Below are positions 1-59,539 of a DNA stretch of 59,539 bases, piece after piece. Source of the DNA: Candidatus Pullilachnospira stercoravium. GTDB taxonomy: Bacteria; Bacillota; Clostridia; Lachnospirales; Lachnospiraceae. The stretch lies in the NCBI GenBank assembly GCA_018713585.1, contig DVON01000043.1:1-59539 (forward strand). The letters run 5' to 3'. The notes below the pieces were generated by a model. The model ran no database searches. It was given only the letters and a program-made list of their open reading frames with translations, and was not told the DNA's origin. Position 1 is the first letter of the stretch. Each line of letters starts with the position of its first letter. Position numbers and translations under genes: made by a program.

Positions 1-35
1 ATATATAAAGGACTCCTTGGATAACATGAGGATTC

Positions 36-62
36 TTGACATTACAATAAGTCAATTATAAA
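36..62 (+). promoter_or_regulatory. putative promoter of the Rrf2 regulator
   Basis: TTGACA at 36-41 is followed by TATAAA at 57-62, with a 15-base spacer, which is short. It lies just before a strong Shine-Dalgarno (GGAGGT, 78-83). Rrf2 regulators often control themselves, so an operator may overlap it. The non-ideal spacing keeps confidence modest. Confidence 0.4.
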
Positions 63-89
63 ATGGGAGGAAACGGAGGGAGGTCCTTT

Positions 90-533
90 ATGCAGATTTC
101 AAGCAGATTTACCATAGCCGTACACATGCTGGTGTGTATGGAAACTTTTAAGGAACAGTATAAGATCACCAGTGACTTTCTGGCCTCCAGTATCAACGTG
201 AATCCCGTGATTATCCGGAGAATCCTGTCCCAGCTGAAGGATGCGGGGTTGATCGAGGTGAAACGGGGAACCGGCGGGGCGGCCGTCACGAGACCGCTGG
301 AGCAGGTGACGTTTCTGGATGTGTACCGGGCGGTGGAGTGCATCGGGGAAAATACCCTGTTTCATTTCCATGAAAATCCCAACCAGAAGTGCCCGGTGGG
401 AAAGAATATCCACAATATTCTGGATGACCGGCTCAGACAGGTGCAGGACGCCATGGAGCGGGAGCTGCAGACCATCACGCTGGCGGATATGATGAAGGAT
501 CTGGACCGGTATCTGGGAAAGCAGGAGGGCTGA
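90..533 (+). CDS. Rrf2-family transcriptional regulator, YwnA-like
   Basis: A cytoplasmic DNA-binding protein of about 147 residues. The N-terminal winged helix begins MQISSRFTIAVHML, followed by the recognition region around NPVIIRRILSQLKDAGLI. The C-terminal half carries HENPNQKCPVGKNI, the signature of the B. subtilis YwnA subgroup. The three clustered cysteines that hold Fe-S in IscR/NsrR are absent, so it is probably not an Fe-S sensor. A single cysteine in the KCPVG segment could be redox sensitive, but that is inference. The ATG at 90 is preferred over the upstream in-frame ATG at 63 because GGAGGT lies 6-7 bases before it and the protein then starts at the family's usual point. The gene stands alone and ends in a terminator; its target is unknown. 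Confidence 0.9.
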   Translation: MQISSRFTIAVHMLVCMETFKEQYKITSDFLASSINVNPVIIRRILSQLKDAGLIEVKRGTGGAAVTRPLEQVTFLDVYRAVECIGENTLFHFHENPNQKCPVGKNIHNILDDRLRQVQDAMERELQTITLADMMKDLDRYLGKQEG

Positions 534-560
534 CAGGACGCTGTCCTGAAAAAACAGATG

Positions 561-604
561 AATAAGACGGAATATCCTTAATCGGATATCCCGTCTTATT
601 TTTA
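561..604. terminator. bidirectional terminator between Rrf2 gene and toxin gene
   Basis: AATAAGACGG...TATCC pairs with GGATATCCCGTCTTATT around a short loop, with T-runs available in both directions. It separates the plus-strand regulator from the minus-strand toxin that ends at 602. Confidence 0.8.
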
Positions 605-880
605 AAGTTTAAAAATGTCAGAATGTGTTCCGGTGTCAACAAGAGTAAGTGTCAGAATATCGTTCTCAATCAGATAAACCAGAAGCCAGTCCGGTTTAAT
701 ATGACATTCACGGAAACCTTTAAATTTGCCGTTTAATTCGTGGTCGCTGTATTTCGCATCGAGTTGTTTGCCCTGACGAAGTGTATCAACAACATCATCT
801 AAAAGCGAAAGATCCAGGCCGCGTTTCTTCATGAGCTTGTAGCTCTTTTTATAAGTGGTGGTGAATTTTACTATATACAC
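602..880 (-). CDS. YafQ/RelE-family mRNA interferase toxin
   Basis: A 92-residue protein of the RelE superfamily, YafQ branch. It begins MYIVKFTTTYKKSYKLMKKRG and has the conserved stretch LNGKFKGFRECHIKPDWLLVY, where the C-terminal H, D and the RECH segment correspond to the ribosome-dependent nuclease site of YafQ. The family cleaves mRNA in the ribosomal A site when its antitoxin is degraded. The start codon is GTG at 880-878, immediately after the TAA of the antitoxin, so the pair is translationally coupled. The function as a toxin is inferred from family and gene order. The reading frame and expected residues look intact. Confidence 0.88.
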   Translation of the reverse strand: MYIVKFTTTYKKSYKLMKKRGLDLSLLDDVVDTLRQGKQLDAKYSDHELNGKFKGFRECHIKPDWLLVYLIENDILTLTLVDTGTHSDIFKL

Positions 881-1153
881 TTATTCTTCAAGGGCCTTCC
901 GAAGTTCATCCATATTGGTATATCCCTTGACGTCAGGATCACGGGAAATGCGTCTGGCTTCATCCATCGCATCAAGCGTGCGCTGACTGTAGCGGGGCAT
1001 TTCAACACGAAAAGGAAGACCGCCTCTTAAGACACACTGATGGAGAAACAGATTTACTGCGCCGGACATATCGAGGCCAAGGCCATTAAATAAATCCGTA
1101 GCCTGCTTTTTAATGTCGGCATCAATTCTGATTTGAGTAGGTACTGTAGCCAT
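881..1153 (-). CDS. RelB/DinJ-family antitoxin
   Basis: A 90-residue ribbon-helix-helix protein. TQIRIDADIKKQATDLFNGL is the RHH DNA-binding and dimerisation part, followed by the DinJ-type LDMSGAVNLFLHQCVLRGGLPF. The acidic/helical C-terminus (MDELRKALEE) should wrap the toxin. It is first in a two-gene operon with the YafQ-like toxin at 602-880 and probably represses the operon with it. Its ribosome site AGGCGG is 8-9 bases before the ATG, and a near-consensus sigma-A promoter lies just upstream. Confidence 0.9.
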   Translation of the reverse strand: MATVPTQIRIDADIKKQATDLFNGLGLDMSGAVNLFLHQCVLRGGLPFRVEMPRYSQRTLDAMDEARRISRDPDVKGYTNMDELRKALEE

Positions 1154-1175
1154 ATTATCACCGCCTTTCGATTAT

Positions 1176-1204
1176 ATTATATGTTATTTGGTTTACAATG
1201 TCAA
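1176..1204 (-). promoter_or_regulatory. consensus promoter of the DinJ/YafQ operon
   Basis: Read on the minus strand, TTGACA (1204-1199) and TATAAT (1181-1176) are separated by exactly 17 bases. Both hexamers match the sigma-A consensus perfectly. This is usual for autorepressed toxin-antitoxin operons, whose promoter is strong but shut by the RHH protein. Confidence 0.85.
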
Positions 1205-1260
1205 TCAAAACAGCAATTATTTGAGGGAAATTAATGGAAACGGGGTATCAAATGCCTCAA

Positions 1261-1301
1261 ACAATGGAAAGCACGCTGTGCGAACTTTCCATTGTCATGA
1301 A
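1261..1301 (-). repeat. dispersed palindromic element, copy 1
   Basis: Arms ACAATGGAAAG (1261-1271) and CTTTCCATTGT (1285-1295) enclose a 13-base loop. On the minus strand it is preceded by TTCATGA. Apart from orientation it matches copy 2 at 12195-12235, including the loop. It sits in the 293-base gap between the toxin-antitoxin operon and the gene at 1447. Confidence 0.85.
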
Positions 1302-1309
1302 TTAGCAGG

Positions 1310-1349
1310 GCAGGATTTCGGGAAAATTTTTTCCGGAATCCTGCTTTTT
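1310..1349 (+). terminator. Rho-independent terminator-like hairpin
   Basis: GCAGGATT..GGAAAA pairs with TTTTCCGGAATCCTGC and is followed by TTTTT on the plus strand. No annotated plus-strand gene ends just before it. It therefore ends either a transcript through the palindromic element or a lost gene. Confidence 0.6.
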
Positions 1350-1446
1350 AATAATTCGGAAACAAAACGGAAACGGTTTGCCAACATTGCGGCGTTATTC
1401 TTACACCATCGAAAGGAAAACAGCCAGAAGATAAGGAGGATGAAAA

Positions 1447-1710
1447 ATGGCGAAATCAAAACTGGTAAAGGTCAATGAAAAGATTGCCGAAAAGGTGGTC
1501 GGCGGCTATAAGAAAATTGAAAACGGGGCGGTTTCCGGTTTTACAAAAATATCGGATGCTTTTGTGGATCAGTATCTGACAAAGGACGGAGAGTCGGTGA
1601 AGGAAGCAAAGGCACGGCTGGCCGCGGAGCAGGCGGAGCGGGAAGCGAAACGGGATGCCCTCCATGCGGCACACCATGAACCTCACATCGGCGGCCCGGA
1701 GAAAAGATAG
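1447..1710 (+). CDS. small conserved-looking protein, function unknown
   Basis: An 87-residue soluble protein without a signal peptide or membrane segment. The first half is lysine-rich and helical (KLVKVNEKIAEKVVGGYKKI, then a Gly-Phe-containing segment and DQYLTKDGESVKEAK). The tail is charged and ends in a His/Pro/Gly segment (HHEPHIGGPEKR). AAGGAGGA at 1433-1440 is well placed before the ATG. I recall similar short ORFs in Clostridia genomes, but know no function. It may be co-transcribed with the membrane protein at 1840; no terminator is visible between them. Confidence 0.75.
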   Translation: MAKSKLVKVNEKIAEKVVGGYKKIENGAVSGFTKISDAFVDQYLTKDGESVKEAKARLAAEQAEREAKRDALHAAHHEPHIGGPEKR

Positions 1711-1839
1711 CAGATATAGCAGCCGGAAGAACACAGGCAGCAGTGAAGTCAGGGCTGAACAGTTACGAATGTAGAACACAAATAATGATTTTGTATGGCT
1801 GACCGAATGGCGGCAGCCGGGAAAGGAAGAAAAAAGAAA

Positions 1840-2208
1840 ATGAAAAAGAGCAGTTTTGTAGCAATGATTCTGGGAACTATCGGAGGGATTCTGTTTGCAC
1901 TGGGGATGTGTATGGCCCTGATTCCGGAGTGGAACGCGTTCCGCCCCGGGGTGGTGATGGGTGTGATCGGCGTGCTGGTTCTTGTGGTTATGGTGCTGGT
2001 ATGGAGAAAAATGGAAAAGAAAAATCCCATCCGCCCGTCGGGAAAGGTCATCGGAACCGTCCTTCTGGGTATTGTGGGCGCTCTGCTGCTGGGCGTGGGC
2101 ATGTGTCTGACCATGGTGTGGAGTAACATGATTCTGGGAATCGTGATCGGCATTGTGGGTATCGTTGTTCTCCTGTGCCTGATTCCGCTGACAAAGGGAC
2201 TGAAATAA
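1840..2208 (+). CDS. four-helix membrane protein with internal duplication
   Basis: A 122-residue protein with four predicted transmembrane helices. The two halves look duplicated: GTIGGILFALGMCMALIPEW in the first half corresponds to GIVGALLLGVGMCLTMVW in the second, each followed by a Gly/Val-rich helix. A short basic loop (RKMEKKNPIRPSGK) joins them. The start at 1840 has AAAGGAAG upstream; an in-frame ATG at 1795 has no ribosome site. No function is recognised. It ends just before a strong hairpin terminator. Confidence 0.7.
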   Translation: MKKSSFVAMILGTIGGILFALGMCMALIPEWNAFRPGVVMGVIGVLVLVVMVLVWRKMEKKNPIRPSGKVIGTVLLGIVGALLLGVGMCLTMVWSNMILGIVIGIVGIVVLLCLIPLTKGLK

Positions 2209-2224
2209 AATATATGACAGGAAA

Positions 2225-2277
2225 AGCCATTCCGGAGGATCTCCAGAACAGATATCCTTCGAAATGGCTGCTTTTTT
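2225..2277. terminator. terminator shared by convergent genes
   Basis: AGCCATTCCGGAGGAT pairs with ATATCCTTCGAAATGGCT and is followed by six T on the plus strand and four T on the minus strand. It ends the 1840-2208 gene and the minus-strand acetyltransferase operon. Confidence 0.8.
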
Positions 2278-2855
2278 CAATAGCAGTATGGCTTGACAGG
2301 TTCCGGCCCTGACGGATGCTCCCCGATGATTTTCTCCATCCAGACCATGTGATACCAGCGGCCGAATTTCCGGCCGCATTTGTAAAATTTTCCCACTTCC
2401 GAAAATCCCATATGCCGGTGAAAATCCGCGCTGTTGTTGGTGAGAAATTCGTCTTCCGCCTCCGGGACGCCGATGCAGGCGTACAGATTCTGAATTCCCA
2501 TTTCTTTCAGCCGCACCTCCAGCGCGTCATAAAGTTTCCGGCCCAGGCCGTGTCTGCGGGCGGAGGGATCCAGATAAATGGTCAGCTCGCAGGACCAGTC
2601 GTAGGCAGCCCGTCCCACGAAGGGATGGGCGTAGGCATAGCCCAGAATCTTTCCCTCCGCCTCTGCCACCAGATAGGGATAGCGCCCCATGGTTTCCTTC
2701 ATGCGCGCCTGAAATTCCGTCAGCGTGGGAACCTGGTATTCAAAGGAGATTGCCGTGTGTTCCACATAATAAGCATAAATTTCCAGTATCCGTCCGGCGT
2801 CCGCAGGCGCCGCGTTTCTGATCCGTACGGTATCCACAGAAAACGCCTCCTTCAT
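2277..2855 (-). CDS. GNAT N-acetyltransferase, phosphinothricin-acetyltransferase-like
   Basis: A 192-residue GNAT enzyme of the MnaT/PAT group. The acetyl-CoA site is ARRHGLGRKLYDAL (R-x-x-G-x-G), preceded by the beta-4 strand ELTIYLDPS. TAISFEYQVPTLTEFQARM and SADFHRHMGFSEVGKFYKCG are typical of this family, which acetylates amino groups of L-amino acids or analogues such as methionine sulfoximine. The exact substrate cannot be read from the sequence. It lies 3 bases downstream of a hydroxyacid dehydrogenase on the same strand, so both are likely one operon. Family assignment is firm; substrate is not. Confidence 0.88.
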   Translation of the reverse strand: MKEAFSVDTVRIRNAAPADAGRILEIYAYYVEHTAISFEYQVPTLTEFQARMKETMGRYPYLVAEAEGKILGYAYAHPFVGRAAYDWSCELTIYLDPSARRHGLGRKLYDALEVRLKEMGIQNLYACIGVPEAEDEFLTNNSADFHRHMGFSEVGKFYKCGRKFGRWYHMVWMEKIIGEHPSGPEPVKPYCY

Positions 2856-2858
2856 GTA

Positions 2859-3800
2859 TCAGACTGCGTTGAGCTGTTTCCCGTCCAGCCAGGAATACAG
2901 GTTTTCAAATACGATTTCCGCCCGCTGCTCCATGGATTCCACGGAGGCGAAGGCGATATGGGGCGTCACGATGGTGTTGGGCGTATGAAGCAGCGGATGG
3001 TAGGCCGGAAGCGGCGGCTCTTTGTCGAAGACGTCGCAGGCGGCTCCGGCGATCTGTCCCTCCCGCAGGGCGCAGGCCAGGGCTTCCTGATCCGCCACAT
3101 ACCCTCTGGCGGTGTTGATGAGAATGGCGCTATCCTTCATCTGCTCCAGCTGCTCTTTGCCGATCATTCCCCTGGTTTCCTCTGTCAGCGGGCAGTGCAG
3201 GGATACAATGTCCGACTGGGCAAGAAGCTCGGGCAGGGATACCTGCCGGTCGATGGAAGGATCCGAGACAGCGCTTCTGCTGAAGGCCAGCACAGTGCAG
3301 CCGAAGGCCTTACAAAGAGCTGCCACCCGTCTGCCGATGGCGCCGGCGCCCACGATTCCCACGGTTTTTCCGCAGAGCAGGCTGCCGATGAGCCCGTCCT
3401 TTGTGCCGCCGCTGCGGCAGCGGTCCTGGGTGGCCTCCACGTTTCTGAGAAGCTGAATCATAAAGCTGACGCACAGCTCAGCCACCGCCTGCGTGGCATA
3501 TCCGGAGGCATTGCTGACGGCGATGCCCTTTTCTCTGGCCGCGGCTACGGGAATGTGATCCACGCCGGTAAAGGCCACGTCAATGAATTTCAGGTTGGAA
3601 GCTTCCCTGATCACGGACGGATCCAGGGGCATATTGGCCAGCATGACAACGTCTGCCTTGCGGCACCGCTCCACCTGTACTTCGGGATCCGTATTTTTTT
3701 CATAAGTCAGAAGGGTGTGGCCCATTTTTTCAAGGCGCGCCCGGTGTTTTTCCATGACGGCGTCAGAAACGCCCAGACTTTCCAGTAATACGATCTGCAT
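2859..3800 (-). CDS. D-isomer-specific 2-hydroxyacid dehydrogenase
   Basis: A 313-residue NAD-dependent dehydrogenase of the phosphoglycerate/glycerate dehydrogenase superfamily. The Rossmann motif is VGIVGAGAIGRRVAALCKAFG. The catalytic Arg is in LINTARGYVAD, the Glu in VFDKEPPLP and the His in IVTPHIAFAS. It lacks the ACT domain of true SerA and has the length of hydroxypyruvate/phosphonate-type enzymes, so a role in serine synthesis is not implied. It is the first gene of a two-gene unit with the acetyltransferase. GAGGAGG precedes the ATG and a promoter lies at 3860-3888. Substrate unknown. Confidence 0.9.
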   Translation of the reverse strand: MQIVLLESLGVSDAVMEKHRARLEKMGHTLLTYEKNTDPEVQVERCRKADVVMLANMPLDPSVIREASNLKFIDVAFTGVDHIPVAAAREKGIAVSNASGYATQAVAELCVSFMIQLLRNVEATQDRCRSGGTKDGLIGSLLCGKTVGIVGAGAIGRRVAALCKAFGCTVLAFSRSAVSDPSIDRQVSLPELLAQSDIVSLHCPLTEETRGMIGKEQLEQMKDSAILINTARGYVADQEALACALREGQIAGAACDVFDKEPPLPAYHPLLHTPNTIVTPHIAFASVESMEQRAEIVFENLYSWLDGKQLNAV

Positions 3801-3859
3801 ATCATATCCTCCTCGTTTCGTCGGGGGAAATCTTTGGGGATTTCCGCCGGTATTTTTTT

Positions 3860-3888
3860 AGTATATACTTATTTTGACTATAAGTAAA
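3860..3888 (-). promoter_or_regulatory. promoter of the dehydrogenase/acetyltransferase operon
   Basis: On the minus strand TTTACT (3888-3883) and TATACT (3865-3860) are 17 bases apart. A GGAAATC/GGATTTCC inverted repeat lies between it and the start codon, around 3825-3846. Confidence 0.55.
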
Positions 3889-4001
3889 ATGAAATCTTGC
3901 CGGGAATTTAACAATTTGGAAACATTAGATAAATATTACGGAAACAAAACCATGGTATCCTGACGCCGGAAACAGGAACGGGAATGGGAAAGGAGAAGGC
4001 A

Positions 4002-4673
4002 ATGATACAGATTCTTGTTGTGGAGGATGACGAGAGGCTGAACCGGATTGTATGCACTTACTTAAATGACAGCGGATTTCAGGCGAAGGGCTGTCTGGAT
4101 GCCAAGGAAGCTTACGAGGCCATGTATCATCAGATTTACGATCTGATCATTTCGGATATCATGATGCCCGGAATTGACGGCTTTGAGTTTGCCGGGACGG
4201 TGCGGAAGGTGAATCAGAAGGTTCCCATTCTCTTTATGTCGGCAAAGGATGATCTGCCCTCCAAACAGAAGGGCTTCCGACTGGGAATCGACGACTATAT
4301 GGTGAAACCCATCGAGCTGGACGAGCTGGTGCTCCGTGTCCGGGCGCTTCTGCGCAGAGCAAATATTGAGACGGAGCGGAAGATCACCGTGGGCAATCTG
4401 GTGCTGGATGCCGACGGAATGAGCGCGGAGGTGGACGGTGAGGAAATCAGCCTGACCACCCGGGAGTTTCAGATTATCTACAAGCTGCTTTCCTATCCGA
4501 AAAAGACATTTTCCAGGGCACAGCTGATGGATGAGTTCTGGGATTTGGATAGCGACACCAGCTTGCGGGCGGTGGACGTGTATATGACCAAGCTGAGAAA
4601 CAAGCTGTCCGGCTGCGACGGATTTAAGCTTGTGACAGTGCGGGGCCTGGGATATAAGGCGGTGCTTTTATGA
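4002..4673 (+). CDS. OmpR-family response regulator
   Basis: A 223-residue receiver plus winged-helix protein. The phosphoacceptor is Asp52 (LIISDIMMPGIDG), with acidic residues EDDE at 8-11 and the conserved Lys in DDYMVKPIE. The C-terminal DNA-binding domain ends VTVRGLGYKAVLL. AAAGGAG lies 7 bases before the ATG at 4002; the in-frame ATG at 3984 has no clear site and would add a short unrelated leader. Its stop overlaps the kinase start (ATGA), showing tight coupling. Targets are unknown; the third gene at 5766 is a candidate. Confidence 0.93.
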   Translation: MIQILVVEDDERLNRIVCTYLNDSGFQAKGCLDAKEAYEAMYHQIYDLIISDIMMPGIDGFEFAGTVRKVNQKVPILFMSAKDDLPSKQKGFRLGIDDYMVKPIELDELVLRVRALLRRANIETERKITVGNLVLDADGMSAEVDGEEISLTTREFQIIYKLLSYPKKTFSRAQLMDEFWDLDSDTSLRAVDVYMTKLRNKLSGCDGFKLVTVRGLGYKAVLL

Positions 4674-5749
4674 GAAGAGAGGAAAAAACAGGACAGCGGA
4701 CGGTGAAAAACAGCCTGTTCCCACTGTCCCTTTTCGGCATTTTTCTGGGCGTTCTGTTTCTGATGTCGGGGATTCATGTGGGCCTGGTGGTGCTGATGAA
4801 TTCCCTGGGATGGAATGAACTGCTTCAGACCCTGGTGCCCATGACGTACTGGGGCCTGGTGGCCATGGGGCTTACCTTTTTTACCAGAAAGAAGATGCGG
4901 GATACCTATGAGGAGCCGCTTCACAGGCTGGCTGAGGGTACCCGGAAGGTGGCGGAGGGGGATTTCTCCGTCTATGTGCCCACGGTTCATACTTCCAGCA
5001 GGCTGGATTATCTGGATGTGATGATTCTGGATTTCAATAAGATGGTAGAGGAACTGGGAAGCGTGGAAACGCTGAAGACGGACTTTGTTTCCAACGTGTC
5101 CCATGAGATGAAAACGCCTATCGCGGTGATAAAGAATTACGCGGAGTTGCTGCAGACGGACAGAGGGACGGAGGAGGAGCGCCGGGAGTACGCCCGGAAT
5201 ATCGAGGAAGCCGCCGCCCGTCTGTCCACGCTGATCAGCAATATCCTGAAGCTGAACAAGCTGGAAAATCAGAGCATCGACCCGGATATTGAAGATTATG
5301 ATCTGAGCGGACAGCTGGAAATGTGTATTCTTCAGTATGAAGAGCTGTGGGATAAAAAGGAACTGGAGCTGGAAGTGGATATCGCAGAGAGGGTGAACGT
5401 GCGGGCGGACAGAAGCCTCATGGAGCTGGTATGGAACAATCTGCTTTCCAACGCGGTAAAATTTACGGAACCCGGGGGAACGGTGACCATACGGCAGCGG
5501 ACGGCAGAGGGGCAGGTGGAAGTGTCCGTGACAGATACCGGCTGCGGGATGAGCCAGGAGAGCATCCGGCATATTTTTGACAAGTTCTATCAGGGTGATA
5601 CGTCCCACGCCAGGGAAGGAAACGGCCTGGGGCTTGCCCTGGTGAAGCGGATCATTGATCTGATGAACGGGGAGATTACCGTCGTCAGCCGCCCGGGACA
5701 GGGAAGTACTTTTACGGTAAGGCTGCCTGCGGCAGATGAGAGAGAATGA
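4670..5749 (+). CDS. sensor histidine kinase
   Basis: A 359-residue membrane kinase. Two helices (about 15-42 and 56-72) bracket a very short extracellular loop, so it probably senses within the membrane or through a partner (an intramembrane-sensing-like layout). A HAMP-like segment follows (PLHRLAEGTRKVAEGDFS), then HisKA with phospho-His145 in SNVSHEMKTPIAV. The HATPase domain has the N box (ELVWNNLLSNAVKF) and G boxes (DTGCGMS, GNGLGLAL). It overlaps the response regulator by four bases. The short sensor loop and the membrane gene that follows suggest the latter could belong to the sensing unit; this is inference. Confidence 0.92.
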   Translation: MRREEKTGQRTVKNSLFPLSLFGIFLGVLFLMSGIHVGLVVLMNSLGWNELLQTLVPMTYWGLVAMGLTFFTRKKMRDTYEEPLHRLAEGTRKVAEGDFSVYVPTVHTSSRLDYLDVMILDFNKMVEELGSVETLKTDFVSNVSHEMKTPIAVIKNYAELLQTDRGTEEERREYARNIEEAAARLSTLISNILKLNKLENQSIDPDIEDYDLSGQLEMCILQYEELWDKKELELEVDIAERVNVRADRSLMELVWNNLLSNAVKFTEPGGTVTIRQRTAEGQVEVSVTDTGCGMSQESIRHIFDKFYQGDTSHAREGNGLGLALVKRIIDLMNGEITVVSRPGQGSTFTVRLPAADERE

Positions 5750-5765
5750 TCAGGAGGGAAGCAAA

Positions 5766-6326
5766 TTGCAGAACGGGGAAAAAAGAGGCAGAGATTTTAT
5801 TGCCTACGAGTATAAAGAGGTAACGGCCGATCCGGGATGGGTGTCCTTTTTTATAGACGGATACGAAAATTTCGGATGGAAAGTAGACGAGAATGTCCGG
5901 CAGGATTATCCGGAGCCCGCAGCGCCTGGGGCTGTGCGGAAAAAGAATGTGATCCGCCTGAAAAGGGACCGGAAAATTATCAATAAAACGGAGCTTACCA
6001 GGCTGCAGCGGAATTTTGAGGCCTGTGTGGAGGAAATCGGGCATCTGGAGAAAGAAAAGACTTCCCTTCCAACTATCGCGGCGGTTTCCGTGGGGATTGC
6101 GGGAACTGCTTTCATGGCCGCATCCACCTTCGCGGTGACGGCATCGCCGCCCCATATTGTTCTGTGCGTGATTCTGGCGGTGCCGGGATTTCTGGGATGG
6201 ATTCTGCCGTATTTTCTGTACAGAAAAGGTGTGCGCAGGCAGACCCGGAAGCTGGCGCCGATGATCGAGGAAAAATATGATGAAATCTGTGAAATCTGTG
6301 AGAAGGGAAGTAAACTGCTGAATTAA
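5766..6326 (+). CDS. membrane protein linked to the two-component system, unknown function
   Basis: About 186 residues, from the TTG at 5766. AGGAGGG (5752-5758) is ideally spaced before this TTG, whereas the in-frame ATG at 5736 lies inside the kinase gene without a ribosome site. The N-terminal half is soluble (DFIAYEYKEVTADPGWVSFF, then a basic segment KKNVIRLKRDRKI). A short coiled stretch leads into two hydrophobic helices (about 105-150), and the basic C-terminal tail is cytoplasmic. The organisation resembles small YxeA/DUF-type accessory membrane proteins, but I do not recognise the family. It is the last gene of the operon and is followed by a terminator. Confidence 0.7.
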   Translation: MQNGEKRGRDFIAYEYKEVTADPGWVSFFIDGYENFGWKVDENVRQDYPEPAAPGAVRKKNVIRLKRDRKIINKTELTRLQRNFEACVEEIGHLEKEKTSLPTIAAVSVGIAGTAFMAASTFAVTASPPHIVLCVILAVPGFLGWILPYFLYRKGVRRQTRKLAPMIEEKYDEICEICEKGSKLLN

Positions 6327-6337
6327 CACAGCAGAAA

Positions 6338-6391
6338 AATAAGCATGATACTCAGAATCCTGTCGTGTTCTGAATATCATGCTTATTTTAT
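6338..6391. terminator. bidirectional terminator
   Basis: AATAAGCATGATA (6338-6350) pairs with TATCATGCTTATT (6375-6387), with an inner CAGAA/TTCTG stem and T-runs on both sides. It separates the two-component operon from the convergent DUF368 gene. Confidence 0.85.
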
Positions 6392-6426
6392 AACAGGGTA
6401 ACACACGCTGCACGGAGCGGCATTTG

Positions 6427-7272
6427 CTATTCCACCGTTACCCGGCTGTTGAATTTGTCCAGAAGCAGGGCAATGACGATACCCACAGCGATGCAGATGA
6501 TGTTGACCACCGCCGTTCCCGCCTCCGCGAATCCGGAAACCGGGATGATCATGATGGTGGCTGCCACCACGATACCGATGATGCCGTGGAAAGCGAAAGA
6601 GTAAAAATGATCAAACAGTGCGTTGATGGCTTTCGCCAGGCAGATCACCGTCACCAGCGCGCCGATTCCGCCCGGGATCAGGACGCTGAGATCAAAATGT
6701 CCGATGCCGTCCACAAAGGGGGTGTAGAGTCCCAGAGGCATCAGCAGGGTGGAAAAGCTCATGCCCGGAGCGATGACGCTCAGCGCCAGGCAGAATCCGC
6801 AGAACAGGTACCAGAAAAAGTTAGGGGTAACCTCCACGGAAGTGAGCTTCAGCCCGAACAGGATCAGGAAAATGGCACACATACATACCAGCAGAGAGAT
6901 CCAGGATCCGGTGCTGCGTCCCTGTTCTCCGGCTTCCCTGAACAGAGAGGGCAGCATGCCCACGATCAGGCCGATAAACAGGCAGACGGAGGGATCCGGA
7001 TACTTCTCCAGAAAGAAGGACAGCAGGTTTGCCACTCCCAGGAAGCCGATGACGCCGCCGATGAACACCGGAATCAGCTTCGGAACGTGGGTTTTAAAAT
7101 TGGCAAAGGGATTCGACAGCAGCTCCATGATGGGCTTGTAAATGCCGAAAATCACGCTGAGAACGCCTCCGGAGATTCCGGGAAGCACAGCGCCCAGTCC
7201 AATCAGTGCCCCCTGCAGGATACGGTATACGAACTGCAGAGGCGTGGTTTTGCTTTTCTGATTTTGACTCAT
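6427..7272 (-). CDS. DUF368 membrane protein, PopT-type polyprenyl-phosphate translocase
   Basis: About 281 residues with some eight hydrophobic helices. The family signature is GALIGLGAVLPGISGGVLSV near the N-terminus, repeated in weaker form as GFCLALSVIAPGMSFSTLLM in the second half. DUF368 proteins were recently described as transporters that return undecaprenyl phosphate across the membrane, working in parallel with DedA proteins. An earlier TTG (7299) would put its ribosome site at or before the expected transcription start from the promoter at 7314-7342. I therefore choose the ATG at 7272, preceded by AAAGGA. It is divergent from a cell-wall peptidase, and a TVP38/DedA gene lies 1.5 kb away, which supports an envelope role. 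Confidence 0.88.
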   Translation of the reverse strand: MSQNQKSKTTPLQFVYRILQGALIGLGAVLPGISGGVLSVIFGIYKPIMELLSNPFANFKTHVPKLIPVFIGGVIGFLGVANLLSFFLEKYPDPSVCLFIGLIVGMLPSLFREAGEQGRSTGSWISLLVCMCAIFLILFGLKLTSVEVTPNFFWYLFCGFCLALSVIAPGMSFSTLLMPLGLYTPFVDGIGHFDLSVLIPGGIGALVTVICLAKAINALFDHFYSFAFHGIIGIVVAATIMIIPVSGFAEAGTAVVNIICIAVGIVIALLLDKFNSRVTVE

Positions 7273-7313
7273 AAATTCTTGAATCCTTTCTTTGTACAAT
7301 GCAATTCTCCCTG

Positions 7314-7342
7314 ATTATACTCCCTTTACCCGTGGTTTTCAA
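7314..7342 (-). promoter_or_regulatory. promoter of the DUF368 gene
   Basis: On the minus strand TTGAAA (7342-7337) and TATAAT (7319-7314) are 17 bases apart. Transcription should begin near 7307, downstream of which only the ATG at 7272 retains a complete ribosome site. Confidence 0.8.
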
Positions 7343-7365
7343 GCGTAACTGTGGGCCGCCGCAGA

Positions 7366-7394
7366 TTGTAAAAGCCAGCCGTTTATTGTATCAT
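7366..7394 (+). promoter_or_regulatory. promoter of the VanX-like peptidase gene
   Basis: TTGTAA (7366-7371) and TATCAT (7389-7394) are 17 bases apart. The -10 box covers the in-frame ATG at 7393, so that codon cannot be the translation start. It is divergent from the DUF368 promoter, with only 23 bases between the two -35 boxes. Confidence 0.7.
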
Positions 7395-7428
7395 GAAGGT
7401 AAAAGAAGCGTTTGCAGGAGGTGAGAAG

Positions 7429-8826
7429 ATGTCCCGGAAACGAAAATTCGCGCAGACTGCGATATGTTGTCTGGCGCTGCTGCTGATCATAATTCTCGCG
7501 GTGGTCTTTTACTGCCGCGCAAATCCGCGTCCGGCGCCGTCCGCCCGGGCCATCAGCGCCGTTTCCGGGGCGGCGGCCGGGCAGATTGCGGAAAATACCA
7601 GGGCAGACCGGGAGGAATTTCTTTCGGAAACCCTGAGCCTTTCCGTCAGCCCCCAGGGGGAAAACCGCTATCTTCTCACCTGGAACGAGACGGTGGGAGA
7701 CGGATATGAGGTGCAGCGGATGGCGGAAGATGGCGTCTGGGAGACGGTGGAACGGCTGGAGAAAACAGCCGCCCGTCAGTACCTGACGGAAACCCTGAAA
7801 TCCGGCCGCACGGTTTGCTATCGGGTGGCGGCCGCGGGCAGCGTGCCGGATACCGCCGCGGCCACAGCGGAAATCCGGACGGAGATTTCCCCCAGGTACT
7901 GTACCGTGTGGCCGGTGAGAAACCTTCCGGTATCTGACCCGCAGACCATGGAGGATACGGGCAGGAGTGTGCCGGCCGGCGCCGCGCTCTGTGTTCTGGA
8001 AGAAAAGGACGGGATGTTTCTGGTATGGGACGGGGAAGCGGAGGGCTATATCGACAGCCGGTACTGTATGATCAATCTGCCGGAATATCTGGGGGATCTC
8101 TGCGAGTATGACATTGTCAACAGCTATGGAGCCCTTTACCGGATGCACGGCTATGAGATCCCTCAGGTGACGGGAACCGTGATTTCCGGCTATGAGAAGG
8201 TACAGCTGGCAGACGGGCAGTTCCTGGTTCCCTATCTGTATCCCTGCTGTGAAAAACTGATCGCCGCCGCCCGGGCTGCCGGGGAGGACGGCTGGCGGCT
8301 GAAAATCTACGACGCCTACCGTCCCCACCTGGCTACAGAGCAGATCTACCAGGCGGCCGGGCAGATTCTCGACCAGCCGCTTCCTTCCGGGGAAGCTGCC
8401 GCCGCGGCATCCGCGGGAAATGAGCGGACGTATCGGGATCTGGTGGAAATGGGCCCCTACCACCTGTCCAGTTTTCTGGCCAGAACCGGCTCCTCCCACA
8501 ATATGGGCATTGCCCTGGATCTGACACTGGTGTCCGACACAGGAGAAGAACCCGCCATGCAGACGGAAATGCACGACCTGAGCTGGTATTCCGTTACGGA
8601 CAGGAACACCGGGACGGCAGATCTGCTCCGGGACTACATGACGGGAGCCGGATACCACACGCTGGTTTCCGAGTGGTGGCATTTTCAGGATAATGAAACC
8701 AGGGATGCCCTGGGACTGGGGTATTTTCAGCCGGGCGTATCCATCGAGGGATGGAAGGCGGATGATAACGGCCGGCGCTATCAGAATGAGGATGGAACCT
8801 TTGCTACCCAATCAGATTCTGAATGA
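7429..8826 (+). CDS. membrane-anchored M15 peptidase, VanX-like D-Ala-D-Ala dipeptidase/carboxypeptidase
   Basis: A 465-residue extracytoplasmic zinc peptidase. Residues 9-28 form an N-terminal anchor. About 67-150 resembles a fibronectin-III domain and 158-215 an SH3-like domain. The M15 catalytic domain spans about 225-435, with DAYRP (Arg298), zinc ligands His357 and Asp364 in SSHNMGIALDL, catalytic Glu415 and zinc His418 in SEWWHF. Spacing and motifs fit the VanX (M15D) group, which cleaves D-Ala-D-Ala. Here it is outside the cell and much longer than VanX, so a role in trimming peptidoglycan peptides or in recycling seems more likely than vancomycin resistance. The last 25 residues (GWKADDNGRRYQNEDGTF) look like one eroded choline-binding-type repeat. 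AGGAGGTG precedes the ATG. Its 3' end overlaps the convergent gene by 23 bases. Confidence 0.88.
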   Translation: MSRKRKFAQTAICCLALLLIIILAVVFYCRANPRPAPSARAISAVSGAAAGQIAENTRADREEFLSETLSLSVSPQGENRYLLTWNETVGDGYEVQRMAEDGVWETVERLEKTAARQYLTETLKSGRTVCYRVAAAGSVPDTAAATAEIRTEISPRYCTVWPVRNLPVSDPQTMEDTGRSVPAGAALCVLEEKDGMFLVWDGEAEGYIDSRYCMINLPEYLGDLCEYDIVNSYGALYRMHGYEIPQVTGTVISGYEKVQLADGQFLVPYLYPCCEKLIAAARAAGEDGWRLKIYDAYRPHLATEQIYQAAGQILDQPLPSGEAAAAASAGNERTYRDLVEMGPYHLSSFLARTGSSHNMGIALDLTLVSDTGEEPAMQTEMHDLSWYSVTDRNTGTADLLRDYMTGAGYHTLVSEWWHFQDNETRDALGLGYFQPGVSIEGWKADDNGRRYQNEDGTFATQSDSE

Positions 8827-9442
8827 AATCCCACTGGATCAGGTTGGCGAAGAACAGGCTGTACAGCAGCAGGCACCAGGGCTTCAGCGCCAGGATGATG
8901 ACGCAGAATTTCTTTGTGGAAATAGCGGTAAGCCCTGCCAGAAAGCAGATCAGGTCGTCCGGCGCCACCGGAAGAAAAATGGTAAGGATCAGAAACCAGA
9001 GAAATCCCTTTTTCTGTGTCCAGTGAAAGTATTTATCATAGGCGGCGGAAGACACATGCCGTTGTACAAAAGCGGCCCCATACCTTCGGGCCAGATAGAA
9101 GGCCAGCAGAGAGCCGATGCTGATGCCGATATAGTTGCAGAGAAAGCCTCCGGCCCAGCCGAACAGCACCGCTCCGGCCGCGTAACCCACCACAGCGGGG
9201 AGAATGGGAAGCACCACCTGAGCCAGCTGGACAAAAATCAGAATAAGCGGACCGAACATGCCGAAGCTGCCGATATATTCCTGAAAGCTTTCTATGGAGT
9301 TGAAATGGCCGTCCAGGAAGCTTTTCACCAGCGCTGCGGCCAGTAAAATCAGAAATGCCAGGATTCCATACTGGCAGAGCTTCCGCCAGGGAATACATCT
9401 TTTTTGTTTGCCTGTGTTAAGGATTGTATCAGAACCTGTCAT
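8804..9442 (-). CDS. TVP38/TMEM64 (DedA-superfamily) membrane protein
   Basis: A 212-residue protein with about six hydrophobic segments. The VTT-domain core is visible as VVGYAAGAVLFGWAGGFLC, then ISIGSLLAFYLARRYG, and the re-entrant segment LTIFLPVAPDDLICFLAGLT. Typical members have R-x-x-P-x-x-P at that last site; the Asp pair here is unusual. DedA-superfamily proteins move undecaprenyl phosphate or other lipids across the membrane, although TVP38 members are less well assigned. GGAGG lies 7 bases before the ATG. It is convergent with, and overlaps, the VanX-like peptidase gene. Confidence 0.87.
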   Translation of the reverse strand: MTGSDTILNTGKQKRCIPWRKLCQYGILAFLILLAAALVKSFLDGHFNSIESFQEYIGSFGMFGPLILIFVQLAQVVLPILPAVVGYAAGAVLFGWAGGFLCNYIGISIGSLLAFYLARRYGAAFVQRHVSSAAYDKYFHWTQKKGFLWFLILTIFLPVAPDDLICFLAGLTAISTKKFCVIILALKPWCLLLYSLFFANLIQWDFIQNLIG

Positions 9443-9744
9443 GACATAACCTCCGAATATAAGAATAAAAGTTCCGGCAGAATACCCTGTCCGGGAAAAC
9501 TATCAGGTAAAGTATGTCCATCAGGACTTTTGATGATGCCATTATAGACGGTATCTGTTGAAATTTCCGTAATGAAATTCTTAAAATTTCGTTAATTTGA
9601 AGCGGATGCACGGAAAATGCCTTATGGGAACAAAGATATGGGCAGGATAGGATCCGGATCGGTTGAACTGGATTGCCCGGGGAGGTATAATAGAAAAAAG
9701 TCTGGCTGCAGATATTGAGGAAGAGGATGAGGTGAAGGAAATAA
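9443..9744. other. intergenic region between TVP38 and MATE genes
   Basis: About 300 bases between divergent genes. It contains an AT-rich segment (9540-9605) and the MATE promoter at 9663-9691. I see no small gene or structured leader. Confidence 0.6.
9663..9691 (+). promoter_or_regulatory. promoter of the MATE exporter gene
   Basis: TTGAAC (9663-9668) and a perfect TATAAT (9686-9691) are separated by 17 bases. Transcription would start near 9698, leaving a leader of about 45 bases. Confidence 0.8.
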
Positions 9745-11130
9745 ATGGAAGATACAAAGAAGACAGAGCTTTTTGAAAATACCCCGATTCCCAGAGCGGT
9801 GATGACGCTGGCGGTTCCCACCGTTCTCAGCTCTCTGGTGATGGTACTTTATAATCTGGCGGACACCTATTTTGTAGGCATGCTCAACGATCCCATTCAG
9901 AACGCGGCGGTGACCCTGGCGGCGCCGGTGCTTCTGGCATTCAACGCGGTGAATAACCTGTTTGGCGTGGGAAGCTCCAGCATGATGAGCCGGGCCATGG
10001 GACGCAGGGATTACGAGACGGTATACCGAAGTTCCGCCTTTGGTTTTTACTGCGCTGTTTTCAGTGGAATCCTGTTTTCCCTCCTTTGTGCGGTATTTCA
10101 GCAGCCGTTGCTGAATCTTCTGGGCGTCAGCAGCGAAACCTCCGGCGCTACAGCCGCGTATCTGAAATGGACAGTCCTGTGGGGAGCTACCCCCGCCATT
10201 CTGAATGTGGTAATGGCGTATCTGGTGCGGGCGGAGGGATCGGCCCTCCATGCCAGTGTAGGAACCATGAGCGGCTGTCTGCTGAATATTGTGCTGGATC
10301 CTGTTTTCGTGCTACCCTGGGGATTGAATATGGGGGCGGAGGGCGCCGGACTGGCTACCTTCCTGTCCAACTGCGTGGCATGTATCTATTTCTTTGTGCT
10401 GCTGTTTGTGAAACGGGGAAAGACGTATGTGTGCATCAGACCCAGGATGTTCAGCCTGAAAAAAGAGATTGTCACCGGCGTCTGCGGGGTGGGAATTCCC
10501 GCCTCCATTCAGAACCTGCTGAATGTCACCGGCATGACGGTGCTGAACAATTTTACTTCCGGATTTGGCTCCGACGCGGTGGCTGCCATGGGAATCAGCC
10601 AGAAGATCAATACGGTGCCCATGAACATCAGCATGGGACTTTCCCAGGGGATCATGCCTCTGATCAGCTACAATTACGGCAGCAGAAACGTTCCCCGCAT
10701 GAAAAAGACTCTGTTTTTCGCACTGAAAATTGCCCTGACCTTTATTCTGGTGGTGGCGGCAGGCTACTATGTGTTCGCACCTCAGCTGGTGGGAATGTTT
10801 ATGGCACAGGATACGATCATTGCCTACGGAACCCGGTTCCTCCGGGGCTTCTGCCTGGGTTTGCCGTTTCTGTGCATGGATTTCATGGCAGTGGGCGTAT
10901 TTCAGGCGACAGGAAAGGGAAGAGAAGCCTTTCTTTTTGCCATTCTGCGTAAGATCGTGCTGGAGATTCCGGCGCTGTTTATCCTGAATACACTGTTTCC
11001 GCTGTACGGTCTTGCCTACGCCCAGTTTACGGCGGAGATTATCCTGGCGGCCGCAGCGGTGATGGTGCTGGCCAGAATCTTCAGGAACCTGGAGAAGGAG
11101 ATGTCTGGCGGGAATACTTTACATTCCTGA
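9745..11130 (+). CDS. MATE-family multidrug/cation exporter
   Basis: A 461-residue protein with twelve hydrophobic helices in two similar halves, the usual length for a MATE transporter. Recognisable family segments are TVLSSLVMVLYNLADTYFVG in helix 1, GVGSSSMMSRAMGRRD after helix 2, and the second-half counterpart ISQKINTVPMNISMGLSQGI followed by PLISYNYGSRN. These proteins export drugs or metabolites with a Na+ or H+ gradient; the substrate cannot be told. GAAGGA lies before the ATG. The gene is monocistronic: the next promoter lies inside its 3' end. Confidence 0.93.
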   Translation: MEDTKKTELFENTPIPRAVMTLAVPTVLSSLVMVLYNLADTYFVGMLNDPIQNAAVTLAAPVLLAFNAVNNLFGVGSSSMMSRAMGRRDYETVYRSSAFGFYCAVFSGILFSLLCAVFQQPLLNLLGVSSETSGATAAYLKWTVLWGATPAILNVVMAYLVRAEGSALHASVGTMSGCLLNIVLDPVFVLPWGLNMGAEGAGLATFLSNCVACIYFFVLLFVKRGKTYVCIRPRMFSLKKEIVTGVCGVGIPASIQNLLNVTGMTVLNNFTSGFGSDAVAAMGISQKINTVPMNISMGLSQGIMPLISYNYGSRNVPRMKKTLFFALKIALTFILVVAAGYYVFAPQLVGMFMAQDTIIAYGTRFLRGFCLGLPFLCMDFMAVGVFQATGKGREAFLFAILRKIVLEIPALFILNTLFPLYGLAYAQFTAEIILAAAAVMVLARIFRNLEKEMSGGNTLHS

Positions 11131-11146
11131 ACGGTCACGATATAAT
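11118..11146 (+). promoter_or_regulatory. promoter of the exonuclease gene
   Basis: TTTACA (11118-11123), 17 bases, then a perfect TATAAT (11141-11146). The -35 box is inside the last codons of the MATE gene. Confidence 0.75.
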
Positions 11147-11183
11147 ATGGCCGACAAGTATAACCGGAAGGAACAAAAATCGT

Positions 11184-12164
11184 ATGAATTACATTGTCTT
11201 TGATCTGGAATGGAACCAGTGCCCTTACGGGAAGGATCAGGAGAATGAGAGGATTCCTTTTGAAATTCTGGAGATCGGCGCGGTGAAGCTGAACGAAAAC
11301 CGGGAGATGACGGATCAGTATCATGTACTGATTCAGCCCCGGGTGTACCGGAAGCTTCACCACCGGACAAAGGAGATTATCCGGCTGGATATGAAGGAGC
11401 TGGAGCAGGGAGTCCCTTTTTATAAAGCAGTGCGGCAGTTTTTGTCCTGGTGTGGCCAGGACTGCCGGTTCTGTACCTGGGGAAACTCAGATCTGACGGA
11501 GCTCCAGCGGAATATGAAATATTACGGCATCCTGCAGCTTCTGGCGGGCCCGGTGATTTTCTGCGATGTACAGAAGCTGTTCAGCCTGGACAAGGAGGAC
11601 GGGGAAAGCAGGAAATCCCTGGAATACGCGGTGGACGCCCTGGGGCTGGAGAAGCAGCGGGATTTTCACCGGGCGCTGTCGGATGCCTGGTATACGGCCA
11701 GGATTTTTGCAGCCATTGATCCGGAGATCGCGGACACCTTCACATCCATCGACTGTTTCCAGAACCCCAGAGGGAAAAAGGATGAGATTCATGTGATATA
11801 TCCCGGATACGAAAAGCATATATCCCGGGAATTTGATACCAGGGAGGAAATCCTGGAGGACCGGGAGATCGCGGCCAGCCGCTGCTTTCTCTGCGGGAAG
11901 AATATGAGAAAGAAGATCCGCTGGTTTGCCAGCGGCGGAAAAAATTATTACTGTCTGGCCAGGTGCCCCCGCCACGGGTGGCTGAAAGGGAAAATCCGCG
12001 TGAAGCGGACCGATCAGGGAAAGTTTTTTGCCGTAAAGACCATGAAGCTGGTGGAAGAGGAGGAAGCCCAGCAGGTCCGGGACAGAAAAGAAGAGCTGAA
12101 AAAGAAACGGCGGGAAAAGCGCAGACAGGAAAGAAAAAGAGAAAAAGAACGGGCCGGAAGGTGA
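11184..12164 (+). CDS. DEDDh-type 3'-5' exonuclease with Cys-rich C-terminal module
   Basis: A 326-residue cytoplasmic protein. The DnaQ-like exonuclease domain spans about 1-185: motif I is IVFDLEWNQ (Asp-x-Glu), motif II FCTWGNSDLTEL, and motif III FHRALSDAWYTA (His-x-Ala-x-x-Asp). It resembles KapD/ERI-type exonucleases, which act on RNA or DNA ends. After a linker comes a Cys-rich module (CFLCGKNMRKKIRW, later CLARCPRHG) likely to bind zinc. The last 45 residues are an extremely charged helix rich in K, R and E, suited to binding nucleic acid or ribosomes. The domain combination is not one I can name. A hairpin overlaps the stop codon, and palindromic element copy 2 follows. Confidence 0.82.
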   Translation: MNYIVFDLEWNQCPYGKDQENERIPFEILEIGAVKLNENREMTDQYHVLIQPRVYRKLHHRTKEIIRLDMKELEQGVPFYKAVRQFLSWCGQDCRFCTWGNSDLTELQRNMKYYGILQLLAGPVIFCDVQKLFSLDKEDGESRKSLEYAVDALGLEKQRDFHRALSDAWYTARIFAAIDPEIADTFTSIDCFQNPRGKKDEIHVIYPGYEKHISREFDTREEILEDREIAASRCFLCGKNMRKKIRWFASGGKNYYCLARCPRHGWLKGKIRVKRTDQGKFFAVKTMKLVEEEEAQQVRDRKEELKKKRREKRRQERKREKERAGR

Positions 12165-12187
12165 TCCCCAAAGGGAGCCTTCCGGCC
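12152..12187 (+). terminator. stem-loop overlapping the exonuclease stop codon
   Basis: GGCCGGAAGG (12152-12161) pairs perfectly with CCTTCCGGCC (12178-12187). There is no T-run, so termination would be weak unless the neighbouring palindromic element contributes. Confidence 0.55.
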
Positions 12188-12194
12188 TGTGTCA

Positions 12195-12235
12195 TTCATG
12201 ACAATGGAAAGTTCGCACAGCGTGCTTTCCATTGT
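12195..12235 (+). repeat. dispersed palindromic element, copy 2
   Basis: TTCATG followed by arms ACAATGGAAAG (12201-12211) and CTTTCCATTGT (12225-12235), loop TTCGCACAGCGTG. The sequence is identical to copy 1 over arms and loop. It lies between convergent genes. No T-run follows, so it is not a standard terminator. Confidence 0.88.
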
Positions 12236-12265
12236 TTATGGCAGGAGAACATGCCTGTCATCGTT

Positions 12266-13447
12266 TCAGAAATCCACTTCCGTTCCGTAATATGTACAGG
12301 TGAGCAGTTTCGCCATAGTATCGGGATCGATGGCGCGGGGATTGGAGCCTGTGCAGGCGTCGCCCACGGCCAGCTCGGCGATGTTGGCCAGCTTCTCCCT
12401 GAACTCCGTCTCATCGATGCCGAACTCTTTCAGGGTTGCGGGAATATTCAGTTTCCGGTTGAACTCCTGAATTTTTTCTCTCAGGCTGTTGATGAGCGCT
12501 TTCTCGGAGGTTCCTGCCAGACCCATTCTTCTGGCAATCTCAGCGTAACGGCTGGCCGCCACCGGGTCTTTGGCATTGTATGCGATAACGTAAGGAAGAT
12601 AAATGGCATTGGCGCAGCCGTGCGGAATATGTCCGGTGGAGAAAGCGGCGCCGGTCTTGTGAGCCATGGAGTGTACGATGCCCAGCAGCGCGTTGGAGAA
12701 GGCCATTCCTGCCAGGCACTGTGCGTAATGCATCTGCTCTCTGGCTTCCATGTTGCCGTTGTAGGAGGCCGGCAGATAATCCAGCACCATCTCAATGGCC
12801 TGCAGTGCCAGCGGATCAGTGAACGGTCCGTTCAGGGTGGACACATACGCCTCAATGGCATGAGTCAGAGCGTCCATACCGGTGTAAGCCACCTGTTTTG
12901 CGGGCAGTCCTGCAACCAGATCCGGATCCACGATAGCCACATCCGGGGTGATGTTGAAGTCAGCCAGCGGATATTTCACACCGGTCTGATAGTTGGTGAT
13001 AACGGAGAAGGCGGTCACCTCGGTGGCTGTTCCGGAGGTGGAGGGGATAGCCGCGAATTTTGCTTTCTGTCTCAGCTCCGGGAAGTTGAAGGGCGTGCAC
13101 AGATCCTCGAAAGAGGTGTCCGGGTACTCATAGAACGCCCACATGGCTTTGGCCGCGTCGATGGGAGAGCCGCCGCCCATGGCAACGATCCAGTCAGGCT
13201 CGAATTCCTGCATGGCTTTGGCGCCTTTCATGACGGTTTCCACAGAGGGATCCGGCTCAACGCCTTCGAATACCTGAACCTCCATGCCTGCTTCCTTCAG
13301 ATAGCCAACGGCTCTGTCAAGAAATCCCTGACGCTTCATGGAACCGCCGCCTACCACCAGAATGGCTTTTTTGCCTTTCAGATTTTTCAACTCTTCCAGG
13401 CATCCTTTTCCATGATAAATATCTCTGGGTAAACAAAATCTGCTCAT
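12266..13447 (-). CDS. iron-containing alcohol dehydrogenase
   Basis: A 393-residue group III NAD(P)H-dependent dehydrogenase of the butanol/1,3-propanediol dehydrogenase type. The nucleotide-binding loop is VAMGGGSPIDAAKAMW. Metal ligands lie in GMDALTHAIEAY (Asp and His) and in VHSMAHKTGA and GHIPHGCANA (His). The family reduces aldehydes to alcohols to regenerate NAD(P)+ in fermentation. A promoter with a Rex-like operator between the -10 box and the start codon suggests induction when NADH is high. Monocistronic; the next minus-strand gene upstream ends before this promoter. Confidence 0.93.
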   Translation of the reverse strand: MSRFCLPRDIYHGKGCLEELKNLKGKKAILVVGGGSMKRQGFLDRAVGYLKEAGMEVQVFEGVEPDPSVETVMKGAKAMQEFEPDWIVAMGGGSPIDAAKAMWAFYEYPDTSFEDLCTPFNFPELRQKAKFAAIPSTSGTATEVTAFSVITNYQTGVKYPLADFNITPDVAIVDPDLVAGLPAKQVAYTGMDALTHAIEAYVSTLNGPFTDPLALQAIEMVLDYLPASYNGNMEAREQMHYAQCLAGMAFSNALLGIVHSMAHKTGAAFSTGHIPHGCANAIYLPYVIAYNAKDPVAASRYAEIARRMGLAGTSEKALINSLREKIQEFNRKLNIPATLKEFGIDETEFREKLANIAELAVGDACTGSNPRAIDPDTMAKLLTCTYYGTEVDF

Positions 13448-13469
13448 TACACATCTTCCTTTCTCTGGA

Positions 13470-13487
13470 TTGTTATTTTTTTAACAC
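13470..13487 (-). promoter_or_regulatory. rex box: Rex-like redox operator
   Basis: TTGTTATTTTTTTAACAC matches the Firmicutes Rex consensus (TTGTTAA, four bases, TTAACAA) at 12 of 14 defined positions. It lies just downstream of the -10 box, where a repressor would block transcription. Rex is known to control fermentative alcohol dehydrogenases in Clostridia; action here is inferred. Confidence 0.6.
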
Positions 13488-13492
13488 AACTT

Positions 13493-13521
13493 ATTATAGT
13501 CCTGATCCCTGTGAATTGCAA
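13493..13521 (-). promoter_or_regulatory. promoter of the iron alcohol dehydrogenase
   Basis: On the minus strand TTGCAA (13521-13516) and a perfect TATAAT (13498-13493) are 17 bases apart. Confidence 0.75.
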
Positions 13522-13548
13522 GCATGATTTTGTTAAAATTTTCACGTA

Positions 13549-13830
13549 TCACACATTGATCATTATCAGCGCCACAGCCCCGAATACAGCGTAGGCCAGA
13601 TTTACCGCCAGACAGATTTTCATTACCGGATTTCTGACTTTCAGTTCCCCGTAGCAGATGCCGGAGAAGATGCCGCCCAGGATCATTGCAACGGCGTACA
13701 GAATGATAATGATGCGGGCCGCCGGCATTTCCAGAGCCCACTGATTTGTTCTCAGAGGGAAGATGGTCCAGGGCAGGGGCAGAAAAACCGCGCAGATGAC
13801 GGTGCAGAGGAGTTGTTTCGCGTTTTTCAT
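13549..13830 (-). CDS. small three-helix membrane protein of the ABC exporter operon
   Basis: A 93-residue protein with three hydrophobic segments (about 7-25, 38-58, 70-92) and almost no soluble part. It begins MKNAKQLLCTVICAVFLPLP. AAGGAGG precedes the ATG, 20 bases after the end of the permease gene at 13852, so it is probably the fourth gene of the exporter operon. It is not a recognised immunity lipoprotein, since it has no lipobox. An accessory role in the exporter is an inference from position only. Confidence 0.7.
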   Translation of the reverse strand: MKNAKQLLCTVICAVFLPLPWTIFPLRTNQWALEMPAARIIIILYAVAMILGGIFSGICYGELKVRNPVMKICLAVNLAYAVFGAVALIMINV

Positions 13831-13851
13831 ATCTTGCAGCCTCCTTGTCTG

Positions 13852-14619
13852 TTATATTTCTTTTTTGCCGAACCGCGCACAGGATACCGCCAGGCAGATC
13901 AGCGTGATGGCAGCGGCGGATAAAAGCCAGGACACCATCGGAATCTCATTTGTGGTCATGGAAGCTGCCATGCCGCTGTATTCGTGAACCAGATAGTAAA
14001 ATGGATAGCAGACCGGATACAGGAACCAGACCTTTGTATTGATGATCAGCACAGAGGGCACGATGAGGGCCAGACCGGCAGCGGCGGAAAATACTGAGGT
14101 GTGGATGCAGGTGGCCAGCATCCAGAACAGGGCGGCCATGGGGATACAGGTCACCCACAGAAGGAAGGCAAACCGGATCACATACAGAGGGCTGATCATG
14201 AAATTATAGTCGTTGAGCCGGGACGCGGCGAAGGCTGCGGCAAAGTAGCATACCACGGAGAAGAAAATCTGCATGGCGGAAAGCGCCAGAAGCAGCAGAA
14301 ATTTTGTGAGGCTCAGGGCAGCGGTATTTGCCGGCAACGACAGCATTTTCACGATTCCCCGGCCGCTTCTTTCGGTCTGCCACAGCAGCACCGTCAGCAC
14401 CACCAGGAAGGCCGGATACAGAAACCAGGCCAGACCCATGAAGCCCTGAATCATAAAGCTGTTTTCGGGAGAAATCCCGATGTCATCCATCTGAAAATTC
14501 AGGCTGGCGTTCATCACGTTGGGCACCCAGAGGATGACGGCGGGAAGTATCAGCAGAAGCAGTATTTTGGAGCGGCGGATTTTGGTAAGCTCCACCTGAA
14601 AAAGTGTTGTCCATTTCAT
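13852..14619 (-). CDS. ABC-2 type permease, LanG/CprC-like
   Basis: A 255-residue membrane protein with six predicted helices. It starts MKWTTLFQVELTKIRRSKIL, the typical entry of bacteriocin/lantibiotic-immunity permeases, and has the mid-protein segment FLVVLTVLLWQTERSGRGIVKML. The reading frame stays open to 15039, but AGGAGG and the ATG at 14619, overlapping the previous stop (ATGA), define the start. It forms the transport channel with the permease at 14616 and the ATPase at 15341. The whole resembles LanFEG and C. difficile CprABC, which protect against lantibiotics and other cationic peptides. Confidence 0.88.
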   Translation of the reverse strand: MKWTTLFQVELTKIRRSKILLLLILPAVILWVPNVMNASLNFQMDDIGISPENSFMIQGFMGLAWFLYPAFLVVLTVLLWQTERSGRGIVKMLSLPANTAALSLTKFLLLLALSAMQIFFSVVCYFAAAFAASRLNDYNFMISPLYVIRFAFLLWVTCIPMAALFWMLATCIHTSVFSAAAGLALIVPSVLIINTKVWFLYPVCYPFYYLVHEYSGMAASMTTNEIPMVSWLLSAAAITLICLAVSCARFGKKEI

Positions 14620-15344
14620 TCGGCAATCCTCCTTACACGAGGGGACTGGAGTATCCAGGCAGCCAGTCCCAGAATCAGCAGTTCTCCGGCGGCAGCGCCC
14701 AGACAGATCCGGATTTCGGAGCCGGACAGCGCGGAAAGCGTCTGAAAGGGCAGAGAAAAGGGGAGCAGCCGGAGGGCAAAGCTTCCGGAGCGCAGTATGG
14801 TTTCCGCGAACACCAGAAGTACACCCACGCCCAGAGGTGTCCACATATTGGAATACCAGGAGGCGATCAGCAGCATCAGTACCACAAAAGGCAGCATCAG
14901 TACCATGGAAAATCCTCCCTGCAGGAGAATTTCTTTTACCGGAAGCGTCCGCTCCGGAAACCAGCAAAGGCTTACCGCCAGGAAGGAGAGACATCCGGTC
15001 AGGATAGAGGCTGCCCCGAAAAGTTCCAGCAGCAGGCATTTCGCAAAGAACATGGAGATGCCGGAGACCGGAAGGGAAGCCATTTTCAGCAGTGCCCGGC
15101 CGCTGTATTCGGTATGGTAGATGACGCAGGCGCCCATCACGGAAAAAAGAACGTACAGCATGGTCATAATTTCCCAGTTGGCGTCCAGCAGGATACTTCC
15201 CGGGGAACCTGGGAGGGCGGTAAAGGTTTCCGGGCGCGCGCCGGTGTTGACTGCCGGAATTAAAGCGGCGAAGAAGGCACAGCCCAGAAAAATGGGGAAG
15301 AAGCCGGTTCGTCTCAGCTTTTTCAGTTCCAGTGCGAGAGTCAT
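14616..15344 (-). CDS. ABC-2 type permease, LanE/CprB-like
   Basis: A 242-residue membrane protein with six hydrophobic helices. It begins MTLALELKKLRRTGFFPIFL and carries HTEYSGRALLKMASLPVSG, the counterpart of the TERSGRG segment in the partner permease. The two are therefore distant paralogues, as in LanE/LanG pairs. It overlaps the ATPase gene by four bases (ATGA) upstream and the second permease by four bases downstream, so all three are translationally coupled. Confidence 0.88.
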   Translation of the reverse strand: MTLALELKKLRRTGFFPIFLGCAFFAALIPAVNTGARPETFTALPGSPGSILLDANWEIMTMLYVLFSVMGACVIYHTEYSGRALLKMASLPVSGISMFFAKCLLLELFGAASILTGCLSFLAVSLCWFPERTLPVKEILLQGGFSMVLMLPFVVLMLLIASWYSNMWTPLGVGVLLVFAETILRSGSFALRLLPFSLPFQTLSALSGSEIRICLGAAAGELLILGLAAWILQSPRVRRIAE

Positions 15345-16099
15345 TTCAGTACACCCCGCTTTCTGTTGTCATCGTCCACCAGGGCCAGGAAGGTGTCCTC
15401 CAGATTGTCGGTGGGATATCCCATCTGGGCGGCCTGGCCGCGAAGCTCCTCCAGGGGCCCTTCAAACAGCAGGCGGCCCCGGTTGAGGATTCCCACATCA
15501 TCGGCCATCAGTTCGATTTCCGACAGCAGATGAGAGGAGACCAGCACGGTGCAGTCGTACTGCTGGGGAAGGGAACGGATCAGGGAGCGGATTTCGTGGA
15601 TGCCCACCGGATCCAGACCGTTGGTGGGTTCGTCCAGAATCAGCAGGGGCGGCCGGCCGATCAGCGCTTCCGCCAGTCCCAGCCGCTGCTTCATTCCCAG
15701 GGAATACTTTTTTGTCAGCTTCTTCCGGTGTTCGGTAAGACCCACCGTTTCCAGGGCCTGATCCACGGAGGAAGCCGGCAGTCCCAGAATTCTGCGGATG
15801 ATGTCCAGGTTCTCTTCACCTGTGAGGTTGCCGTAAAAGGAAGGAGATTCGATGAGAGAGCCGATACTTCCCAGAAGCTCCTTGCGGTTGGCCAGAAAGG
15901 ACTTTCCCCCGATGGTAAAGGTACCGCCGGAAGGGGCAGTCAGTCCCAGAAACATTTTCATGGTTGTGGATTTTCCTGCCCCGTTGGGGCCCAGAAATCC
16001 ATAGACGCTTCCTCTCTTTATGTGGAGATTCAGCCGGGATACGGCCACGAAATCGCCGTATGCTTTTGTGAGATCCCTCGTTTCAATCATATTTGACAT
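15341..16099 (-). CDS. ABC transporter ATPase, LanF/BcrA/CprA-like
   Basis: A 252-residue ATPase. Walker A is FLGPNGAGKST, the signature motif KYSLGMKQRLGLAEAL and Walker B LLILDEPTNGLDPVG, followed by the switch His in VLVSSHLLSEIE. The variant signature (SLGMKQR) and the length are typical of the BcrA/LanF drug- and bacteriocin-resistance group. It is the first gene of a four-gene exporter operon, divergent from a response regulator/kinase pair that probably controls it. The ligand is unknown; a lantibiotic or host cationic peptide is the usual one. Confidence 0.92.
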   Translation of the reverse strand: MSNMIETRDLTKAYGDFVAVSRLNLHIKRGSVYGFLGPNGAGKSTTMKMFLGLTAPSGGTFTIGGKSFLANRKELLGSIGSLIESPSFYGNLTGEENLDIIRRILGLPASSVDQALETVGLTEHRKKLTKKYSLGMKQRLGLAEALIGRPPLLILDEPTNGLDPVGIHEIRSLIRSLPQQYDCTVLVSSHLLSEIELMADDVGILNRGRLLFEGPLEELRGQAAQMGYPTDNLEDTFLALVDDDNRKRGVLK

Positions 16100-16343
16100 A
16101 ATAAACTCCTTTCCTGACTACTGTTATGGGCCGGGCGGCCTTCGTCCGGGGCACCCTGCTCTATGGGTAAAAGTATAAAGGCGGATGCTTACATCAACCT
16201 TCCCGCTGCCTTACATTTACCTTACTTTTGGCCCGTCCCTTTTTCCACCGGCAAATTCTGTGATACAATGAGCGAAAGCGAGTCGAAGAAAGCGAAGCTT
16301 GCTTCGGACGAGCGGCGAATGTACGGACAGGAGGACAAGAAAA

Positions 16344-17051
16344 ATGGATCATCAGTTTCTGAAAAATAAACGGATTCTTCTGGTGGATGATGAACCCGAG
16401 CTTCTGCAGATGGTGCAGACAATTCTGCGCCAGGAGGGATATACCAATGTATATCCGGCTTCCTGCGTCCGGGAAGCGCTGGAGACGGCCCGGCAGGTGC
16501 ATCCTGAGATGGCAGTGCTGGACGTCATGCTTCCGGACGGGGATGGATTTTCACTGATGAAAAAGCTCAGGGAGCAGGGGGATTATCCGATCCTGTTTCT
16601 CACCGCCCGGGGCGAGGAGGAAGACAAATTCACCGGATTCGGCCTGGGAGCCGATGACTATCTGGTGAAGCCGTTTCTGCCCCGGGAGCTGCTGTTCCGC
16701 ATCGGGGCCATTCTTTACCGCAGCTATAAAGGGGAAAATCCGCTGGTACAGCTGGCTGCCAGCCAGGTGGATTTTGACCGGGCGCTGGTGATCCGGGATG
16801 GTGAGACCATACCGCTGACTGCCAAGGAATATGAGCTTCTGTCCGCCCTATACAGAAACGAAGGGCGGATCGTCACCATCGACGCTCTGTGCGAGGCGGC
16901 CTGGGGCGACAATCCCTTCGGCTATGAAAACTCCCTGATGGCCCATATCCGCCGGATCCGGGAAAAGATCGAGGAAAATCCTTCCCGCCCCAAATCGCTT
17001 CTGACGGTAAAAGGACTGGGCTATAAGCTGGTGACGGAGGACAAGCGATGA
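16344..17051 (+). CDS. OmpR-family response regulator, CprR/VanR-like
   Basis: A 235-residue receiver and winged-helix regulator. Phosphoacceptor Asp60 is in MAVLDVMLPDGDG, acidic residues DDE are at 15-17, and the Lys is in DDYLVKPFLP. The DNA-binding domain ends LLTVKGLGYKLV. AGGAGG (16329-16334) before the ATG at 16344 defines the start; the open frame to 16299 has none. It overlaps the kinase gene by four bases. Divergence from the LanFEG-like operon, with a 244-base shared region, points to control of that operon. Confidence 0.93.
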   Translation: MDHQFLKNKRILLVDDEPELLQMVQTILRQEGYTNVYPASCVREALETARQVHPEMAVLDVMLPDGDGFSLMKKLREQGDYPILFLTARGEEEDKFTGFGLGADDYLVKPFLPRELLFRIGAILYRSYKGENPLVQLAASQVDFDRALVIRDGETIPLTAKEYELLSALYRNEGRIVTIDALCEAAWGDNPFGYENSLMAHIRRIREKIEENPSRPKSLLTVKGLGYKLVTEDKR

Positions 17052-18433
17052 AAACAGTTCCCAAACTGATCCGGAGATTTGTGGAGACCCTGATTTTAAG
17101 TACGGTGGTTCTGGTGGCCGTCAATATATTCCTCCTCCTTTTTATGCTATCCCGGATTGAGTCCAACGCGCATCCATATTCCGCTGCGGAGGATGTGGCG
17201 GCGGCGCTGACCCGGCAGGGAGACACGTACGTTCTGACCGAAAAAGGTGTGCAGATTCTGGAGGAAAATGATGCCTGGGCCATTTTGATTGCCGATGGCA
17301 GCGGGCAGGTGATCTGGAGCCAGGGGCCTTTGCCGGAGAAGATGCCCCAGACATTTTCACTGGCGCAGGTGGCTTCTCTTACCAGAGGCTATCTGGAGGA
17401 TTATCCCACCTATCCGGCAGCGGCGGAGGGAGGACTGCTGGTGTTGGGATTTCCTTCCGGAAGCTACTGGAAACATCAGTGGCCTAGCTGGAATACGGAA
17501 CTGATTGCGTCCGTACCGGGAAATCTGGCCAGTTGGGCAATCTGCAATGTGCTGGTAATTTTTCTTATCTATCTGGCCGCCAACGGAAGAATTGTAAAAT
17601 CCGTAGGCCCGCTGGTGTCCGGCATCCAGGCGCTGGCCAGGGGGGAGCAGGTGCATGTGCCGGAGCGGGGGCTGCTCTCCGAAATTGCCGCCAGCGTCAA
17701 CCGGACTTCGGATATTCTTCTTTCAAAAAACCGGGAAATCCGCCGCAAGGACATGGCCAGGGCCAACTGGATTGCCGGTGTGTCTCATGATATCCGGACG
17801 CCGCTTTCCATGGTGATGGGATACGCGGCCGGCATGGAGCAGCAGGAGAGCATCCCTCCCAGGTTCCGGAAACAGGCGGCGGCCATACGGCGGCAGAGCC
17901 AGCGGATGCAGAACCTGATTAATGACCTGAACCTGGCTTCAAAAATGGAGTACAGCATGCAGCAGGTAAAAACGGAGCCGGTGAACGCTGTGGCGCTTCT
18001 GCGGAAGTCAGTGGTGGATTTTATCAATACCGATCCCGAAGAAAAGTATCCTGTGGAATGGGAAACTCCGGAAGAACTTACGGCCTGCATGGTTATGGGA
18101 GACAGGGATCTTCTGTCCCGCGCCATTTTCAATCTGATACAGAACTGCGTCAACCATAATGAGCAGGGATGTACCATTTTCGCGGGGGTGGAAACCAGAG
18201 ACGGAACCTGCCGGATACATATCGATGACAACGGAGTGGGGGCCAGCCCTGAAGAGCAGGAACGTCTGGCCAGGGTTCCTCACTATATGGTGTGTGATCA
18301 GAATACCAGGGAGCAGCGCCATGGGCTGGGGCTGCTGATTGTGCGGCAGATTGCCATGGCCCATCAGGGAACCGTGGAAATAGGCAGCAGTATTCACGGA
18401 GGTTTTTCCGTCACCATTGTGCTGCCCCTGTAA
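17048..18433 (+). CDS. sensor histidine kinase, CprK-like
   Basis: A 461-residue kinase. Helix 1 spans about 13-35 and helix 2 about 160-177; between them is a 125-residue extracellular domain with many Tyr, Pro and Trp (YWKHQWPSWNTE), suited to binding a peptide. A HAMP-like region follows, then phospho-His247 in GVSHDIRTPLSM. The ATPase domain has AIFNLIQNCVNH (N box), DDNGVG (G1) and RHGLGLLIV (G2). An extracytoplasmic sensor beside a LanFEG-type exporter matches kinases that sense lantibiotics, such as C. difficile CprK; this is an analogy. The gene is followed by a hairpin and by palindromic element copy 3. Confidence 0.92.
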   Translation: MKTVPKLIRRFVETLILSTVVLVAVNIFLLLFMLSRIESNAHPYSAAEDVAAALTRQGDTYVLTEKGVQILEENDAWAILIADGSGQVIWSQGPLPEKMPQTFSLAQVASLTRGYLEDYPTYPAAAEGGLLVLGFPSGSYWKHQWPSWNTELIASVPGNLASWAICNVLVIFLIYLAANGRIVKSVGPLVSGIQALARGEQVHVPERGLLSEIAASVNRTSDILLSKNREIRRKDMARANWIAGVSHDIRTPLSMVMGYAAGMEQQESIPPRFRKQAAAIRRQSQRMQNLINDLNLASKMEYSMQQVKTEPVNAVALLRKSVVDFINTDPEEKYPVEWETPEELTACMVMGDRDLLSRAIFNLIQNCVNHNEQGCTIFAGVETRDGTCRIHIDDNGVGASPEEQERLARVPHYMVCDQNTREQRHGLGLLIVRQIAMAHQGTVEIGSSIHGGFSVTIVLPL

Positions 18434-18468
18434 CGGGCCGTAAGCCCGCCGGGCGCATCACGCAAAAT

Positions 18469-18501
18469 CCCCGGTGCCTGCATTGCTGCCCGGCATCGGG
18501 G
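18469..18501 (+). other. stem-loop downstream of the kinase gene
   Basis: CCCCGGTGCC (18469-18478) pairs with GGCATCGGGG (18492-18501), with one G-T pair. It sits seven bases before palindromic element copy 3, and both may form one composite 3' structure. Confidence 0.55.
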
Positions 18502-18507
18502 AGAGTG

Positions 18508-18548
18508 TTCATGACAATGGAAAGTCCACGCAGCGTGCTTTCCATTGT
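18508..18548 (+). repeat. dispersed palindromic element, copy 3 (followed by T-run)
   Basis: TTCATG, then arms ACAATGGAAAG (18514-18524) and CTTTCCATTGT (18538-18548). The loop differs from copy 2 at its first half (TCCACGCAGCGTG) and can itself fold (CACG/CGTG). It is followed by TTATTTTTTC on the plus strand, so this copy probably works as the kinase-gene terminator. Its end touches the stop codon of the minus-strand carboxypeptidase. Confidence 0.88.
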
Positions 18549-20056
18549 TATTTTTTCTTCTTTCTTTTCCTTTTCTTTCTGCGCTTTCTTCTGGCGGCCA
18601 GAACCAGCTCCATGATGATCAGAGCCACCAGCAGAACCGCCAGAAGGTATGCCACCGGCGGTACAGACTGAAGCAGAGAGGCAGTGTTCTGTACAGCGGG
18701 CGCTTCGGAGATCTGCGACAGCAGGGAAGCCGAGTACGTTCCCGAGGAAATGCCTGCTTCCCGGGGCGAACTGGTCAGCAGCGTTTTTATGGCATCCGTG
18801 GACAGCTGTTCCGTACCAACGGTGTAGCCGGAAAACTGATAAGCCTTTGTCAGCTGATGCTCCTCCTGGGATACGGTGCTGGTCAGCTGAGACAGATCCG
18901 TATTCAGAGGCACCGTGACTGTACAGGCAGAGCGCAGCCTGTCCGGCGTACAGGCCTGTCCGAAGTAAAGGGACGGATAGAGAAAATGCGCCGCCGCGCA
19001 GGAAGCCGGCGAATACATGGTCACATTCTGGAAATTCTGGAAGCCGTAATCCAGCATGGCAGCGGTATCCGCGTAAATCTGCGGTCCATTGGTGCGCAGG
19101 GAGACGCATACCAGCCTCCGTCCGTCCCGCTCCGCGAAGGTCACCAGAGTATTCAGCGCGGCCTGGGTGAATCCGGTTTTCCCTCCTGTACATCCATCGT
19201 AGGCATAGGCACCTTCCGGAAGCATTTTGTGGTGGTTATTGAGCCAGCGCTCCTCTCCGCACATGTTGGTTTTGGGGATCACATAGGTCTGCGTCTGGCA
19301 TATCTGGCTGAACAGAGGATGGCTGTAGGCTGCCTGGGCGATCACCGCCATATCATGGGCCGTGGTATAATGATTCTCGTCCGGCAGCCCGTTGGGGTTG
19401 GTGAAATGGGTGTTGGTGCAGCCAAGCTGGGCGGCCCGCTGATTCATCAGTTCCACAAAAGCGTCTACACTGCCGCTGATGTGTTCTGCCACTGCCAGGC
19501 AGACCTCATTGGCGGACTCCAGCATCATGCCGTAAAGACATTCCTCCATGGAAAGGATTTCCCCCACCCGGATACCGATGTGGGAACTGTCCCTTTCAAT
19601 GCCGTAAATGGCGTTTTCCGAGAATGTTACCCGCTCATCCAGGGAAGAATTTTCTATGGCAAGAAGGGTGGTCATCACTTTGGTGATGCTGGCGGGGTAT
19701 TTAACCGCGTCCATGTTTTTTGAGTAAAGGATAGTCTGACTGTCCAGATCCATCACCACAGCCGATTCAGCCCATACTGCGGGACCCTGGGGCCAGCCTG
19801 TCACTTCATTGGTCTGAACCGGTTCAAAATAAGCGTCCGGCTCCAGCCGTTCTTCCTCTGCGGCTTCCCCATCCGCGGCCGCATCACCGGAATCTGTCTG
19901 CGCGGCTTCCCCGTCCGCTGAAGCTTCCGGGGATTCTTCGGTCAGCGTCTGAGCCGGATCAGCCTCGGCGGCCCCGGCTCTCAGAGGCATGCCTGCCAGA
20001 AAAAATGCCGCGCAAAAAATGCACAGCAGCCTGCGCAGGATCGATTTTCCATTCAT
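18548..20056 (-). CDS. D-alanyl-D-alanine carboxypeptidase (S11, DacF/DacA-like)
   Basis: A 502-residue secreted, membrane-anchored penicillin-binding protein. The signal peptide spans about 1-30. A Glu/Asp/Ala-rich linker runs from 31 to 75. The catalytic domain has Ser123-x-x-Lys126 (ASITKVM), Ser181-x-Asn183 (ESANEV) and Lys293-Thr-Gly (GGKTGF). A beta-rich C-terminal domain follows, then a transmembrane helix (about 468-488) and a strongly basic tail (RRKRRKKRKRKKKK). It removes the terminal D-Ala of peptidoglycan stem peptides. A true transmembrane anchor with a basic tail differs from the amphipathic helix of classical PBP5. AAGGAGAT precedes the ATG. Confidence 0.92.
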   Translation of the reverse strand: MNGKSILRRLLCIFCAAFFLAGMPLRAGAAEADPAQTLTEESPEASADGEAAQTDSGDAAADGEAAEEERLEPDAYFEPVQTNEVTGWPQGPAVWAESAVVMDLDSQTILYSKNMDAVKYPASITKVMTTLLAIENSSLDERVTFSENAIYGIERDSSHIGIRVGEILSMEECLYGMMLESANEVCLAVAEHISGSVDAFVELMNQRAAQLGCTNTHFTNPNGLPDENHYTTAHDMAVIAQAAYSHPLFSQICQTQTYVIPKTNMCGEERWLNNHHKMLPEGAYAYDGCTGGKTGFTQAALNTLVTFAERDGRRLVCVSLRTNGPQIYADTAAMLDYGFQNFQNVTMYSPASCAAAHFLYPSLYFGQACTPDRLRSACTVTVPLNTDLSQLTSTVSQEEHQLTKAYQFSGYTVGTEQLSTDAIKTLLTSSPREAGISSGTYSASLLSQISEAPAVQNTASLLQSVPPVAYLLAVLLVALIIMELVLAARRKRRKKRKRKKKK

Positions 20057-20091
20057 GATAGATAGATCTCCTTTTTAATAGGTTTTTGCCT

Positions 20092-20121
20092 ATTATATCA
20101 TAACCTGACAAAAAAAGACAA
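20092..20121 (-). promoter_or_regulatory. promoter of the carboxypeptidase gene
   Basis: On the minus strand TTGTCT (20121-20116) and a perfect TATAAT (20097-20092) are separated by 18 bases. Confidence 0.65.
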
Positions 20122-20182
20122 TAATTCGAAATCCCGAATTCGGCTCCGCTGAATTCATCCTGAACTTGACGGGCATAATTCC

Positions 20183-20211
20183 TTGAAAACCATCTGCCGC
20201 TGTGGTATTAT
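20183..20211 (+). promoter_or_regulatory. promoter of trpS
   Basis: TTGAAA (20183-20188), 17 bases, TATTAT (20206-20211). No T-box is visible in the short leader, unlike the next synthetase gene. Confidence 0.7.
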
Positions 20212-20252
20212 CAGAAAAGATTTTACAATACTGATTGCAGGGAGGAACGGAA

Positions 20253-21341
20253 ATGGGCAAAATCATTCTGACAGGGGACCGTCCCACCGGACGGCTTCAT
20301 GTGGGACATTATGTGGGATCTCTGCGGCGGAGAGTGGAGCTGCAGAATTCAGGAGAATATGAGAAAATTTTTATCATGATCGCCGACGCGCAGGCGCTGA
20401 CGGATAATTTTGAAAACCCGGAGAAGGTACGGCAGAACATCATTGAGGTGGCGCTGGATTACCTGTCCGTGGGTCTGGATCCGGCAAAATCCAATCTGTT
20501 TATTCAGTCGCAGATTCCGGAGCTGACGGAGCTGACTTTCTACTATATGAATCTGGTGACCCTCTCCAGACTGGAGAGAAACCCCACGGTGAAGACGGAG
20601 ATCAAGCTGCGGAACTTCGAGACCAGCATCCCGGTGGGATTCCTCTGCTATCCCATCAGCCAGGCGGCGGACATCACCGCTTTCAAGGCAACCACCGTTC
20701 CGGTGGGTGAGGATCAGCTGCCCATGCTGGAGCAGACCAAGGAGATTGTGCGCAAATTCAACTCCATCTACGACGATGTGCTGGTGGAGCCGGAGGTGCT
20801 TCTGCCGGATAACGCTGCCTGCCTGCGTCTGCCGGGAACCGACGGTAAGGCCAAGATGAGCAAATCCCTGGGCAACTGTATCTATCTGGCGGACGATCCC
20901 AAGGAAGTACAGAAAAAGATCATGAGCATGTACACCGATCCGCTGCATCTTCGGATCGAGGATCCCGGCCATCTGGAGGGAAATGCGGTGTTCACTTACC
21001 TGGACGCTTTCTGCAAGCCGGAGCATTTTGAGCGGTATCTGCCGGAGTACGCGGGACTGGACGAGCTGAAGGCCCATTACCAGAGAGGCGGACTGGGCGA
21101 CGTGAAGATCAAGAAATTCCTCAACAAGATCATCCAGGAAGAGCTGGAGCCCATCCGTGCCAGAAGAAAAGAGTACGAGAAGGACATCGCCGCGGTATAC
21201 GATATCCTGAAAGCCGGTACGGAAGCAGCCAGAGAGACGGCGGCCCAAACCATGGATGAGGTGAAGAAGGCTATGAAGATTGACTATTTCAATGACCGGA
21301 GCCTTCTGGAAGGCCAGGAAGAGAAGTATTCCCAGCGGTAA
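20253..21341 (+). CDS. trpS: tryptophanyl-tRNA synthetase
   Basis: A 362-residue class I synthetase that charges tRNA-Trp. The HIGH-type motif is [11 protein letters not shown], the KMSKS loop [10 protein letters not shown], and the ATP/Trp pocket segment is [12 protein letters not shown]. The opening [15 protein letters not shown] and a length above 350 place it in the longer TrpRS group common in Clostridia. GGGAGG lies 8 bases before the ATG at 20253; an upstream in-frame TTG at 20235 overlaps the ribosome site and is rejected. It has its own promoter and is separated from ileS by the T-box leader. Confidence 0.95.
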
Positions 21342-21387
21342 CGTGACAGCGGAAGACTGAACTATTACATTTTTTCGGGACTTTATC

Positions 21388-21417
21388 TTGACAAGCCCCT
21401 TCCGTTTTCTTTATAAT
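21388..21417 (+). promoter_or_regulatory. promoter of the ileS T-box transcript
   Basis: Perfect TTGACA (21388-21393), 18 bases, perfect TATAAT (21412-21417). Confidence 0.85.
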
Positions 21418-21424
21418 GTGTGTT

Positions 21425-21795
21425 GACAAAGAACAGCTGTTGCTGTATCTGTGAAAAACGAAGACGGAGACAGTAGTCTGCGCTTGAAAGCCCCAGAGAG
21501 CCGGGGATGGTGGGAGCCCGGCGCCAGTAGAGGCGGATGAAGATCACTCCTGAGTTGCAATCTGAAGATTTCCGCGGAAAGTTTTCGGAGGACGGAGAGG
21601 TCCGGAGAAAGGATACCGGATCCGTCAGCCTTTCTTTTGCGGACCGGCGCCGGAGGGCGCGGGAAGAATTAGTAGGAGAAGCCGGTTTTCCTCCGTTAAA
21701 AGGAACGTGTATCGGCCAGGCGGCCCGTACGCTGTAAGAGGTGGTTTTGCGAAGGTAGTACAGCCCTCGTCCTGTTACAGGACGGGGGTTTTTCT
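21425..21795 (+). promoter_or_regulatory. T-box leader (isoleucine specifier) with terminator
   Basis: A leader of about 370 bases that senses uncharged tRNA-Ile. Stem I shows the AGAGAG and GGATGGTGGGAGCCCGG elements (21495-21521). AGATCACTCCTGAGTTG contains the ATC specifier at 21543-21545. The T-box proper is AAGAGGTGGTTTTGCGA (21736-21752), whose TGGT pairs with the acceptor end. The terminator is CCCTCGTCCTG/CAGGACGGGGG (21764-21788) followed by TTTTT. The T-box core is diverged from the usual AAGGGTGGTACCGCG. The ATC specifier agrees with the downstream ileS gene. Confidence 0.9.
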
Positions 21796-21825
21796 GTGTT
21801 TATGGAAAGAAAAGGAGGTTATGTG

Positions 21826-24800
21826 ATGTACCAGAAAGTTTCGACAGACCTGAACTTTGTGGAAAGAGAAAAGAATGTAGAGAAGTTCTGGAAAGACAAC
21901 CAGATCTTCGAGAAGAGCATGGAGCAGCGGAAGGACGGGGAGATTTACACATTCTATGACGGACCGCCCACCGCCAACGGAAAGCCCCATATCGGCCACG
22001 TGCTGACCCGTGTTATCAAAGATATGATTCCCCGCTACCGTACCATGAAAGGCTATATGGTGCCCAGAAAGGCAGGATGGGATACCCACGGCCTTCCGGT
22101 GGAGCTGGAAGTGGAGAAACTGCTGGGACTGGACGGAAAGGATCAGATCGAGGAATACGGTCTGGAGCCTTTCATCAACAAATGTAAGGAAAGCGTATGG
22201 AAATACAAAGGGATGTGGGAGGATTTCTCCGCCACGGTAGGCTTCTGGGCCGATATGGAGCATCCCTATGTGACGTATCATGACGATTATATCGAGTCCG
22301 AGTGGTGGGCTCTGAAGCAGATCTGGGACAAGGGACTTCTGTATAAAGGATTTAAGATCGTTCCCTACTGCCCCCGCTGCGGAACCCCCCTGTCCGCGCA
22401 GGAAGTGGCGCAGGGATACAAGGATGTGAAGGAACGTTCCGCCATCGCCCGGTTTAAGGTGGTGGGCGAGGACGCTTACATTCTGGCCTGGACCACCACG
22501 CCCTGGACCCTGCCCTCCAACGTGGCGCTCTGTGTGCATCCGGATGAGACCTACGCCAAGGTGAAGGCTGCCGACGGCCGCACCTACTATATGGCCGAGG
22601 CCCTGCTGGATACGGTGCTGGGAAGCCTGGAGAGAGAAGAAGGAACACCGGCCTATGAAGTGCTGGAAACTTATGTGGGAAAAGATCTGGAGTACAAGGA
22701 GTATGAGCCCCTGTACAATTTCCGCCCGCTGAACAAGAAAGCGCACTATGTGGTATGCGATACCTATGTAACCCTCACCGACGGTACCGGCGTGGTTCAC
22801 ATCGCACCTGCTTTTGGTGAGGACGACAGCAAGGTGGGAAGAAAATACGACCTGCCTTTCCTGCAGCTGGTAAATGAAAAGGGCGAGATGACCGAGGATA
22901 CCGCGTGGCCGGGCGTATTTGTGAAGAAAGCAGATCCCCTGGTGCTGGAGGATCTGGACAAGAGAGGGCTTCTGTTTGCCGCTCCCAAGTTTGAGCACAG
23001 CTACCCCCACTGCTGGAGATGCGATACGCCGCTGATCTACTACGCGAGAGAATCCTGGTTCATCAAGATGACGGCGGTAAAAGACGACCTGATCCGCAAC
23101 AACAATACCATCAACTGGATCCCGGAGAGCATCGGAAAAGGCCGGTTCGGCGACTGGCTGGAGAACGTGCAGGACTGGGGAATTTCCAGAAACCGTTACT
23201 GGGGAACTCCCCTGAATATCTGGGAATGTGAGTGCGGCCATATGCACTCTGTGGGAAGCCGCCAGGAGCTGTATGAGATGAGCGGAGACGAGCGGGCGAA
23301 GACGGTGGAGCTGCACCGGCCGTATATCGACGAGATCACCATCAAATGCCCCAAGTGCGGAAAGCCCATGCACCGGGTGCCGGAGGTGATCGACTGCTGG
23401 TTCGATTCCGGAGCCATGCCTTTCGCGCAGCATCATTATCCTTTTGAGAATCAGGATGTTTTTGAGAAGCAGTTCCCGGCCCAGTTTATCTCCGAGGCCG
23501 TGGATCAGACCAGAGGATGGTTCTACTCCCTGCTGGCGGAATCCACGCTGCTGTTTAATAAACCGGCCTATGAAAACGTCATCGTTCTGGGCCATGTGCA
23601 GGACGAAAACGGACAGAAGATGAGCAAATCCAAAGGAAACGCGGTAGATCCCTTTGAGGCTCTGGAAACCTACGGCGCCGACGCCATCCGCTGGTATTTC
23701 TATATCAACAGCGCGCCCTGGCTGCCCAACCGCTTCCACGGAAAGGCAGTGCAGGAAGGCCAGAGAAAATTCATGGGAACCCTGTGGAACACCTACGCGT
23801 TCTTTGTGCTGTACGCCAATATCGACAACTTTGACGCTACAAAATATGAGCTGGAATACGAGAAGCTGTCCGTGATGGACAAATGGCTGCTGTCCAAGCT
23901 GAACACGGTGGTGACGGCGGTGGACACCAACCTGGAAAACTACCGGATCCCCGAGGCTGCCAGAGCGTTGCAGGAGTTCGTGGATGACATGAGCAACTGG
24001 TACGTGAGAAGAAGCCGCGAGAGATTCTGGGCCAAGGGCATGGAGCAGGATAAGATCAACGCCTACATGACCCTGTACACGGCGCTGGTGACGGTGGCCA
24101 AGGCTGCCGCTCCCATGATCCCCTTCATGACGGAGGACATTTACCAGAATCTGGTGAGAAACCTGGATCCCGGCGCGCCGGAAAGCATCCATCTGTGTGA
24201 TTTCCCGAAGGCCAACGAGGCATGGACCGATAAGGAGCTGGAGGCGGATATGGATCACCTGCTGGAGGCGGTGGTTATGGGACGTGCCTGCAGAAATACT
24301 GCCGGCATCAAGAACCGCCAGCCCATCGCCAAGATGTTTGTGAAGGCACCCTGGAACCTGTCCGGATTCTACACGGACATCATCGCGGATGAGCTGAACG
24401 TAAAGAGCGTGGAGTTCACCGATGATATCGAGAGCTTTATCTCCTATACCTTCAAGCCTCAGCTGAAGACCGTGGGACCCAAATATGGAAAGCTGCTGAA
24501 CGGTATCCGGCAGGCCCTTACCCAGCTGGACGGAAACCGGGCAATGGCCCAGCTGAAAGCATCAGGAGAATTGAAACTTGACATCAATGGCAGTGAAGTT
24601 GTATTATCAGAGGGGGATTTGCTGATTGACACTGCCCAGATGGAGGGTTATGTTACCGAGTCAGACAATGACATCGCAGTTGTCCTGGATACGAATCTTA
24701 CTCCGGAACTGGTGGAAGAGGGATTTGTCCGGGAGATTGTCAGCAAGATCCAGACCATGAGAAAAGAAGCAGGATTTGAAGTAACTGACAAGATCCGCGT

Positions 24801-24966
24801 GTATGTGAAAGACAATAAGACGATTCAGAACATCATGGAGACGCATGCCGGCGAGATCCGGTCAGAAGTTCTGGCAGAGGAGATCGTGTCTGATCAGCTC
24901 TGCGGCTATGAGAAGGAATGGAATATCAACTCCCAGAAAGTAACGCTGGCGGTTGAAAAAATGTGA
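21826..24966 (+). CDS. ileS: isoleucyl-tRNA synthetase, type 2
   Basis: A 1046-residue class I synthetase. The HIGH motif is GKPHIGHVLTR, the KMSKS loop GQKMSKSKGN, and the editing-domain landmarks are AWTTTPWTLPSN and the LTDGTGVVHIAPAFGEDD segment. The length and the N-terminal start (DLNFVEREKNVEKFWKDN) match the eukaryote-like type-2 IleRS found in Clostridia, which lacks the C-terminal zinc finger of the E. coli type and is often less sensitive to mupirocin; this last point is family knowledge only. AAGGAGG (21812-21818) fixes the ATG at 21826; the frame is open from 21796, inside the T-box terminator tail. It is controlled by the T-box leader upstream. Confidence 0.96.
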   Translation: MYQKVSTDLNFVEREKNVEKFWKDNQIFEKSMEQRKDGEIYTFYDGPPTANGKPHIGHVLTRVIKDMIPRYRTMKGYMVPRKAGWDTHGLPVELEVEKLLGLDGKDQIEEYGLEPFINKCKESVWKYKGMWEDFSATVGFWADMEHPYVTYHDDYIESEWWALKQIWDKGLLYKGFKIVPYCPRCGTPLSAQEVAQGYKDVKERSAIARFKVVGEDAYILAWTTTPWTLPSNVALCVHPDETYAKVKAADGRTYYMAEALLDTVLGSLEREEGTPAYEVLETYVGKDLEYKEYEPLYNFRPLNKKAHYVVCDTYVTLTDGTGVVHIAPAFGEDDSKVGRKYDLPFLQLVNEKGEMTEDTAWPGVFVKKADPLVLEDLDKRGLLFAAPKFEHSYPHCWRCDTPLIYYARESWFIKMTAVKDDLIRNNNTINWIPESIGKGRFGDWLENVQDWGISRNRYWGTPLNIWECECGHMHSVGSRQELYEMSGDERAKTVELHRPYIDEITIKCPKCGKPMHRVPEVIDCWFDSGAMPFAQHHYPFENQDVFEKQFPAQFISEAVDQTRGWFYSLLAESTLLFNKPAYENVIVLGHVQDENGQKMSKSKGNAVDPFEALETYGADAIRWYFYINSAPWLPNRFHGKAVQEGQRKFMGTLWNTYAFFVLYANIDNFDATKYELEYEKLSVMDKWLLSKLNTVVTAVDTNLENYRIPEAARALQEFVDDMSNWYVRRSRERFWAKGMEQDKINAYMTLYTALVTVAKAAAPMIPFMTEDIYQNLVRNLDPGAPESIHLCDFPKANEAWTDKELEADMDHLLEAVVMGRACRNTAGIKNRQPIAKMFVKAPWNLSGFYTDIIADELNVKSVEFTDDIESFISYTFKPQLKTVGPKYGKLLNGIRQALTQLDGNRAMAQLKASGELKLDINGSEVVLSEGDLLIDTAQMEGYVTESDNDIAVVLDTNLTPELVEEGFVREIVSKIQTMRKEAGFEVTDKIRVYVKDNKTIQNIMETHAGEIRSEVLAEEIVSDQLCGYEKEWNINSQKVTLAVEKM

Positions 24967-25023
24967 GACCGAAGCGACAGGAAAGCCGGAAGAGCAAACT
25001 GTTGCAGACCGAAAAACTAAAAA

Positions 25024-25051
25024 GGGCGGGAGGCAGCACGGCGTCCCGCCC
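25024..25051. other. GC-rich inverted repeat between ileS and glgP
   Basis: GGGCGGGA (25024-25031) pairs with TCCCGCCC (25044-25051). On the plus strand it is followed by AAATC, so it is not a standard terminator in that direction. Only the minus-strand reading has a T-run. It could modulate read-through into glgP, 36 bases downstream. Confidence 0.5.
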
Positions 25052-25086
25052 AAATCAGGTAATCCCGCTGGGATGAGGAGGTTAGG

Positions 25087-27546
25087 ATGTTAGATCGTCA
25101 TTTCAAAAAAGAGGAATTTAAAAAGAGTGTCAGAGACAATGTAAAGATGCTGTACCGCAAAACCCTGGAGGAAGCCACCCAGGAGCAGGTATTTCAGGCA
25201 GTGTCCCTGGCGGTGAAGGATGTCATCATTGATAACTGGCTGCTGACGCAGAAACAGTATGAGAAGGATGATCCGAAGATTGTTTACTATATGTCCATGG
25301 AGTTCCTGATGGGCCGTGCCCTGGGAAACAACCTGATCAACCTGTGTGCCTATGACGAGGTGCGTGAGGCTCTGGATGAGCTGGGATTTGATCTGAATGT
25401 GATCGAGGACCAGGAGCCCGATCCCGCGCTGGGAAATGGCGGACTGGGACGTCTGGCCGCATGTTTCCTGGATTCCCTGTCCACCCTGGGCTACTGTGCC
25501 TACGGCTGCGGTATCCGTTACCATTACGGACTGTTCAAACAGAAGATTGAGGACGGTTATCAGGTAGAGGTGCCGGACAACTGGCTGGAGAACGGCTATC
25601 CCTTTGAGCTGCGCCGTCCGGAGTATGCCAAGGAAGTGAAGTTCGGCGGATATGTGAAGGTGGTTTACGATCCTGCCACCGGCAAGAATAACTTTGTGCA
25701 GGAAGGCTACCAGTCTGTTCGGGCCATTCCTTACGATATGCCCATCGTGGGTTACAACAATAAGATTGTCAACACCCTGAGAATCTGGGACGCGGAAGCT
25801 ATCAACGATTTCCGCCTGGATCTGTTTGATAAGGGTGAATACCATAAAGCAGTGGAGCAGGAAAATCTGGCAAAGAACATTGTGGATGTGCTGTATCCCA
25901 ACGACAACCACTATGCCGGAAAAGAGCTGCGTCTGAAACAGCAGTATTTCTTTATTTCCGCCAGTATTCAGGCTGCCATTGCGAAGTTTAAGAAGAGCCA
26001 CAGCAATCTGAAGGACATTCCCAAGAAGATGACCTTCCAGATGAACGATACCCATCCCACCATGGCGGTGGCGGAGCTGATGCGTATCCTGCTGGACGAG
26101 GAAGGACTGTCCTGGGAGGAGGCATGGGATATCACCACCCATACCTGTGCTTACACCAACCATACGATTATGTCCGAGGCACTGGAAAAATGGCCCATCG
26201 AGCTGTTCTCCAAACTGCTGCCCCGTATTTATCAGATCATCGAGGAGATCAACCGCCGGTTTATCCTGGATATCCAGAGCAAATATCCCGGAAATCAGGA
26301 GAAGATCCGCAAGATGGCCATCATCTATGACGGCCAGGTGAAGATGGCGCATCTGGCCATCGTGGGCGGCTACTCCATCAACGGTGTGGCAAGACTGCAC
26401 ACGGAGATTCTGGAGAAACAGGAGCTGAAGGATTTCTACGAGATGTATCCGGAGAAATTCAGCAACAAGACCAACGGTATCACCCAGAGACGTTTCCTGC
26501 TGCACGCCAACCCGCTGCTGGCCAACTGGATCACCGGTCACATCGGCGACGAGTGGATTACCGACCTGCCTCAGCTGTCCAAGCTGAAAGTTTATGCGGA
26601 CGATGAGAAGGCACAGCAGGAGTTCATGAACATCAAGTATCAGAACAAGGTGCGTCTGGCCAAATACATCCTGGAGCACAATGGCATCGAAGTGAACCCG
26701 CACTCCATTTTCGACGTGCAGGTAAAACGGCTTCATGAGTACAAACGCCAGCTGCTGAACATTCTGCATGTGATGTACCTGTACAATGAAATCAAAGAGC
26801 ATCCGGAGATGGATTTCTATCCCAGAACCTTTATCTTCGGAGCCAAAGCTGCCGCCGGCTACCGTCGGGCGAAGCTGACCATCAAGCTGATCAACGCTGT
26901 GGCGGACGTGATTAACAATGACGCCTCCATCAACGGAAAGATCAAGGTGGTATTCATCGAGAACTACCGGGTATCCAACGCGGAGATGATCTTCGCGGCG
27001 GCGGATGTTTCCGAGCAGATTTCCACTGCCAGCAAGGAAGCTTCCGGAACCGGAAACATGAAGTTTATGCTGAATGGCGCTCCCACCCTGGGAACCATGG
27101 ACGGAGCCAATGTGGAGATCGTAGAGGAAGTGGGCCAGGAAAATGCTTTCATTTTCGGTCTGTCCTCCGACGAGGTTATCAACTTCGAAAACAACGGCGG
27201 CTACGATCCCATGCAGTATTTCAACAATGATCCCGACATCCGCCACGTGCTGATGCAGCTGATCAACGGAACCTACTCCAACGGAGATTTCAATATGTTC
27301 CGCGATATCTATGATTCCCTGCTGAACACCAACAGCAGCGACAGAGCGGATACGTATTTCATTCTGGCAGACTTCAAATCTTACGCGGAAGCGCAGAGAA
27401 GAGTGGAGGAGGCCTACAGAGACACCCGCAGATGGGCGAAGATGGCCCTGCTGAACACCGCATGCTCCGGAAAATTCTCTTCCGACAGAACGATTCAGCA
27501 GTATGTGGATGAGATCTGGCATCTGGATAAGGTGACAATTAAATAA
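25087..27546 (+). CDS. glgP: glycogen/maltodextrin phosphorylase (GT35)
   Basis: An 819-residue cytoplasmic enzyme that releases glucose-1-phosphate from alpha-1,4-glucans using inorganic phosphate and pyridoxal phosphate. The PLP lysine lies in SKEASGTGNMKFMLNGA. Other family segments are ALGNGGLGRLAACFLDS and RRFLLHANPLLANWI. The length is the usual one for bacterial GlgP. There are no other glycogen genes in the window, so it seems to act alone here. AGGAGG lies 6 bases before the ATG. It ends in a clear terminator. Confidence 0.96.
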   Translation: MLDRHFKKEEFKKSVRDNVKMLYRKTLEEATQEQVFQAVSLAVKDVIIDNWLLTQKQYEKDDPKIVYYMSMEFLMGRALGNNLINLCAYDEVREALDELGFDLNVIEDQEPDPALGNGGLGRLAACFLDSLSTLGYCAYGCGIRYHYGLFKQKIEDGYQVEVPDNWLENGYPFELRRPEYAKEVKFGGYVKVVYDPATGKNNFVQEGYQSVRAIPYDMPIVGYNNKIVNTLRIWDAEAINDFRLDLFDKGEYHKAVEQENLAKNIVDVLYPNDNHYAGKELRLKQQYFFISASIQAAIAKFKKSHSNLKDIPKKMTFQMNDTHPTMAVAELMRILLDEEGLSWEEAWDITTHTCAYTNHTIMSEALEKWPIELFSKLLPRIYQIIEEINRRFILDIQSKYPGNQEKIRKMAIIYDGQVKMAHLAIVGGYSINGVARLHTEILEKQELKDFYEMYPEKFSNKTNGITQRRFLLHANPLLANWITGHIGDEWITDLPQLSKLKVYADDEKAQQEFMNIKYQNKVRLAKYILEHNGIEVNPHSIFDVQVKRLHEYKRQLLNILHVMYLYNEIKEHPEMDFYPRTFIFGAKAAAGYRRAKLTIKLINAVADVINNDASINGKIKVVFIENYRVSNAEMIFAAADVSEQISTASKEASGTGNMKFMLNGAPTLGTMDGANVEIVEEVGQENAFIFGLSSDEVINFENNGGYDPMQYFNNDPDIRHVLMQLINGTYSNGDFNMFRDIYDSLLNTNSSDRADTYFILADFKSYAEAQRRVEEAYRDTRRWAKMALLNTACSGKFSSDRTIQQYVDEIWHLDKVTIK

Positions 27547-27568
27547 AAAAGTGATATTTGGTCTTTGA

Positions 27569-27617
27569 GGCGGGAAACAGAAACGCGGATAGAATCTGCG
27601 GAAGTTTTCCGCCTTTT
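27569..27617 (+). terminator. glgP terminator
   Basis: GGCGGGAAAC (27569-27578) pairs with GTTTTCCGCC (27604-27613), with an inner CGCGGAT/TCTGCG stem, then TTTTCC. Confidence 0.8.
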
Positions 27618-27694
27618 CCGTGTTCATCCGGCTTTACGACTGTATAAAAGATCTGTTTGATGGAGAAAAACACAGGAGAGAGCCCGATTTTGAT

Positions 27695-27723
27695 TTGACA
27701 GAATAGAGATATTGATTTACAAT
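27695..27723 (+). promoter_or_regulatory. strong promoter of a short non-coding transcript
   Basis: Perfect TTGACA (27695-27700), exactly 17 bases, TACAAT (27718-27723). No open reading frame with a ribosome site follows. The next landmark is a Rho-independent terminator about 100 bases downstream. Confidence 0.7.
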
Positions 27724-27729
27724 ATACTT

Positions 27730-27828
27730 AACAAGACAGCCGGAAGGTGACTACGCCTCACCCACCCCGGCGAAAGAATTGTTATTAAATAATAGCCGTT
27801 CACTTTCTGAGGGTTGGACGGCTATTTT
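27730..27828 (+). ncRNA. candidate ~100-nt antisense RNA, type I antitoxin-like
   Basis: Transcription from the promoter at 27695-27723 would run about 100 bases to a terminator hairpin (AATAGCCGT / ACGGCTATT, 27790-27826, then TTTTC). The segment GGAAGGTGACTACGCCTCA and the terminator resemble the antisense RNAs I associate with holin-like type I toxin loci of Firmicutes. The opposite strand carries the tail of a possible toxin reading frame ending inside the same hairpin, giving tail-to-tail overlap as in txpA/ratA. It is annotated from sequence signals and recollection of this locus type, not from a covariance model. Confidence 0.5.
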
Positions 27829-27881
27829 CTATGGTCATTTTTAGAGTAATTCAGTATCGCAATGAGATACCACCCCTTTCC
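27822..27881 (-). pseudogene. decayed small hydrophobic-toxin reading frame
   Basis: On the minus strand a Shine-Dalgarno-like GGAAAGGGGTGG (27881-27870) is followed within 7 bases by a short frame ending in LNYSKNDHRK and TAG, then the hairpin. That resembles the basic tail of holin-like type I toxins, but the hydrophobic helix and an ATG/GTG/TTG start are missing. An internal deletion is the simplest explanation. Farther along, GGCAGCCGGAGGACGTGCTC (minus strand, about 27924-27905) partly repeats the sequence at 27737-27760 in inverted orientation, which supports a decayed duplicated locus. Confidence 0.35.
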
Positions 27882-28044
27882 AACAAGACTCAGAATGGGT
27901 GGGAGCACGTCCTCCGGCTGCCCTGGTAAATAAATTGTTTAATCCAATATGGCACTACTGATAAAATTAAAATAATTATTATGTTTACATTCCAGTTTGG
28001 GACTATGCTTGAATTATACTAGTTCCATTGGATAAACTTGCGGG

Positions 28045-28082
28045 CGCAGGCTGCGCAAAACGCAGCCTGTGTGCATATTTTT
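28045..28082 (+). terminator. isolated terminator-like hairpin
   Basis: CGCAGGCTGCG (28045-28055) pairs with CGCAGCCTGTG (28061-28071) around CAAAA, followed by a T-rich tail at 28078-28082. No gene is visible immediately before it. It sits at the left edge of the 52-bp tandem repeat. Confidence 0.55.
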
Positions 28083-28107
28083 GTGATAGTGAACAGGAAG
28101 ACCGAAC

Positions 28108-28505
28108 TGTTACTAAAAAAGCGGCCAAACCGGAGAAAGTCCTGAAAAAAGATGCGATCACACTGATAAAAAGCAGCTAAACCGAAGAAAGTTCCGGAAA
28201 AAAGATGCGATCACACTGATAAAAAGCAGCTAAATCAGAGGAAGCCCCGAAAAAAGATGCTATCAGACCGGGGAGAAGCAGCTAAATCAGAGGAAGCTCC
28301 GAAAAAAGATGCTATCAGACCGGGGAAAAGCAGCTAAATCAAAGGAAGCTCCGAAAAAAGATGCTATCAGACCGGGGAAAAGCAGCTAAATCAAAGAAAA
28401 TCCCGAAAAAAGATGCCATCAGGCTGGGAAAAAGCAGCTAAATCAGAGAAAGTCCTGAAAAAAGATGCCATCAGGCTGGGAAAAAGCAGCTAAATCAGGG
28501 AAAAG
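28108..28505. repeat. 52-bp tandem repeat array, about 7.5 copies
   Basis: The landmark GATGC recurs at 28151, 28204, 28256, 28308, 28360, 28412 and 28464, that is every 52 bases (53 for the first step). Each unit contains AAAAAAGATGC, then a variable ATCA-type segment, then AAGCAGCTAAA and GAAAGTCC-like bases; a partial copy precedes the first. Units differ in blocks: early copies read CACACTGAT, middle ones CAGACCGGGG, late ones CAGGCTGGG. This is the pattern of stepwise expansion. The period is not a multiple of three and every unit carries TAA on the plus strand and stops on the minus strand, so it is not coding. There are no spacers, so it is not a CRISPR array. Confidence 0.9.
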
Positions 28506-28593
28506 TTCTTCAAAAATCGTTCCGGATCAACCCTCAAGAATTCTGCGAGGGGTAAACTGTTACGAAAAATACAGGAAATTGAGAAGTTTCCCC

Positions 28594-28622
28594 TTGACAG
28601 AATTACCGAAAGGAACTAATCT
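28594..28622 (+). promoter_or_regulatory. promoter of the metK riboswitch transcript
   Basis: Perfect TTGACA (28594-28599), 17 bases, TAATCT (28617-28622), about 30 bases before the SAM-I aptamer. Confidence 0.7.
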
Positions 28623-28652
28623 ATATATCGTAAATTGAATACCAACGCTTTT

Positions 28653-28750
28653 CTCTTATTCAGAGTGATGGAGATACATAGGATCTGTGAAGTCACGGCA
28701 ACCCCGGAAACGGAAGGTGCCTACCTGAGCGAGCAATCGAACAATAAGGG
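28653..28750 (+). promoter_or_regulatory. SAM-I (S-box) riboswitch aptamer
   Basis: P1 is formed by CTTATT (28655-28660) and AATAAG (28743-28748). The conserved core is present: CAGAGTGATGGAG, GTGAAGTCACGGCAACC, the P3 hairpin, AAGGTGCCTACCTGAGCGAG and ATCGAACAATAAG. The ligand S-adenosylmethionine is the product of the downstream metK enzyme, so this is feedback control. A terminator follows at 28766-28797. Confidence 0.95.
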
Positions 28751-28765
28751 GATTTGATAGAAAAT

Positions 28766-28797
28766 ATTAAGTCCGCCGTGTGCGGACTTTTTAATTT
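28766..28797 (+). terminator. riboswitch-controlled terminator
   Basis: AAGTCCGC (28769-28776) pairs with GCGGACTT (28782-28789), extended by ATT/AAT, with a TTTTT tail. This is the expression platform of the SAM riboswitch. Confidence 0.85.
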
Positions 28798-28827
28798 CCA
28801 GGAAAGTAGTTTCCCGGAAATTAAAAA
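28788..28827 (+). other. nested inverted repeat overlapping the terminator T-run
   Basis: TTTTTAATTTCC (28788-28799) is perfectly complementary to GGAAATTAAAAA (28816-28827). It encloses an inner hairpin GGAAA/TTTCC (28801-28814). It uses the terminator's T-run, so it could fold only in read-through transcripts. Its role is unknown. Confidence 0.65.
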
Positions 28828-28891
28828 CGCTCTGCGAGGATCGCACTGCGGCGGAGAGGAAGATATCGCGTACGCGACCCGCCGCAGGCGG

Positions 28892-28916
28892 AGAATCCTG
28901 CAAAGCAGGATTCTTT
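28892..28916 (+). terminator. second terminator-like hairpin before metK
   Basis: AGAATCCTGC (28892-28901), loop AAA, GCAGGATTCT (28905-28914), then TTCC. It is 38 bases before the metK start, so it could act as a weak second terminator or a protective structure. Confidence 0.45.
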
Positions 28917-28953
28917 CCTGAGAAGAAAAGCACAACAAAAAAAGGAGAGACTT

Positions 28954-30141
28954 ATGGAGAAAATTTTATTTACTTCCGAATCGGTAACCGAGGGACATCC
29001 GGATAAGATCTGTGATCAGATTTCTGACGCGATTCTGGACGCGCTGATGGAGCAGGATCCCATGAGCCGTGTGGCCTGCGAGACGGCGATTACCACCGGT
29101 CTGGTGCTGGTGATGGGCGAGATCACCACCAAGGCTTATGTGGATATTCAGAAAATTGTCCGGGATACTGTCCGGGAAATCGGATATACTCGCGGAAAAT
29201 ATGGATTTGACGCGGACAACTGCGGCGTGATCACCGCCATTGACGAGCAGTCCGCGGATATTGCCCTGGGCGTGGACAAGGCTCTGGAGGCCAAGGAGCA
29301 TCAGATGACGGATTCAGAGCTGGATGCAATCGGAGCCGGGGATCAGGGTATGATGTTCGGATTTGCCTCCAATGAGACGGAGGAGTATATGCCGTATCCC
29401 ATCGCGCTGGCTCACAAGCTGGCCAGACAGCTGGCAAAGGTGCGCAAGGATGGCACCCTGACCTATCTGCGTCCCGACGGAAAATCTCAGGTGACGGTGG
29501 AGTACGACAAGGAAGGAAAACCGGTGCGTCTGGACGCGGTGGTGCTTTCCACTCAGCATGATCCCGAGGTGACTCAGGAGCAGATCCATGAGGATATCAA
29601 AAAGTATGTATTTGATCCGGTGCTTCCGGAGGAGATGATCGATGAGGATACCAAGTTTTTCATCAATCCCACCGGAAGATTCGTAATCGGAGGACCCCAC
29701 GGAGACAGCGGACTTACCGGCCGGAAAATCATCGTGGATACCTACGGCGGATACGGCCGTCACGGCGGCGGCGCTTTCTCCGGAAAGGACTGCACGAAAG
29801 TGGACCGTTCCGCGGCTTACGCTGCCCGGTATGTGGCCAAAAATATTGTGGCGGCAGGTCTGGCGGACAAATGCGAGATCCAGCTGTCCTACGCCATCGG
29901 CGTGGCACATCCCACATCTGTTCGTGTGGATACCTTCGGAACCGGAAAGCTGGAGGATACCAGACTGACGGAGATTATCCGGGAGAACTTTGATCTGAGA
30001 CCGGCGGGAATCATCAAAATGCTGGATCTGAGACGTCCCATTTACAAACAGACGGCAGCCTACGGCCATTTCGGAAGAAATGATCTGGATCTGCCCTGGG
30101 AGAAGCTGGACCGGGTGGATATACTGAAAAAATATCTGTAA
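28954..30141 (+). CDS. metK: S-adenosylmethionine synthetase
   Basis: A 395-residue cytoplasmic enzyme that makes SAM from methionine and ATP. Family landmarks are [20 protein letters not shown] at the N-terminus, [12 protein letters not shown] (ATP-binding hexapeptide region) and [20 protein letters not shown] (P-loop-like GGGAFSGKD). The length is normal. AAAGGAGAG lies before the ATG. It is under the control of the SAM-I riboswitch upstream and ends in a terminator, so it is monocistronic. Confidence 0.97.
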
Positions 30142-30161
30142 AGATATCCGTAAAAATAGTC

Positions 30162-30207
30162 AGAAAGCGGACGTGTCTGTCAGGCAGATACGTCTGTTTT
30201 CTTTTTT
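30162..30207 (+). terminator. metK terminator
   Basis: GACGTGTCTG (30170-30179) pairs with CAGATACGTC (30185-30194), with outer AGAAA/TTTCT pairing, and a T-rich tail. Confidence 0.8.
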
Positions 30208-30306
30208 ATAGAAACTTTAGAATTGTCCCGCTTTGTTTAGGTGAAAATATGAGAAATATATGATATACTTTTAAACAGAAGATTTATGCAGCAATAAGCT
30301 GCTTTA

Positions 30307-30346
30307 TTCATGGTAACAGAAAGTTCGCAGCGCGCGCTTTCTGTTG
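30307..30346 (+). repeat. dispersed palindromic element, copy 4
   Basis: TTCATGG, then arms AACAGAAAG (30315-30323) and CTTTCTGTT (30337-30345). Compared with copy 2, the arm base pair T-A is replaced by C-G and G-C by A-T, so both arms changed together. The loop TTCGCAGCGCGCG keeps the central CGC..GCG. It is followed after nine bases by copy 5. Confidence 0.8.
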
Positions 30347-30354
30347 TTGTATCT

Positions 30355-30397
30355 TTCATATGACAATGAAAAACCTGCGCTGCGTGTTTTTCATTGT
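30355..30397 (+). repeat. dispersed palindromic element, copy 5
   Basis: TTCATATG, then arms ACAATGAAAAAC (30363-30374) and GTTTTTCATTGT (30386-30397), a 12-bp perfect stem with compensating changes relative to the other copies. The loop is CTGCGCTGCGT. It ends 22 bases before the start codon of the downstream histidine kinase, so it forms part of that gene's 5' untranslated region. Confidence 0.8.
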
Positions 30398-30419
30398 TTG
30401 GCGGATAAAGGGTGAGGAT

Positions 30420-31913
30420 ATGAAGTTAAAAACGCGTATTATTATCTCCTTTTTTGTGATCATCCTTTTTCCCCTGGCGCTGACGGGAATTGCGCTGATG
30501 GGTTTCACTTCCTATCAGATGCGGGCGATTGAGGAACAGTATGGCATTGACGGGGTAACCTACCAGAGCCTTTCCAATAACACGCTGATTCTGGACAGGA
30601 TTACCCACAAAGCGTTTTCCAATCTGGAGGAGACAGCACAGGTGTCGCCGGATTCTTTTGAGGATACTTCCTATCTGGATTCGGTAAACGGTGAGCTGAA
30701 GGGGAAAAATGCTTTCCTTCTGGTGAGGAAGGGCAAGGAACTGGTGTATAACGGATCCGGAGAAAGTGTGGATGATCTGTTCGAGAAGCTTCCGGAGTAT
30801 GGGGAGGCCATGGAAGGCACTGACAGAGGAATTTATATTACTGCGGATGTACAGGCACTGGTGAAGCAGGTGGATTTTCAGTATTCGGACAACAGCGGCG
30901 GAAGCGCCTTTATTATCATTCAGGCAGATGCCGTGATTCCGCAGATGAAGCAGCTGATGACTGATATGGTACTGGTAATTGTGCTGATTTTGATTGTAAC
31001 CAGCGCAGGTCTCTGTATGTGGACTTACCGGGGTGTGATTACACCTCTCAATCAGCTGAAAATGGCCACCAGACAGATAAAAGAAGGCAATCTGGATTTT
31101 ACCATTGAAAAGAGCGGTGTGGATGAAATCGGGGCTCTCTGTGAGGATTTTGAGGAGATGCGCCAGAGACTGAAGCTTTCCGCAGAGGAAAAGGTGGCTT
31201 TTGACAAGGAAAACAAGGAGCTGATCAGCAATATTTCCCATGATCTGAAAACTCCCATCACAGCGGTAAAGGGCTATGTGGAGGGAATCATGGACGGAGT
31301 GGCGGATACTCCGGAAAAAATGGACAAATATATCCGGACCATCTATACCAAGGCCAATGAGATGGACAGGCTGATCAACGAGCTGACTTTTTATTCCAAA
31401 ATTGACACTAACCGGATCCCCTATACTTTCAACAAGATTCATATCAGCGATTATTTTGAGGACTGCGTGGATGAACTGAGTATGGAACTGGAGTCCAGCG
31501 GAGTGTCGCTGACCTATTTCAATTATCTGGAGGATGACCCGGTGGTTATTGCCGACGCGGAGCAGATCAAGCGGGTGATTAATAATATTATCAGCAATTC
31601 CATGAAGTACATGGATAAACCCAAGAAAGCCATCAATATCCGGCTGCGGGATGTGGGAGACTTTATCCAGATTGAGATTGAGGACAATGGAAAGGGCATT
31701 GCCCAGAAGGATCTGGCCAATATTTTTGACCGGTTTTACCGGACGGACGCGTCCCGCAATTCCTCAAAAGGAGGCAGCGGCATCGGGCTGTCCATCGTAA
31801 AAAAGATTATGGAAGATCACGGAGGCCAGGTGTGGGCCACCAGCAAGGAAGGCACCGGCACCATTATGTTCCTGGCTCTGAGAAAATATCAGGAGGTACC
31901 GATTCATGAGTAA
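30420..31913 (+). CDS. sensor histidine kinase (HAMP-HisKA-HATPase)
   Basis: A 497-residue kinase. Helix 1 spans about 7-29 and helix 2 about 182-201, with an extracellular sensor domain of about 150 residues between them. HAMP follows (GVITPLNQLKMATRQIKEGN), then phospho-His274 in SNISHDLKTPITA. The ATPase domain shows RVINNIISNSMKYM (N box), IEDNGKGI (G1) and GGSGIGLSIVKK (G2). AAAGGGTGAGG precedes the ATG at 30420; the frame is open from 30360, but that part encodes palindromic copy 5. The kinase comes before its regulator, the reverse of the usual order, with an 8-base overlap. Confidence 0.92.
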   Translation: MKLKTRIIISFFVIILFPLALTGIALMGFTSYQMRAIEEQYGIDGVTYQSLSNNTLILDRITHKAFSNLEETAQVSPDSFEDTSYLDSVNGELKGKNAFLLVRKGKELVYNGSGESVDDLFEKLPEYGEAMEGTDRGIYITADVQALVKQVDFQYSDNSGGSAFIIIQADAVIPQMKQLMTDMVLVIVLILIVTSAGLCMWTYRGVITPLNQLKMATRQIKEGNLDFTIEKSGVDEIGALCEDFEEMRQRLKLSAEEKVAFDKENKELISNISHDLKTPITAVKGYVEGIMDGVADTPEKMDKYIRTIYTKANEMDRLINELTFYSKIDTNRIPYTFNKIHISDYFEDCVDELSMELESSGVSLTYFNYLEDDPVVIADAEQIKRVINNIISNSMKYMDKPKKAINIRLRDVGDFIQIEIEDNGKGIAQKDLANIFDRFYRTDASRNSSKGGSGIGLSIVKKIMEDHGGQVWATSKEGTGTIMFLALRKYQEVPIHE

Positions 31914-32595
31914 GATTTTGATTGTGGAAGATGAAGAGGCGATTGCGGATCTGGAAAAGGATTATCTGGAGCTGAGCGGCTTTGAGGTGGAAATCGAGCA
32001 CCGGGGAGACGTGGGGCTGAAGCGGGCGCTGACCGAGGATTTCAACCTTATTATCCTGGACCTGATGCTGCCGGAGATGGATGGATTTGATATCTGCCGT
32101 GAAATCCGCGCCCAGAAGAATACGCCGATTATTATGGTTTCCGCAAAGAAGGATGATATTGACAAGATCCGCGGCCTGGGCCTGGGCGCCGACGATTATA
32201 TGACGAAGCCATTCAGTCCCAGCGAGCTGGTGGCCAGGGTGAAGGCGCATCTGGCCCGGTATGAACGGCTGATCGGCACAGGGGTTCAGTCCAACGATAT
32301 CATTGAGATCCGGGGCATTAAGATCGACAAGACGGCCCGCCGGGTATGGGTGAACGGGGAGGAAAAGAATTTTACTACCAAAGAGTTTGATCTGCTGACT
32401 TTTCTTGCGGAGAATCCTAACCGGGTGTTCACCAAGGACGAGCTGTTTCATGAGATCTGGAATATGGAGTCCATCGGGGATATCGCCACGGTGACCGTCC
32501 ATATTAAGAAGATCCGGGAAAAGATTGAGTTTAATACGGCGAAGCCGCAGTATATTGAGACCATCTGGGGGGTTGGATACCGCTTCAAGATGTGA
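31906..32595 (+). CDS. OmpR-family response regulator
   Basis: A 229-residue receiver/winged-helix protein. The phospho-site is Asp52 (IILDLMLPEMDGFD), the acidic pocket is EDEE, the Lys is in DDYMTKPFSP, and the DNA-binding end is ETIWGVGYRFKM. It overlaps the kinase gene by eight bases. No adjacent transporter or enzyme obviously belongs to it, so the regulon is unknown. Confidence 0.93.
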   Translation: MSKILIVEDEEAIADLEKDYLELSGFEVEIEHRGDVGLKRALTEDFNLIILDLMLPEMDGFDICREIRAQKNTPIIMVSAKKDDIDKIRGLGLGADDYMTKPFSPSELVARVKAHLARYERLIGTGVQSNDIIEIRGIKIDKTARRVWVNGEEKNFTTKEFDLLTFLAENPNRVFTKDELFHEIWNMESIGDIATVTVHIKKIREKIEFNTAKPQYIETIWGVGYRFKM

Positions 32596-32685
32596 CCGGC
32601 GGCACACAGAGAAAACGGCAGATCAGTATCTGCCGTTTTACGGCTTTCGGGGAAAAAGATATGATGGGAAAGAGAATGTGGAAAA

Positions 32686-33276
32686 ATGGGTAAAATATTT
32701 TATATTATGGGGAAAAGTTCCTCGGGAAAAGATTCCTTTTACCGGGCGCTGATGAAAAAGAATCCGTGGGGGCTGAAGAAATTGGTGATTTACACCACCC
32801 GTCCTATCCGGGATGGAGAAAAGGATGGGCGGGAATATCATTTTGTCAGCGAGGACCGGTATCAGCAGCTTAAGGCAGAGGGCAAGATTATTGAAGAGCG
32901 GTGTTATGACACCGTATATGGCCCCTGGAGGTATTTTACGGCGGATGACGGCACAGTGGATCCTGCCCGGGAAAATTATCTGGCCATCGGAACTCTGGAA
33001 TCCTACCGGTTGCTGAAAGCGCATTACGGAAGCCGGTATCTTTGCCCCATTTATGTGGAGGTGGAAGACGGGGAACGGCTGAAACGGGCCATTGCCCGGG
33101 AGGAAACCCAGGAGATCCCCAAATATGAAGAAATGTGCAGAAGATTTCTGGCGGACAGCCGGGATTTTTCTGAGGACAAGATTCGGGAGGCGGGAATTGA
33201 GTGCCGTTTTCTGAATACAGATTTCAATACTTGTCTGGGGAACATTGAAAAGTACATAATTTCTGTGTTATACTGA
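32686..33276 (+). CDS. guanylate-kinase-like nucleotide kinase
   Basis: A 196-residue P-loop kinase. The GMP-site motif is well kept (YTTRPIRDGEKDGREYHF). The P-loop reads MGKSSSGKDSFY: Asp-Ser follows GK instead of the usual Ser/Thr, a variant I recall in some clostridial guanylate kinase paralogues. GMP-to-GDP phosphorylation is the best guess, but a housekeeping gmk may exist elsewhere, and this copy may have another role. It lies directly before holB, the position occupied by tmk in B. subtilis. The ribosome site is only a weak GGAAA. Confidence 0.8.
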   Translation: MGKIFYIMGKSSSGKDSFYRALMKKNPWGLKKLVIYTTRPIRDGEKDGREYHFVSEDRYQQLKAEGKIIEERCYDTVYGPWRYFTADDGTVDPARENYLAIGTLESYRLLKAHYGSRYLCPIYVEVEDGERLKRAIAREETQEIPKYEEMCRRFLADSRDFSEDKIREAGIECRFLNTDFNTCLGNIEKYIISVLY

Positions 33277-33331
33277 AAACAGTTCAGAGGAGAGGTTCTC
33301 TGGAAACTGTCAGAACCGGGAGGTGAAAGGT

Positions 33332-34321
33332 ATGCCAGGCTTTGAAGAAATTGTAGGACATAAGGAGATTATCCGGCATTTGCAGAATGCGATTCGGCTG
33401 GGAAAGGTTTCTCACGCGTATATATTCAGCGGTGAGACAGGTTGCGGGAAAAAATTACTGGCAACTGCTTTTGCCATGACACTGCAGTGTGAGCAGCGGG
33501 GAGTGGATCCCTGTCTTACCTGCAGCTCCTGTAAGAAGGCCATGAGCAAAAACCATCCGGATATCATTAATATTACCCACGAGAAGCCCAATTCCATAGG
33601 AATTGAGGATATCCGTTCGCAGCTGATTGATGATGTGGCCATCAAGCCTTATTGCAGTTCTTATAAAATTTATATTATAAGTGAGGCGGAGAAGCTGACT
33701 TTGCAGGCTCAGAACGCTCTGTTGAAAACCATTGAGGAACCGCCGGCCTATGCGGTGATTCTCCTGCTCACGAATAATATGGACGCGCTGCTGCCCACCA
33801 TTACTTCCCGATGTGTGAAGCTGGGGCTGCGGCCGGTAAAAGAAAGTATGGTAAAGGAGTATCTTATGGAAAAACTTCATATACCGGATTATCAGGCGAA
33901 GATGGATGCGTCTCTTGCCCAGGGAAATATCGGAAAGGCAAAACAGCTGGCCCAATCGGAGGATTTTGCCCAGGTCGCAGAGAATGCGCTCCGGCTTCTG
34001 AGACGTTCCGGCGACATGGAGCTTTACGAGCTGGTGGATGCGATTAAGATGCTTTCCGCCGACAAGCAGAACATTTATGACTACCTGGATTTATTTACCA
34101 TGTGGTTTCGGGATGTGCTGCTTTTCAAGGCCACCCGTGAGGTGGACGGACTGGTTTTCAAGGATCAGTTCAACGATATTAAGGAGCGGGCAGGGAAGAG
34201 TTCCTACGAGGGACTGGAAACGATCATTGATGCCATCGAAAAGGCGCGCACACGCCTTCATGCCAATGTCAATTTTGATCTCGTGATGGAACTTCTGTTC
34301 CTGACGATCAAGGAGAATTAG
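33332..34321 (+). CDS. holB: DNA polymerase III delta' subunit
   Basis: A 329-residue AAA+ clamp-loader subunit. It opens with GFEEIVGHKEIIRHLQNAI; the modified P-loop is SGETGCGKKLLA, the zinc site CLTCSSCKK, and the sensor/arginine-finger region ITSRCVKL. Like other delta' proteins it probably does not hydrolyse ATP efficiently. It loads the sliding clamp with the DnaX and delta subunits. GGGAGGTG precedes the ATG at 33332; an upstream in-frame GTG (33323) overlaps that site. It is followed by ricT one base later, the conserved Firmicutes order. Confidence 0.93.
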   Translation: MPGFEEIVGHKEIIRHLQNAIRLGKVSHAYIFSGETGCGKKLLATAFAMTLQCEQRGVDPCLTCSSCKKAMSKNHPDIINITHEKPNSIGIEDIRSQLIDDVAIKPYCSSYKIYIISEAEKLTLQAQNALLKTIEEPPAYAVILLLTNNMDALLPTITSRCVKLGLRPVKESMVKEYLMEKLHIPDYQAKMDASLAQGNIGKAKQLAQSEDFAQVAENALRLLRRSGDMELYELVDAIKMLSADKQNIYDYLDLFTMWFRDVLLFKATREVDGLVFKDQFNDIKERAGKSSYEGLETIIDAIEKARTRLHANVNFDLVMELLFLTIKEN

Positions 34322-34322
34322 A

Positions 34323-35189
34323 ATGGTAAAAATTATTGGAGTCCGTTTTCGGAACGTAGGAAAAATTTATTATTTCAACCCGAAGAATTTTCAGGTGAAG
34401 CCGCAGGATCATGTGATTGTGGAGACTGCCAGGGGCGTGGAGTATGGAACCGTGGTACTGGGACCCAAGGATGTGGACGAGGAAGAGGTGGTGCAGCCTT
34501 TGAAGGATGTGATCCGCATCGCCACTCCAAAGGACGATGCCCGGGAGCAGAGCAACCGGAAAAAAGAACGGGAAGCTTATCAGATCTGTGTGAAAAAGAT
34601 ACGGGAACACGAGCTGGACATGAAGCTGATCGATGTGGAGTACACCTTTGACAACAACAAGGTACTGTTTTATTTCACCGCCGACGGCAGGATTGATTTC
34701 CGGGAGCTGGTGAAGGATCTGGCGGCAGTGTTCAAGACGAGAATCGAACTGCGCCAGATCGGCGTCAGAGATGAGACGAAGATTCTGGGAGGAATCGGCA
34801 TCTGCGGCCGCCCGCTGTGCTGTCACAGCTACTTGTCCGAGTTTGCGCCGGTTTCCATAAAGATGGCAAAAGAACAGAATCTGTCTCTGAATCCGGCGAA
34901 AATTTCCGGTGTCTGCGGGCGCCTGATGTGCTGCCTGAAAAATGAGCAGGAGACTTACGAGTACCTGAACAGAAAGCTGCCGGCCTTAGGTGATACTGTG
35001 ATAACGCCGGATGGAATCAAAGGCGAGGTTCACAGCGTGAATGTCCTTCGGCAGCTGGTGAAGGTGATGGTAAATATCAACGATGAGAAGGAGCTTCGGG
35101 AATATCCGGTGGATGAGCTGAAATTCCGCCTGAGCGGGAAAAAGGGAAAAGGAAAGCCGGCGAAAAAGGAGCAGTCCCGACATGAATAG
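34323..35189 (+). CDS. ricT: PSP1-domain protein RicT/YaaT
   Basis: A 288-residue cytoplasmic protein homologous to B. subtilis YaaT, part of the RicA-RicF-RicT complex that affects sporulation, competence and RNase Y-dependent mRNA processing. The PSP1 core has GGIGICGRPLCCHSYL and SGVCGRLMCCLKNE, whose cysteines belong to the family's cluster-binding set. The early segment VETARGVEYGTVVLGPKDVD is typical. The start is one base after the holB stop and its end overlaps the next gene by eight bases. The partner genes ricA/ricF are not in the window. Confidence 0.93.
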   Translation: MVKIIGVRFRNVGKIYYFNPKNFQVKPQDHVIVETARGVEYGTVVLGPKDVDEEEVVQPLKDVIRIATPKDDAREQSNRKKEREAYQICVKKIREHELDMKLIDVEYTFDNNKVLFYFTADGRIDFRELVKDLAAVFKTRIELRQIGVRDETKILGGIGICGRPLCCHSYLSEFAPVSIKMAKEQNLSLNPAKISGVCGRLMCCLKNEQETYEYLNRKLPALGDTVITPDGIKGEVHSVNVLRQLVKVMVNINDEKELREYPVDELKFRLSGKKGKGKPAKKEQSRHE

Positions 35190-35928
35190 AGAGATTGCCC
35201 TGCAGGAAAATGAACGTCTGGATGATTTGCAGAATGGATATTTTATTATTCAGAACACGAAAAACTTCTGCTATGGTATCGACGCGGTGCTGCTGGCCGG
35301 ATTTGCCAGGGTGAAACCGGGGGAGCGGGTGCTGGATATGGGCACAGGCACCGGGATCATTCCCATCCTTCTGAAAGCAAAAACTCCGGGGGAGCATTTT
35401 ACCGGGCTGGAGATCCAGGAGGAAAGCGCCCAAATGGCCCGGCGCAGTGTGGTATACAACGGGTTGGAGAAGGACATTGAGATCCGTACGGGAGATATCA
35501 GGGAAGCTGCTGCCATATTCGGCAGAGCTTCTTTTTCTGTGGTTACTTGCAATCCGCCTTACATGACAGGCAGCCATGGCCTGGTGAATCCCCATCTTCC
35601 CAAGGCTATAGCCCGCCATGAGGTGCTCTGTACTCTGGAGGATGTGATTTCTCAGGCGGCGCAGGTGCTGGAGCCCAGAGGGAGATTTTACATGGTGCAT
35701 CGTCCGTTCCGGCTGGCGGAGATTATGGGTCTGATGATGAAGTATCAGTTGGAGCCTAAGCGGATGCGGCTGGTTTATCCATACGTGGATAAGGAACCGA
35801 ATATGGTACTGATCGAAGGGCTGCTGGGAGGAAATCCCAGGATCACAGTGGAAAAACCGCTGATCGTTTATGAACGGCCCGGGGTTTATACGGATGAAAT
35901 CCGGGAGATTTACGGGGACGGGCGCTGA
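35182..35928 (+). CDS. tRNA1(Val) (adenine-37-N6)-methyltransferase, YabB/TrmN6 family
   Basis: A 248-residue SAM-dependent methyltransferase. Motif I is VLDMGTGTGIIPILL and the catalytic motif NPPY is in VVTCNPPYMTG, as in N6-adenine methyltransferases. The gene neighbourhood (holB-ricT-this-rsmI) matches yabB of B. subtilis, whose homologue modifies adenine-37 of tRNA-Val. It overlaps ricT by eight bases, and the next gene follows 110 bases later. Activity on tRNA is inferred from homology and gene order. Confidence 0.9.
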   Translation: MNREIALQENERLDDLQNGYFIIQNTKNFCYGIDAVLLAGFARVKPGERVLDMGTGTGIIPILLKAKTPGEHFTGLEIQEESAQMARRSVVYNGLEKDIEIRTGDIREAAAIFGRASFSVVTCNPPYMTGSHGLVNPHLPKAIARHEVLCTLEDVISQAAQVLEPRGRFYMVHRPFRLAEIMGLMMKYQLEPKRMRLVYPYVDKEPNMVLIEGLLGGNPRITVEKPLIVYERPGVYTDEIREIYGDGR

Positions 35929-36038
35929 GAATAAGGCGGGGCCGGACTGTATGCATGTTTTTGGTGGTATGGAAACTGAACGACTGCGGTGTAGGATAGA
36001 AAATGCCGGGAAAGACCGGCAGGACAGAGGAGAAGCTT

Positions 36039-36908
36039 ATGGCAGGAACATTGTATTTGTGCGCGACGCCCATCGGTAATCTGGAGGATATTACCTTCCG
36101 GGTATTGCGGACGCTGAAGGAAGTGGATCTGATTGCTGCGGAGGATACCAGAAACAGTATCCGTCTGCTGAATCATTTTGAGATCCGGACGCCCATGACC
36201 AGCTATCATGAGTTTAACAAGATCGAGAAGGGCCGGTATCTGGTGCGCCAGCTTCTGGAGGGAAAGGAAATCGCCCTGATTACGGATGCCGGAACGCCGG
36301 GGATCTCAGACCCCGGGGAGGAGCTGGTGGCCATGTGCCAGGAAGCGGGGATCCGGGTGACTTCTCTGCCGGGACCTGCCGCCTGTATCACCGCGCTGAC
36401 CATGTCGGGGCTTCCCACCCGTCGGTTTGCCTTTGAGGCTTTTCTTCCTTCCGATAAGAAAGAGAAGCAGGCGGTGCTCAAAGAGCTGGAGACGGAGACC
36501 AGGACCGTGATCATGTATGAGGCGCCCCACCGGCTGGTGAAAACCCTGGAGGAGCTTTACGGGGCGCTGGGAGACCGGAGGATTTCCGTGTGCCGGGAGC
36601 TGACCAAGAAGCATGAGACGGTGTTCGCGACGACGCTTCGGGAGGCACTGGAGTATTATCAGAAGCAGGAACCCAGAGGCGAGTGCGTGATCGTCATGGA
36701 AGGCAGAAGCCGGAGGCAGATGGAGGAAGAAAAACAGAAGGCCTGGGAGAGTATGAGTCTCACGGAACATATGCGGTATTATGAAGAGCAGGGGATTGGC
36801 CGGAAGGAGGCCATGAAGCTGGTGGCAAAGGACCGGGGTGTGGGAAAGAGAGACGTGTATCAGGGACTTCTGGAAGAAGAAAAGAAAGGGCTGCCATATG
36901 AGGAATGA
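36039..36908 (+). CDS. rsmI: 16S rRNA (cytidine-1402-2'-O)-methyltransferase
   Basis: A 289-residue SAM-dependent enzyme of the tetrapyrrole-methylase fold, which 2'-O-methylates C1402 in the decoding centre. Family segments are LYLCATPIGNLEDITFRVL, AAEDTRNS, LITDAGTPGISDPGEEL and SLPGPAACITALTMSGLP. AGAGGAG lies 7 bases before the ATG at 36039; the frame is open from 36003 without a site. It ends within a terminator stem, so its last codons (LPYEE) and stop are part of the hairpin. Confidence 0.95.
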   Translation: MAGTLYLCATPIGNLEDITFRVLRTLKEVDLIAAEDTRNSIRLLNHFEIRTPMTSYHEFNKIEKGRYLVRQLLEGKEIALITDAGTPGISDPGEELVAMCQEAGIRVTSLPGPAACITALTMSGLPTRRFAFEAFLPSDKKEKQAVLKELETETRTVIMYEAPHRLVKTLEELYGALGDRRISVCRELTKKHETVFATTLREALEYYQKQEPRGECVIVMEGRSRRQMEEEKQKAWESMSLTEHMRYYEEQGIGRKEAMKLVAKDRGVGKRDVYQGLLEEEKKGLPYEE

Positions 36909-36935
36909 AGTTCCTCATATGGCAGCCTCTTTTTA
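36889..36935. terminator. 17-bp stem terminator overlapping the rsmI stop codon
   Basis: GGCTGCCATATGAGGAA (36889-36905) pairs perfectly with TTCCTCATATGGCAGCC (36911-36927) around a 5-base loop, then TCTTTTT. It also serves the convergent hexosaminidase gene. Confidence 0.9.
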
Positions 36936-38843
36936 AATGGTGTCCATCAGGCAGCAGCCGCTGACAATATAGTGCCACCGGTTCTCCAGCATGGATTCCT
37001 CCACCGGATGGTTTTTGGCCTCTTTCACCGCGAAGTAGGGCATCCGTTCCTGCTCCAGCTCCTCCAGACGGCTGACGGAACCGTTCAGGTATGACTCGAT
37101 TCTCCGTTTGTGGCTGGCCAGACGGGTAAGCACGCCGCCCAGCTTGATGTCCAGAAGCTCATAGCCGAAGGGCTTGGCGTCCCGCAGCCACAGCTGTTCC
37201 CGGATTGTTTTCATTTTCCACAGGTGATCGATGATGTTGGGGATAACCTTATCGCAGATATCCCGGAGTGTGGATAAGTCTTTGCTGTCGTAGGCGTCCT
37301 TGATCCGGATACCCAGGTCGGCCTTCTGTGCCAGAACCTGCGCGAACTCTTCATAGAAATGGAACAGGTCCGCATAGGCCGGTGAGGTCTGTGCGCAGGA
37401 AGCCATCCGCAGAGCCAGATCTCTGTAATAAGTCTGAGTATCGATTCCTTTCAGGTGGTAGTCGAACATTCCCAGCATATTGTCCTGATACAGATAGTAT
37501 TTGGAGGGGTTGTCGGAACCCATGTTGTTTCCCATACCCGTGAAAAGGGAATCGAAAGCTTCCAGCTGCCAGAAATCCTCCAGGCGGCCGCCGGTGCAGG
37601 CTTCAAATTCTTCCTTCAAATCCTCCTTGCACACGGTTTCGTGGAAGCCCAGATGGGCGAAGAGTACCAGACCCGGGTATACGGCATCCAGCGGCGTCTC
37701 GGATCCGTTGTCCATCCAGGCGGTACAGAAGATTTCCGGCACCTGATACTCCCGGCAGGCCTCCAGGGCGCTGACGGTACAGCGGAACGCCCGTCCGTAG
37801 TTGGGAGCGATGCCGTTCCACATCCAGACACCGCCGGCAAAGGTCAGATGATTGGTGAGCTCCTGGTGTACCCGCAGCATATTCCGGTACAGCGGGCCGT
37901 TTTCGTTGTAGTAATCCCAGTAAACCAGTCCCAGCTCCTTGTCCGGTTTTTCCCAGCCGGAGGTATCCGTTGTCTCATCCACATCGTAATAACCGCCGCC
38001 GGTGTTGGCGGTGATATACATATCACTCCAGATCATGGGGGTCAGTCCCAGCTTCGGGCAGATGGCAAATACCCGGGCGCTGTGTTCTTTCATCAGCTTC
38101 GCACTCTCCCGGTAGCCGTTTTTCTTCAGATATTCGCCGAGACCCAGCTGGGCAGCCTCATCCATTCCCAGATGTACCCGGCGGGTGGAAAAGGAATCCT
38201 TCACCGCCACAAGCAGTTCCTCGATAAAGTCATAAACCTTCTCTTCCCCCACCATCAGAATATCCTCGGTGTCTTTGATATCTTTGCCCAGAGGCCATTT
38301 CAGCGCGTTGCGCAGATGGGCCAGCGTCTGGATGCAAGGTACCAGCTCAATGCCGAAAATCTGCGCGTAGTCGTCCATTTCCCGGATTTCTTCTCTGGAA
38401 TAGCGTCCCCGGTAAATGCCGAAATAGGGCTCCCCGGGAACCTCATAGGTTTCCTCTGTGTACAGCATCAGCAGATTCATGCCGATCCGGGCCAGCTTGC
38501 GGATCATTGCCTTGACGGTTTCCGTGGTAAATACGGAATTTCTGGAGCAGTCCAGCATAAATCCGTCTCTGGGGAAGCATACGGTCTCGGTCTTTTCGGA
38601 AACCGTGTCCGCAGAACGGTGCAGGGCCCAGCTCAGCCCCCGGAAATAATGAGCGGGTTCCTTGCAGCGGATGGTGATGCTGTTTCCTTCTCTTTTGGCG
38701 TAAAGCTCTTCCCTGTCCTGAAAGGCAACGGAGATGGTCAGGGAATCTTCCCCGGACACTCCGGAAGTTTCCTGAAGCAGAATATTGGTACCCTCCTGAA
38801 GACGCTGGGTTACAGCAGGGTCGCCGGTCAGTAAAAAGTTCAT
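36933..38843 (-). CDS. GH20 beta-N-acetylhexosaminidase-like glycosidase
   Basis: A 636-residue protein without a signal peptide, so it should act in the cytoplasm. An N-terminal GH20b-like domain (about 1-95) precedes the barrel. The substrate-assisted catalytic pair Asp228-Glu229 lies in RRVHLGMDEA (224-230), matching the GH20 H-x-G-x-D-E motif. DGFMLDCSRNSVFTTETVK is the usual entry into the barrel. A helical C-terminal region of about 180 residues follows. The enzyme removes terminal GlcNAc or GalNAc from imported oligosaccharides (host glycans or cell-wall fragments); specificity cannot be read. GGGAGGA precedes the ATG; no transporter is adjacent. Confidence 0.88.
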   Translation of the reverse strand: MNFLLTGDPAVTQRLQEGTNILLQETSGVSGEDSLTISVAFQDREELYAKREGNSITIRCKEPAHYFRGLSWALHRSADTVSEKTETVCFPRDGFMLDCSRNSVFTTETVKAMIRKLARIGMNLLMLYTEETYEVPGEPYFGIYRGRYSREEIREMDDYAQIFGIELVPCIQTLAHLRNALKWPLGKDIKDTEDILMVGEEKVYDFIEELLVAVKDSFSTRRVHLGMDEAAQLGLGEYLKKNGYRESAKLMKEHSARVFAICPKLGLTPMIWSDMYITANTGGGYYDVDETTDTSGWEKPDKELGLVYWDYYNENGPLYRNMLRVHQELTNHLTFAGGVWMWNGIAPNYGRAFRCTVSALEACREYQVPEIFCTAWMDNGSETPLDAVYPGLVLFAHLGFHETVCKEDLKEEFEACTGGRLEDFWQLEAFDSLFTGMGNNMGSDNPSKYYLYQDNMLGMFDYHLKGIDTQTYYRDLALRMASCAQTSPAYADLFHFYEEFAQVLAQKADLGIRIKDAYDSKDLSTLRDICDKVIPNIIDHLWKMKTIREQLWLRDAKPFGYELLDIKLGGVLTRLASHKRRIESYLNGSVSRLEELEQERMPYFAVKEAKNHPVEESMLENRWHYIVSGCCLMDTI

Positions 38844-38932
38844 TATATAGTTCCTCCCATATCAGATTTTGACGTCAGAATGGCCGTCTGTACTCATATT
38901 TTACTGAATACCGGGGGAAATGTAAATAAGGA

Positions 38933-38961
38933 TTGAGAACTGCCCGCAAAAGTGTTACACT
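38933..38961 (+). promoter_or_regulatory. promoter of the CDF exporter gene
   Basis: TTGAGA (38933-38938), 17 bases, TACACT (38956-38961). Confidence 0.6.
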
Positions 38962-39030
38962 GGAAAGAATGAAAAATCCGGTACCTTCCGGCCGCCAGCC
39001 GAAAGGATGCCGAAAGTGAGAGGGTTTGGT

Positions 39031-40221
39031 ATGACAGAGTTTCTCGTAAAACGATTTGTGAAAAATTATCAGGATACGGATGATCTGCAGGTGCGAACTG
39101 CCTACGGTGTGCTTTCCAGCCTTGTGGGAATCTGCTGTAATGTGCTGCTGTTTGCCGCCAAGGTGGTGATTGGAATGGTGATGAACAGTATTTCCGTGAC
39201 GGCGGACGCCTTCAACAACCTTTCGGATGCTGCTTCTTCCGTAATCAGCTTTGTGGGGGTGAAGATGGCGGATAAACCGGCAGATGAAGAACATCCTTTC
39301 GGCCATGGAAGGATGGAGTACATTGCGGCGCTGATTGTCTCTTTTCTGGTCATCGAGGTGGGATTCACCTTTTTCAAAAGCAGTATCGGAAAGCTGCGTA
39401 CCCCGGAAACCATGAATTTTGACCTGGTTCCATTTCTTATTCTTCTGCTGTCTGTGGCTGTAAAGCTGTGGATGGGAATGTTTAACAGGAAACTGGGAAG
39501 ACGTATTGATTCCAAAGTGCTGCTGGCTACCGCCACGGATTCGCTGGGGGACGTGGTGACCACCAGTGTGACGATCCTGTCCATTCTGGTATACCGTTTC
39601 CTGGGATGGAATATCGATGCGGTAATGGGAATTCTCGTCTCCCTGGTGGTGATGTGGGCGGGTATCGGCATTGCCCGGGACACCCTGGAACCCCTGATCG
39701 GCCAGGCGGGAGACCCGGAACTGGCTGCCAGAATCCGCAGGGAAGTGGAGTCCTACGACGGGATTGTGGGAACTCATGACATGATCCTTCACAGCTACGG
39801 GCCGGGAAGAACCATGGCTTCCCTTCATGCGGAGGTCCCCCGTGACCGGAATATCGAAGATTCCCACGAGGTGATCGATCAGGCAGAGCGGGAAGTATCC
39901 AGAAAGCTGGGTGTTTTTCTGGTCATCCATATGGATCCTGTGGAAATGAAGGATGAGGAAGTTCTGGAATGTCGGCAGAAACTGGAGGCGTATCTCGGGG
40001 ATCTGAATCCGGAGCTGAAGTTCCATGATTTTCGGATGGTGAAGGGAAAGCATCATACTAATTTGATTTTTGATGTGGTGGTTCCTTATTCCTACACGGA
40101 AGAAATGGAGCAGGAGCTGAAAGAAAAGATACAGGAGCATATGAAGGAAATCGACAGCCGGTATGCCTGCGTGATTACGGTAGATAAAAGTTATATTGGA
40201 AATTCCTCAGGTGATTCCTGA
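39031..40221 (+). CDS. cation diffusion facilitator (CDF) exporter
   Basis: A 396-residue membrane protein with six helices in the first 210 residues, then a cytoplasmic ferredoxin-like domain and an extended tail. Metal-site residues in helix 2 are FNNLSDAASS (Asn-x-x-x-Asp) and in helix 5 TDSLGDVVTT (Asp-x-x-x-Asp). The N/D-D set, without His, is closer to Mn2+ exporters than to Zn2+ exporters (His-x-x-x-Asp); this is an inference from known family patterns. HPFGHGRMEY is the conserved loop. GAGAGGG before the ATG at 39031 is better placed than any site for the in-frame ATG at 39007. A short hairpin (40201-40226) overlaps the end. Confidence 0.88.
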   Translation: MTEFLVKRFVKNYQDTDDLQVRTAYGVLSSLVGICCNVLLFAAKVVIGMVMNSISVTADAFNNLSDAASSVISFVGVKMADKPADEEHPFGHGRMEYIAALIVSFLVIEVGFTFFKSSIGKLRTPETMNFDLVPFLILLLSVAVKLWMGMFNRKLGRRIDSKVLLATATDSLGDVVTTSVTILSILVYRFLGWNIDAVMGILVSLVVMWAGIGIARDTLEPLIGQAGDPELAARIRREVESYDGIVGTHDMILHSYGPGRTMASLHAEVPRDRNIEDSHEVIDQAEREVSRKLGVFLVIHMDPVEMKDEEVLECRQKLEAYLGDLNPELKFHDFRMVKGKHHTNLIFDVVVPYSYTEEMEQELKEKIQEHMKEIDSRYACVITVDKSYIGNSSGDS

Positions 40222-40304
40222 GAATTGCGGAGCGGATTTCTGAAATCCCCTTCGGGGATACCTTTATGGCCATTCGGCTGAAATTAATGAAAGGAGGAAG
40301 GCTG

Positions 40305-40877
40305 ATGAAGCTTGCGGTATTATTTCCCGGTATCGGGTATCATGTGGATAAACCGCTTTTGTACTATGGAAGAAAGCTGGCAGTTCAGAGGGGATTTGAG
40401 GTGATTCCGGTTCCCTACGGGAATTTTCCCGATGGCGTGAAAGGTTCGCCTGAAAAAATGAAGCAGGCCTTTCTCAGCGCGCTGCAGCAGACGGAAGAGA
40501 TTTTAGGAGAAGTGGATTTTGAGAACTATGAGGAAATCCTGTTTGTCTCAAAGAGTGTGGGAACAGCGGTGGCCTCGGCTTACGGGGCGAAACATGGGCT
40601 GCGGACCAGAAATCTTTATTTTACGCCGGTGGAGGAATCTTTTTCCCTCATGGAGCAGCCCGGAATCGTATTCCACGGAACCAAAGATCCCTGGGCCGGG
40701 ACGGAAGCGGTGAAAAAAGGCTGCCGGGAAAAAGAGCTTCCGCTGATTCTGGTGGAGGACGGAAACCATTCTCTGGAGACGGGAAGAACCATGCGGGACT
40801 TGAAGATCCTCAAAAAAGTCATGCGGATTTCGGGACGGTATCTGGATGGGAAAATAACAGAGGAAAAAATCATTTAG
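40305..40877 (+). CDS. alpha/beta-hydrolase-fold protein
   Basis: A 190-residue protein starting MKLAVLFPGIGYHVDKPLLY. The nucleophile elbow is probably VSKSVGTAV (S-x-S-x-G-like), the acid is in FHGTKDPWAG, and the His in VEDGNHSLETG: the order of a small alpha/beta hydrolase. It is shorter than most esterases and lacks a lid. The substrate is unknown. AAGGAGG precedes the ATG at 40305. It lies 83 bases after the exporter, is possibly co-transcribed with it, and is followed by a strong terminator. Confidence 0.75.
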   Translation: MKLAVLFPGIGYHVDKPLLYYGRKLAVQRGFEVIPVPYGNFPDGVKGSPEKMKQAFLSALQQTEEILGEVDFENYEEILFVSKSVGTAVASAYGAKHGLRTRNLYFTPVEESFSLMEQPGIVFHGTKDPWAGTEAVKKGCREKELPLILVEDGNHSLETGRTMRDLKILKKVMRISGRYLDGKITEEKII

Positions 40878-40951
40878 TCAGAGAAAAGCACCCATCGCGG
40901 CGGCACTGCCGGATAACGGAAGAAGGTTTCCGTAGAGAAGAAAATGCAATA

Positions 40952-40996
40952 CCCTGTTTCGATTCCCGAAATAAAAGGGATCGAAACAGGGTTTTG
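40952..40996. terminator. bidirectional terminator
   Basis: CCCTGTTTCGAT (40952-40963) pairs with ATCGAAACAGGG (40980-40991), extended by CCC/GGG, then TTTTG. It separates the hydrolase from the convergent NCS2 permease. Confidence 0.9.
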
Positions 40997-41008
40997 CTGA
41001 ATGTTCAT

Positions 41009-42358
41009 CTATTTTTCCTGAGCCTTTTCTCCGGGCAGGATCAGATTCAGAAGAATGGCCATGATGGTGGCGATAACCACGGGAGATCTGCCGAAGATCA
41101 TGGTGGCCCATTCCGGGAACTGTGCCAGAGAAGCCTGTGCCTGGGAAACACCCATGCCCAGCGCCACGGAAAGTCCCACGATGGAGGTGTTCCGGTAATT
41201 CATTTCCTGGCGGAAAATCAGCTTGATTCCCGTCATGGCGATGGAGGCGAACACGGAGATGGTGGCGCCGCCCAGCACGCACTGGGGAATGGTGGTCAGC
41301 AGCGCGGAAAATTTGGGAACAAATCCGGCGATCAGCAGGATGACTGCCGCCAGTCCCAGCACACAGCGGTTGATGACCTTTGTGGTGGTGACAATTCCCA
41401 CGTTCTGGCTGTAGGTGGCCGTCGGAAGGCCGCCCAGGAACGCGTCCAGAATGTTGGACAATCCGTACATTACAATACCGCCCTGCAGCTCCTTATCTTC
41501 CGGATCACGGTTCATACTTCCCACGGTGGTGGCGGAGAAATCGCCGATGGCCTGAATGGAATTCACTGCAAAGAGAATCGCGATGGCGACGCAGGAAGAG
41601 GGCTCAAAGGTAATGCCGAAATGCAGGGGCTGGGGAACCTGGAACAGGCCTGCGCTCTGGATACCGGAAAGATCCACCAGACCCAGACAGGCCGCAAAGA
41701 TATATCCGGCGATAATTCCCACCAGGATGGAAGCCAGCTTCAGAAAGCCCCTGGCAAAATGATTCAGTCCGATCACCACGGCCAGGGTAAAGAATGCTGC
41801 CAGCCAGTTTTTCCAGGAACCGTAATCAGGATTGGAGGTTCCGCCGGCCATGTAGTTGACGGCGGTGGGGTACAGGGAAAGTCCGATGGTAAAGACCACG
41901 GTTCCTGTGACAATCGGCGGAAACAGAATCCGGATTTTCCGGATACCGAACCCTACAAGGATGGCCACGATACCACCCACAATCTGCGCGCCCAGTATGG
42001 TGCCGATATCAGCCACCTCGGCGATGGCCTGCATGCTGGGAACGTAGGCAAAGCTGATTCCCATAATCACCGGAAGGGAAGAACCCAGCTGGAAATTTTT
42101 AATACGCACAATGGGAAACAGCTGCAGCAATGTACTGATGGCAGAACAGAACAGTGCCGCCTGAATCAGAATTACCCGGTCCGCATCGCTGATTCCGGCA
42201 ACGCCTGCAATGATGATGGAAGGAGTAACGCATCCCACAATCATGGCCACCACATGCTGGAGCGCCAGCGGAAGGGCCTGGCTGAATGCGGGAACTCCCC
42301 CCAGCTCAAAGACAGAAGCACGGCTTTTGGAACCGGAAGGTTGATGGTTTGACTTCAT
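41009..42358 (-). CDS. NCS2-family xanthine/uracil-type permease
   Basis: A 449-residue transporter with fourteen predicted helices. The NAT/NCS2 signature is TATYSQNVGIVTTTKVINR, and the substrate-region glutamate segment is GNFSATT-like (AIGDFSATTVG). The protein resembles xanthine/uric acid permeases (PbuX, PucJ/PucK, UacT) more than uracil permease. It would import a purine base with H+ or Na+. AGGAGG precedes the ATG. A structured leader of about 120 bases with three hairpins precedes the gene and may control it; it is not a recognisable purine riboswitch. Confidence 0.9.
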   Translation of the reverse strand: MKSNHQPSGSKSRASVFELGGVPAFSQALPLALQHVVAMIVGCVTPSIIIAGVAGISDADRVILIQAALFCSAISTLLQLFPIVRIKNFQLGSSLPVIMGISFAYVPSMQAIAEVADIGTILGAQIVGGIVAILVGFGIRKIRILFPPIVTGTVVFTIGLSLYPTAVNYMAGGTSNPDYGSWKNWLAAFFTLAVVIGLNHFARGFLKLASILVGIIAGYIFAACLGLVDLSGIQSAGLFQVPQPLHFGITFEPSSCVAIAILFAVNSIQAIGDFSATTVGSMNRDPEDKELQGGIVMYGLSNILDAFLGGLPTATYSQNVGIVTTTKVINRCVLGLAAVILLIAGFVPKFSALLTTIPQCVLGGATISVFASIAMTGIKLIFRQEMNYRNTSIVGLSVALGMGVSQAQASLAQFPEWATMIFGRSPVVIATIMAILLNLILPGEKAQEK

Positions 42359-42383
42359 ATAGATATCCTCCTGAGTAAATTGT

Positions 42384-42480
42384 CCCCGGCAGCCGCATGC
42401 TCCTTTGGCCGGGGCGTATTCCGCCGTGTGTACCCGCAGGGTAGTACGGCAGGGAGCGGTTCATCTCTGAATTCCGCTCC
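42384..42480 (-). promoter_or_regulatory. three-hairpin structured leader of the NCS2 permease gene
   Basis: On the minus strand three stems follow each other. The first is GGAGCGG/CCGCTCC (42480-42453, with inner TTCA/TGAA pairing). The second is GCCGT/ACGGC enclosing ACCC/GGGT (42450-42423). The third is CCCCGGC/GCCGGGG (42414-42384). The leader fills nearly the whole space from the predicted start of transcription to the ribosome site. Purine-aptamer core sequences are absent. It could be an attenuator, a protein site or an unassigned riboswitch. Confidence 0.55.
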
Positions 42481-42484
42481 TACT

Positions 42485-42513
42485 ACTGTATAATAAACGC
42501 AGGGAAAATGCAA
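42485..42513 (-). promoter_or_regulatory. putative promoter of the NCS2 permease
   Basis: On the minus strand TTGCAT (42513-42508), 17 bases, TACAGT (42490-42485). The transcript would start near 42478, right at the first hairpin. Confidence 0.45.
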
Positions 42514-42544
42514 AGGGAAAATAACACAACCGATGGATCCTGGT

Positions 42545-43531
42545 TCAATTTTTTACGGAAGCTGTCAATTCACCGTATTTTTTCTTCAGAGAATCTCTCG
42601 GTTTGATCTTTTTCGTAAGGCCGAAGCGGTATATATCGATCCATACCCGGTCGTCATCCATCCAGTCTGCGCAGTTCAACGCCCGATACAGAATAATCTC
42701 CCTGTCAGATTCCATGGAATTGGAAAAGTAATAACGGATTTCCTGTTCCGCTTCCCCCAGAGAAATACTGATCAGCAGAATCATATCGCAGAGGTGATTG
42801 ATTTTTTCCCTGCGTTCAAAATCACCGGAGCTGTAGCTTCCTTTGCCGGTAATTTGGGTTTTGGTTTCCGCTATTATTTTCTTTGATTCTTCGATTGCCA
42901 TGTATTTCAAATCGGTTGTCTTCAGTTCAGAGAGAAAAGCCGCCTGATTACAGATATACAGGTTCCACCGGGAAAGTCCGCCGGAAGATGTCAGCGGGAG
43001 CAGTCGGCATATTTTCTCACGGGAATATCCGGTTCGGAAGGTCATGGTGACCAGAAGATGGAACAGATCATCCTGTTTCCACTGGACAGATGAAAACGGG
43101 TCATCCGAGGAAAACAGGTAAACATTGCATCCTTTTGCCAGTACTTTGTAAATTTTTTCCAGGCAGTCTGCGGCACGCTGGCAGTATTCGCTGTCCGGCG
43201 GGATTTTCTGCAGCTGTTTGATAAAATTCATTACCTGGAAACGCCATTTTGAACGCTGATTTTTCGGTATGACCCGGTTGGGAACCAGATAATTCTGCGC
43301 ACAGGCATTTTCAACAAACCAGTCGATCTGTTTTTCCAGCTCTTCAAAACTGGCCGTGGATTTTTCCTTTTTTGCGCTGCCGCTGTCCTTGCCGGACAGA
43401 ATATCCTGTATCAGAGGATCGATTTCCTCTTTTCTGCTTTTGGAAAACTGTTTGTAACATTCGGCGAATGCTTTTTCCAGAAGAGGTCGATCCGCATTTT
43501 TTATCAGTTCACGAAATTCCTGTATTTTCAT
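42545..43531 (-). CDS. unknown soluble protein, partner of the SEC-C gene
   Basis: A 328-residue, mainly helical, charged protein with no signal peptide, membrane segment or motif I recognise. It starts MKIQEFRELIKNADRPLLEK. The frame is open to 43618, but that part overlaps the SEC-C gene, and the ATG at 43531 follows that gene's stop by one base, so translation is probably coupled. Several Tyr/Trp-rich segments (VYLFSSDDPFSSVQWKQ, ALNCADWMDDDRVWIDIYRF) suggest a folded domain. The pairing with a SEC-C/TPR protein is the only functional clue. Confidence 0.7.
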   Translation of the reverse strand: MKIQEFRELIKNADRPLLEKAFAECYKQFSKSRKEEIDPLIQDILSGKDSGSAKKEKSTASFEELEKQIDWFVENACAQNYLVPNRVIPKNQRSKWRFQVMNFIKQLQKIPPDSEYCQRAADCLEKIYKVLAKGCNVYLFSSDDPFSSVQWKQDDLFHLLVTMTFRTGYSREKICRLLPLTSSGGLSRWNLYICNQAAFLSELKTTDLKYMAIEESKKIIAETKTQITGKGSYSSGDFERREKINHLCDMILLISISLGEAEQEIRYYFSNSMESDREIILYRALNCADWMDDDRVWIDIYRFGLTKKIKPRDSLKKKYGELTASVKN

Positions 43532-43532
43532 A

Positions 43533-44828
43533 TCATCGGTTCCATCCACAGCAATGCTTGTATTTTTTTCCGCTTCCGCAGGGACAGGGATCATTTCTTC
43601 CCACCTTTTTTCCGGCATGGCGGAGACTTCCGGCGTCAGAATCCCAGACTACCGTTCCACTCTCATACAGCTCTGTATAAAGATGGTCATAATAGGACCG
43701 GGTGCCGCCGTCCTTTTTCATCAGCTGTTTCAGGCTGTCCTCCGACATTCGGCGGGGATCATCCTTCAGTTCACATTCAATCGCCTGCACAGACTGATAC
43801 GCATAGGGATAATGCGCTTTTAAATATTCAAAATCTCTCAGAAGTCCGGGAAGCCTTCGGACGGAAAAATATTTTCTGAGAAGAAGCTGGATCTCCTCTT
43901 TCTGAATCGCCTCCTCTTCTTCCTCTGTCAGCCCCGCCTGCCGGTCAATTTCCCGATCCTCTTCTGTTCCGATATTCATGGAGCAGAGAACCAGATCCAT
44001 CAGGAAGGAACTGATCTTCCGGTCTTCCCTCATTGCGTAACTTTCCAGAGATTCAAAGGCGGTCCGCAGAGTTGTCCGGTAAATCGGAAGAGTTATAAAA
44101 CCGGAATCCCGAAGATACCCGGCCAGTTTTTGAAATGGCGGGCGGTAAGCAGGATTTTCCAGATAGTGTGCGAAGAGCACAAGATTCTCAGACACCCGTT
44201 CCTGCAGGCTGTCCGTATTTTCCTGCTTTTCCAGAAAATGAATATAGGCATCAACATCTCCGGATACCGTGTCCTGGCCGATGACCATTCCCAGTTCGAT
44301 CAGGCGCTGGAAGATACCATCCATCAGGACGGTACCCGGATCATGGCCATTTTCGTATTCCATGGCCACCGTATGGTACATGGAATAAGCTTCCTCCAAT
44401 TTCATCTGATTTTCAAGAACATCACCATAGGTGGAGTAATAGAACGGGATATAGAACTCCGGCGGCCAGGCCTTTTGAAGAACTTCTTCTGCCTGCTGAT
44501 ATTTTTTTGAAACCTGGAGGCAGACAGCCATATGAAGGCTGACAATGATATCATCAGGTTCTTTCCGGTAGAGCTTCCGGATCGTGGATTCTGCCGAGGA
44601 AGTCTTTCCCAGCTCCAGAAGAGCGATGGACATGGGGAGAGCCCAGAGAGAGATGTCGGCTCCCTTTTTTTCCAGCTGTTGGGAAAGATGCAGCGTTTTC
44701 TGGAAATCCCTCTGTTCCTGTGCCTGGGCAATGGCGGAAATTGTTTCCCGGTATGCGGAGGGAATTTCGGAGAGAAGATCACTGTTGTCGGCAAGAATTG
44801 GCTTTTGTATTTCATCAAATAAGATCAT
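43533..44828 (-). CDS. TPR-like repeat protein with C-terminal SEC-C zinc motif
   Basis: A 431-residue cytoplasmic protein. About 25-400 is a helical-repeat scaffold (TPR-like pairs such as [20 protein letters not shown] and [20 protein letters not shown]). The last 25 residues are a classical SEC-C motif: [18 protein letters not shown], the zinc-binding end also found in SecA, where it contacts SecB and ribosomes. This suggests interaction with ribosomes, SecB-like chaperones or nascent chains, but the function is not established. GAGGAGG lies 9 bases before the ATG. It is the first gene of a two-gene operon. Confidence 0.85.
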
Positions 44829-45322
44829 GGGTATGGGCCTCCTCTGGGGTTTAAAGATTCGGGTGTAAGGCCGCGCGCGTGTTGTCGGCGGCTGTAAGTT
44901 CTTCTTAGTTAGTTATATCATGGTATGGACTTAATTGCTACATTTTTTGCAGAGATGATATCTGGTAGGGACAGAACTTACAATTTTCTTTTATACAGGT
45001 GGGAAGGGGCAGCTGCCATGGCGGAAACTGGCTGGCATTGTTATTTTTTTGTCATATTATGGGGAGGCAGGGAGGAGAGATATATCATAAATGCAGAAGA
45101 TAGTCAAAAAACTTTGCCTTTTTACAGGAGATAAAGATGGAAAAAGTGCGAAAATATATAAAATTAATCAAGATTGAAAAATAAAAACAGGATATCTGAA
45201 TAATAAAAAAATAAAACCTGTAAAATTGCAAATAAATAGAAAAGGATAGCTAAGTATATTTGTATAAGAAAATGTTATATTCAACGTACAAAATATAATA
45301 AATCAACAAAGGAGATGTGAAA
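44829..45322. other. intergenic region with AT-rich half upstream of the sugar ABC operon
   Basis: A 494-base gap between divergent genes. Its right half (about 45100-45320) is strikingly A/T-rich compared with the neighbours and contains TATAAT at 45294-45299, though without a good -35 box, so activation by a regulator such as the AraC protein at 50695 is plausible. A possible 28-codon frame (45091-45177) has its only GGAGG too far upstream and is not called. No riboswitch or terminator was recognised. Confidence 0.5.
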
Positions 45323-46696
45323 ATGAAAAGAAGACGGAACGTTTTGGCAAGTTTGTTAATGACATCTGTGCTTCTGGCAGGATGTACGCCCAGCTCCACC
45401 AGCGACGGACAGGCTCCGGCGGGGACAGAGGAAGGAGGCGGTGGGGAAGCGGCCGCAGAACAGACGGAATCGGAAGAGCCGGAAGATTCGGGAGAACCCA
45501 TCGAACTGAATTTCTGGGATTTGCGGACAGAGGGTGCGGGCGCGGAAATGATTGACACCCTGATTGCCAACTTCGAAGAGGAGAATCCAGGCGTGACTGT
45601 GAAGCGGACTGCTTTTAAGGTGGATGATCTTCGCAATACCATCAAACCTGCCATCAACAGCGGAGAGGGCCCGGATGTGTTCTCCTATGACGCGGGAGCC
45701 GGCTATCTGGGAGTTCTGGCAAACGCCGGACTGGCTCTGGATCTGTCCGAATACCGGGAAGAGTATAACTGGGATGACCGTTTCCATGACTGGGCGTTGG
45801 AGAAAACCGTTTATGACGGAAAACTGTATGGAATCGCCAACGAGCTGGAGATGCTGGGAGTTTTTTATAATGTTGAAATGTTCGAGGAGGCCGGCGTGGA
45901 AGTTCCGACGACCTATGAGGAATTCCTTCAGGTCTGCCAGGTCTTTAAGGATCGGGGAGTAACTCCCGTAATCATGGATGACAAAGAGCAATGGCCCGGT
46001 TTTCATTATGAATCCATCTGGCTCAACAGTTTTGTGGGAGCGGATAAGGTAAAACAGGCGGTAGCCGGAGAAATTCCGTGGACGACAGATGGATTTGGAC
46101 AGGCTCTGGATGAACTGGCAAAAATGTATTCGGAAGGATATGCCACGGAAAAACCGCTGAGTGTTTCTTCGGAAGACGGACATAAATCCTTTTACGCAGG
46201 AGAAAGTCCCATGAGAATTACCGGAACGTGGAATGTGGCCACCTTTGTGGAAAATATGGACGGAAACGTGGGATTTTTCTATCTGCCTCCTGCCACTGAG
46301 GATGTGGATAACTGCCCTCCCGGAGGACTGGGTGAGGCAGTCGTAGTGAACGCCAAGACAATACATGAAGAAATGGCCGTGAAATTTGTGGATTATCTTT
46401 TCCAGATGGATAACATGGAATACTGGTATGAAGCCGGACTGATTCCTTCAGTGAAAGACGTGGATTACAGCACCTATGAGCTGAGCGATCTGTTCAAAAA
46501 TGTGGTGGACGAGATCAACAGATCTGAGAATCTGGGAGAAAACATCGATGTTCTGATGCCTCCGAAAGTAAACGACGTGACAAAAAATTATATTCAGCAG
46601 CTGATTGCAGGCAAGATCGACGGACAGTCCTGCATGGAACAGAAACAGCAGGCATTTGAAGAAGAAATTGAAGCTGGAAACTATTCTGTAGAGTAA
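45323..46696 (+). CDS. ABC sugar-importer substrate-binding lipoprotein
   Basis: A 457-residue family-1 solute-binding protein. The signal peptide ends in lipobox LLAGC (Cys21), followed by an acidic, Gly-rich tether to about residue 55. The binding domain opens IELNFWDLRTEGAG and has the family's VNAKTIHEEMAVKFVDYLF segment. It delivers a mono- or oligosaccharide (or derivative) to the permeases downstream. AAGGAG precedes the ATG at 45323. An intercistronic hairpin and palindromic element copy 6 separate it from the permease gene, which may raise its level relative to the permeases. Confidence 0.92.
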   Translation: MKRRRNVLASLLMTSVLLAGCTPSSTSDGQAPAGTEEGGGGEAAAEQTESEEPEDSGEPIELNFWDLRTEGAGAEMIDTLIANFEEENPGVTVKRTAFKVDDLRNTIKPAINSGEGPDVFSYDAGAGYLGVLANAGLALDLSEYREEYNWDDRFHDWALEKTVYDGKLYGIANELEMLGVFYNVEMFEEAGVEVPTTYEEFLQVCQVFKDRGVTPVIMDDKEQWPGFHYESIWLNSFVGADKVKQAVAGEIPWTTDGFGQALDELAKMYSEGYATEKPLSVSSEDGHKSFYAGESPMRITGTWNVATFVENMDGNVGFFYLPPATEDVDNCPPGGLGEAVVVNAKTIHEEMAVKFVDYLFQMDNMEYWYEAGLIPSVKDVDYSTYELSDLFKNVVDEINRSENLGENIDVLMPPKVNDVTKNYIQQLIAGKIDGQSCMEQKQQAFEEEIEAGNYSVE

Positions 46697-46704
46697 AGAT
46701 GCGG

Positions 46705-46728
46705 GGCTGCGGATATTTTTCCGCAGCC
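46705..46728 (+). other. intercistronic hairpin after the binding-protein gene
   Basis: GGCTGCGG (46705-46712) pairs with CCGCAGCC (46721-46728). No T-run follows. In ABC importer operons such hairpins often stabilise the upstream mRNA or cause partial termination. Confidence 0.65.
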
Positions 46729-46731
46729 TCA

Positions 46732-46772
46732 TTCATGACAACGGAAAGTTCGCACAGTGTGGGATCCGTTGT
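46732..46772 (+). repeat. dispersed palindromic element, copy 6, in the permease 5' region
   Basis: TTCATG, then arms ACAACGGA (46738-46745) and TCCGTTGT (46765-46772). Compared with copy 2, one arm has C for T and the other G for A, so pairing is kept. The inner part AAG/GGGA no longer pairs. The loop TTCGCACAGTGTG is close to copy 2. It ends 7 bases before the GGAGGT ribosome site of the permease gene. Confidence 0.85.
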
Positions 46773-46791
46773 TATACACGGAGGTGGTTAT

Positions 46792-47682
46792 TTGAACAGA
46801 AAAAAACAAATCAAAAACTGGCTGGGATGTTTTATCTTTGCCCTTCCGGCGCTGTTCTTTTACTGTCTGTTTCTGGTGGGTCCCATTATTTCCACAGTAA
46901 AAATCAGCCTTAATGAGTGGAACGGCGCAAATCCTTATATGAAATGGGTGGGCCTCGACAATTATATCCGGGTGTTTCAGGATCCGATTTTTTATAAAGC
47001 ACTGGGAAACAACATTATCTGGATTCTGTTTACCATTTTTGTTCCGGTACTTCTGGGACTGATTTTTGCCATCATTCTCTCCAATCCATGGGTGAAAGGG
47101 AAATTCCTGTACCGGCTGACTTACTTTATGCCAAATGTGGTGTCCCTGGTGGCCGTCGGCATCGTGTGGGGATGGATTTATAATCCGGAGTTCGGAATCA
47201 TGGGAAAAATGTTCCGGGCGCTGGGATTGGACAGTCTGGCGGCCATCGACTATCTGGGGGATGAAAAACTGGTGATCTGGTTTCTGCTGATTGCCGGAAG
47301 CTGGACCTGCTATGGATTTAATATGGTGGTATTCCTGGCAGGGCTGCAGGGAATTGACAGCAGCTATCTGGAGGTGGCAAGGCTGGAAGGTGCCAATCCG
47401 GTACAGAAATTTTTCTATGTAATTGTGCCGCTGATTAAGGGAACAATCGTCCTTCTGGTATCCAACTCACTGATTGGTTCTTTCAAGGTATTTGACCTGA
47501 TTTATGTGATGACAAAGGGAGGACCGTATCATTCCTCGGAAGTTATTTCCACCTATATGTATACTTCCGCATTTACCATGAACGATTACGGTTATGGTTC
47601 AGCGCTGGCTGTGGCTCTGGCAGTTATTATTGCTGTCTGCTCGGGAATTTTCATGAAACTGACAGACAAGGACAATACATAA
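46792..47682 (+). CDS. ABC sugar-importer permease (MalF/UgpA-like)
   Basis: A 296-residue membrane protein with six helices. The ATPase-coupling EAA loop is YLEVARLEGANPVQKFFYVI, with the conserved Gly. The start is TTG at 46792, preceded by GGAGGT with 6-base spacing. The frame is open from an ATG at 46699, but that stretch covers the hairpin and palindromic copy 6 and has no ribosome site. It pairs with the permease at 47695. As usual for this class, no ATPase is encoded nearby, so a shared MsmK-type ATPase elsewhere is likely. Confidence 0.92.
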   Translation: MNRKKQIKNWLGCFIFALPALFFYCLFLVGPIISTVKISLNEWNGANPYMKWVGLDNYIRVFQDPIFYKALGNNIIWILFTIFVPVLLGLIFAIILSNPWVKGKFLYRLTYFMPNVVSLVAVGIVWGWIYNPEFGIMGKMFRALGLDSLAAIDYLGDEKLVIWFLLIAGSWTCYGFNMVVFLAGLQGIDSSYLEVARLEGANPVQKFFYVIVPLIKGTIVLLVSNSLIGSFKVFDLIYVMTKGGPYHSSEVISTYMYTSAFTMNDYGYGSALAVALAVIIAVCSGIFMKLTDKDNT

Positions 47683-47694
47683 GGAGGGGAAAGC

Positions 47695-48537
47695 ATGAAA
47701 AACGGTTCATTAATCAGACGGAAGATTGGTCACCTGCTGATTTATGGGGTGCTGATCCTCTTTGTATTTATCTCCATCATGCCTATATTCTGGATGTGGA
47801 TGGCGGCTCTGAAGCCCTTTGACCCCGCAGTGAACGATCCCTTTGCCCTACCTCATTCCATTACCTTTGAGTATATCAAAGAGGCCTGGACCACCGGGCG
47901 AATGGGAACTTATATGAGAAACAGTATTCTGGTGGCCGTTCCGCGCGTGGCAGTGGTGCTGCTCCTTGCGTCTCTGGCCGGCTATGCTTTCGGAAAACTG
48001 AAATGGAAAGGAAGAAATGTGTTTTTTTCCTTTATCCTCATCGGCATGATGATCCCTATCAATGCCATGATTATTCCGCTGTACTACAATATTCAGCAGC
48101 TGGGGATGATCAATACGCTGCAGGCCATGATTCTGCCTTATTTCGGACTTTCCATGCCGTTCGCCTGCTTTATGATGCGTTCCTTTTTCCGGGAACTTCC
48201 GGATGAACTGATGGAATCCGCCACCATTGACGGGGCGGGAAAATTCCGAACCTGGCTGCATGTGATGCTGCCGCTCACCAAACCGGCGCTTACATCGCTG
48301 CTGATATTTGAATTTATGTGGTCCTGGAACGATTACCTGCTGCCCATGCTGATGGTGTACGACGATCAGTACCGGACGCTTCCGCTGGGGCTGATGTATT
48401 TCCAGGGCGAATATACCATGAATACGTCTCTGATCGCAGCGGGGGTAACCATCTGTACGGTTCCCATTCTGATCGTATATTCCATATTCCAGAGAAGTTT
48501 TGTCAACGGAATTACGGCAGGCGCGGTCAAGGGATAG
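47695..48537 (+). CDS. ABC sugar-importer permease (MalG/UgpE-like)
   Basis: A 280-residue membrane protein with six helices. The EAA loop is ELMESATIDGAGKFRTWLHV and the tail FQRSFVNGITAGAVKG is typical of MalG-type subunits. AGGAGGGG precedes the ATG, 12 bases after the first permease. It completes the channel; the next gene follows after 28 bases. Confidence 0.94.
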   Translation: MKNGSLIRRKIGHLLIYGVLILFVFISIMPIFWMWMAALKPFDPAVNDPFALPHSITFEYIKEAWTTGRMGTYMRNSILVAVPRVAVVLLLASLAGYAFGKLKWKGRNVFFSFILIGMMIPINAMIIPLYYNIQQLGMINTLQAMILPYFGLSMPFACFMMRSFFRELPDELMESATIDGAGKFRTWLHVMLPLTKPALTSLLIFEFMWSWNDYLLPMLMVYDDQYRTLPLGLMYFQGEYTMNTSLIAAGVTICTVPILIVYSIFQRSFVNGITAGAVKG

Positions 48538-48565
48538 TTAAAAATACCAGAGGGAGGTTTTAACC

Positions 48566-49561
48566 ATGAGTGTGAAATTTGCAATTTTAGGAGCCGGCAA
48601 CATGGGCCGGGGACATGGCCGGCGGCTGGAAGCTGCCGGCGCCAGAATCGCAGCGGTCTGCGACCGTAGCGCGAAAGCAAGAAAAGAATTCCTGGAAGAA
48701 ATGGAAGAGACAGATATCCGGGAGTATGAGGATTTCGATGAAATGCTGGAAAAAGAAGATTTCGACGGCCTGTTTATCTGTTTGCCGCCGTTTGCCCAGG
48801 ATGATCAGTTTGAGAAAGCGGCAAAAAAAGGGAAACATATTTTTATTGAGAAACCCATTGCCCTGAATACGGAAACCGGAAAACGCATGGTACAGGCAGC
48901 CAGGGATGCCGGGATCATCACCCGGGTGGGATTCCACATGCGCCAGGGCCAGGCGGTGAAACGGCTGAAGGAGCTGATAACCTCCGGAAAGGCAGGACGC
49001 CCGGTACTCTTTTACGGCCATTATTCCTGCAATTCGCTCCATACGCCCTGGTGGATTCAGGTAGATCTGTGCGGCGGACAGATTTTTGAGCAGGCAATTC
49101 ATCTGTATGATATGTGCAGAAATCTGCTGGGAGAACCCAGATATACCTGCGGAATCATGAATAACCTCTGCCACGGCAATATTCCCCGGTATACGGTGGA
49201 AGATGTCAGCGCTTCCATTTCCGGGTTCAGCAATGGTGCAGTGGCATCCATCACCGCCAACAACTGTGAAATCCCCGGCCAGTGGAACGGTATTTTCCGG
49301 GCTGTCTATGAGCATGTTACGGTGGACTTTGAAGATCATAACCATGCGGTTTTCACTTTCACCGACAGTGAAACACCCAAATCCGAGGTGGTTTCCTCAG
49401 AAATGGATCCTTACGAGGTTGAGGTGCGGGAATTTATCTCCTGCATAGAAAAGGGAGAAGATACTTCCTGCAATATCACAGAGGGCTACAAGAGCCTCTG
49501 CTTCGTGGAGGCGGTGGTGGCTTCCGCAAAAATGGATGGACAGAAAATGGCGGTAAAATAA
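48566..49561 (+). CDS. Gfo/Idh/MocA-family sugar oxidoreductase
   Basis: A 331-residue NAD(P)-dependent enzyme. The Rossmann motif is FAILGAGNMGRGHGRRL, the conserved EKP is in IFIEKPIALN, and the active-site region is CGGQIFEQAIHLYDMCRNLL (the x-x-D-x-x-x-H-like helix of the family). The family oxidises or reduces sugars, inositols or their phosphates, often as part of a catabolic pathway. In this operon it probably converts the imported substrate together with the dehydrogenase that follows. The substrate is unknown. Confidence 0.9.
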   Translation: MSVKFAILGAGNMGRGHGRRLEAAGARIAAVCDRSAKARKEFLEEMEETDIREYEDFDEMLEKEDFDGLFICLPPFAQDDQFEKAAKKGKHIFIEKPIALNTETGKRMVQAARDAGIITRVGFHMRQGQAVKRLKELITSGKAGRPVLFYGHYSCNSLHTPWWIQVDLCGGQIFEQAIHLYDMCRNLLGEPRYTCGIMNNLCHGNIPRYTVEDVSASISGFSNGAVASITANNCEIPGQWNGIFRAVYEHVTVDFEDHNHAVFTFTDSETPKSEVVSSEMDPYEVEVREFISCIEKGEDTSCNITEGYKSLCFVEAVVASAKMDGQKMAVK

Positions 49562-49584
49562 CAGGAAAGGGAAGGTGACAGATC

Positions 49585-50622
49585 ATGAAACAGTTATTAT
49601 TGGGAAAAGAAGGAATGCCGGTGCTGGAAGCTTATGAGGATCTTCCTGTGCCAGAGGGTTATGTTCGGGTACAGTCGGATTTTGGGGCGCCCAAGCACGG
49701 GACAGAATGGCACGGAGGTGGAAAAGATCCCTATGCGAAGGTGTATTATGATGAATCCACACATATTTTCCGCAAAAGGGAGAAAGAATTGGTGAATGAG
49801 GGAAAATCCGGGCTAGGAAATATGTTTGTGGGAAAAATCGTCGAACTGGGAAAGGGCGTGAGTAACCTGCAGCTGGGGCAGCGTGTGGCAGGGTATGGGA
49901 ACCTTAAAAATACGCATACCGTTCAGGCGGAAAATGTCCTTGTAATGCCGGAGAACATGAGCTGGAAGGAGGCCGTGTGTTATGATCCGCTGCAGTTTGC
50001 CCTGGGTGGAATCCGGGATGGCCATGTCCGCGTGGGAGACCGGGTGTTGATTTCCGGCCTCGGCGCCATCGGATTGATGGCCGCCCAGGCCGCGAAACTG
50101 GCAGGGGCTTCCCTGGTAGCTGTCAGTGATCCCATTGAAAAGAGAAGAAGGGTGGCGCTGGACAACGGAGCAGATATTGCGTTTGATCCTCAGAAAGAGG
50201 ATTTCGGGCTGATTTTAAGGGATATGACAGATGGTATCGGTGTGGATGTGGTGATTGAAACCAGTGGTAACTACAAGGCTGTGGAGCAGGGAATCCGGGC
50301 ATTGGCCTATGGAGGAAACTTTGCCATGGTGGGATGGCTGGGTGAATGCCGGATTCCCATCAACCTGGGATATGAGGGACACTTTAACCAGTGCCATTTC
50401 TATTTCTCCCGGGCATGCAGTGAGCCGAATAACGACTATCCCCGCTGGAGCTTCGACCGAATCTGCAGGACAGCATGGGAAATGCTCTGCCAGGGGAAAT
50501 TCACCTGTGAAAATATTGTGGACCCGGTGGTGGATTTTGAGACATGTGATGCGGGTTATAAGCAGTATGTTATCAACAATCCTCAGGAAAGTGTGAAGAT
50601 GGGAGTTCGGTTCGCAGAGTAA
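49585..50622 (+). CDS. MDR-superfamily dehydrogenase lacking zinc ligands
   Basis: A 345-residue medium-chain dehydrogenase/reductase. The coenzyme domain is clear (VLISGLGAIGLMAAQAAKLAGA). In zinc alcohol/polyol dehydrogenases the first ligand lies in C-G-T-D and the second in G-H-E. Here the corresponding segments read APKHGTEWHG and LGNMFVGKIVELG, so Cys and His of the catalytic zinc appear lost, as is the four-Cys structural loop. It may work without zinc. Substrate unknown; its partner is the Gfo/Idh/MocA enzyme upstream. The gene is third from the end of the importer operon region and is followed by an AraC regulator. Confidence 0.82.
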   Translation: MKQLLLGKEGMPVLEAYEDLPVPEGYVRVQSDFGAPKHGTEWHGGGKDPYAKVYYDESTHIFRKREKELVNEGKSGLGNMFVGKIVELGKGVSNLQLGQRVAGYGNLKNTHTVQAENVLVMPENMSWKEAVCYDPLQFALGGIRDGHVRVGDRVLISGLGAIGLMAAQAAKLAGASLVAVSDPIEKRRRVALDNGADIAFDPQKEDFGLILRDMTDGIGVDVVIETSGNYKAVEQGIRALAYGGNFAMVGWLGECRIPINLGYEGHFNQCHFYFSRACSEPNNDYPRWSFDRICRTAWEMLCQGKFTCENIVDPVVDFETCDAGYKQYVINNPQESVKMGVRFAE

Positions 50623-50694
50623 ACATTCCGGAGGATGACGGCGGACAGTCTGAGGAAACTGGTCAGGGAAAAATGACGGAAGGAGGCAGCAGGG

Positions 50695-51513
50695 TTGAGT
50701 GAATGGCTGAAACCATTGATTCAAAGAGCTTTTCTGGAGATTCTGGATTATGACTATCAGGTGAGGACAGAGATGAATCAGCGAAACAGAGAACTTCCCT
50801 GCTGCGTCATGTCTTATCTGAAAAAAGGTGAGGCGCTTTTACGGGTGGACGGTGCGGAGTATTATTGTACGGCAGGTGACGCAATTTTTGTACCGCCGCA
50901 TGTGGTGCATGACCACATCAAAACCTCCAGGCAGGAAGCGGAATTTCTCTGGTGGCATTTTAATTTCAGAACTGCCTATAATATGGATGTTCTGAATCTT
51001 CTGAAGCTTCCCTATCGGGTACACATGGAGAACTATGCGGAATTTGAAGAGAAATTTTTTGCGTACATGAAAGCCATTGAAAATGAAAAGACCATTGCAG
51101 ATATGATCTATAAAAATGCCAAAGCACTGGAGGTGCTGGCCTGTATTTTCGACAGCTTTCTCCGTTGCCAGAAAACGCAGATGGCGACAGATATTCCCGC
51201 AGTGTTCATAGACATCTTCAATGATATTTCAGAAAAGCCCCGGGCTGATTTGACATTGGGGAAACTCAGTGAGAAATATCATATGAACCCGACCTATATT
51301 TCCAATAAATTTAAGGAATGTTTTGGTGTTTCACCCATAGTACTGCAGAAAAATATGCTGCTGGAGAGAGCGAAGGATTATCTGGTTTCCTCCGGTATGA
51401 GTATTGGGGAGATTGCGGATGAACTGCATTTCAGCGATCATGCGGTGTTTACCAGGTTTTTTACGGAGAAAGCGGGGATATCACCGAAAAAATATCGGAA
51501 TACCAGTTCGTAA
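50695..51513 (+). CDS. AraC-family transcriptional regulator
   Basis: A 272-residue regulator. The N-terminal cupin-like domain (about 35-110, with YYCTAGDAIFVPPHVVHDH) probably binds the sugar. The C-terminal domain has two helix-turn-helix units (LGKLSEKYHMNPTYISNKFK and IGEIADELHFSDHAVFTRFF) and ends in the family's ISPKKYR. The start is TTG at 50695 with AAGGAGG 8 bases upstream. It is the last gene of the sugar cluster and is the natural candidate to control the promoter near 45294. A strong terminator follows. Confidence 0.92.
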   Translation: MSEWLKPLIQRAFLEILDYDYQVRTEMNQRNRELPCCVMSYLKKGEALLRVDGAEYYCTAGDAIFVPPHVVHDHIKTSRQEAEFLWWHFNFRTAYNMDVLNLLKLPYRVHMENYAEFEEKFFAYMKAIENEKTIADMIYKNAKALEVLACIFDSFLRCQKTQMATDIPAVFIDIFNDISEKPRADLTLGKLSEKYHMNPTYISNKFKECFGVSPIVLQKNMLLERAKDYLVSSGMSIGEIADELHFSDHAVFTRFFTEKAGISPKKYRNTSS

Positions 51514-51530
51514 GACATTTGTTGGTAAAA

Positions 51531-51569
51531 AACAGGAGGAATTGTGTAACAGCGGTTCCTCCTGTTTTC
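51531..51569 (+). terminator. terminator of the sugar cluster
   Basis: AACAGGAGGAA (51531-51541) pairs perfectly with TTCCTCCTGTT (51556-51566), then TTTC. Confidence 0.88.
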
Positions 51570-51584
51570 TGCTGTCGAAAATAA

Positions 51585-52202
51585 TTATTGCGTGACATGC
51601 TTTCGGTCCATCACTTTACAAAACACCACCGCCACACCCGTACTCACCGCTGTGGCCAGAATCGCCGGCCCCACGATGGCCGTGGGATCCGTACTCCCAT
51701 ACTGGGTCCGGTAGGCGATAATATTCACCGGAATCAGCTGCAGTGAAGAGATGTTGAGAATCAGGAAGGTACACATCTCATTTCCCGCAATTCCCTTTTT
51801 TCTTGCCGGCCCCGGCGCCTTGCCGGCCCTCCGCTCTTCCTCCAGTTTTCCCAGAGATTCCATGGCCTGAAGCCCCGCCGGGGTGGCCGCCCAGCCAAGC
51901 CCCAGGAAATTGGCGATCATATTGACCGCCATATGTTTCCGGGCAGGATGTCCGGCGGGGAGCGAGGGAAAGAGAAAACTCATCAGAGGCCCCATTTTTT
52001 TCAGCATCTGGTCAATGAGGTCGGAATTTTCCGCAATCCGCATGATGCCCGTCCATAAGGCGGTAACACCGGCCATGACGATGCAGAGGTTTACCGCCTC
52101 CCGGGAAGATTCCACGGCTGCTTCGGTTACGGCTTTCAGATTTCCGGTGGCTGTGCCGTACAGGATACCCAGAAGGATCATGCCGCCCCAGAGATAATTC
52201 AT
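51585..52202 (-). CDS. spmA: spore maturation protein A (nucleoside-recognition/Gate domain)
   Basis: A 205-residue membrane protein with about five helices. The Gate-domain core reads IVMAGVTALWTGIMRIAENS, and the SpmA-type segment NMIANFLGLGWAATPAGLQAM is clear. SpmA and SpmB work together in spore core dehydration in Bacillus and Clostridium. Here no spmB follows: the adjacent downstream space holds only the terminator of the convergent AraC gene. Either spmB lies elsewhere, or SpmA acts alone. AGGAGC precedes the ATG at a slightly long distance. Confidence 0.88.
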   Translation of the reverse strand: MNYLWGGMILLGILYGTATGNLKAVTEAAVESSREAVNLCIVMAGVTALWTGIMRIAENSDLIDQMLKKMGPLMSFLFPSLPAGHPARKHMAVNMIANFLGLGWAATPAGLQAMESLGKLEEERRAGKAPGPARKKGIAGNEMCTFLILNISSLQLIPVNIIAYRTQYGSTDPTAIVGPAILATAVSTGVAVVFCKVMDRKHVTQ

Positions 52203-52363
52203 ATTTCATTTGCTCCTGTGCTGTTGTTACTATCAGTGTATTTGCGGGAAAGCAAAGATATGACGGGAAGGAAAGGGGCATCCCGCGGCGGAACGGATTA
52301 CCGTTGCAGTGGAATGCCCGTTGCTTCCAGGGAAAAGCGTGTTCGGAAAATGGAAATAATCGC

Positions 52364-52392
52364 TTGACAGATGAAAAAAACAGGCATATCAT
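52364..52392 (+). promoter_or_regulatory. promoter-like sequence pointing antisense into the HTH regulator gene
   Basis: Perfect TTGACA (52364-52369), 17 bases, TATCAT (52387-52392). No plus-strand gene follows. About 15 bases downstream is the small palindrome ATGGGATAACATCCCAT, and transcription would run into the 3' end of the minus-strand gene at 52454. It could make an antisense RNA or be accidental. Confidence 0.4.
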
Positions 52393-52453
52393 GAAGGTAC
52401 AATTCTTATGGGATAACATCCCATTCCAGATTTTCCCTGTTTGATAATTCAGT

Positions 52454-53950
52454 TCAGAAACTTGTACCGGCCTGCCGGGTGATTTTTGTCGCGGAGGTCA
52501 TGCGTCTGCTGTACTGCAGAATGATATTCTGCAGGAAATCCGCGGTTTCTTCCTGGCTGCAGATCATGCTACATTCCTTCAATGAATGTGAAAAATCATA
52601 AAAAGCAGTCAGAAGATTCTGCTCTTTCAAAACGAGATACAACAGGTGACCGCTGCAGTCGCTGAACACCATATATCCATATCCCATGGAAGTGTAAAGG
52701 TGCAGGTTGGACGGAAATTTATCCAGAACCTCCCCGAACAGGCGGAATTTTTTTCCGGACAGCAACTGTTCCCGGTATTTTTTCAGAAGATAGATCCGAT
52801 CCGGCATGCTAAGGGGTGTGTAGAGATCTTTCGGGCACTCATGAAATTTTCCTGTTTCCATAAAGGACAGGACCCCCTCTTTTGAAAAATAATTATGCAG
52901 ATTGCTGGACGAGACAGAGTCCAGATATTTTTTCAGCATTAGAATCAGTGACTGACGGTTTGGAAGATCCTTTACCACATAGCGCTCCAGCATATCGCCT
53001 GTCAGAAGCGGAAGCAGACAGGGTTCGGCGCTCAGTCCGTAAATATGCGAGGTTTCTGTCAGAAACATCGGAAGATTTTTCAGATGAGCATCCAGAACAG
53101 AGGAAAAGGAAATCGTCAGCGGAGTGGCAATCTTTTTCAAATCCTCAAAGCGTTTCTGAAGAAGGTCAACAAGATCCCTGCGGGTAAACAGGATGCCGCT
53201 TTTCAGATCGCTGGTGCAGACCACAGCCGCTGTTTCCGTCAGAAATACACACGGCATGAAGTTCATGTTGTTAAAATGCGAATTCACATCATCATAATAG
53301 TAGTAGGGCTGATAATCGTAGTTGTTTCCGTAAAAAGGAATGATACGTTTCAGACACTGAAGATTATAATCATTTTGTGACCGGATGAGACTCCGGCTGT
53401 TGGTGATGCACAAAATATGATGAAAACGCAGAGAGGTCGCGCTGTGCGGAAGCGCAGCGGCAATATTCAGCGATTCCAGATGTTCCGGCTGAGCGATTAC
53501 CCGTATGATGCCGTCCGGTCTGGCGGTTGCCTGCCGCAGAATTTTATGAATAACGGAAGATGTCTGCAGCTGGCTGGTCAGCGGATAGGTATTCTGATCA
53601 TCAGCAGCCAGAGAAAGCCGGAATTGAGAAACATCGATGGAATGAAAGGAAGAAATCCTTTGAATCTCCTGAAAATCAAGAATAAATTTCACCACATTTT
53701 GACGCCGGTAATACACTTCCGAGCCGGTTTTGGTAATCAGATAGGCGGTCATAAGCTCTTTGGTTTCCAGCGGATTCAGGTTGATAAATTCCGCGATTTT
53801 CTGAACCTGTTCCCTGGAAGAAGGCGCTCTTTTCCCGTTGATCAGCTTATACATTGTGGATCTGTCCAGTTCACAGTACCCGGTCAGCGCGCTGACATTT
53901 ACATCTCTGGACTTTATAAGAAGAGACAACAAATCTGAAAATTCTGACAT
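52454..53950 (-). CDS. large helix-turn-helix (XRE-type) regulator of unknown ligand
   Basis: A 498-residue protein. The first 65 residues form a Cro/cI-type helix-turn-helix (LTGYCELDRSTMYKLINGKR). The remaining 430 residues have no motif I can name; they are rich in aromatic residues in the middle (NNYDYQPYYYYDDVNSHF). There is no membrane segment. GGGGGGA precedes the ATG. The gene is divergent from the protease-FHA gene, with about 195 bases between start codons and its own promoter at 53993-54021, so it is a candidate regulator of the signalling cluster. That role is inferred from position only. Confidence 0.8.
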   Translation of the reverse strand: MSEFSDLLSLLIKSRDVNVSALTGYCELDRSTMYKLINGKRAPSSREQVQKIAEFINLNPLETKELMTAYLITKTGSEVYYRRQNVVKFILDFQEIQRISSFHSIDVSQFRLSLAADDQNTYPLTSQLQTSSVIHKILRQATARPDGIIRVIAQPEHLESLNIAAALPHSATSLRFHHILCITNSRSLIRSQNDYNLQCLKRIIPFYGNNYDYQPYYYYDDVNSHFNNMNFMPCVFLTETAAVVCTSDLKSGILFTRRDLVDLLQKRFEDLKKIATPLTISFSSVLDAHLKNLPMFLTETSHIYGLSAEPCLLPLLTGDMLERYVVKDLPNRQSLILMLKKYLDSVSSSNLHNYFSKEGVLSFMETGKFHECPKDLYTPLSMPDRIYLLKKYREQLLSGKKFRLFGEVLDKFPSNLHLYTSMGYGYMVFSDCSGHLLYLVLKEQNLLTAFYDFSHSLKECSMICSQEETADFLQNIILQYSRRMTSATKITRQAGTSF

Positions 53951-53992
53951 AAAATCCCCCCAACTTTTGCCTTGCTTTATTATTGCTCTGAT

Positions 53993-54021
53993 AGAATAGA
54001 AAAAATTTGTCGAAATGTAAA
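53993..54021 (-). promoter_or_regulatory. promoter of the large HTH regulator
   Basis: On the minus strand TTTACA (54021-54016), 17 bases, TATTCT (53998-53993). The divergent side has no strong promoter, but a 13-base near-palindrome with arms GCGT/ACGC (54103-54115) lies just before the protease-FHA gene and could be an operator. Confidence 0.6.
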
Positions 54022-54145
54022 GAAAAAATAAGAAAAAAATCTGCCCACAAAAAGTGCCACATATTGTTTTTTCGATGGAAAAAGCTTAAAAAAATATAAA
54101 TGGCGTTTTATACGCAGAGAAGTGAGGCAAGAAGGAGGAAGTAGT

Positions 54146-55846
54146 ATGAAAAAAAGAGGAAAGCGGGCAATTCTGCTGTCAATTTTCACATGCCTGTTTC
54201 TGCTGCTGTCAGTACCGGCTGCGGCAGATGAAGTGGACAACGTCAATGCAGTGAGAAACGGTGTGCTGGCAGTAAACCTGGTTTATGTGGATGACGCGGG
54301 AAATGGTCATCTGCTTCAGGGAGGCAGCGGATTTCTGATTAATGAGCAGAACCTGATTACCAACCAGCATGTGGTGAGCATGGACAGCGCCACAAAAGAA
54401 GCCGCAAATGAAGAATTTGGAGTGGATTTCAACGACTCAAAGGTCAATGTGGAGATCCAGGTGGTGGTACAGCGTGATGTGGTGGTGGAAGCCACAGTAA
54501 CCACCAGCAGTGAGGCCATGGACTTCGCGGTACTGGAGCTGAGCGATCCCATCTATGACAGAAATCCCCTGACGCTGGGAGACAGCGACAATGTGGGGGA
54601 GGCACAGACGGTATATGCGCTGGGATTCCCTTCCAGAGATCAGTGGACACAGGATTTCAGTTATTTTACCAGCAGTGATGTGTCTGTCACCAACGGTATT
54701 GTGTCGAAGAAACAGCAGACCAACGGCGTTCCCACCATCAAGCACAGCGCCACGCTGGCAGCCGGAAATTCCGGCGGACCGCTGGTGAATGCGGAAGGCG
54801 AGGTAATCGGCGTGAACTTTGGAACGGTCACTGATAATCAGTCGGCCGGCGGCGATTACTTTGCCGTTGAGATCAATGAGATCAAGGGCGTCCTGGACGC
54901 CATGGGCGTAATCTACAATGAAGGAGGTGCCGCTCCGGAGATCACTGCGGCACCGGAACAGGATCCGGCTGTAACGGAAACACCGGAGGAAGAACCGGAA
55001 CAGGATCCGGTGGACAAATCCGCATTGGAAAGCGCCATTGCCGAGGCGGAGGCCGTTGATGCTTCCTCTTATACCACCCAGAGCTACGGCCTACTGGAAG
55101 AACAGCTGGACAAGGCGAAGAATGTCAATGCTGACGCCAACGCATCGCAGGAATCTGTGGATTCGGCCGCGGAGCAGCTGAGCGAGGCAATCAGCGGCCT
55201 GGAGGAGAACCAGGGACTGGGCATCTGGCTGTGGGTAATCATCGGCGCGGCGGCGATTATCGTAATTGTGATTATTATTATTGTGGCAGTAAGTATTTCC
55301 GGAAAGAAGAAAAAAGCGCCTGTGTCCGGAGGACCGTACAGCGGCGGACCGGCCATTGCGCCCGGACCGTCAGGAGCACGCCCGCAGCAGGGACCGGGTG
55401 TGGTGCCGCCGGCAGGTATGCATCATGAGATGCCGCCTCAGCCGCAGCCTTACCGTCCGGCTCCTCAGCCGGCAGATATCGGCGCGGGAGAGACCACGCT
55501 GCTCAATGAAGGCGCAGGGGAGACCACGCTGCTGGGAGCATCCGCAGCGGGAGCGGCATTCCTGATCCGGAAAAAGAACAGAGAAAAGGTGTCCATTACC
55601 GGACAGTCTTTCACCATGGGTAAGGAGAGAAGCAGAGTGAACTACTGCGTTTCGGGAAATACTTCTGTCAGCAGATGTCATGCGAGAATCACCCGCAAGG
55701 GCGCGCAGTATTTCATCAGCGACATGAATTCCACCAACTTTACCTATGTCAACAACAGCAAGCTGATGCCGGGACAGGAGGTCATGCTGAATAACAACGA
55801 TGTGATCCGCCTGGCAGACGAAGAGTTTGAGTTTCATTTAGGATAA
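54146..55846 (+). CDS. transmembrane protein: extracellular trypsin-like protease + cytoplasmic FHA domain
   Basis: A 566-residue membrane protein. The signal peptide spans 1-27. The S1/HtrA-like protease domain is about 35-255, with catalytic His75 (TNQHVV), Asp126 (EAMDFAVL) and Ser209 (AAGNSGGP). An acidic Pro/Glu linker follows (263-290), then a FIVAR-like helical repeat (291-352) and a transmembrane helix (359-384). The cytoplasmic part has a Pro/Gly-rich linker (390-445), two copies of GAGETTLL (447-463), and an FHA domain (about 478-566) with the phosphothreonine-binding Ser509-x-x-His512 and Asn residues in DMNSTNFTYVN. The protease faces outward and the phosphothreonine reader inward. 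The gene is first of a cluster with PP2C and Ser/Thr kinase genes, so it is probably both substrate and effector of that pair. AAGGAGG lies before the ATG at 54146. Confidence 0.9.
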   Translation: MKKRGKRAILLSIFTCLFLLLSVPAAADEVDNVNAVRNGVLAVNLVYVDDAGNGHLLQGGSGFLINEQNLITNQHVVSMDSATKEAANEEFGVDFNDSKVNVEIQVVVQRDVVVEATVTTSSEAMDFAVLELSDPIYDRNPLTLGDSDNVGEAQTVYALGFPSRDQWTQDFSYFTSSDVSVTNGIVSKKQQTNGVPTIKHSATLAAGNSGGPLVNAEGEVIGVNFGTVTDNQSAGGDYFAVEINEIKGVLDAMGVIYNEGGAAPEITAAPEQDPAVTETPEEEPEQDPVDKSALESAIAEAEAVDASSYTTQSYGLLEEQLDKAKNVNADANASQESVDSAAEQLSEAISGLEENQGLGIWLWVIIGAAAIIVIVIIIIVAVSISGKKKKAPVSGGPYSGGPAIAPGPSGARPQQGPGVVPPAGMHHEMPPQPQPYRPAPQPADIGAGETTLLNEGAGETTLLGASAAGAAFLIRKKNREKVSITGQSFTMGKERSRVNYCVSGNTSVSRCHARITRKGAQYFISDMNSTNFTYVNNSKLMPGQEVMLNNNDVIRLADEEFEFHLG

Positions 55847-55850
55847 GCAT

Positions 55851-56618
55851 ATGAATTATTTAACAGCGGTACATACAGATGTAGGAATCAAAAAAGCAAC
55901 CAATCAGGACTCACTGTTTTTGGAAACCGCTGCTACGGATTACGGCAGGGTTGTCCTTGCCGTAATCTGTGACGGCATGGGCGGCCTCGCAAAAGGTGAG
56001 GTCGCCAGCGCTGTCTTAGTGAGAGATTTCGCGGACTGGTTTCACAGAGTATTTCCTGGACTTCTGTACGGGGGACTGACCCCGGAGACGGTGAAGGAGA
56101 GCTGGGAGCGGCTCATCCTTGACACCAATCAGAAGATCACGGAATATGGCCTGAATCTTCATGTGAGTCTGGGCACCACGGTGACGGCCCTGCTGCTGGT
56201 GGACGGAACCTACTTCATCATCAATGTGGGAGATTCCCGGGCATACCTGCTGGACGGCGGAATGAACCAGCTTACCGTGGATCAGACCTTTGTGCAGCGG
56301 GAAGTGGATATGGGAAGAATGACTCCGGAGGAGGCCAGGGTGAGCCCTCAGCGGAATGTGCTTCTGCAGTGCGTGGGGGCCAGCGGCGTCATTGAGCCGG
56401 ATTTTTATGTGGGGCAGTACCGGCAGGATCAGGTGTTCATGCTCTGCTCCGACGGATTCCGTCATGTGATTTCCCCGTCAGAATTTTACGAGCGGTTGAA
56501 TCCGGCGGTTCTCGCCACAGAAGAACGTATGAAAGAAAGCGCGGTTTATTTCACGGAGCTTAACAAGGCCAGAAATGAGACCGATAACATATCGGTGATT
56601 CTGATCCGCGTCTGCTGA
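55851..56618 (+). CDS. PP2C-family Ser/Thr protein phosphatase
   Basis: A 255-residue cytoplasmic phosphatase. Metal-site motifs are all present: NQDS (Asp20), VICDGMGG (Asp41, Gly42), NVGDSRAY, LCSDGFRH and ETDNISV. It should reverse phosphorylation by the adjacent kinase, as PrpC/Stp does for PrkC/Stk. It begins four bases after the FHA gene and ends ten bases before the kinase gene. The ribosome site is weak (AGGATA), implying translational coupling to the FHA gene. Confidence 0.94.
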   Translation: MNYLTAVHTDVGIKKATNQDSLFLETAATDYGRVVLAVICDGMGGLAKGEVASAVLVRDFADWFHRVFPGLLYGGLTPETVKESWERLILDTNQKITEYGLNLHVSLGTTVTALLLVDGTYFIINVGDSRAYLLDGGMNQLTVDQTFVQREVDMGRMTPEEARVSPQRNVLLQCVGASGVIEPDFYVGQYRQDQVFMLCSDGFRHVISPSEFYERLNPAVLATEERMKESAVYFTELNKARNETDNISVILIRVC

Positions 56619-56628
56619 GGAAAAGATT

Positions 56629-58437
56629 ATGCTTCAGATTGGATCAATTGTAGACGGAAAATACAAAATATTGAATAAAATCGGTCAGGGAGGCATGAGT
56701 GTTGTCTATCTGGCCATGAATGAGCGGGCCAACAAACAGTGGGCCATCAAGGAAGTACGGAAAGACGGCGTTCAGAATTTTGAAGTGGTCAAACAGGGGC
56801 TGATCGCGGAGACGGATCTGCTGAAAAAGCTGAACCATCCCAATCTTCCCAGCATCATCGACGTGATTGACGGTGACGGAACCTTCCTGATCGTCATGGA
56901 CTATATCGAGGGAAAATCTCTCAGCAGTATCCTGAAGGAATACGGGGCGCAGAGCCAGGAGGATGTGATCGACTGGTCAAAGCAGATGTGCGATGTGCTG
57001 GGCTATCTTCATTCCAGGCAGCCGCCCATTATTTACAGGGATATGAAGCCGGCCAACATTATGCTGAAGCCGGACGGGAAGGTGATGCTGATCGATTTCG
57101 GAACCGCCCGGGAGTTCAAGGAGAAGAGCGTGGCGGACACCACCTGCCTGGGAACGCAGGGATATGCGGCGCCGGAGCAGTACGGCGGACACGGACAGAC
57201 GGATGCCAGAACGGATATCTACTGTCTGGGAGCCACCATGTATCATCTGCTTACCGGGCATAATCCCAGCGAACCTCCCTATGAGATGTATCCCATCCGC
57301 TACTGGAATCCGGAACTTTCTTCAGGACTGGAAGAGATTGTTCTCAAATGTACCCAGCGGAATCCCAAGGACCGTTATCAGTCCTGCGCAGAGCTGATGT
57401 ACGCGCTGGAACATTACAATGAGCTGGACATCGAGTTTAAGCGTGCTCAGAATCGCAGGTGGAGAGCGTTCCTTACCACGGCGTCCATGGCGGTGGTGTT
57501 GGGAATCGGGGCCGTGGGATTTAAAACCGCGGAAAATACCACCACATCCAGCACCTATGACGCTTACCTGAAAGAAGCGGCCAGTCTGGCCACCACGGAT
57601 CCGGAAGAGAGTGTGTCATATTATACCAACGCCATCAATCTGAATCCTTCCCGGGGAGAAGCTTATGAGGAACTGCTGAATTTTTTCCTGTGGCAGAAAA
57701 ATGATACAGGAGATGCCGGACAGGATACGGGAAACGCCGCGGCCACCTGCGTCTTTGACAGCGAGGAGGAACAGGAGATCCGCCGGGCGCTGGGAATCAG
57801 CGGGGACAGCAGCCGCAGTAACGAGGAGTATCTGGAGGCCAATACGGACGATTACAACAAATTCGCCTATGATCTGGGCATCGCCTATTTCTATTCCTAT
57901 CAGGGAACCGGCAACAAGGCGGCTTCGCTGAAATGGCTGGGGATCGCCTCAGAGGCAGATCCCACGGCAGACCTCAATGAAAGAAATATTCAGCGGGCGG
58001 CCAATCTTTATAAAATTGCGGACTATTACGACAGCCTGGGCGTCCGCAATCAGGCGGGCGATTCCATGGTGTCTTTCTCTGACTACTGGTATGACCTGAC
58101 TAACATGGTACACCAGGAGATGGAGACCCGGGACAATAACGTGAACATGCTGCTGATTTTCAAGGAGGCCACCTCCCAGGTATTCAGCAAAGCGGCAGAG
58201 TTTAAAAATGCCGGCATCACCAGAGAGCAGATGGAAGAGGAACTGAGTCAGATCCGGGAGAGCCTGGATCAGATGGAAATCCTCACTGGCACGGCCAACG
58301 CAGAATATGAGGAAGAACTGCGGCAGACCGTGCAGAATAACGTGACGCTGGCGGAGAATAATCTGGAGGCGGTGTTTAACACCGGAAATATCGGACAGGG
58401 AGGAAGTAACGATGCAGCAGATTCAGCAGAAAATTGA
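56629..58437 (+). CDS. transmembrane Ser/Thr protein kinase with extracellular repeat domain
   Basis: A 602-residue Hanks-type kinase. The Gly-rich loop is IGQGGMSVVYLA, the ATP lysine Lys41, the catalytic loop YRDMKPANI (Asp138), the metal Asp156 in DFGTA, an activation loop with Thr171/172/176, then the APE motif (181-183). After a basic stretch, the transmembrane helix spans about 281-298. The remaining 300 residues are extracellular and helical, TPR-like (STYDAYLKEAASLATTDPEE), instead of the PASTA domains of PrkC, so the signal is probably not peptidoglycan muropeptide. The next gene overlaps its 3' end by 26 bases. Confidence 0.94.
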   Translation: MLQIGSIVDGKYKILNKIGQGGMSVVYLAMNERANKQWAIKEVRKDGVQNFEVVKQGLIAETDLLKKLNHPNLPSIIDVIDGDGTFLIVMDYIEGKSLSSILKEYGAQSQEDVIDWSKQMCDVLGYLHSRQPPIIYRDMKPANIMLKPDGKVMLIDFGTAREFKEKSVADTTCLGTQGYAAPEQYGGHGQTDARTDIYCLGATMYHLLTGHNPSEPPYEMYPIRYWNPELSSGLEEIVLKCTQRNPKDRYQSCAELMYALEHYNELDIEFKRAQNRRWRAFLTTASMAVVLGIGAVGFKTAENTTTSSTYDAYLKEAASLATTDPEESVSYYTNAINLNPSRGEAYEELLNFFLWQKNDTGDAGQDTGNAAATCVFDSEEEQEIRRALGISGDSSRSNEEYLEANTDDYNKFAYDLGIAYFYSYQGTGNKAASLKWLGIASEADPTADLNERNIQRAANLYKIADYYDSLGVRNQAGDSMVSFSDYWYDLTNMVHQEMETRDNNVNMLLIFKEATSQVFSKAAEFKNAGITREQMEEELSQIRESLDQMEILTGTANAEYEEELRQTVQNNVTLAENNLEAVFNTGNIGQGGSNDAADSAEN

Positions 58438-58912
58438 ATTGTTTCACAACCTGTATCTGGTCTGCCTGATCCTGTGTCTTGTGTGTCTGGCGCTTTCCAT
58501 CTTTTTCTTTTTCAAATTCGACATACGGAATATTTTCAATATCCGTACCGGAAGATCTGTGAAAAAGACAGTGAAGCAGATGGAAGAGCTGAATGCCAGA
58601 ACCGGCCAGCTGCGGCGGCCGGAGCTTCAGGGAACCAGCGGCAGTATCAGCAGACGGCTTTCCGGGCGGGTGAGAAAGGTCGCCATGAATGACCTGATTG
58701 AAAATCCTGCTTCCATGTCCGGCCAGACCGGACCGGCAACGCCCGTCTCCCTGGCTTCCAAGGAGGAATCCGGCGCTTCCGAGACAGAGCTGCTGCAGCC
58801 GGAGTACGGAGGCTATGATATCCGCCGGGCCCAGGAAGATGTGGATACAGGCCATGGTCCCTTCCGCCTGGAGTACGGCGTGATGCTGGTTCACACAGAG
58901 GAGAGGATCTGA
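58412..58912 (+). CDS. bitopic membrane protein with E-T-E-L-L motif, kinase cluster
   Basis: A 166-residue protein with one transmembrane helix (about 13-35) and a cytoplasmic tail by the positive-inside rule (basic residues at 46-55 and 69-90). The tail carries SETELL (Thr125), very similar to the GETTLL motifs of the FHA protein, in a Ser/Glu-rich context. The +3 residue is Leu, which FHA domains of the pT-x-x-(I/L/D) type accept. GGAGGAAG lies before the ATG inside the kinase gene (overlap 26 bases). No family is recognised. Its role as phospho-ligand of the FHA domain is a hypothesis. Confidence 0.78.
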   Translation: MQQIQQKIELFHNLYLVCLILCLVCLALSIFFFFKFDIRNIFNIRTGRSVKKTVKQMEELNARTGQLRRPELQGTSGSISRRLSGRVRKVAMNDLIENPASMSGQTGPATPVSLASKEESGASETELLQPEYGGYDIRRAQEDVDTGHGPFRLEYGVMLVHTEERI

Positions 58913-58917
58913 GCAAT

Positions 58918-59424
58918 ATGGATATAACGAGGGAAAAAATGAAAAAACAGATGGCAATTCCGGCCGGATGCTTCGCGCTGATTTCAGTGGCGGTTCTGCT
59001 GATTCCCTTTTCGGGAAGCGGTGAGACCGGCCTTCAGCGGGGAATGGGATATGCAGTGGGTGTACTGTTCTGGGCCGGGCTCATCGGCGGAATCGCTGTC
59101 TATGTGATAATGAACAGAAAATACCGCGCATTTCTCGCAGACAGCCCGGGAAGAAACCGAATCCCGGGAGTATTCCGGTTTTTCAGAAACCGGGCGGCTG
59201 TGGTGGTGGACTGCGTGATGATTATCAGCCTGCTGTGCGTCATTGCCGGAGCGGCCTGGCAGTCGCTGGGAACGGCGGCGGATTTGATTTTCTTATTTTT
59301 ACTGGTCACTTCCGTTTACCTGCATGTGCTGGTAAATGGAAATCTGTTTGCATATATCCTGGACACAGGAAAAACTGAGGAAAAGGAGAAGAGAAAGGAT
59401 GAAGAAGAAAAGGAGATTCAGTGA
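58918..59424 (+). CDS. four-helix membrane protein of the kinase cluster
   Basis: A 168-residue protein with four hydrophobic helices (about 12-30, 43-65, 92-112, 118-140) and a strongly charged C-terminal tail (TGKTEEKEKRKDEEEKE). No motif is recognised. It starts five bases after the previous gene; the ribosome site is a GAGGAG inside the end of that gene. Its 3' end overlaps the following secreted-protein gene by 26 bases. Conserved membership of the cluster suggests a membrane complex, but nothing in the sequence shows its role. Confidence 0.75.
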   Translation: MDITREKMKKQMAIPAGCFALISVAVLLIPFSGSGETGLQRGMGYAVGVLFWAGLIGGIAVYVIMNRKYRAFLADSPGRNRIPGVFRFFRNRAAVVVDCVMIISLLCVIAGAAWQSLGTAADLIFLFLLVTSVYLHVLVNGNLFAYILDTGKTEEKEKRKDEEEKEIQ

Positions 59425-59539
59425 ACGGCTCCTGGCCATCCTGCTGGCCCTGGTTCTGGCGGTTCCCATGCTTATGGAACCTGCCGCCGTCAGCATGGGC
59501 GCGGAGATGGGCGGTGTGGACGTTCAGAACCTGGATACG
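59399..59539 (+). CDS. start of a secreted or surface protein, cut by the window end
   Basis: The first 47 codons are visible: a basic start (MKKKRRFSERLL), a hydrophobic signal-peptide core (AILLALVLAVPMLM) and a probable cleavage near AVSMGA. AAAAGGAGAAG lies 8-10 bases before the ATG. It overlaps the preceding membrane-protein gene by 26 bases. As the last visible member of the kinase/phosphatase/FHA cluster it could be the extracellular component on which the protease acts; the rest lies outside the window. Confidence 0.7.
   Translation, partial: MKKKRRFSERLLAILLALVLAVPMLMEPAAVSMGAEMGGVDVQNLDT

What the first reader, a model, noticed from the sequence alone, without database searches (positions are those of the whole stretch)
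28108..28505. Non-coding 52-bp tandem repeat between a decayed toxin locus and the metK riboswitch
Seven full units with near-exact 52-base spacing and gradual block-wise change from left to right indicate expansion by slippage or unequal crossing-over. Stops occur in every unit on both strands, so this is not coding. The period (about five helical turns) and the strong purine bias of one strand could suit a protein-binding or chromosome-structuring array; this is speculative.
Basis: partly seen in the sequence, partly recalled or inferred. Interest (0 to 1): 0.55.

Follow-up and report, generated by a model that had tools for sequence, protein, structure and literature searches.

The report
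Tandem-repeat core of a mobile element
The 52-base repeats upstream of metK are most likely the expandable middle of a small gene-less mobile element scattered between genes in this bacterium and its sister species, built like the BOX elements of pneumococcus, rather than a chromosome-organising array.

Summary
The array is real: period 52, 7.4 copies, 28116-28503; score 480, against at most 56 in 20 shuffled windows. It is one of 13 places with unit matches in its genome and sits inside a larger element. Nine of 14 assessable loci have the right end of a small inverted-repeat element (MITE) just before the units; four share a trailer ending in the same terminal repeat. Eleven solo copies and two array-bearing copies are flanked by 8-bp target duplications. 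Of five sites compared with the sister species, three lack the array there, metK among them, and two share it. So I read it as a BOX-like composite MITE with a variable number of 52-bp units, probably parasitic. The units have no supported RNA fold, but 24 of 52 columns are invariant across 10 array consensuses, more than uniform placement gives, so a binding function is not excluded. Nothing supports a chromosome-structuring role. Three of 397 family genomes matched, one mainly through a probably mis-binned contig. No transposase with matching ends was found.

The parts
28036..28113 (+). Remnant (right part) of the MITE-like end module; its left part is missing here
   Evidence: 28036-28119 is 89% identical to positions 115-199 of the 199-nt module of G000:C23
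28044..28072 (+). Terminator-like hairpin inside the end module (12-pair stem, T-rich tail)
   Evidence: consensus scan only
28097..28113 (+). Right terminal repeat of the end module, followed by TAAAAA
   Evidence: 2 edits from the consensus probe
28121..28172 (+). 52-bp unit 1
28173..28225 (+). unit 2 (53 bp)
28226..28277 (+). unit 3
28278..28329 (+). unit 4
28330..28381 (+). unit 5
28382..28433 (+). unit 6
28434..28485 (+). unit 7
28486..28507 (+). partial unit 8
   Evidence: matches model positions 1-22 of 52
28498..28563 (+). Trailer module, ending in a second right terminal repeat; it overlaps the end of partial unit 8
   Evidence: trailer core with 0-2 edits at 4 loci (window, G000:C22, G000:C46, G239:C76), 8 edits at G001:C69
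28564..28571 (+). Presumed right copy of the target duplication; the left copy appears lost with the left end
   Evidence: inference; not testable at this site
28653..28750 (+). SAM riboswitch of metK (neighbour, not part of the element)
   Evidence: Rfam RF00162, 64.4 bits
27822..27864 (-). Remnant of a Hol_Tox-like small toxin ORF (neighbour)
   Evidence: about 50 bp present in G001 are missing here; the G001 ORF matches PF16935, E 1.2e-5

Best explanation
The array is the variable middle module of a composite, gene-less insertion element (a BOX-like MITE) of the Candidatus Pullilachnospira lineage. One end is a strongly folded MITE of about 195 bp with GT(A/T)ACAGTTC..GAACTGTTAC termini that also occurs on its own. 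The other end is a short trailer carrying the same terminus. Between them lie 1 to about 8 copies of the 52-bp unit. Insertion duplicates 8 bp of target (shown for 11 solo and 2 array-bearing copies); a transposase acting in trans is inferred and not identified. Units multiply or are lost inside the element by slippage or unequal crossing-over (inferred from the block pattern and a copy-number difference). At metK the element landed upstream of the riboswitch and has since lost its left end; the sister species has about 21 bp more flank there. It is most likely parasitic and tolerated because it lies between genes, with possible side effects on neighbours through its terminator-like hairpin or by changing the DNA upstream of metK (inferred, untested).
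For: Dispersed: 44 full or partial unit matches on 13 contigs of the own genome. Of the 14 assessable loci among the 15 given, nine have the MITE right end (2-6 edits) directly or within about one unit before the first full unit, and four have the trailer (0-2 edits). Target duplications: 13 elements (11 solo, 2 with arrays) match at 7.15 of 8 flank bases on average, against 2.23 for mismatched pairings, of which 1 of 156 reaches 6. Sister species: no array at metK, the larger flanking blocks being 95% identical, none at G000:C22 or G000:C54; arrays at the places of G000:C2 and G000:C8 (by shared flanks). The tRNA-Pro copy on contig G239:C76 also has no array at its counterpart in G001. Window and C76 elements share 54 leader bases at 98%, 60 trailer bases at 95% and unit 1 at 94%, while no other pair of units exceeds 88%, as expected if the element moves whole and its inside turns over. 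A solo MITE folds at z -6.79. No confident gene overlaps any of the 16 array stretches examined (heuristic gene calls).
Against: The window copy has no testable left end or duplication. Only two array-bearing elements gave a duplication (7 of 8 and 6 of 8); a third, G000:C23, matches at only about 4 of 8 by eye. The three sites without the array in G001 are not clean empty sites: about 21 bp differ at metK (and 57 bases near the junction are only 84% identical), 65 bp of other sequence lie at the C22 site and about 158 bp at the C54 site. Five of 14 assessable loci (G000:C222, C8 with G001:C20, C153, G001:C12, G239:C29) show no MITE end before the units. No transposase with matching ends was found: the one IS66-type transposase of the genome shows no such terminus in the stretch held. 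Conservation inside the unit is uneven, which pure junk would not predict.
Confidence: 0.8

Rival explanations
1. The units are binding sites for a DNA- or RNA-binding protein (host regulator, nucleoid protein or transposase), so the array works as a portable regulatory or structural array.
For: 24 of 52 columns invariant across 10 array consensuses against a mean of 12.9 under uniform placement (maximum 21 in 5000 permutations); longest invariant run 7, P 0.002. Unit length about five helical turns.
Against: Found in 3 of 397 family genomes; missing in the sister species at three of five compared sites. Solo MITEs without units also have 8-bp duplications, so units are not needed for insertion. 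About 9 of 13 arrays point at the next gene, no significant bias. The permutation ignores mutation bias and shared descent, and left out the divergent C8/C20 array.
Confidence: 0.15
2. The array is an RNA element: transcribed units form tandem hairpins that act on read-through transcripts.
For: RNAalifold proposes a weak 5-pair hairpin joining the two conserved blocks; those five pairs are kept in 96.9% of cells; a divergent array in G239:C29 has near-perfect hairpin units, z -2.27.
Against: The window array does not fold clearly better than shuffles (z -0.50 and -1.44). The named hairpin shows no covariation beyond shuffles (78.7% of cells paired against 78.2%; 6 cells with both sides changed against 13.2 in shuffles).
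Confidence: 0.08
3. An independent intergenic minisatellite that happens to lie next to MITE ends.
For: Five of 14 assessable loci have units without a MITE end before them.
Against: The junction of terminal repeat, A-rich linker and unit recurs at nine loci, the same trailer at four, and at two loci duplications flank the whole composite.
Confidence: 0.1
4. Assembly artefact.
For: Draft of 293 contigs; arrays on C2, C234 and C292 reach contig ends.
Against: The units differ from one another, the array is internal with about 28 and 31 kb on either side, and related arrays occur in a separate assembly (G001) at two corresponding places.
Confidence: 0.03

Closest known systems
BOX elements of Streptococcus pneumoniae and S. 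suis (PMC3049150: abstract, Background, one Results section and found passages seen)
   Same: Composite repeat with end modules around a variable number of tandem middle units (boxA-boxB(n)-boxC); terminal inverted repeats and target duplications; elements with more boxB vary more in length between strains; almost absent from most other streptococci; other end modules in S. suis.
   Different: Different organism; here one end module also occurs as a solo MITE with an 8-bp duplication; these units show no supported RNA fold. Sequence homology to the box modules was not tested.
MITEs in general (as described in the Background of PMC3049150)
   Same: Short, gene-less, terminal inverted repeats, strong folding, target duplications.
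   Different: Carries an expandable tandem array between two right-hand termini; by eye the end module is not AT-rich.
Clostridiales-1 RNA, Rfam RF01699 (one table line of PMC2864571 seen)
   Same: A core stretch of the end module matches DNA of another family member (G028) that lies inside a Clostridiales-1 hit.
   Different: The end module of this genus does not itself match that family at E 0.5 (L072, L201), and the window copy lacks that core.

Membership tests
BOX-like composite element (kind, not sequence family) | end modules around a variable number of tandem middle units | tested here: met
   MITE end at 9 of 14 assessable loci, trailer at 4; 1 to 8 unit matches per locus
BOX-like composite element (kind, not sequence family) | terminal repeats and target duplication around the whole composite | tested here: met
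   met at G000:C22 (7/8) and G000:C46 (6/8); about 4/8 by eye at G000:C23; not testable at the window copy or where an end is missing
BOX sequence family of streptococci | sequence homology to boxA, boxB, boxC | not tested
   no BOX sequence was compared
MITE | short, gene-less, terminal inverted repeats, target duplication | tested here: met
   11 solo copies with 6-8 of 8 matching flank bases
MITE | strongly base-paired | tested here: met
   one solo copy, G000:C50, z -6.79
IS66-mobilised element | IS66 transposase with matching termini in the genome (GTAA ends and 8-bp duplications of IS66 are recalled from memory) | tested here: inconclusive
   one PF03050 protein in G000, none in G001 or G239; no matching terminus in the stretch held, whose left end seems cut by the contig; the genome is incomplete
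Structured RNA | conserved fold with compensatory changes in the unit | tested here: not met
   no Rfam match over the array at gathering score
CRISPR array | conserved repeats separated by unique spacers | tested here: not met
   units are similar over their whole length

The most novel reading that the evidence does not exclude
The 52-bp unit, with its two invariant blocks, is a specific binding site, and the composite MITE spreads it as a portable array whose copy number tunes neighbouring promoters such as that of metK.
Probability: 0.1. Interest if true: 0.65.

Novelty: new variant of a known kind. Interest (0 to 1): 0.42.

Why it matters
It explains an apparently isolated intergenic minisatellite as part of a mobile element, and suggests that BOX-type modular elements exist outside the streptococci. 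Such arrays reach contig ends in this draft and could serve as strain-typing loci. The link of the end module's core to Rfam Clostridiales-1 RNA raises the question whether some hits of that unexplained RNA family are mobile repeats.

Tried and rejected
Coding function: rejected, stops on both strands of every unit and a period not divisible by three. Conserved RNA structure of the unit: not supported. Phage or plasmid passenger: no match in the phage or plasmid collections at E 1e-5; 36 stretches of viral contigs with one pattern match each, none in tandem. Spread to a second genus: weakened, because contig G239:C76 is 90% identical to G001 and 94% to G000 over most of its length (one 630-base part 82% to G000), and 97% to G001 around the tRNA gene, while metK of G239 is 79% identical to the window; it is probably mis-binned. 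The other G239 array (C29) is divergent and its homology uncertain. Orientation toward the next gene: 9 of 13, one-sided binomial about 0.13, worked out by hand; G001:C12 counted as opposed because of small ORFs seen only; G000:C292 (contig end) and G239:C29 left out. In the family pattern search the control reading matched once, in one of 397 genomes. Family-wide model search used stricter filters and scored 14 candidates per genome, so weak copies may be missed; one search scored only 13 of 62 (G000) and 13 of 24 (G001) candidates, so solo copies are undercounted. The two lists of array places in G000 share 12 contigs; C16 and C236 are each in one list only, are weak, and were not given. Literature: searches showed no report of this element in their listings; most subscription papers are not in that library.

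Rows dropped before the duplication count: G000 C17 and C24, G001 C79, C61, C22 and C70 (no usable pair of ends), G001 C4 (offset register), composite G000:C23 (about 4 of 8), and composites lacking an end (window, C54, C274, C292, C2/C69, C76). The 8-mers were read by eye from the outputs. The 48 units leave out units of odd length, degenerate ones and those cut at contig ends.

Full report
Observation. The tandem repeat is present as described: period 52, 7.4 copies, 28116-28503, far beyond 20 shuffled windows. By similarity the units form blocks 1-2, 3-5 and 6-7; each unit has stops on both strands and the + strand is 69% purine.

It is a dispersed family. A search of the own genome with the array gave 13 places. 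A sequence model of 48 units gave 44 full or partial unit matches on 13 contigs of the own genome, 12 in the sister species G001 (three contigs) and 12 in G239 at E 0.01 or better. The two G000 lists share 12 contigs. In the family, 3 of 397 genomes matched (strict filters). In G239, 7 of the 12 matches lie on contig C76, which is 90% identical to G001 and 94% to G000 over most of its length, against 79% for metK of G239; I take C76 as mis-binned from this lineage. Four lie on G239:C29, a divergent array with near-perfect hairpin units, and one weak match is on C18.

It is part of a larger element. Fifteen loci were examined (17 sequences, two pairs being the same place in two species); C234 is cut by its contig end, leaving 14. 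Nine of the 14 (window, G000:C22, C54, C46, C274, C292, C23, C2 with G001:C69, and C76) carry the right end of a MITE-like module, with 2-6 edits, directly or within about one unit before the first full unit. After the last unit, the window, C22, C46 and C76 carry a common trailer (0-2 edits) with a second copy of that terminus. Solo copies of the module without units occur in both species. One folds strongly, z -6.79. Eleven solo copies and two array-bearing elements repeat 8 bp in their flanks: 7.15 of 8 on average, against 2.23 for mismatched pairs, one of 156 reaching 6. A third array-bearing element, G000:C23, does not (about 4 of 8).

It comes and goes. Five G000 loci were compared with G001. 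At metK the larger flanking blocks are 95% identical and there is no element. G000:C22 and C54 have no array at the corresponding place. None of the three is a clean empty site: about 21, 65 and 158 bp of other sequence lie at the junction in G001. G000:C2 and C8 have an array at the same place in G001, with 8 against 5 unit matches at the latter. The tRNA-Pro copy on C76 has no array at its counterpart in G001. The window and C76 elements are 98% identical over 54 leader bases, 95% over 60 trailer bases and 94% in unit 1, while no other pair of their units exceeds 88%. So elements seem to move whole while their insides turn over.

The units themselves. No RNA fold is supported. Conservation is uneven: 24 of 52 columns are invariant among 10 array consensuses, against 12.9 expected and at most 21 in 5000 permutations, clustered in two blocks. 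This may be constraint, or shared descent with uneven mutation; the test does not separate them and left out the divergent C8/C20 array. No confident gene overlaps the 16 array stretches examined.

Mechanism. Shown: terminal repeats, 8-bp duplications for solo and two composite copies, presence and absence between sister species, block-wise similarity. Inferred: a transposase acting in trans, slippage or unequal crossing-over, parasitic status, and any effect on metK. The hairpin at 28044-28072 is a consensus match only; the TTGACA that I read by eye just downstream of the element was not listed as a promoter by the scan.

Comparison. The layout is that of BOX elements (PMC3049150: abstract, Background, one Results section and found passages seen). 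Sequence homology was not tested, so I call it BOX-like and not a BOX element. The core of the end module also occurs in a sequence of the same family that Rfam calls Clostridiales-1 RNA.

Noticed in passing
window 27822-27864 (-); L203:855-956 (-): A Hol_Tox-like small toxin ORF (PF16935, E 1.2e-5) is intact in the sister species and has lost about 50 bp in the window.
   Followed up: partly
L083:1378-1597 (G028): The core of the end module lies within a Clostridiales-1 RNA hit (RF01699, E 3.3e-20); short matches to the core recur in G026, G028 and G081, so hits of this RNA family may overlap with mobile repeats.
   Followed up: partly
G239:C29:10590-10786 (L239): A divergent array of about 52-bp period whose units are near-perfect hairpins, z -2.27; relation to the window family uncertain.
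   Followed up: partly
G239:C76 (L200): Contig of a MAG in another genus that is 90-97% identical to G001, probably mis-binned.
   Followed up: yes
L242:5009, L243:8535, L246:7615, L251:8791: A second dispersed repeat with a TTTATGGCCATACGGCC-like core seems to give ORFs that begin with or contain MAIRPE-like residues.
   Followed up: no
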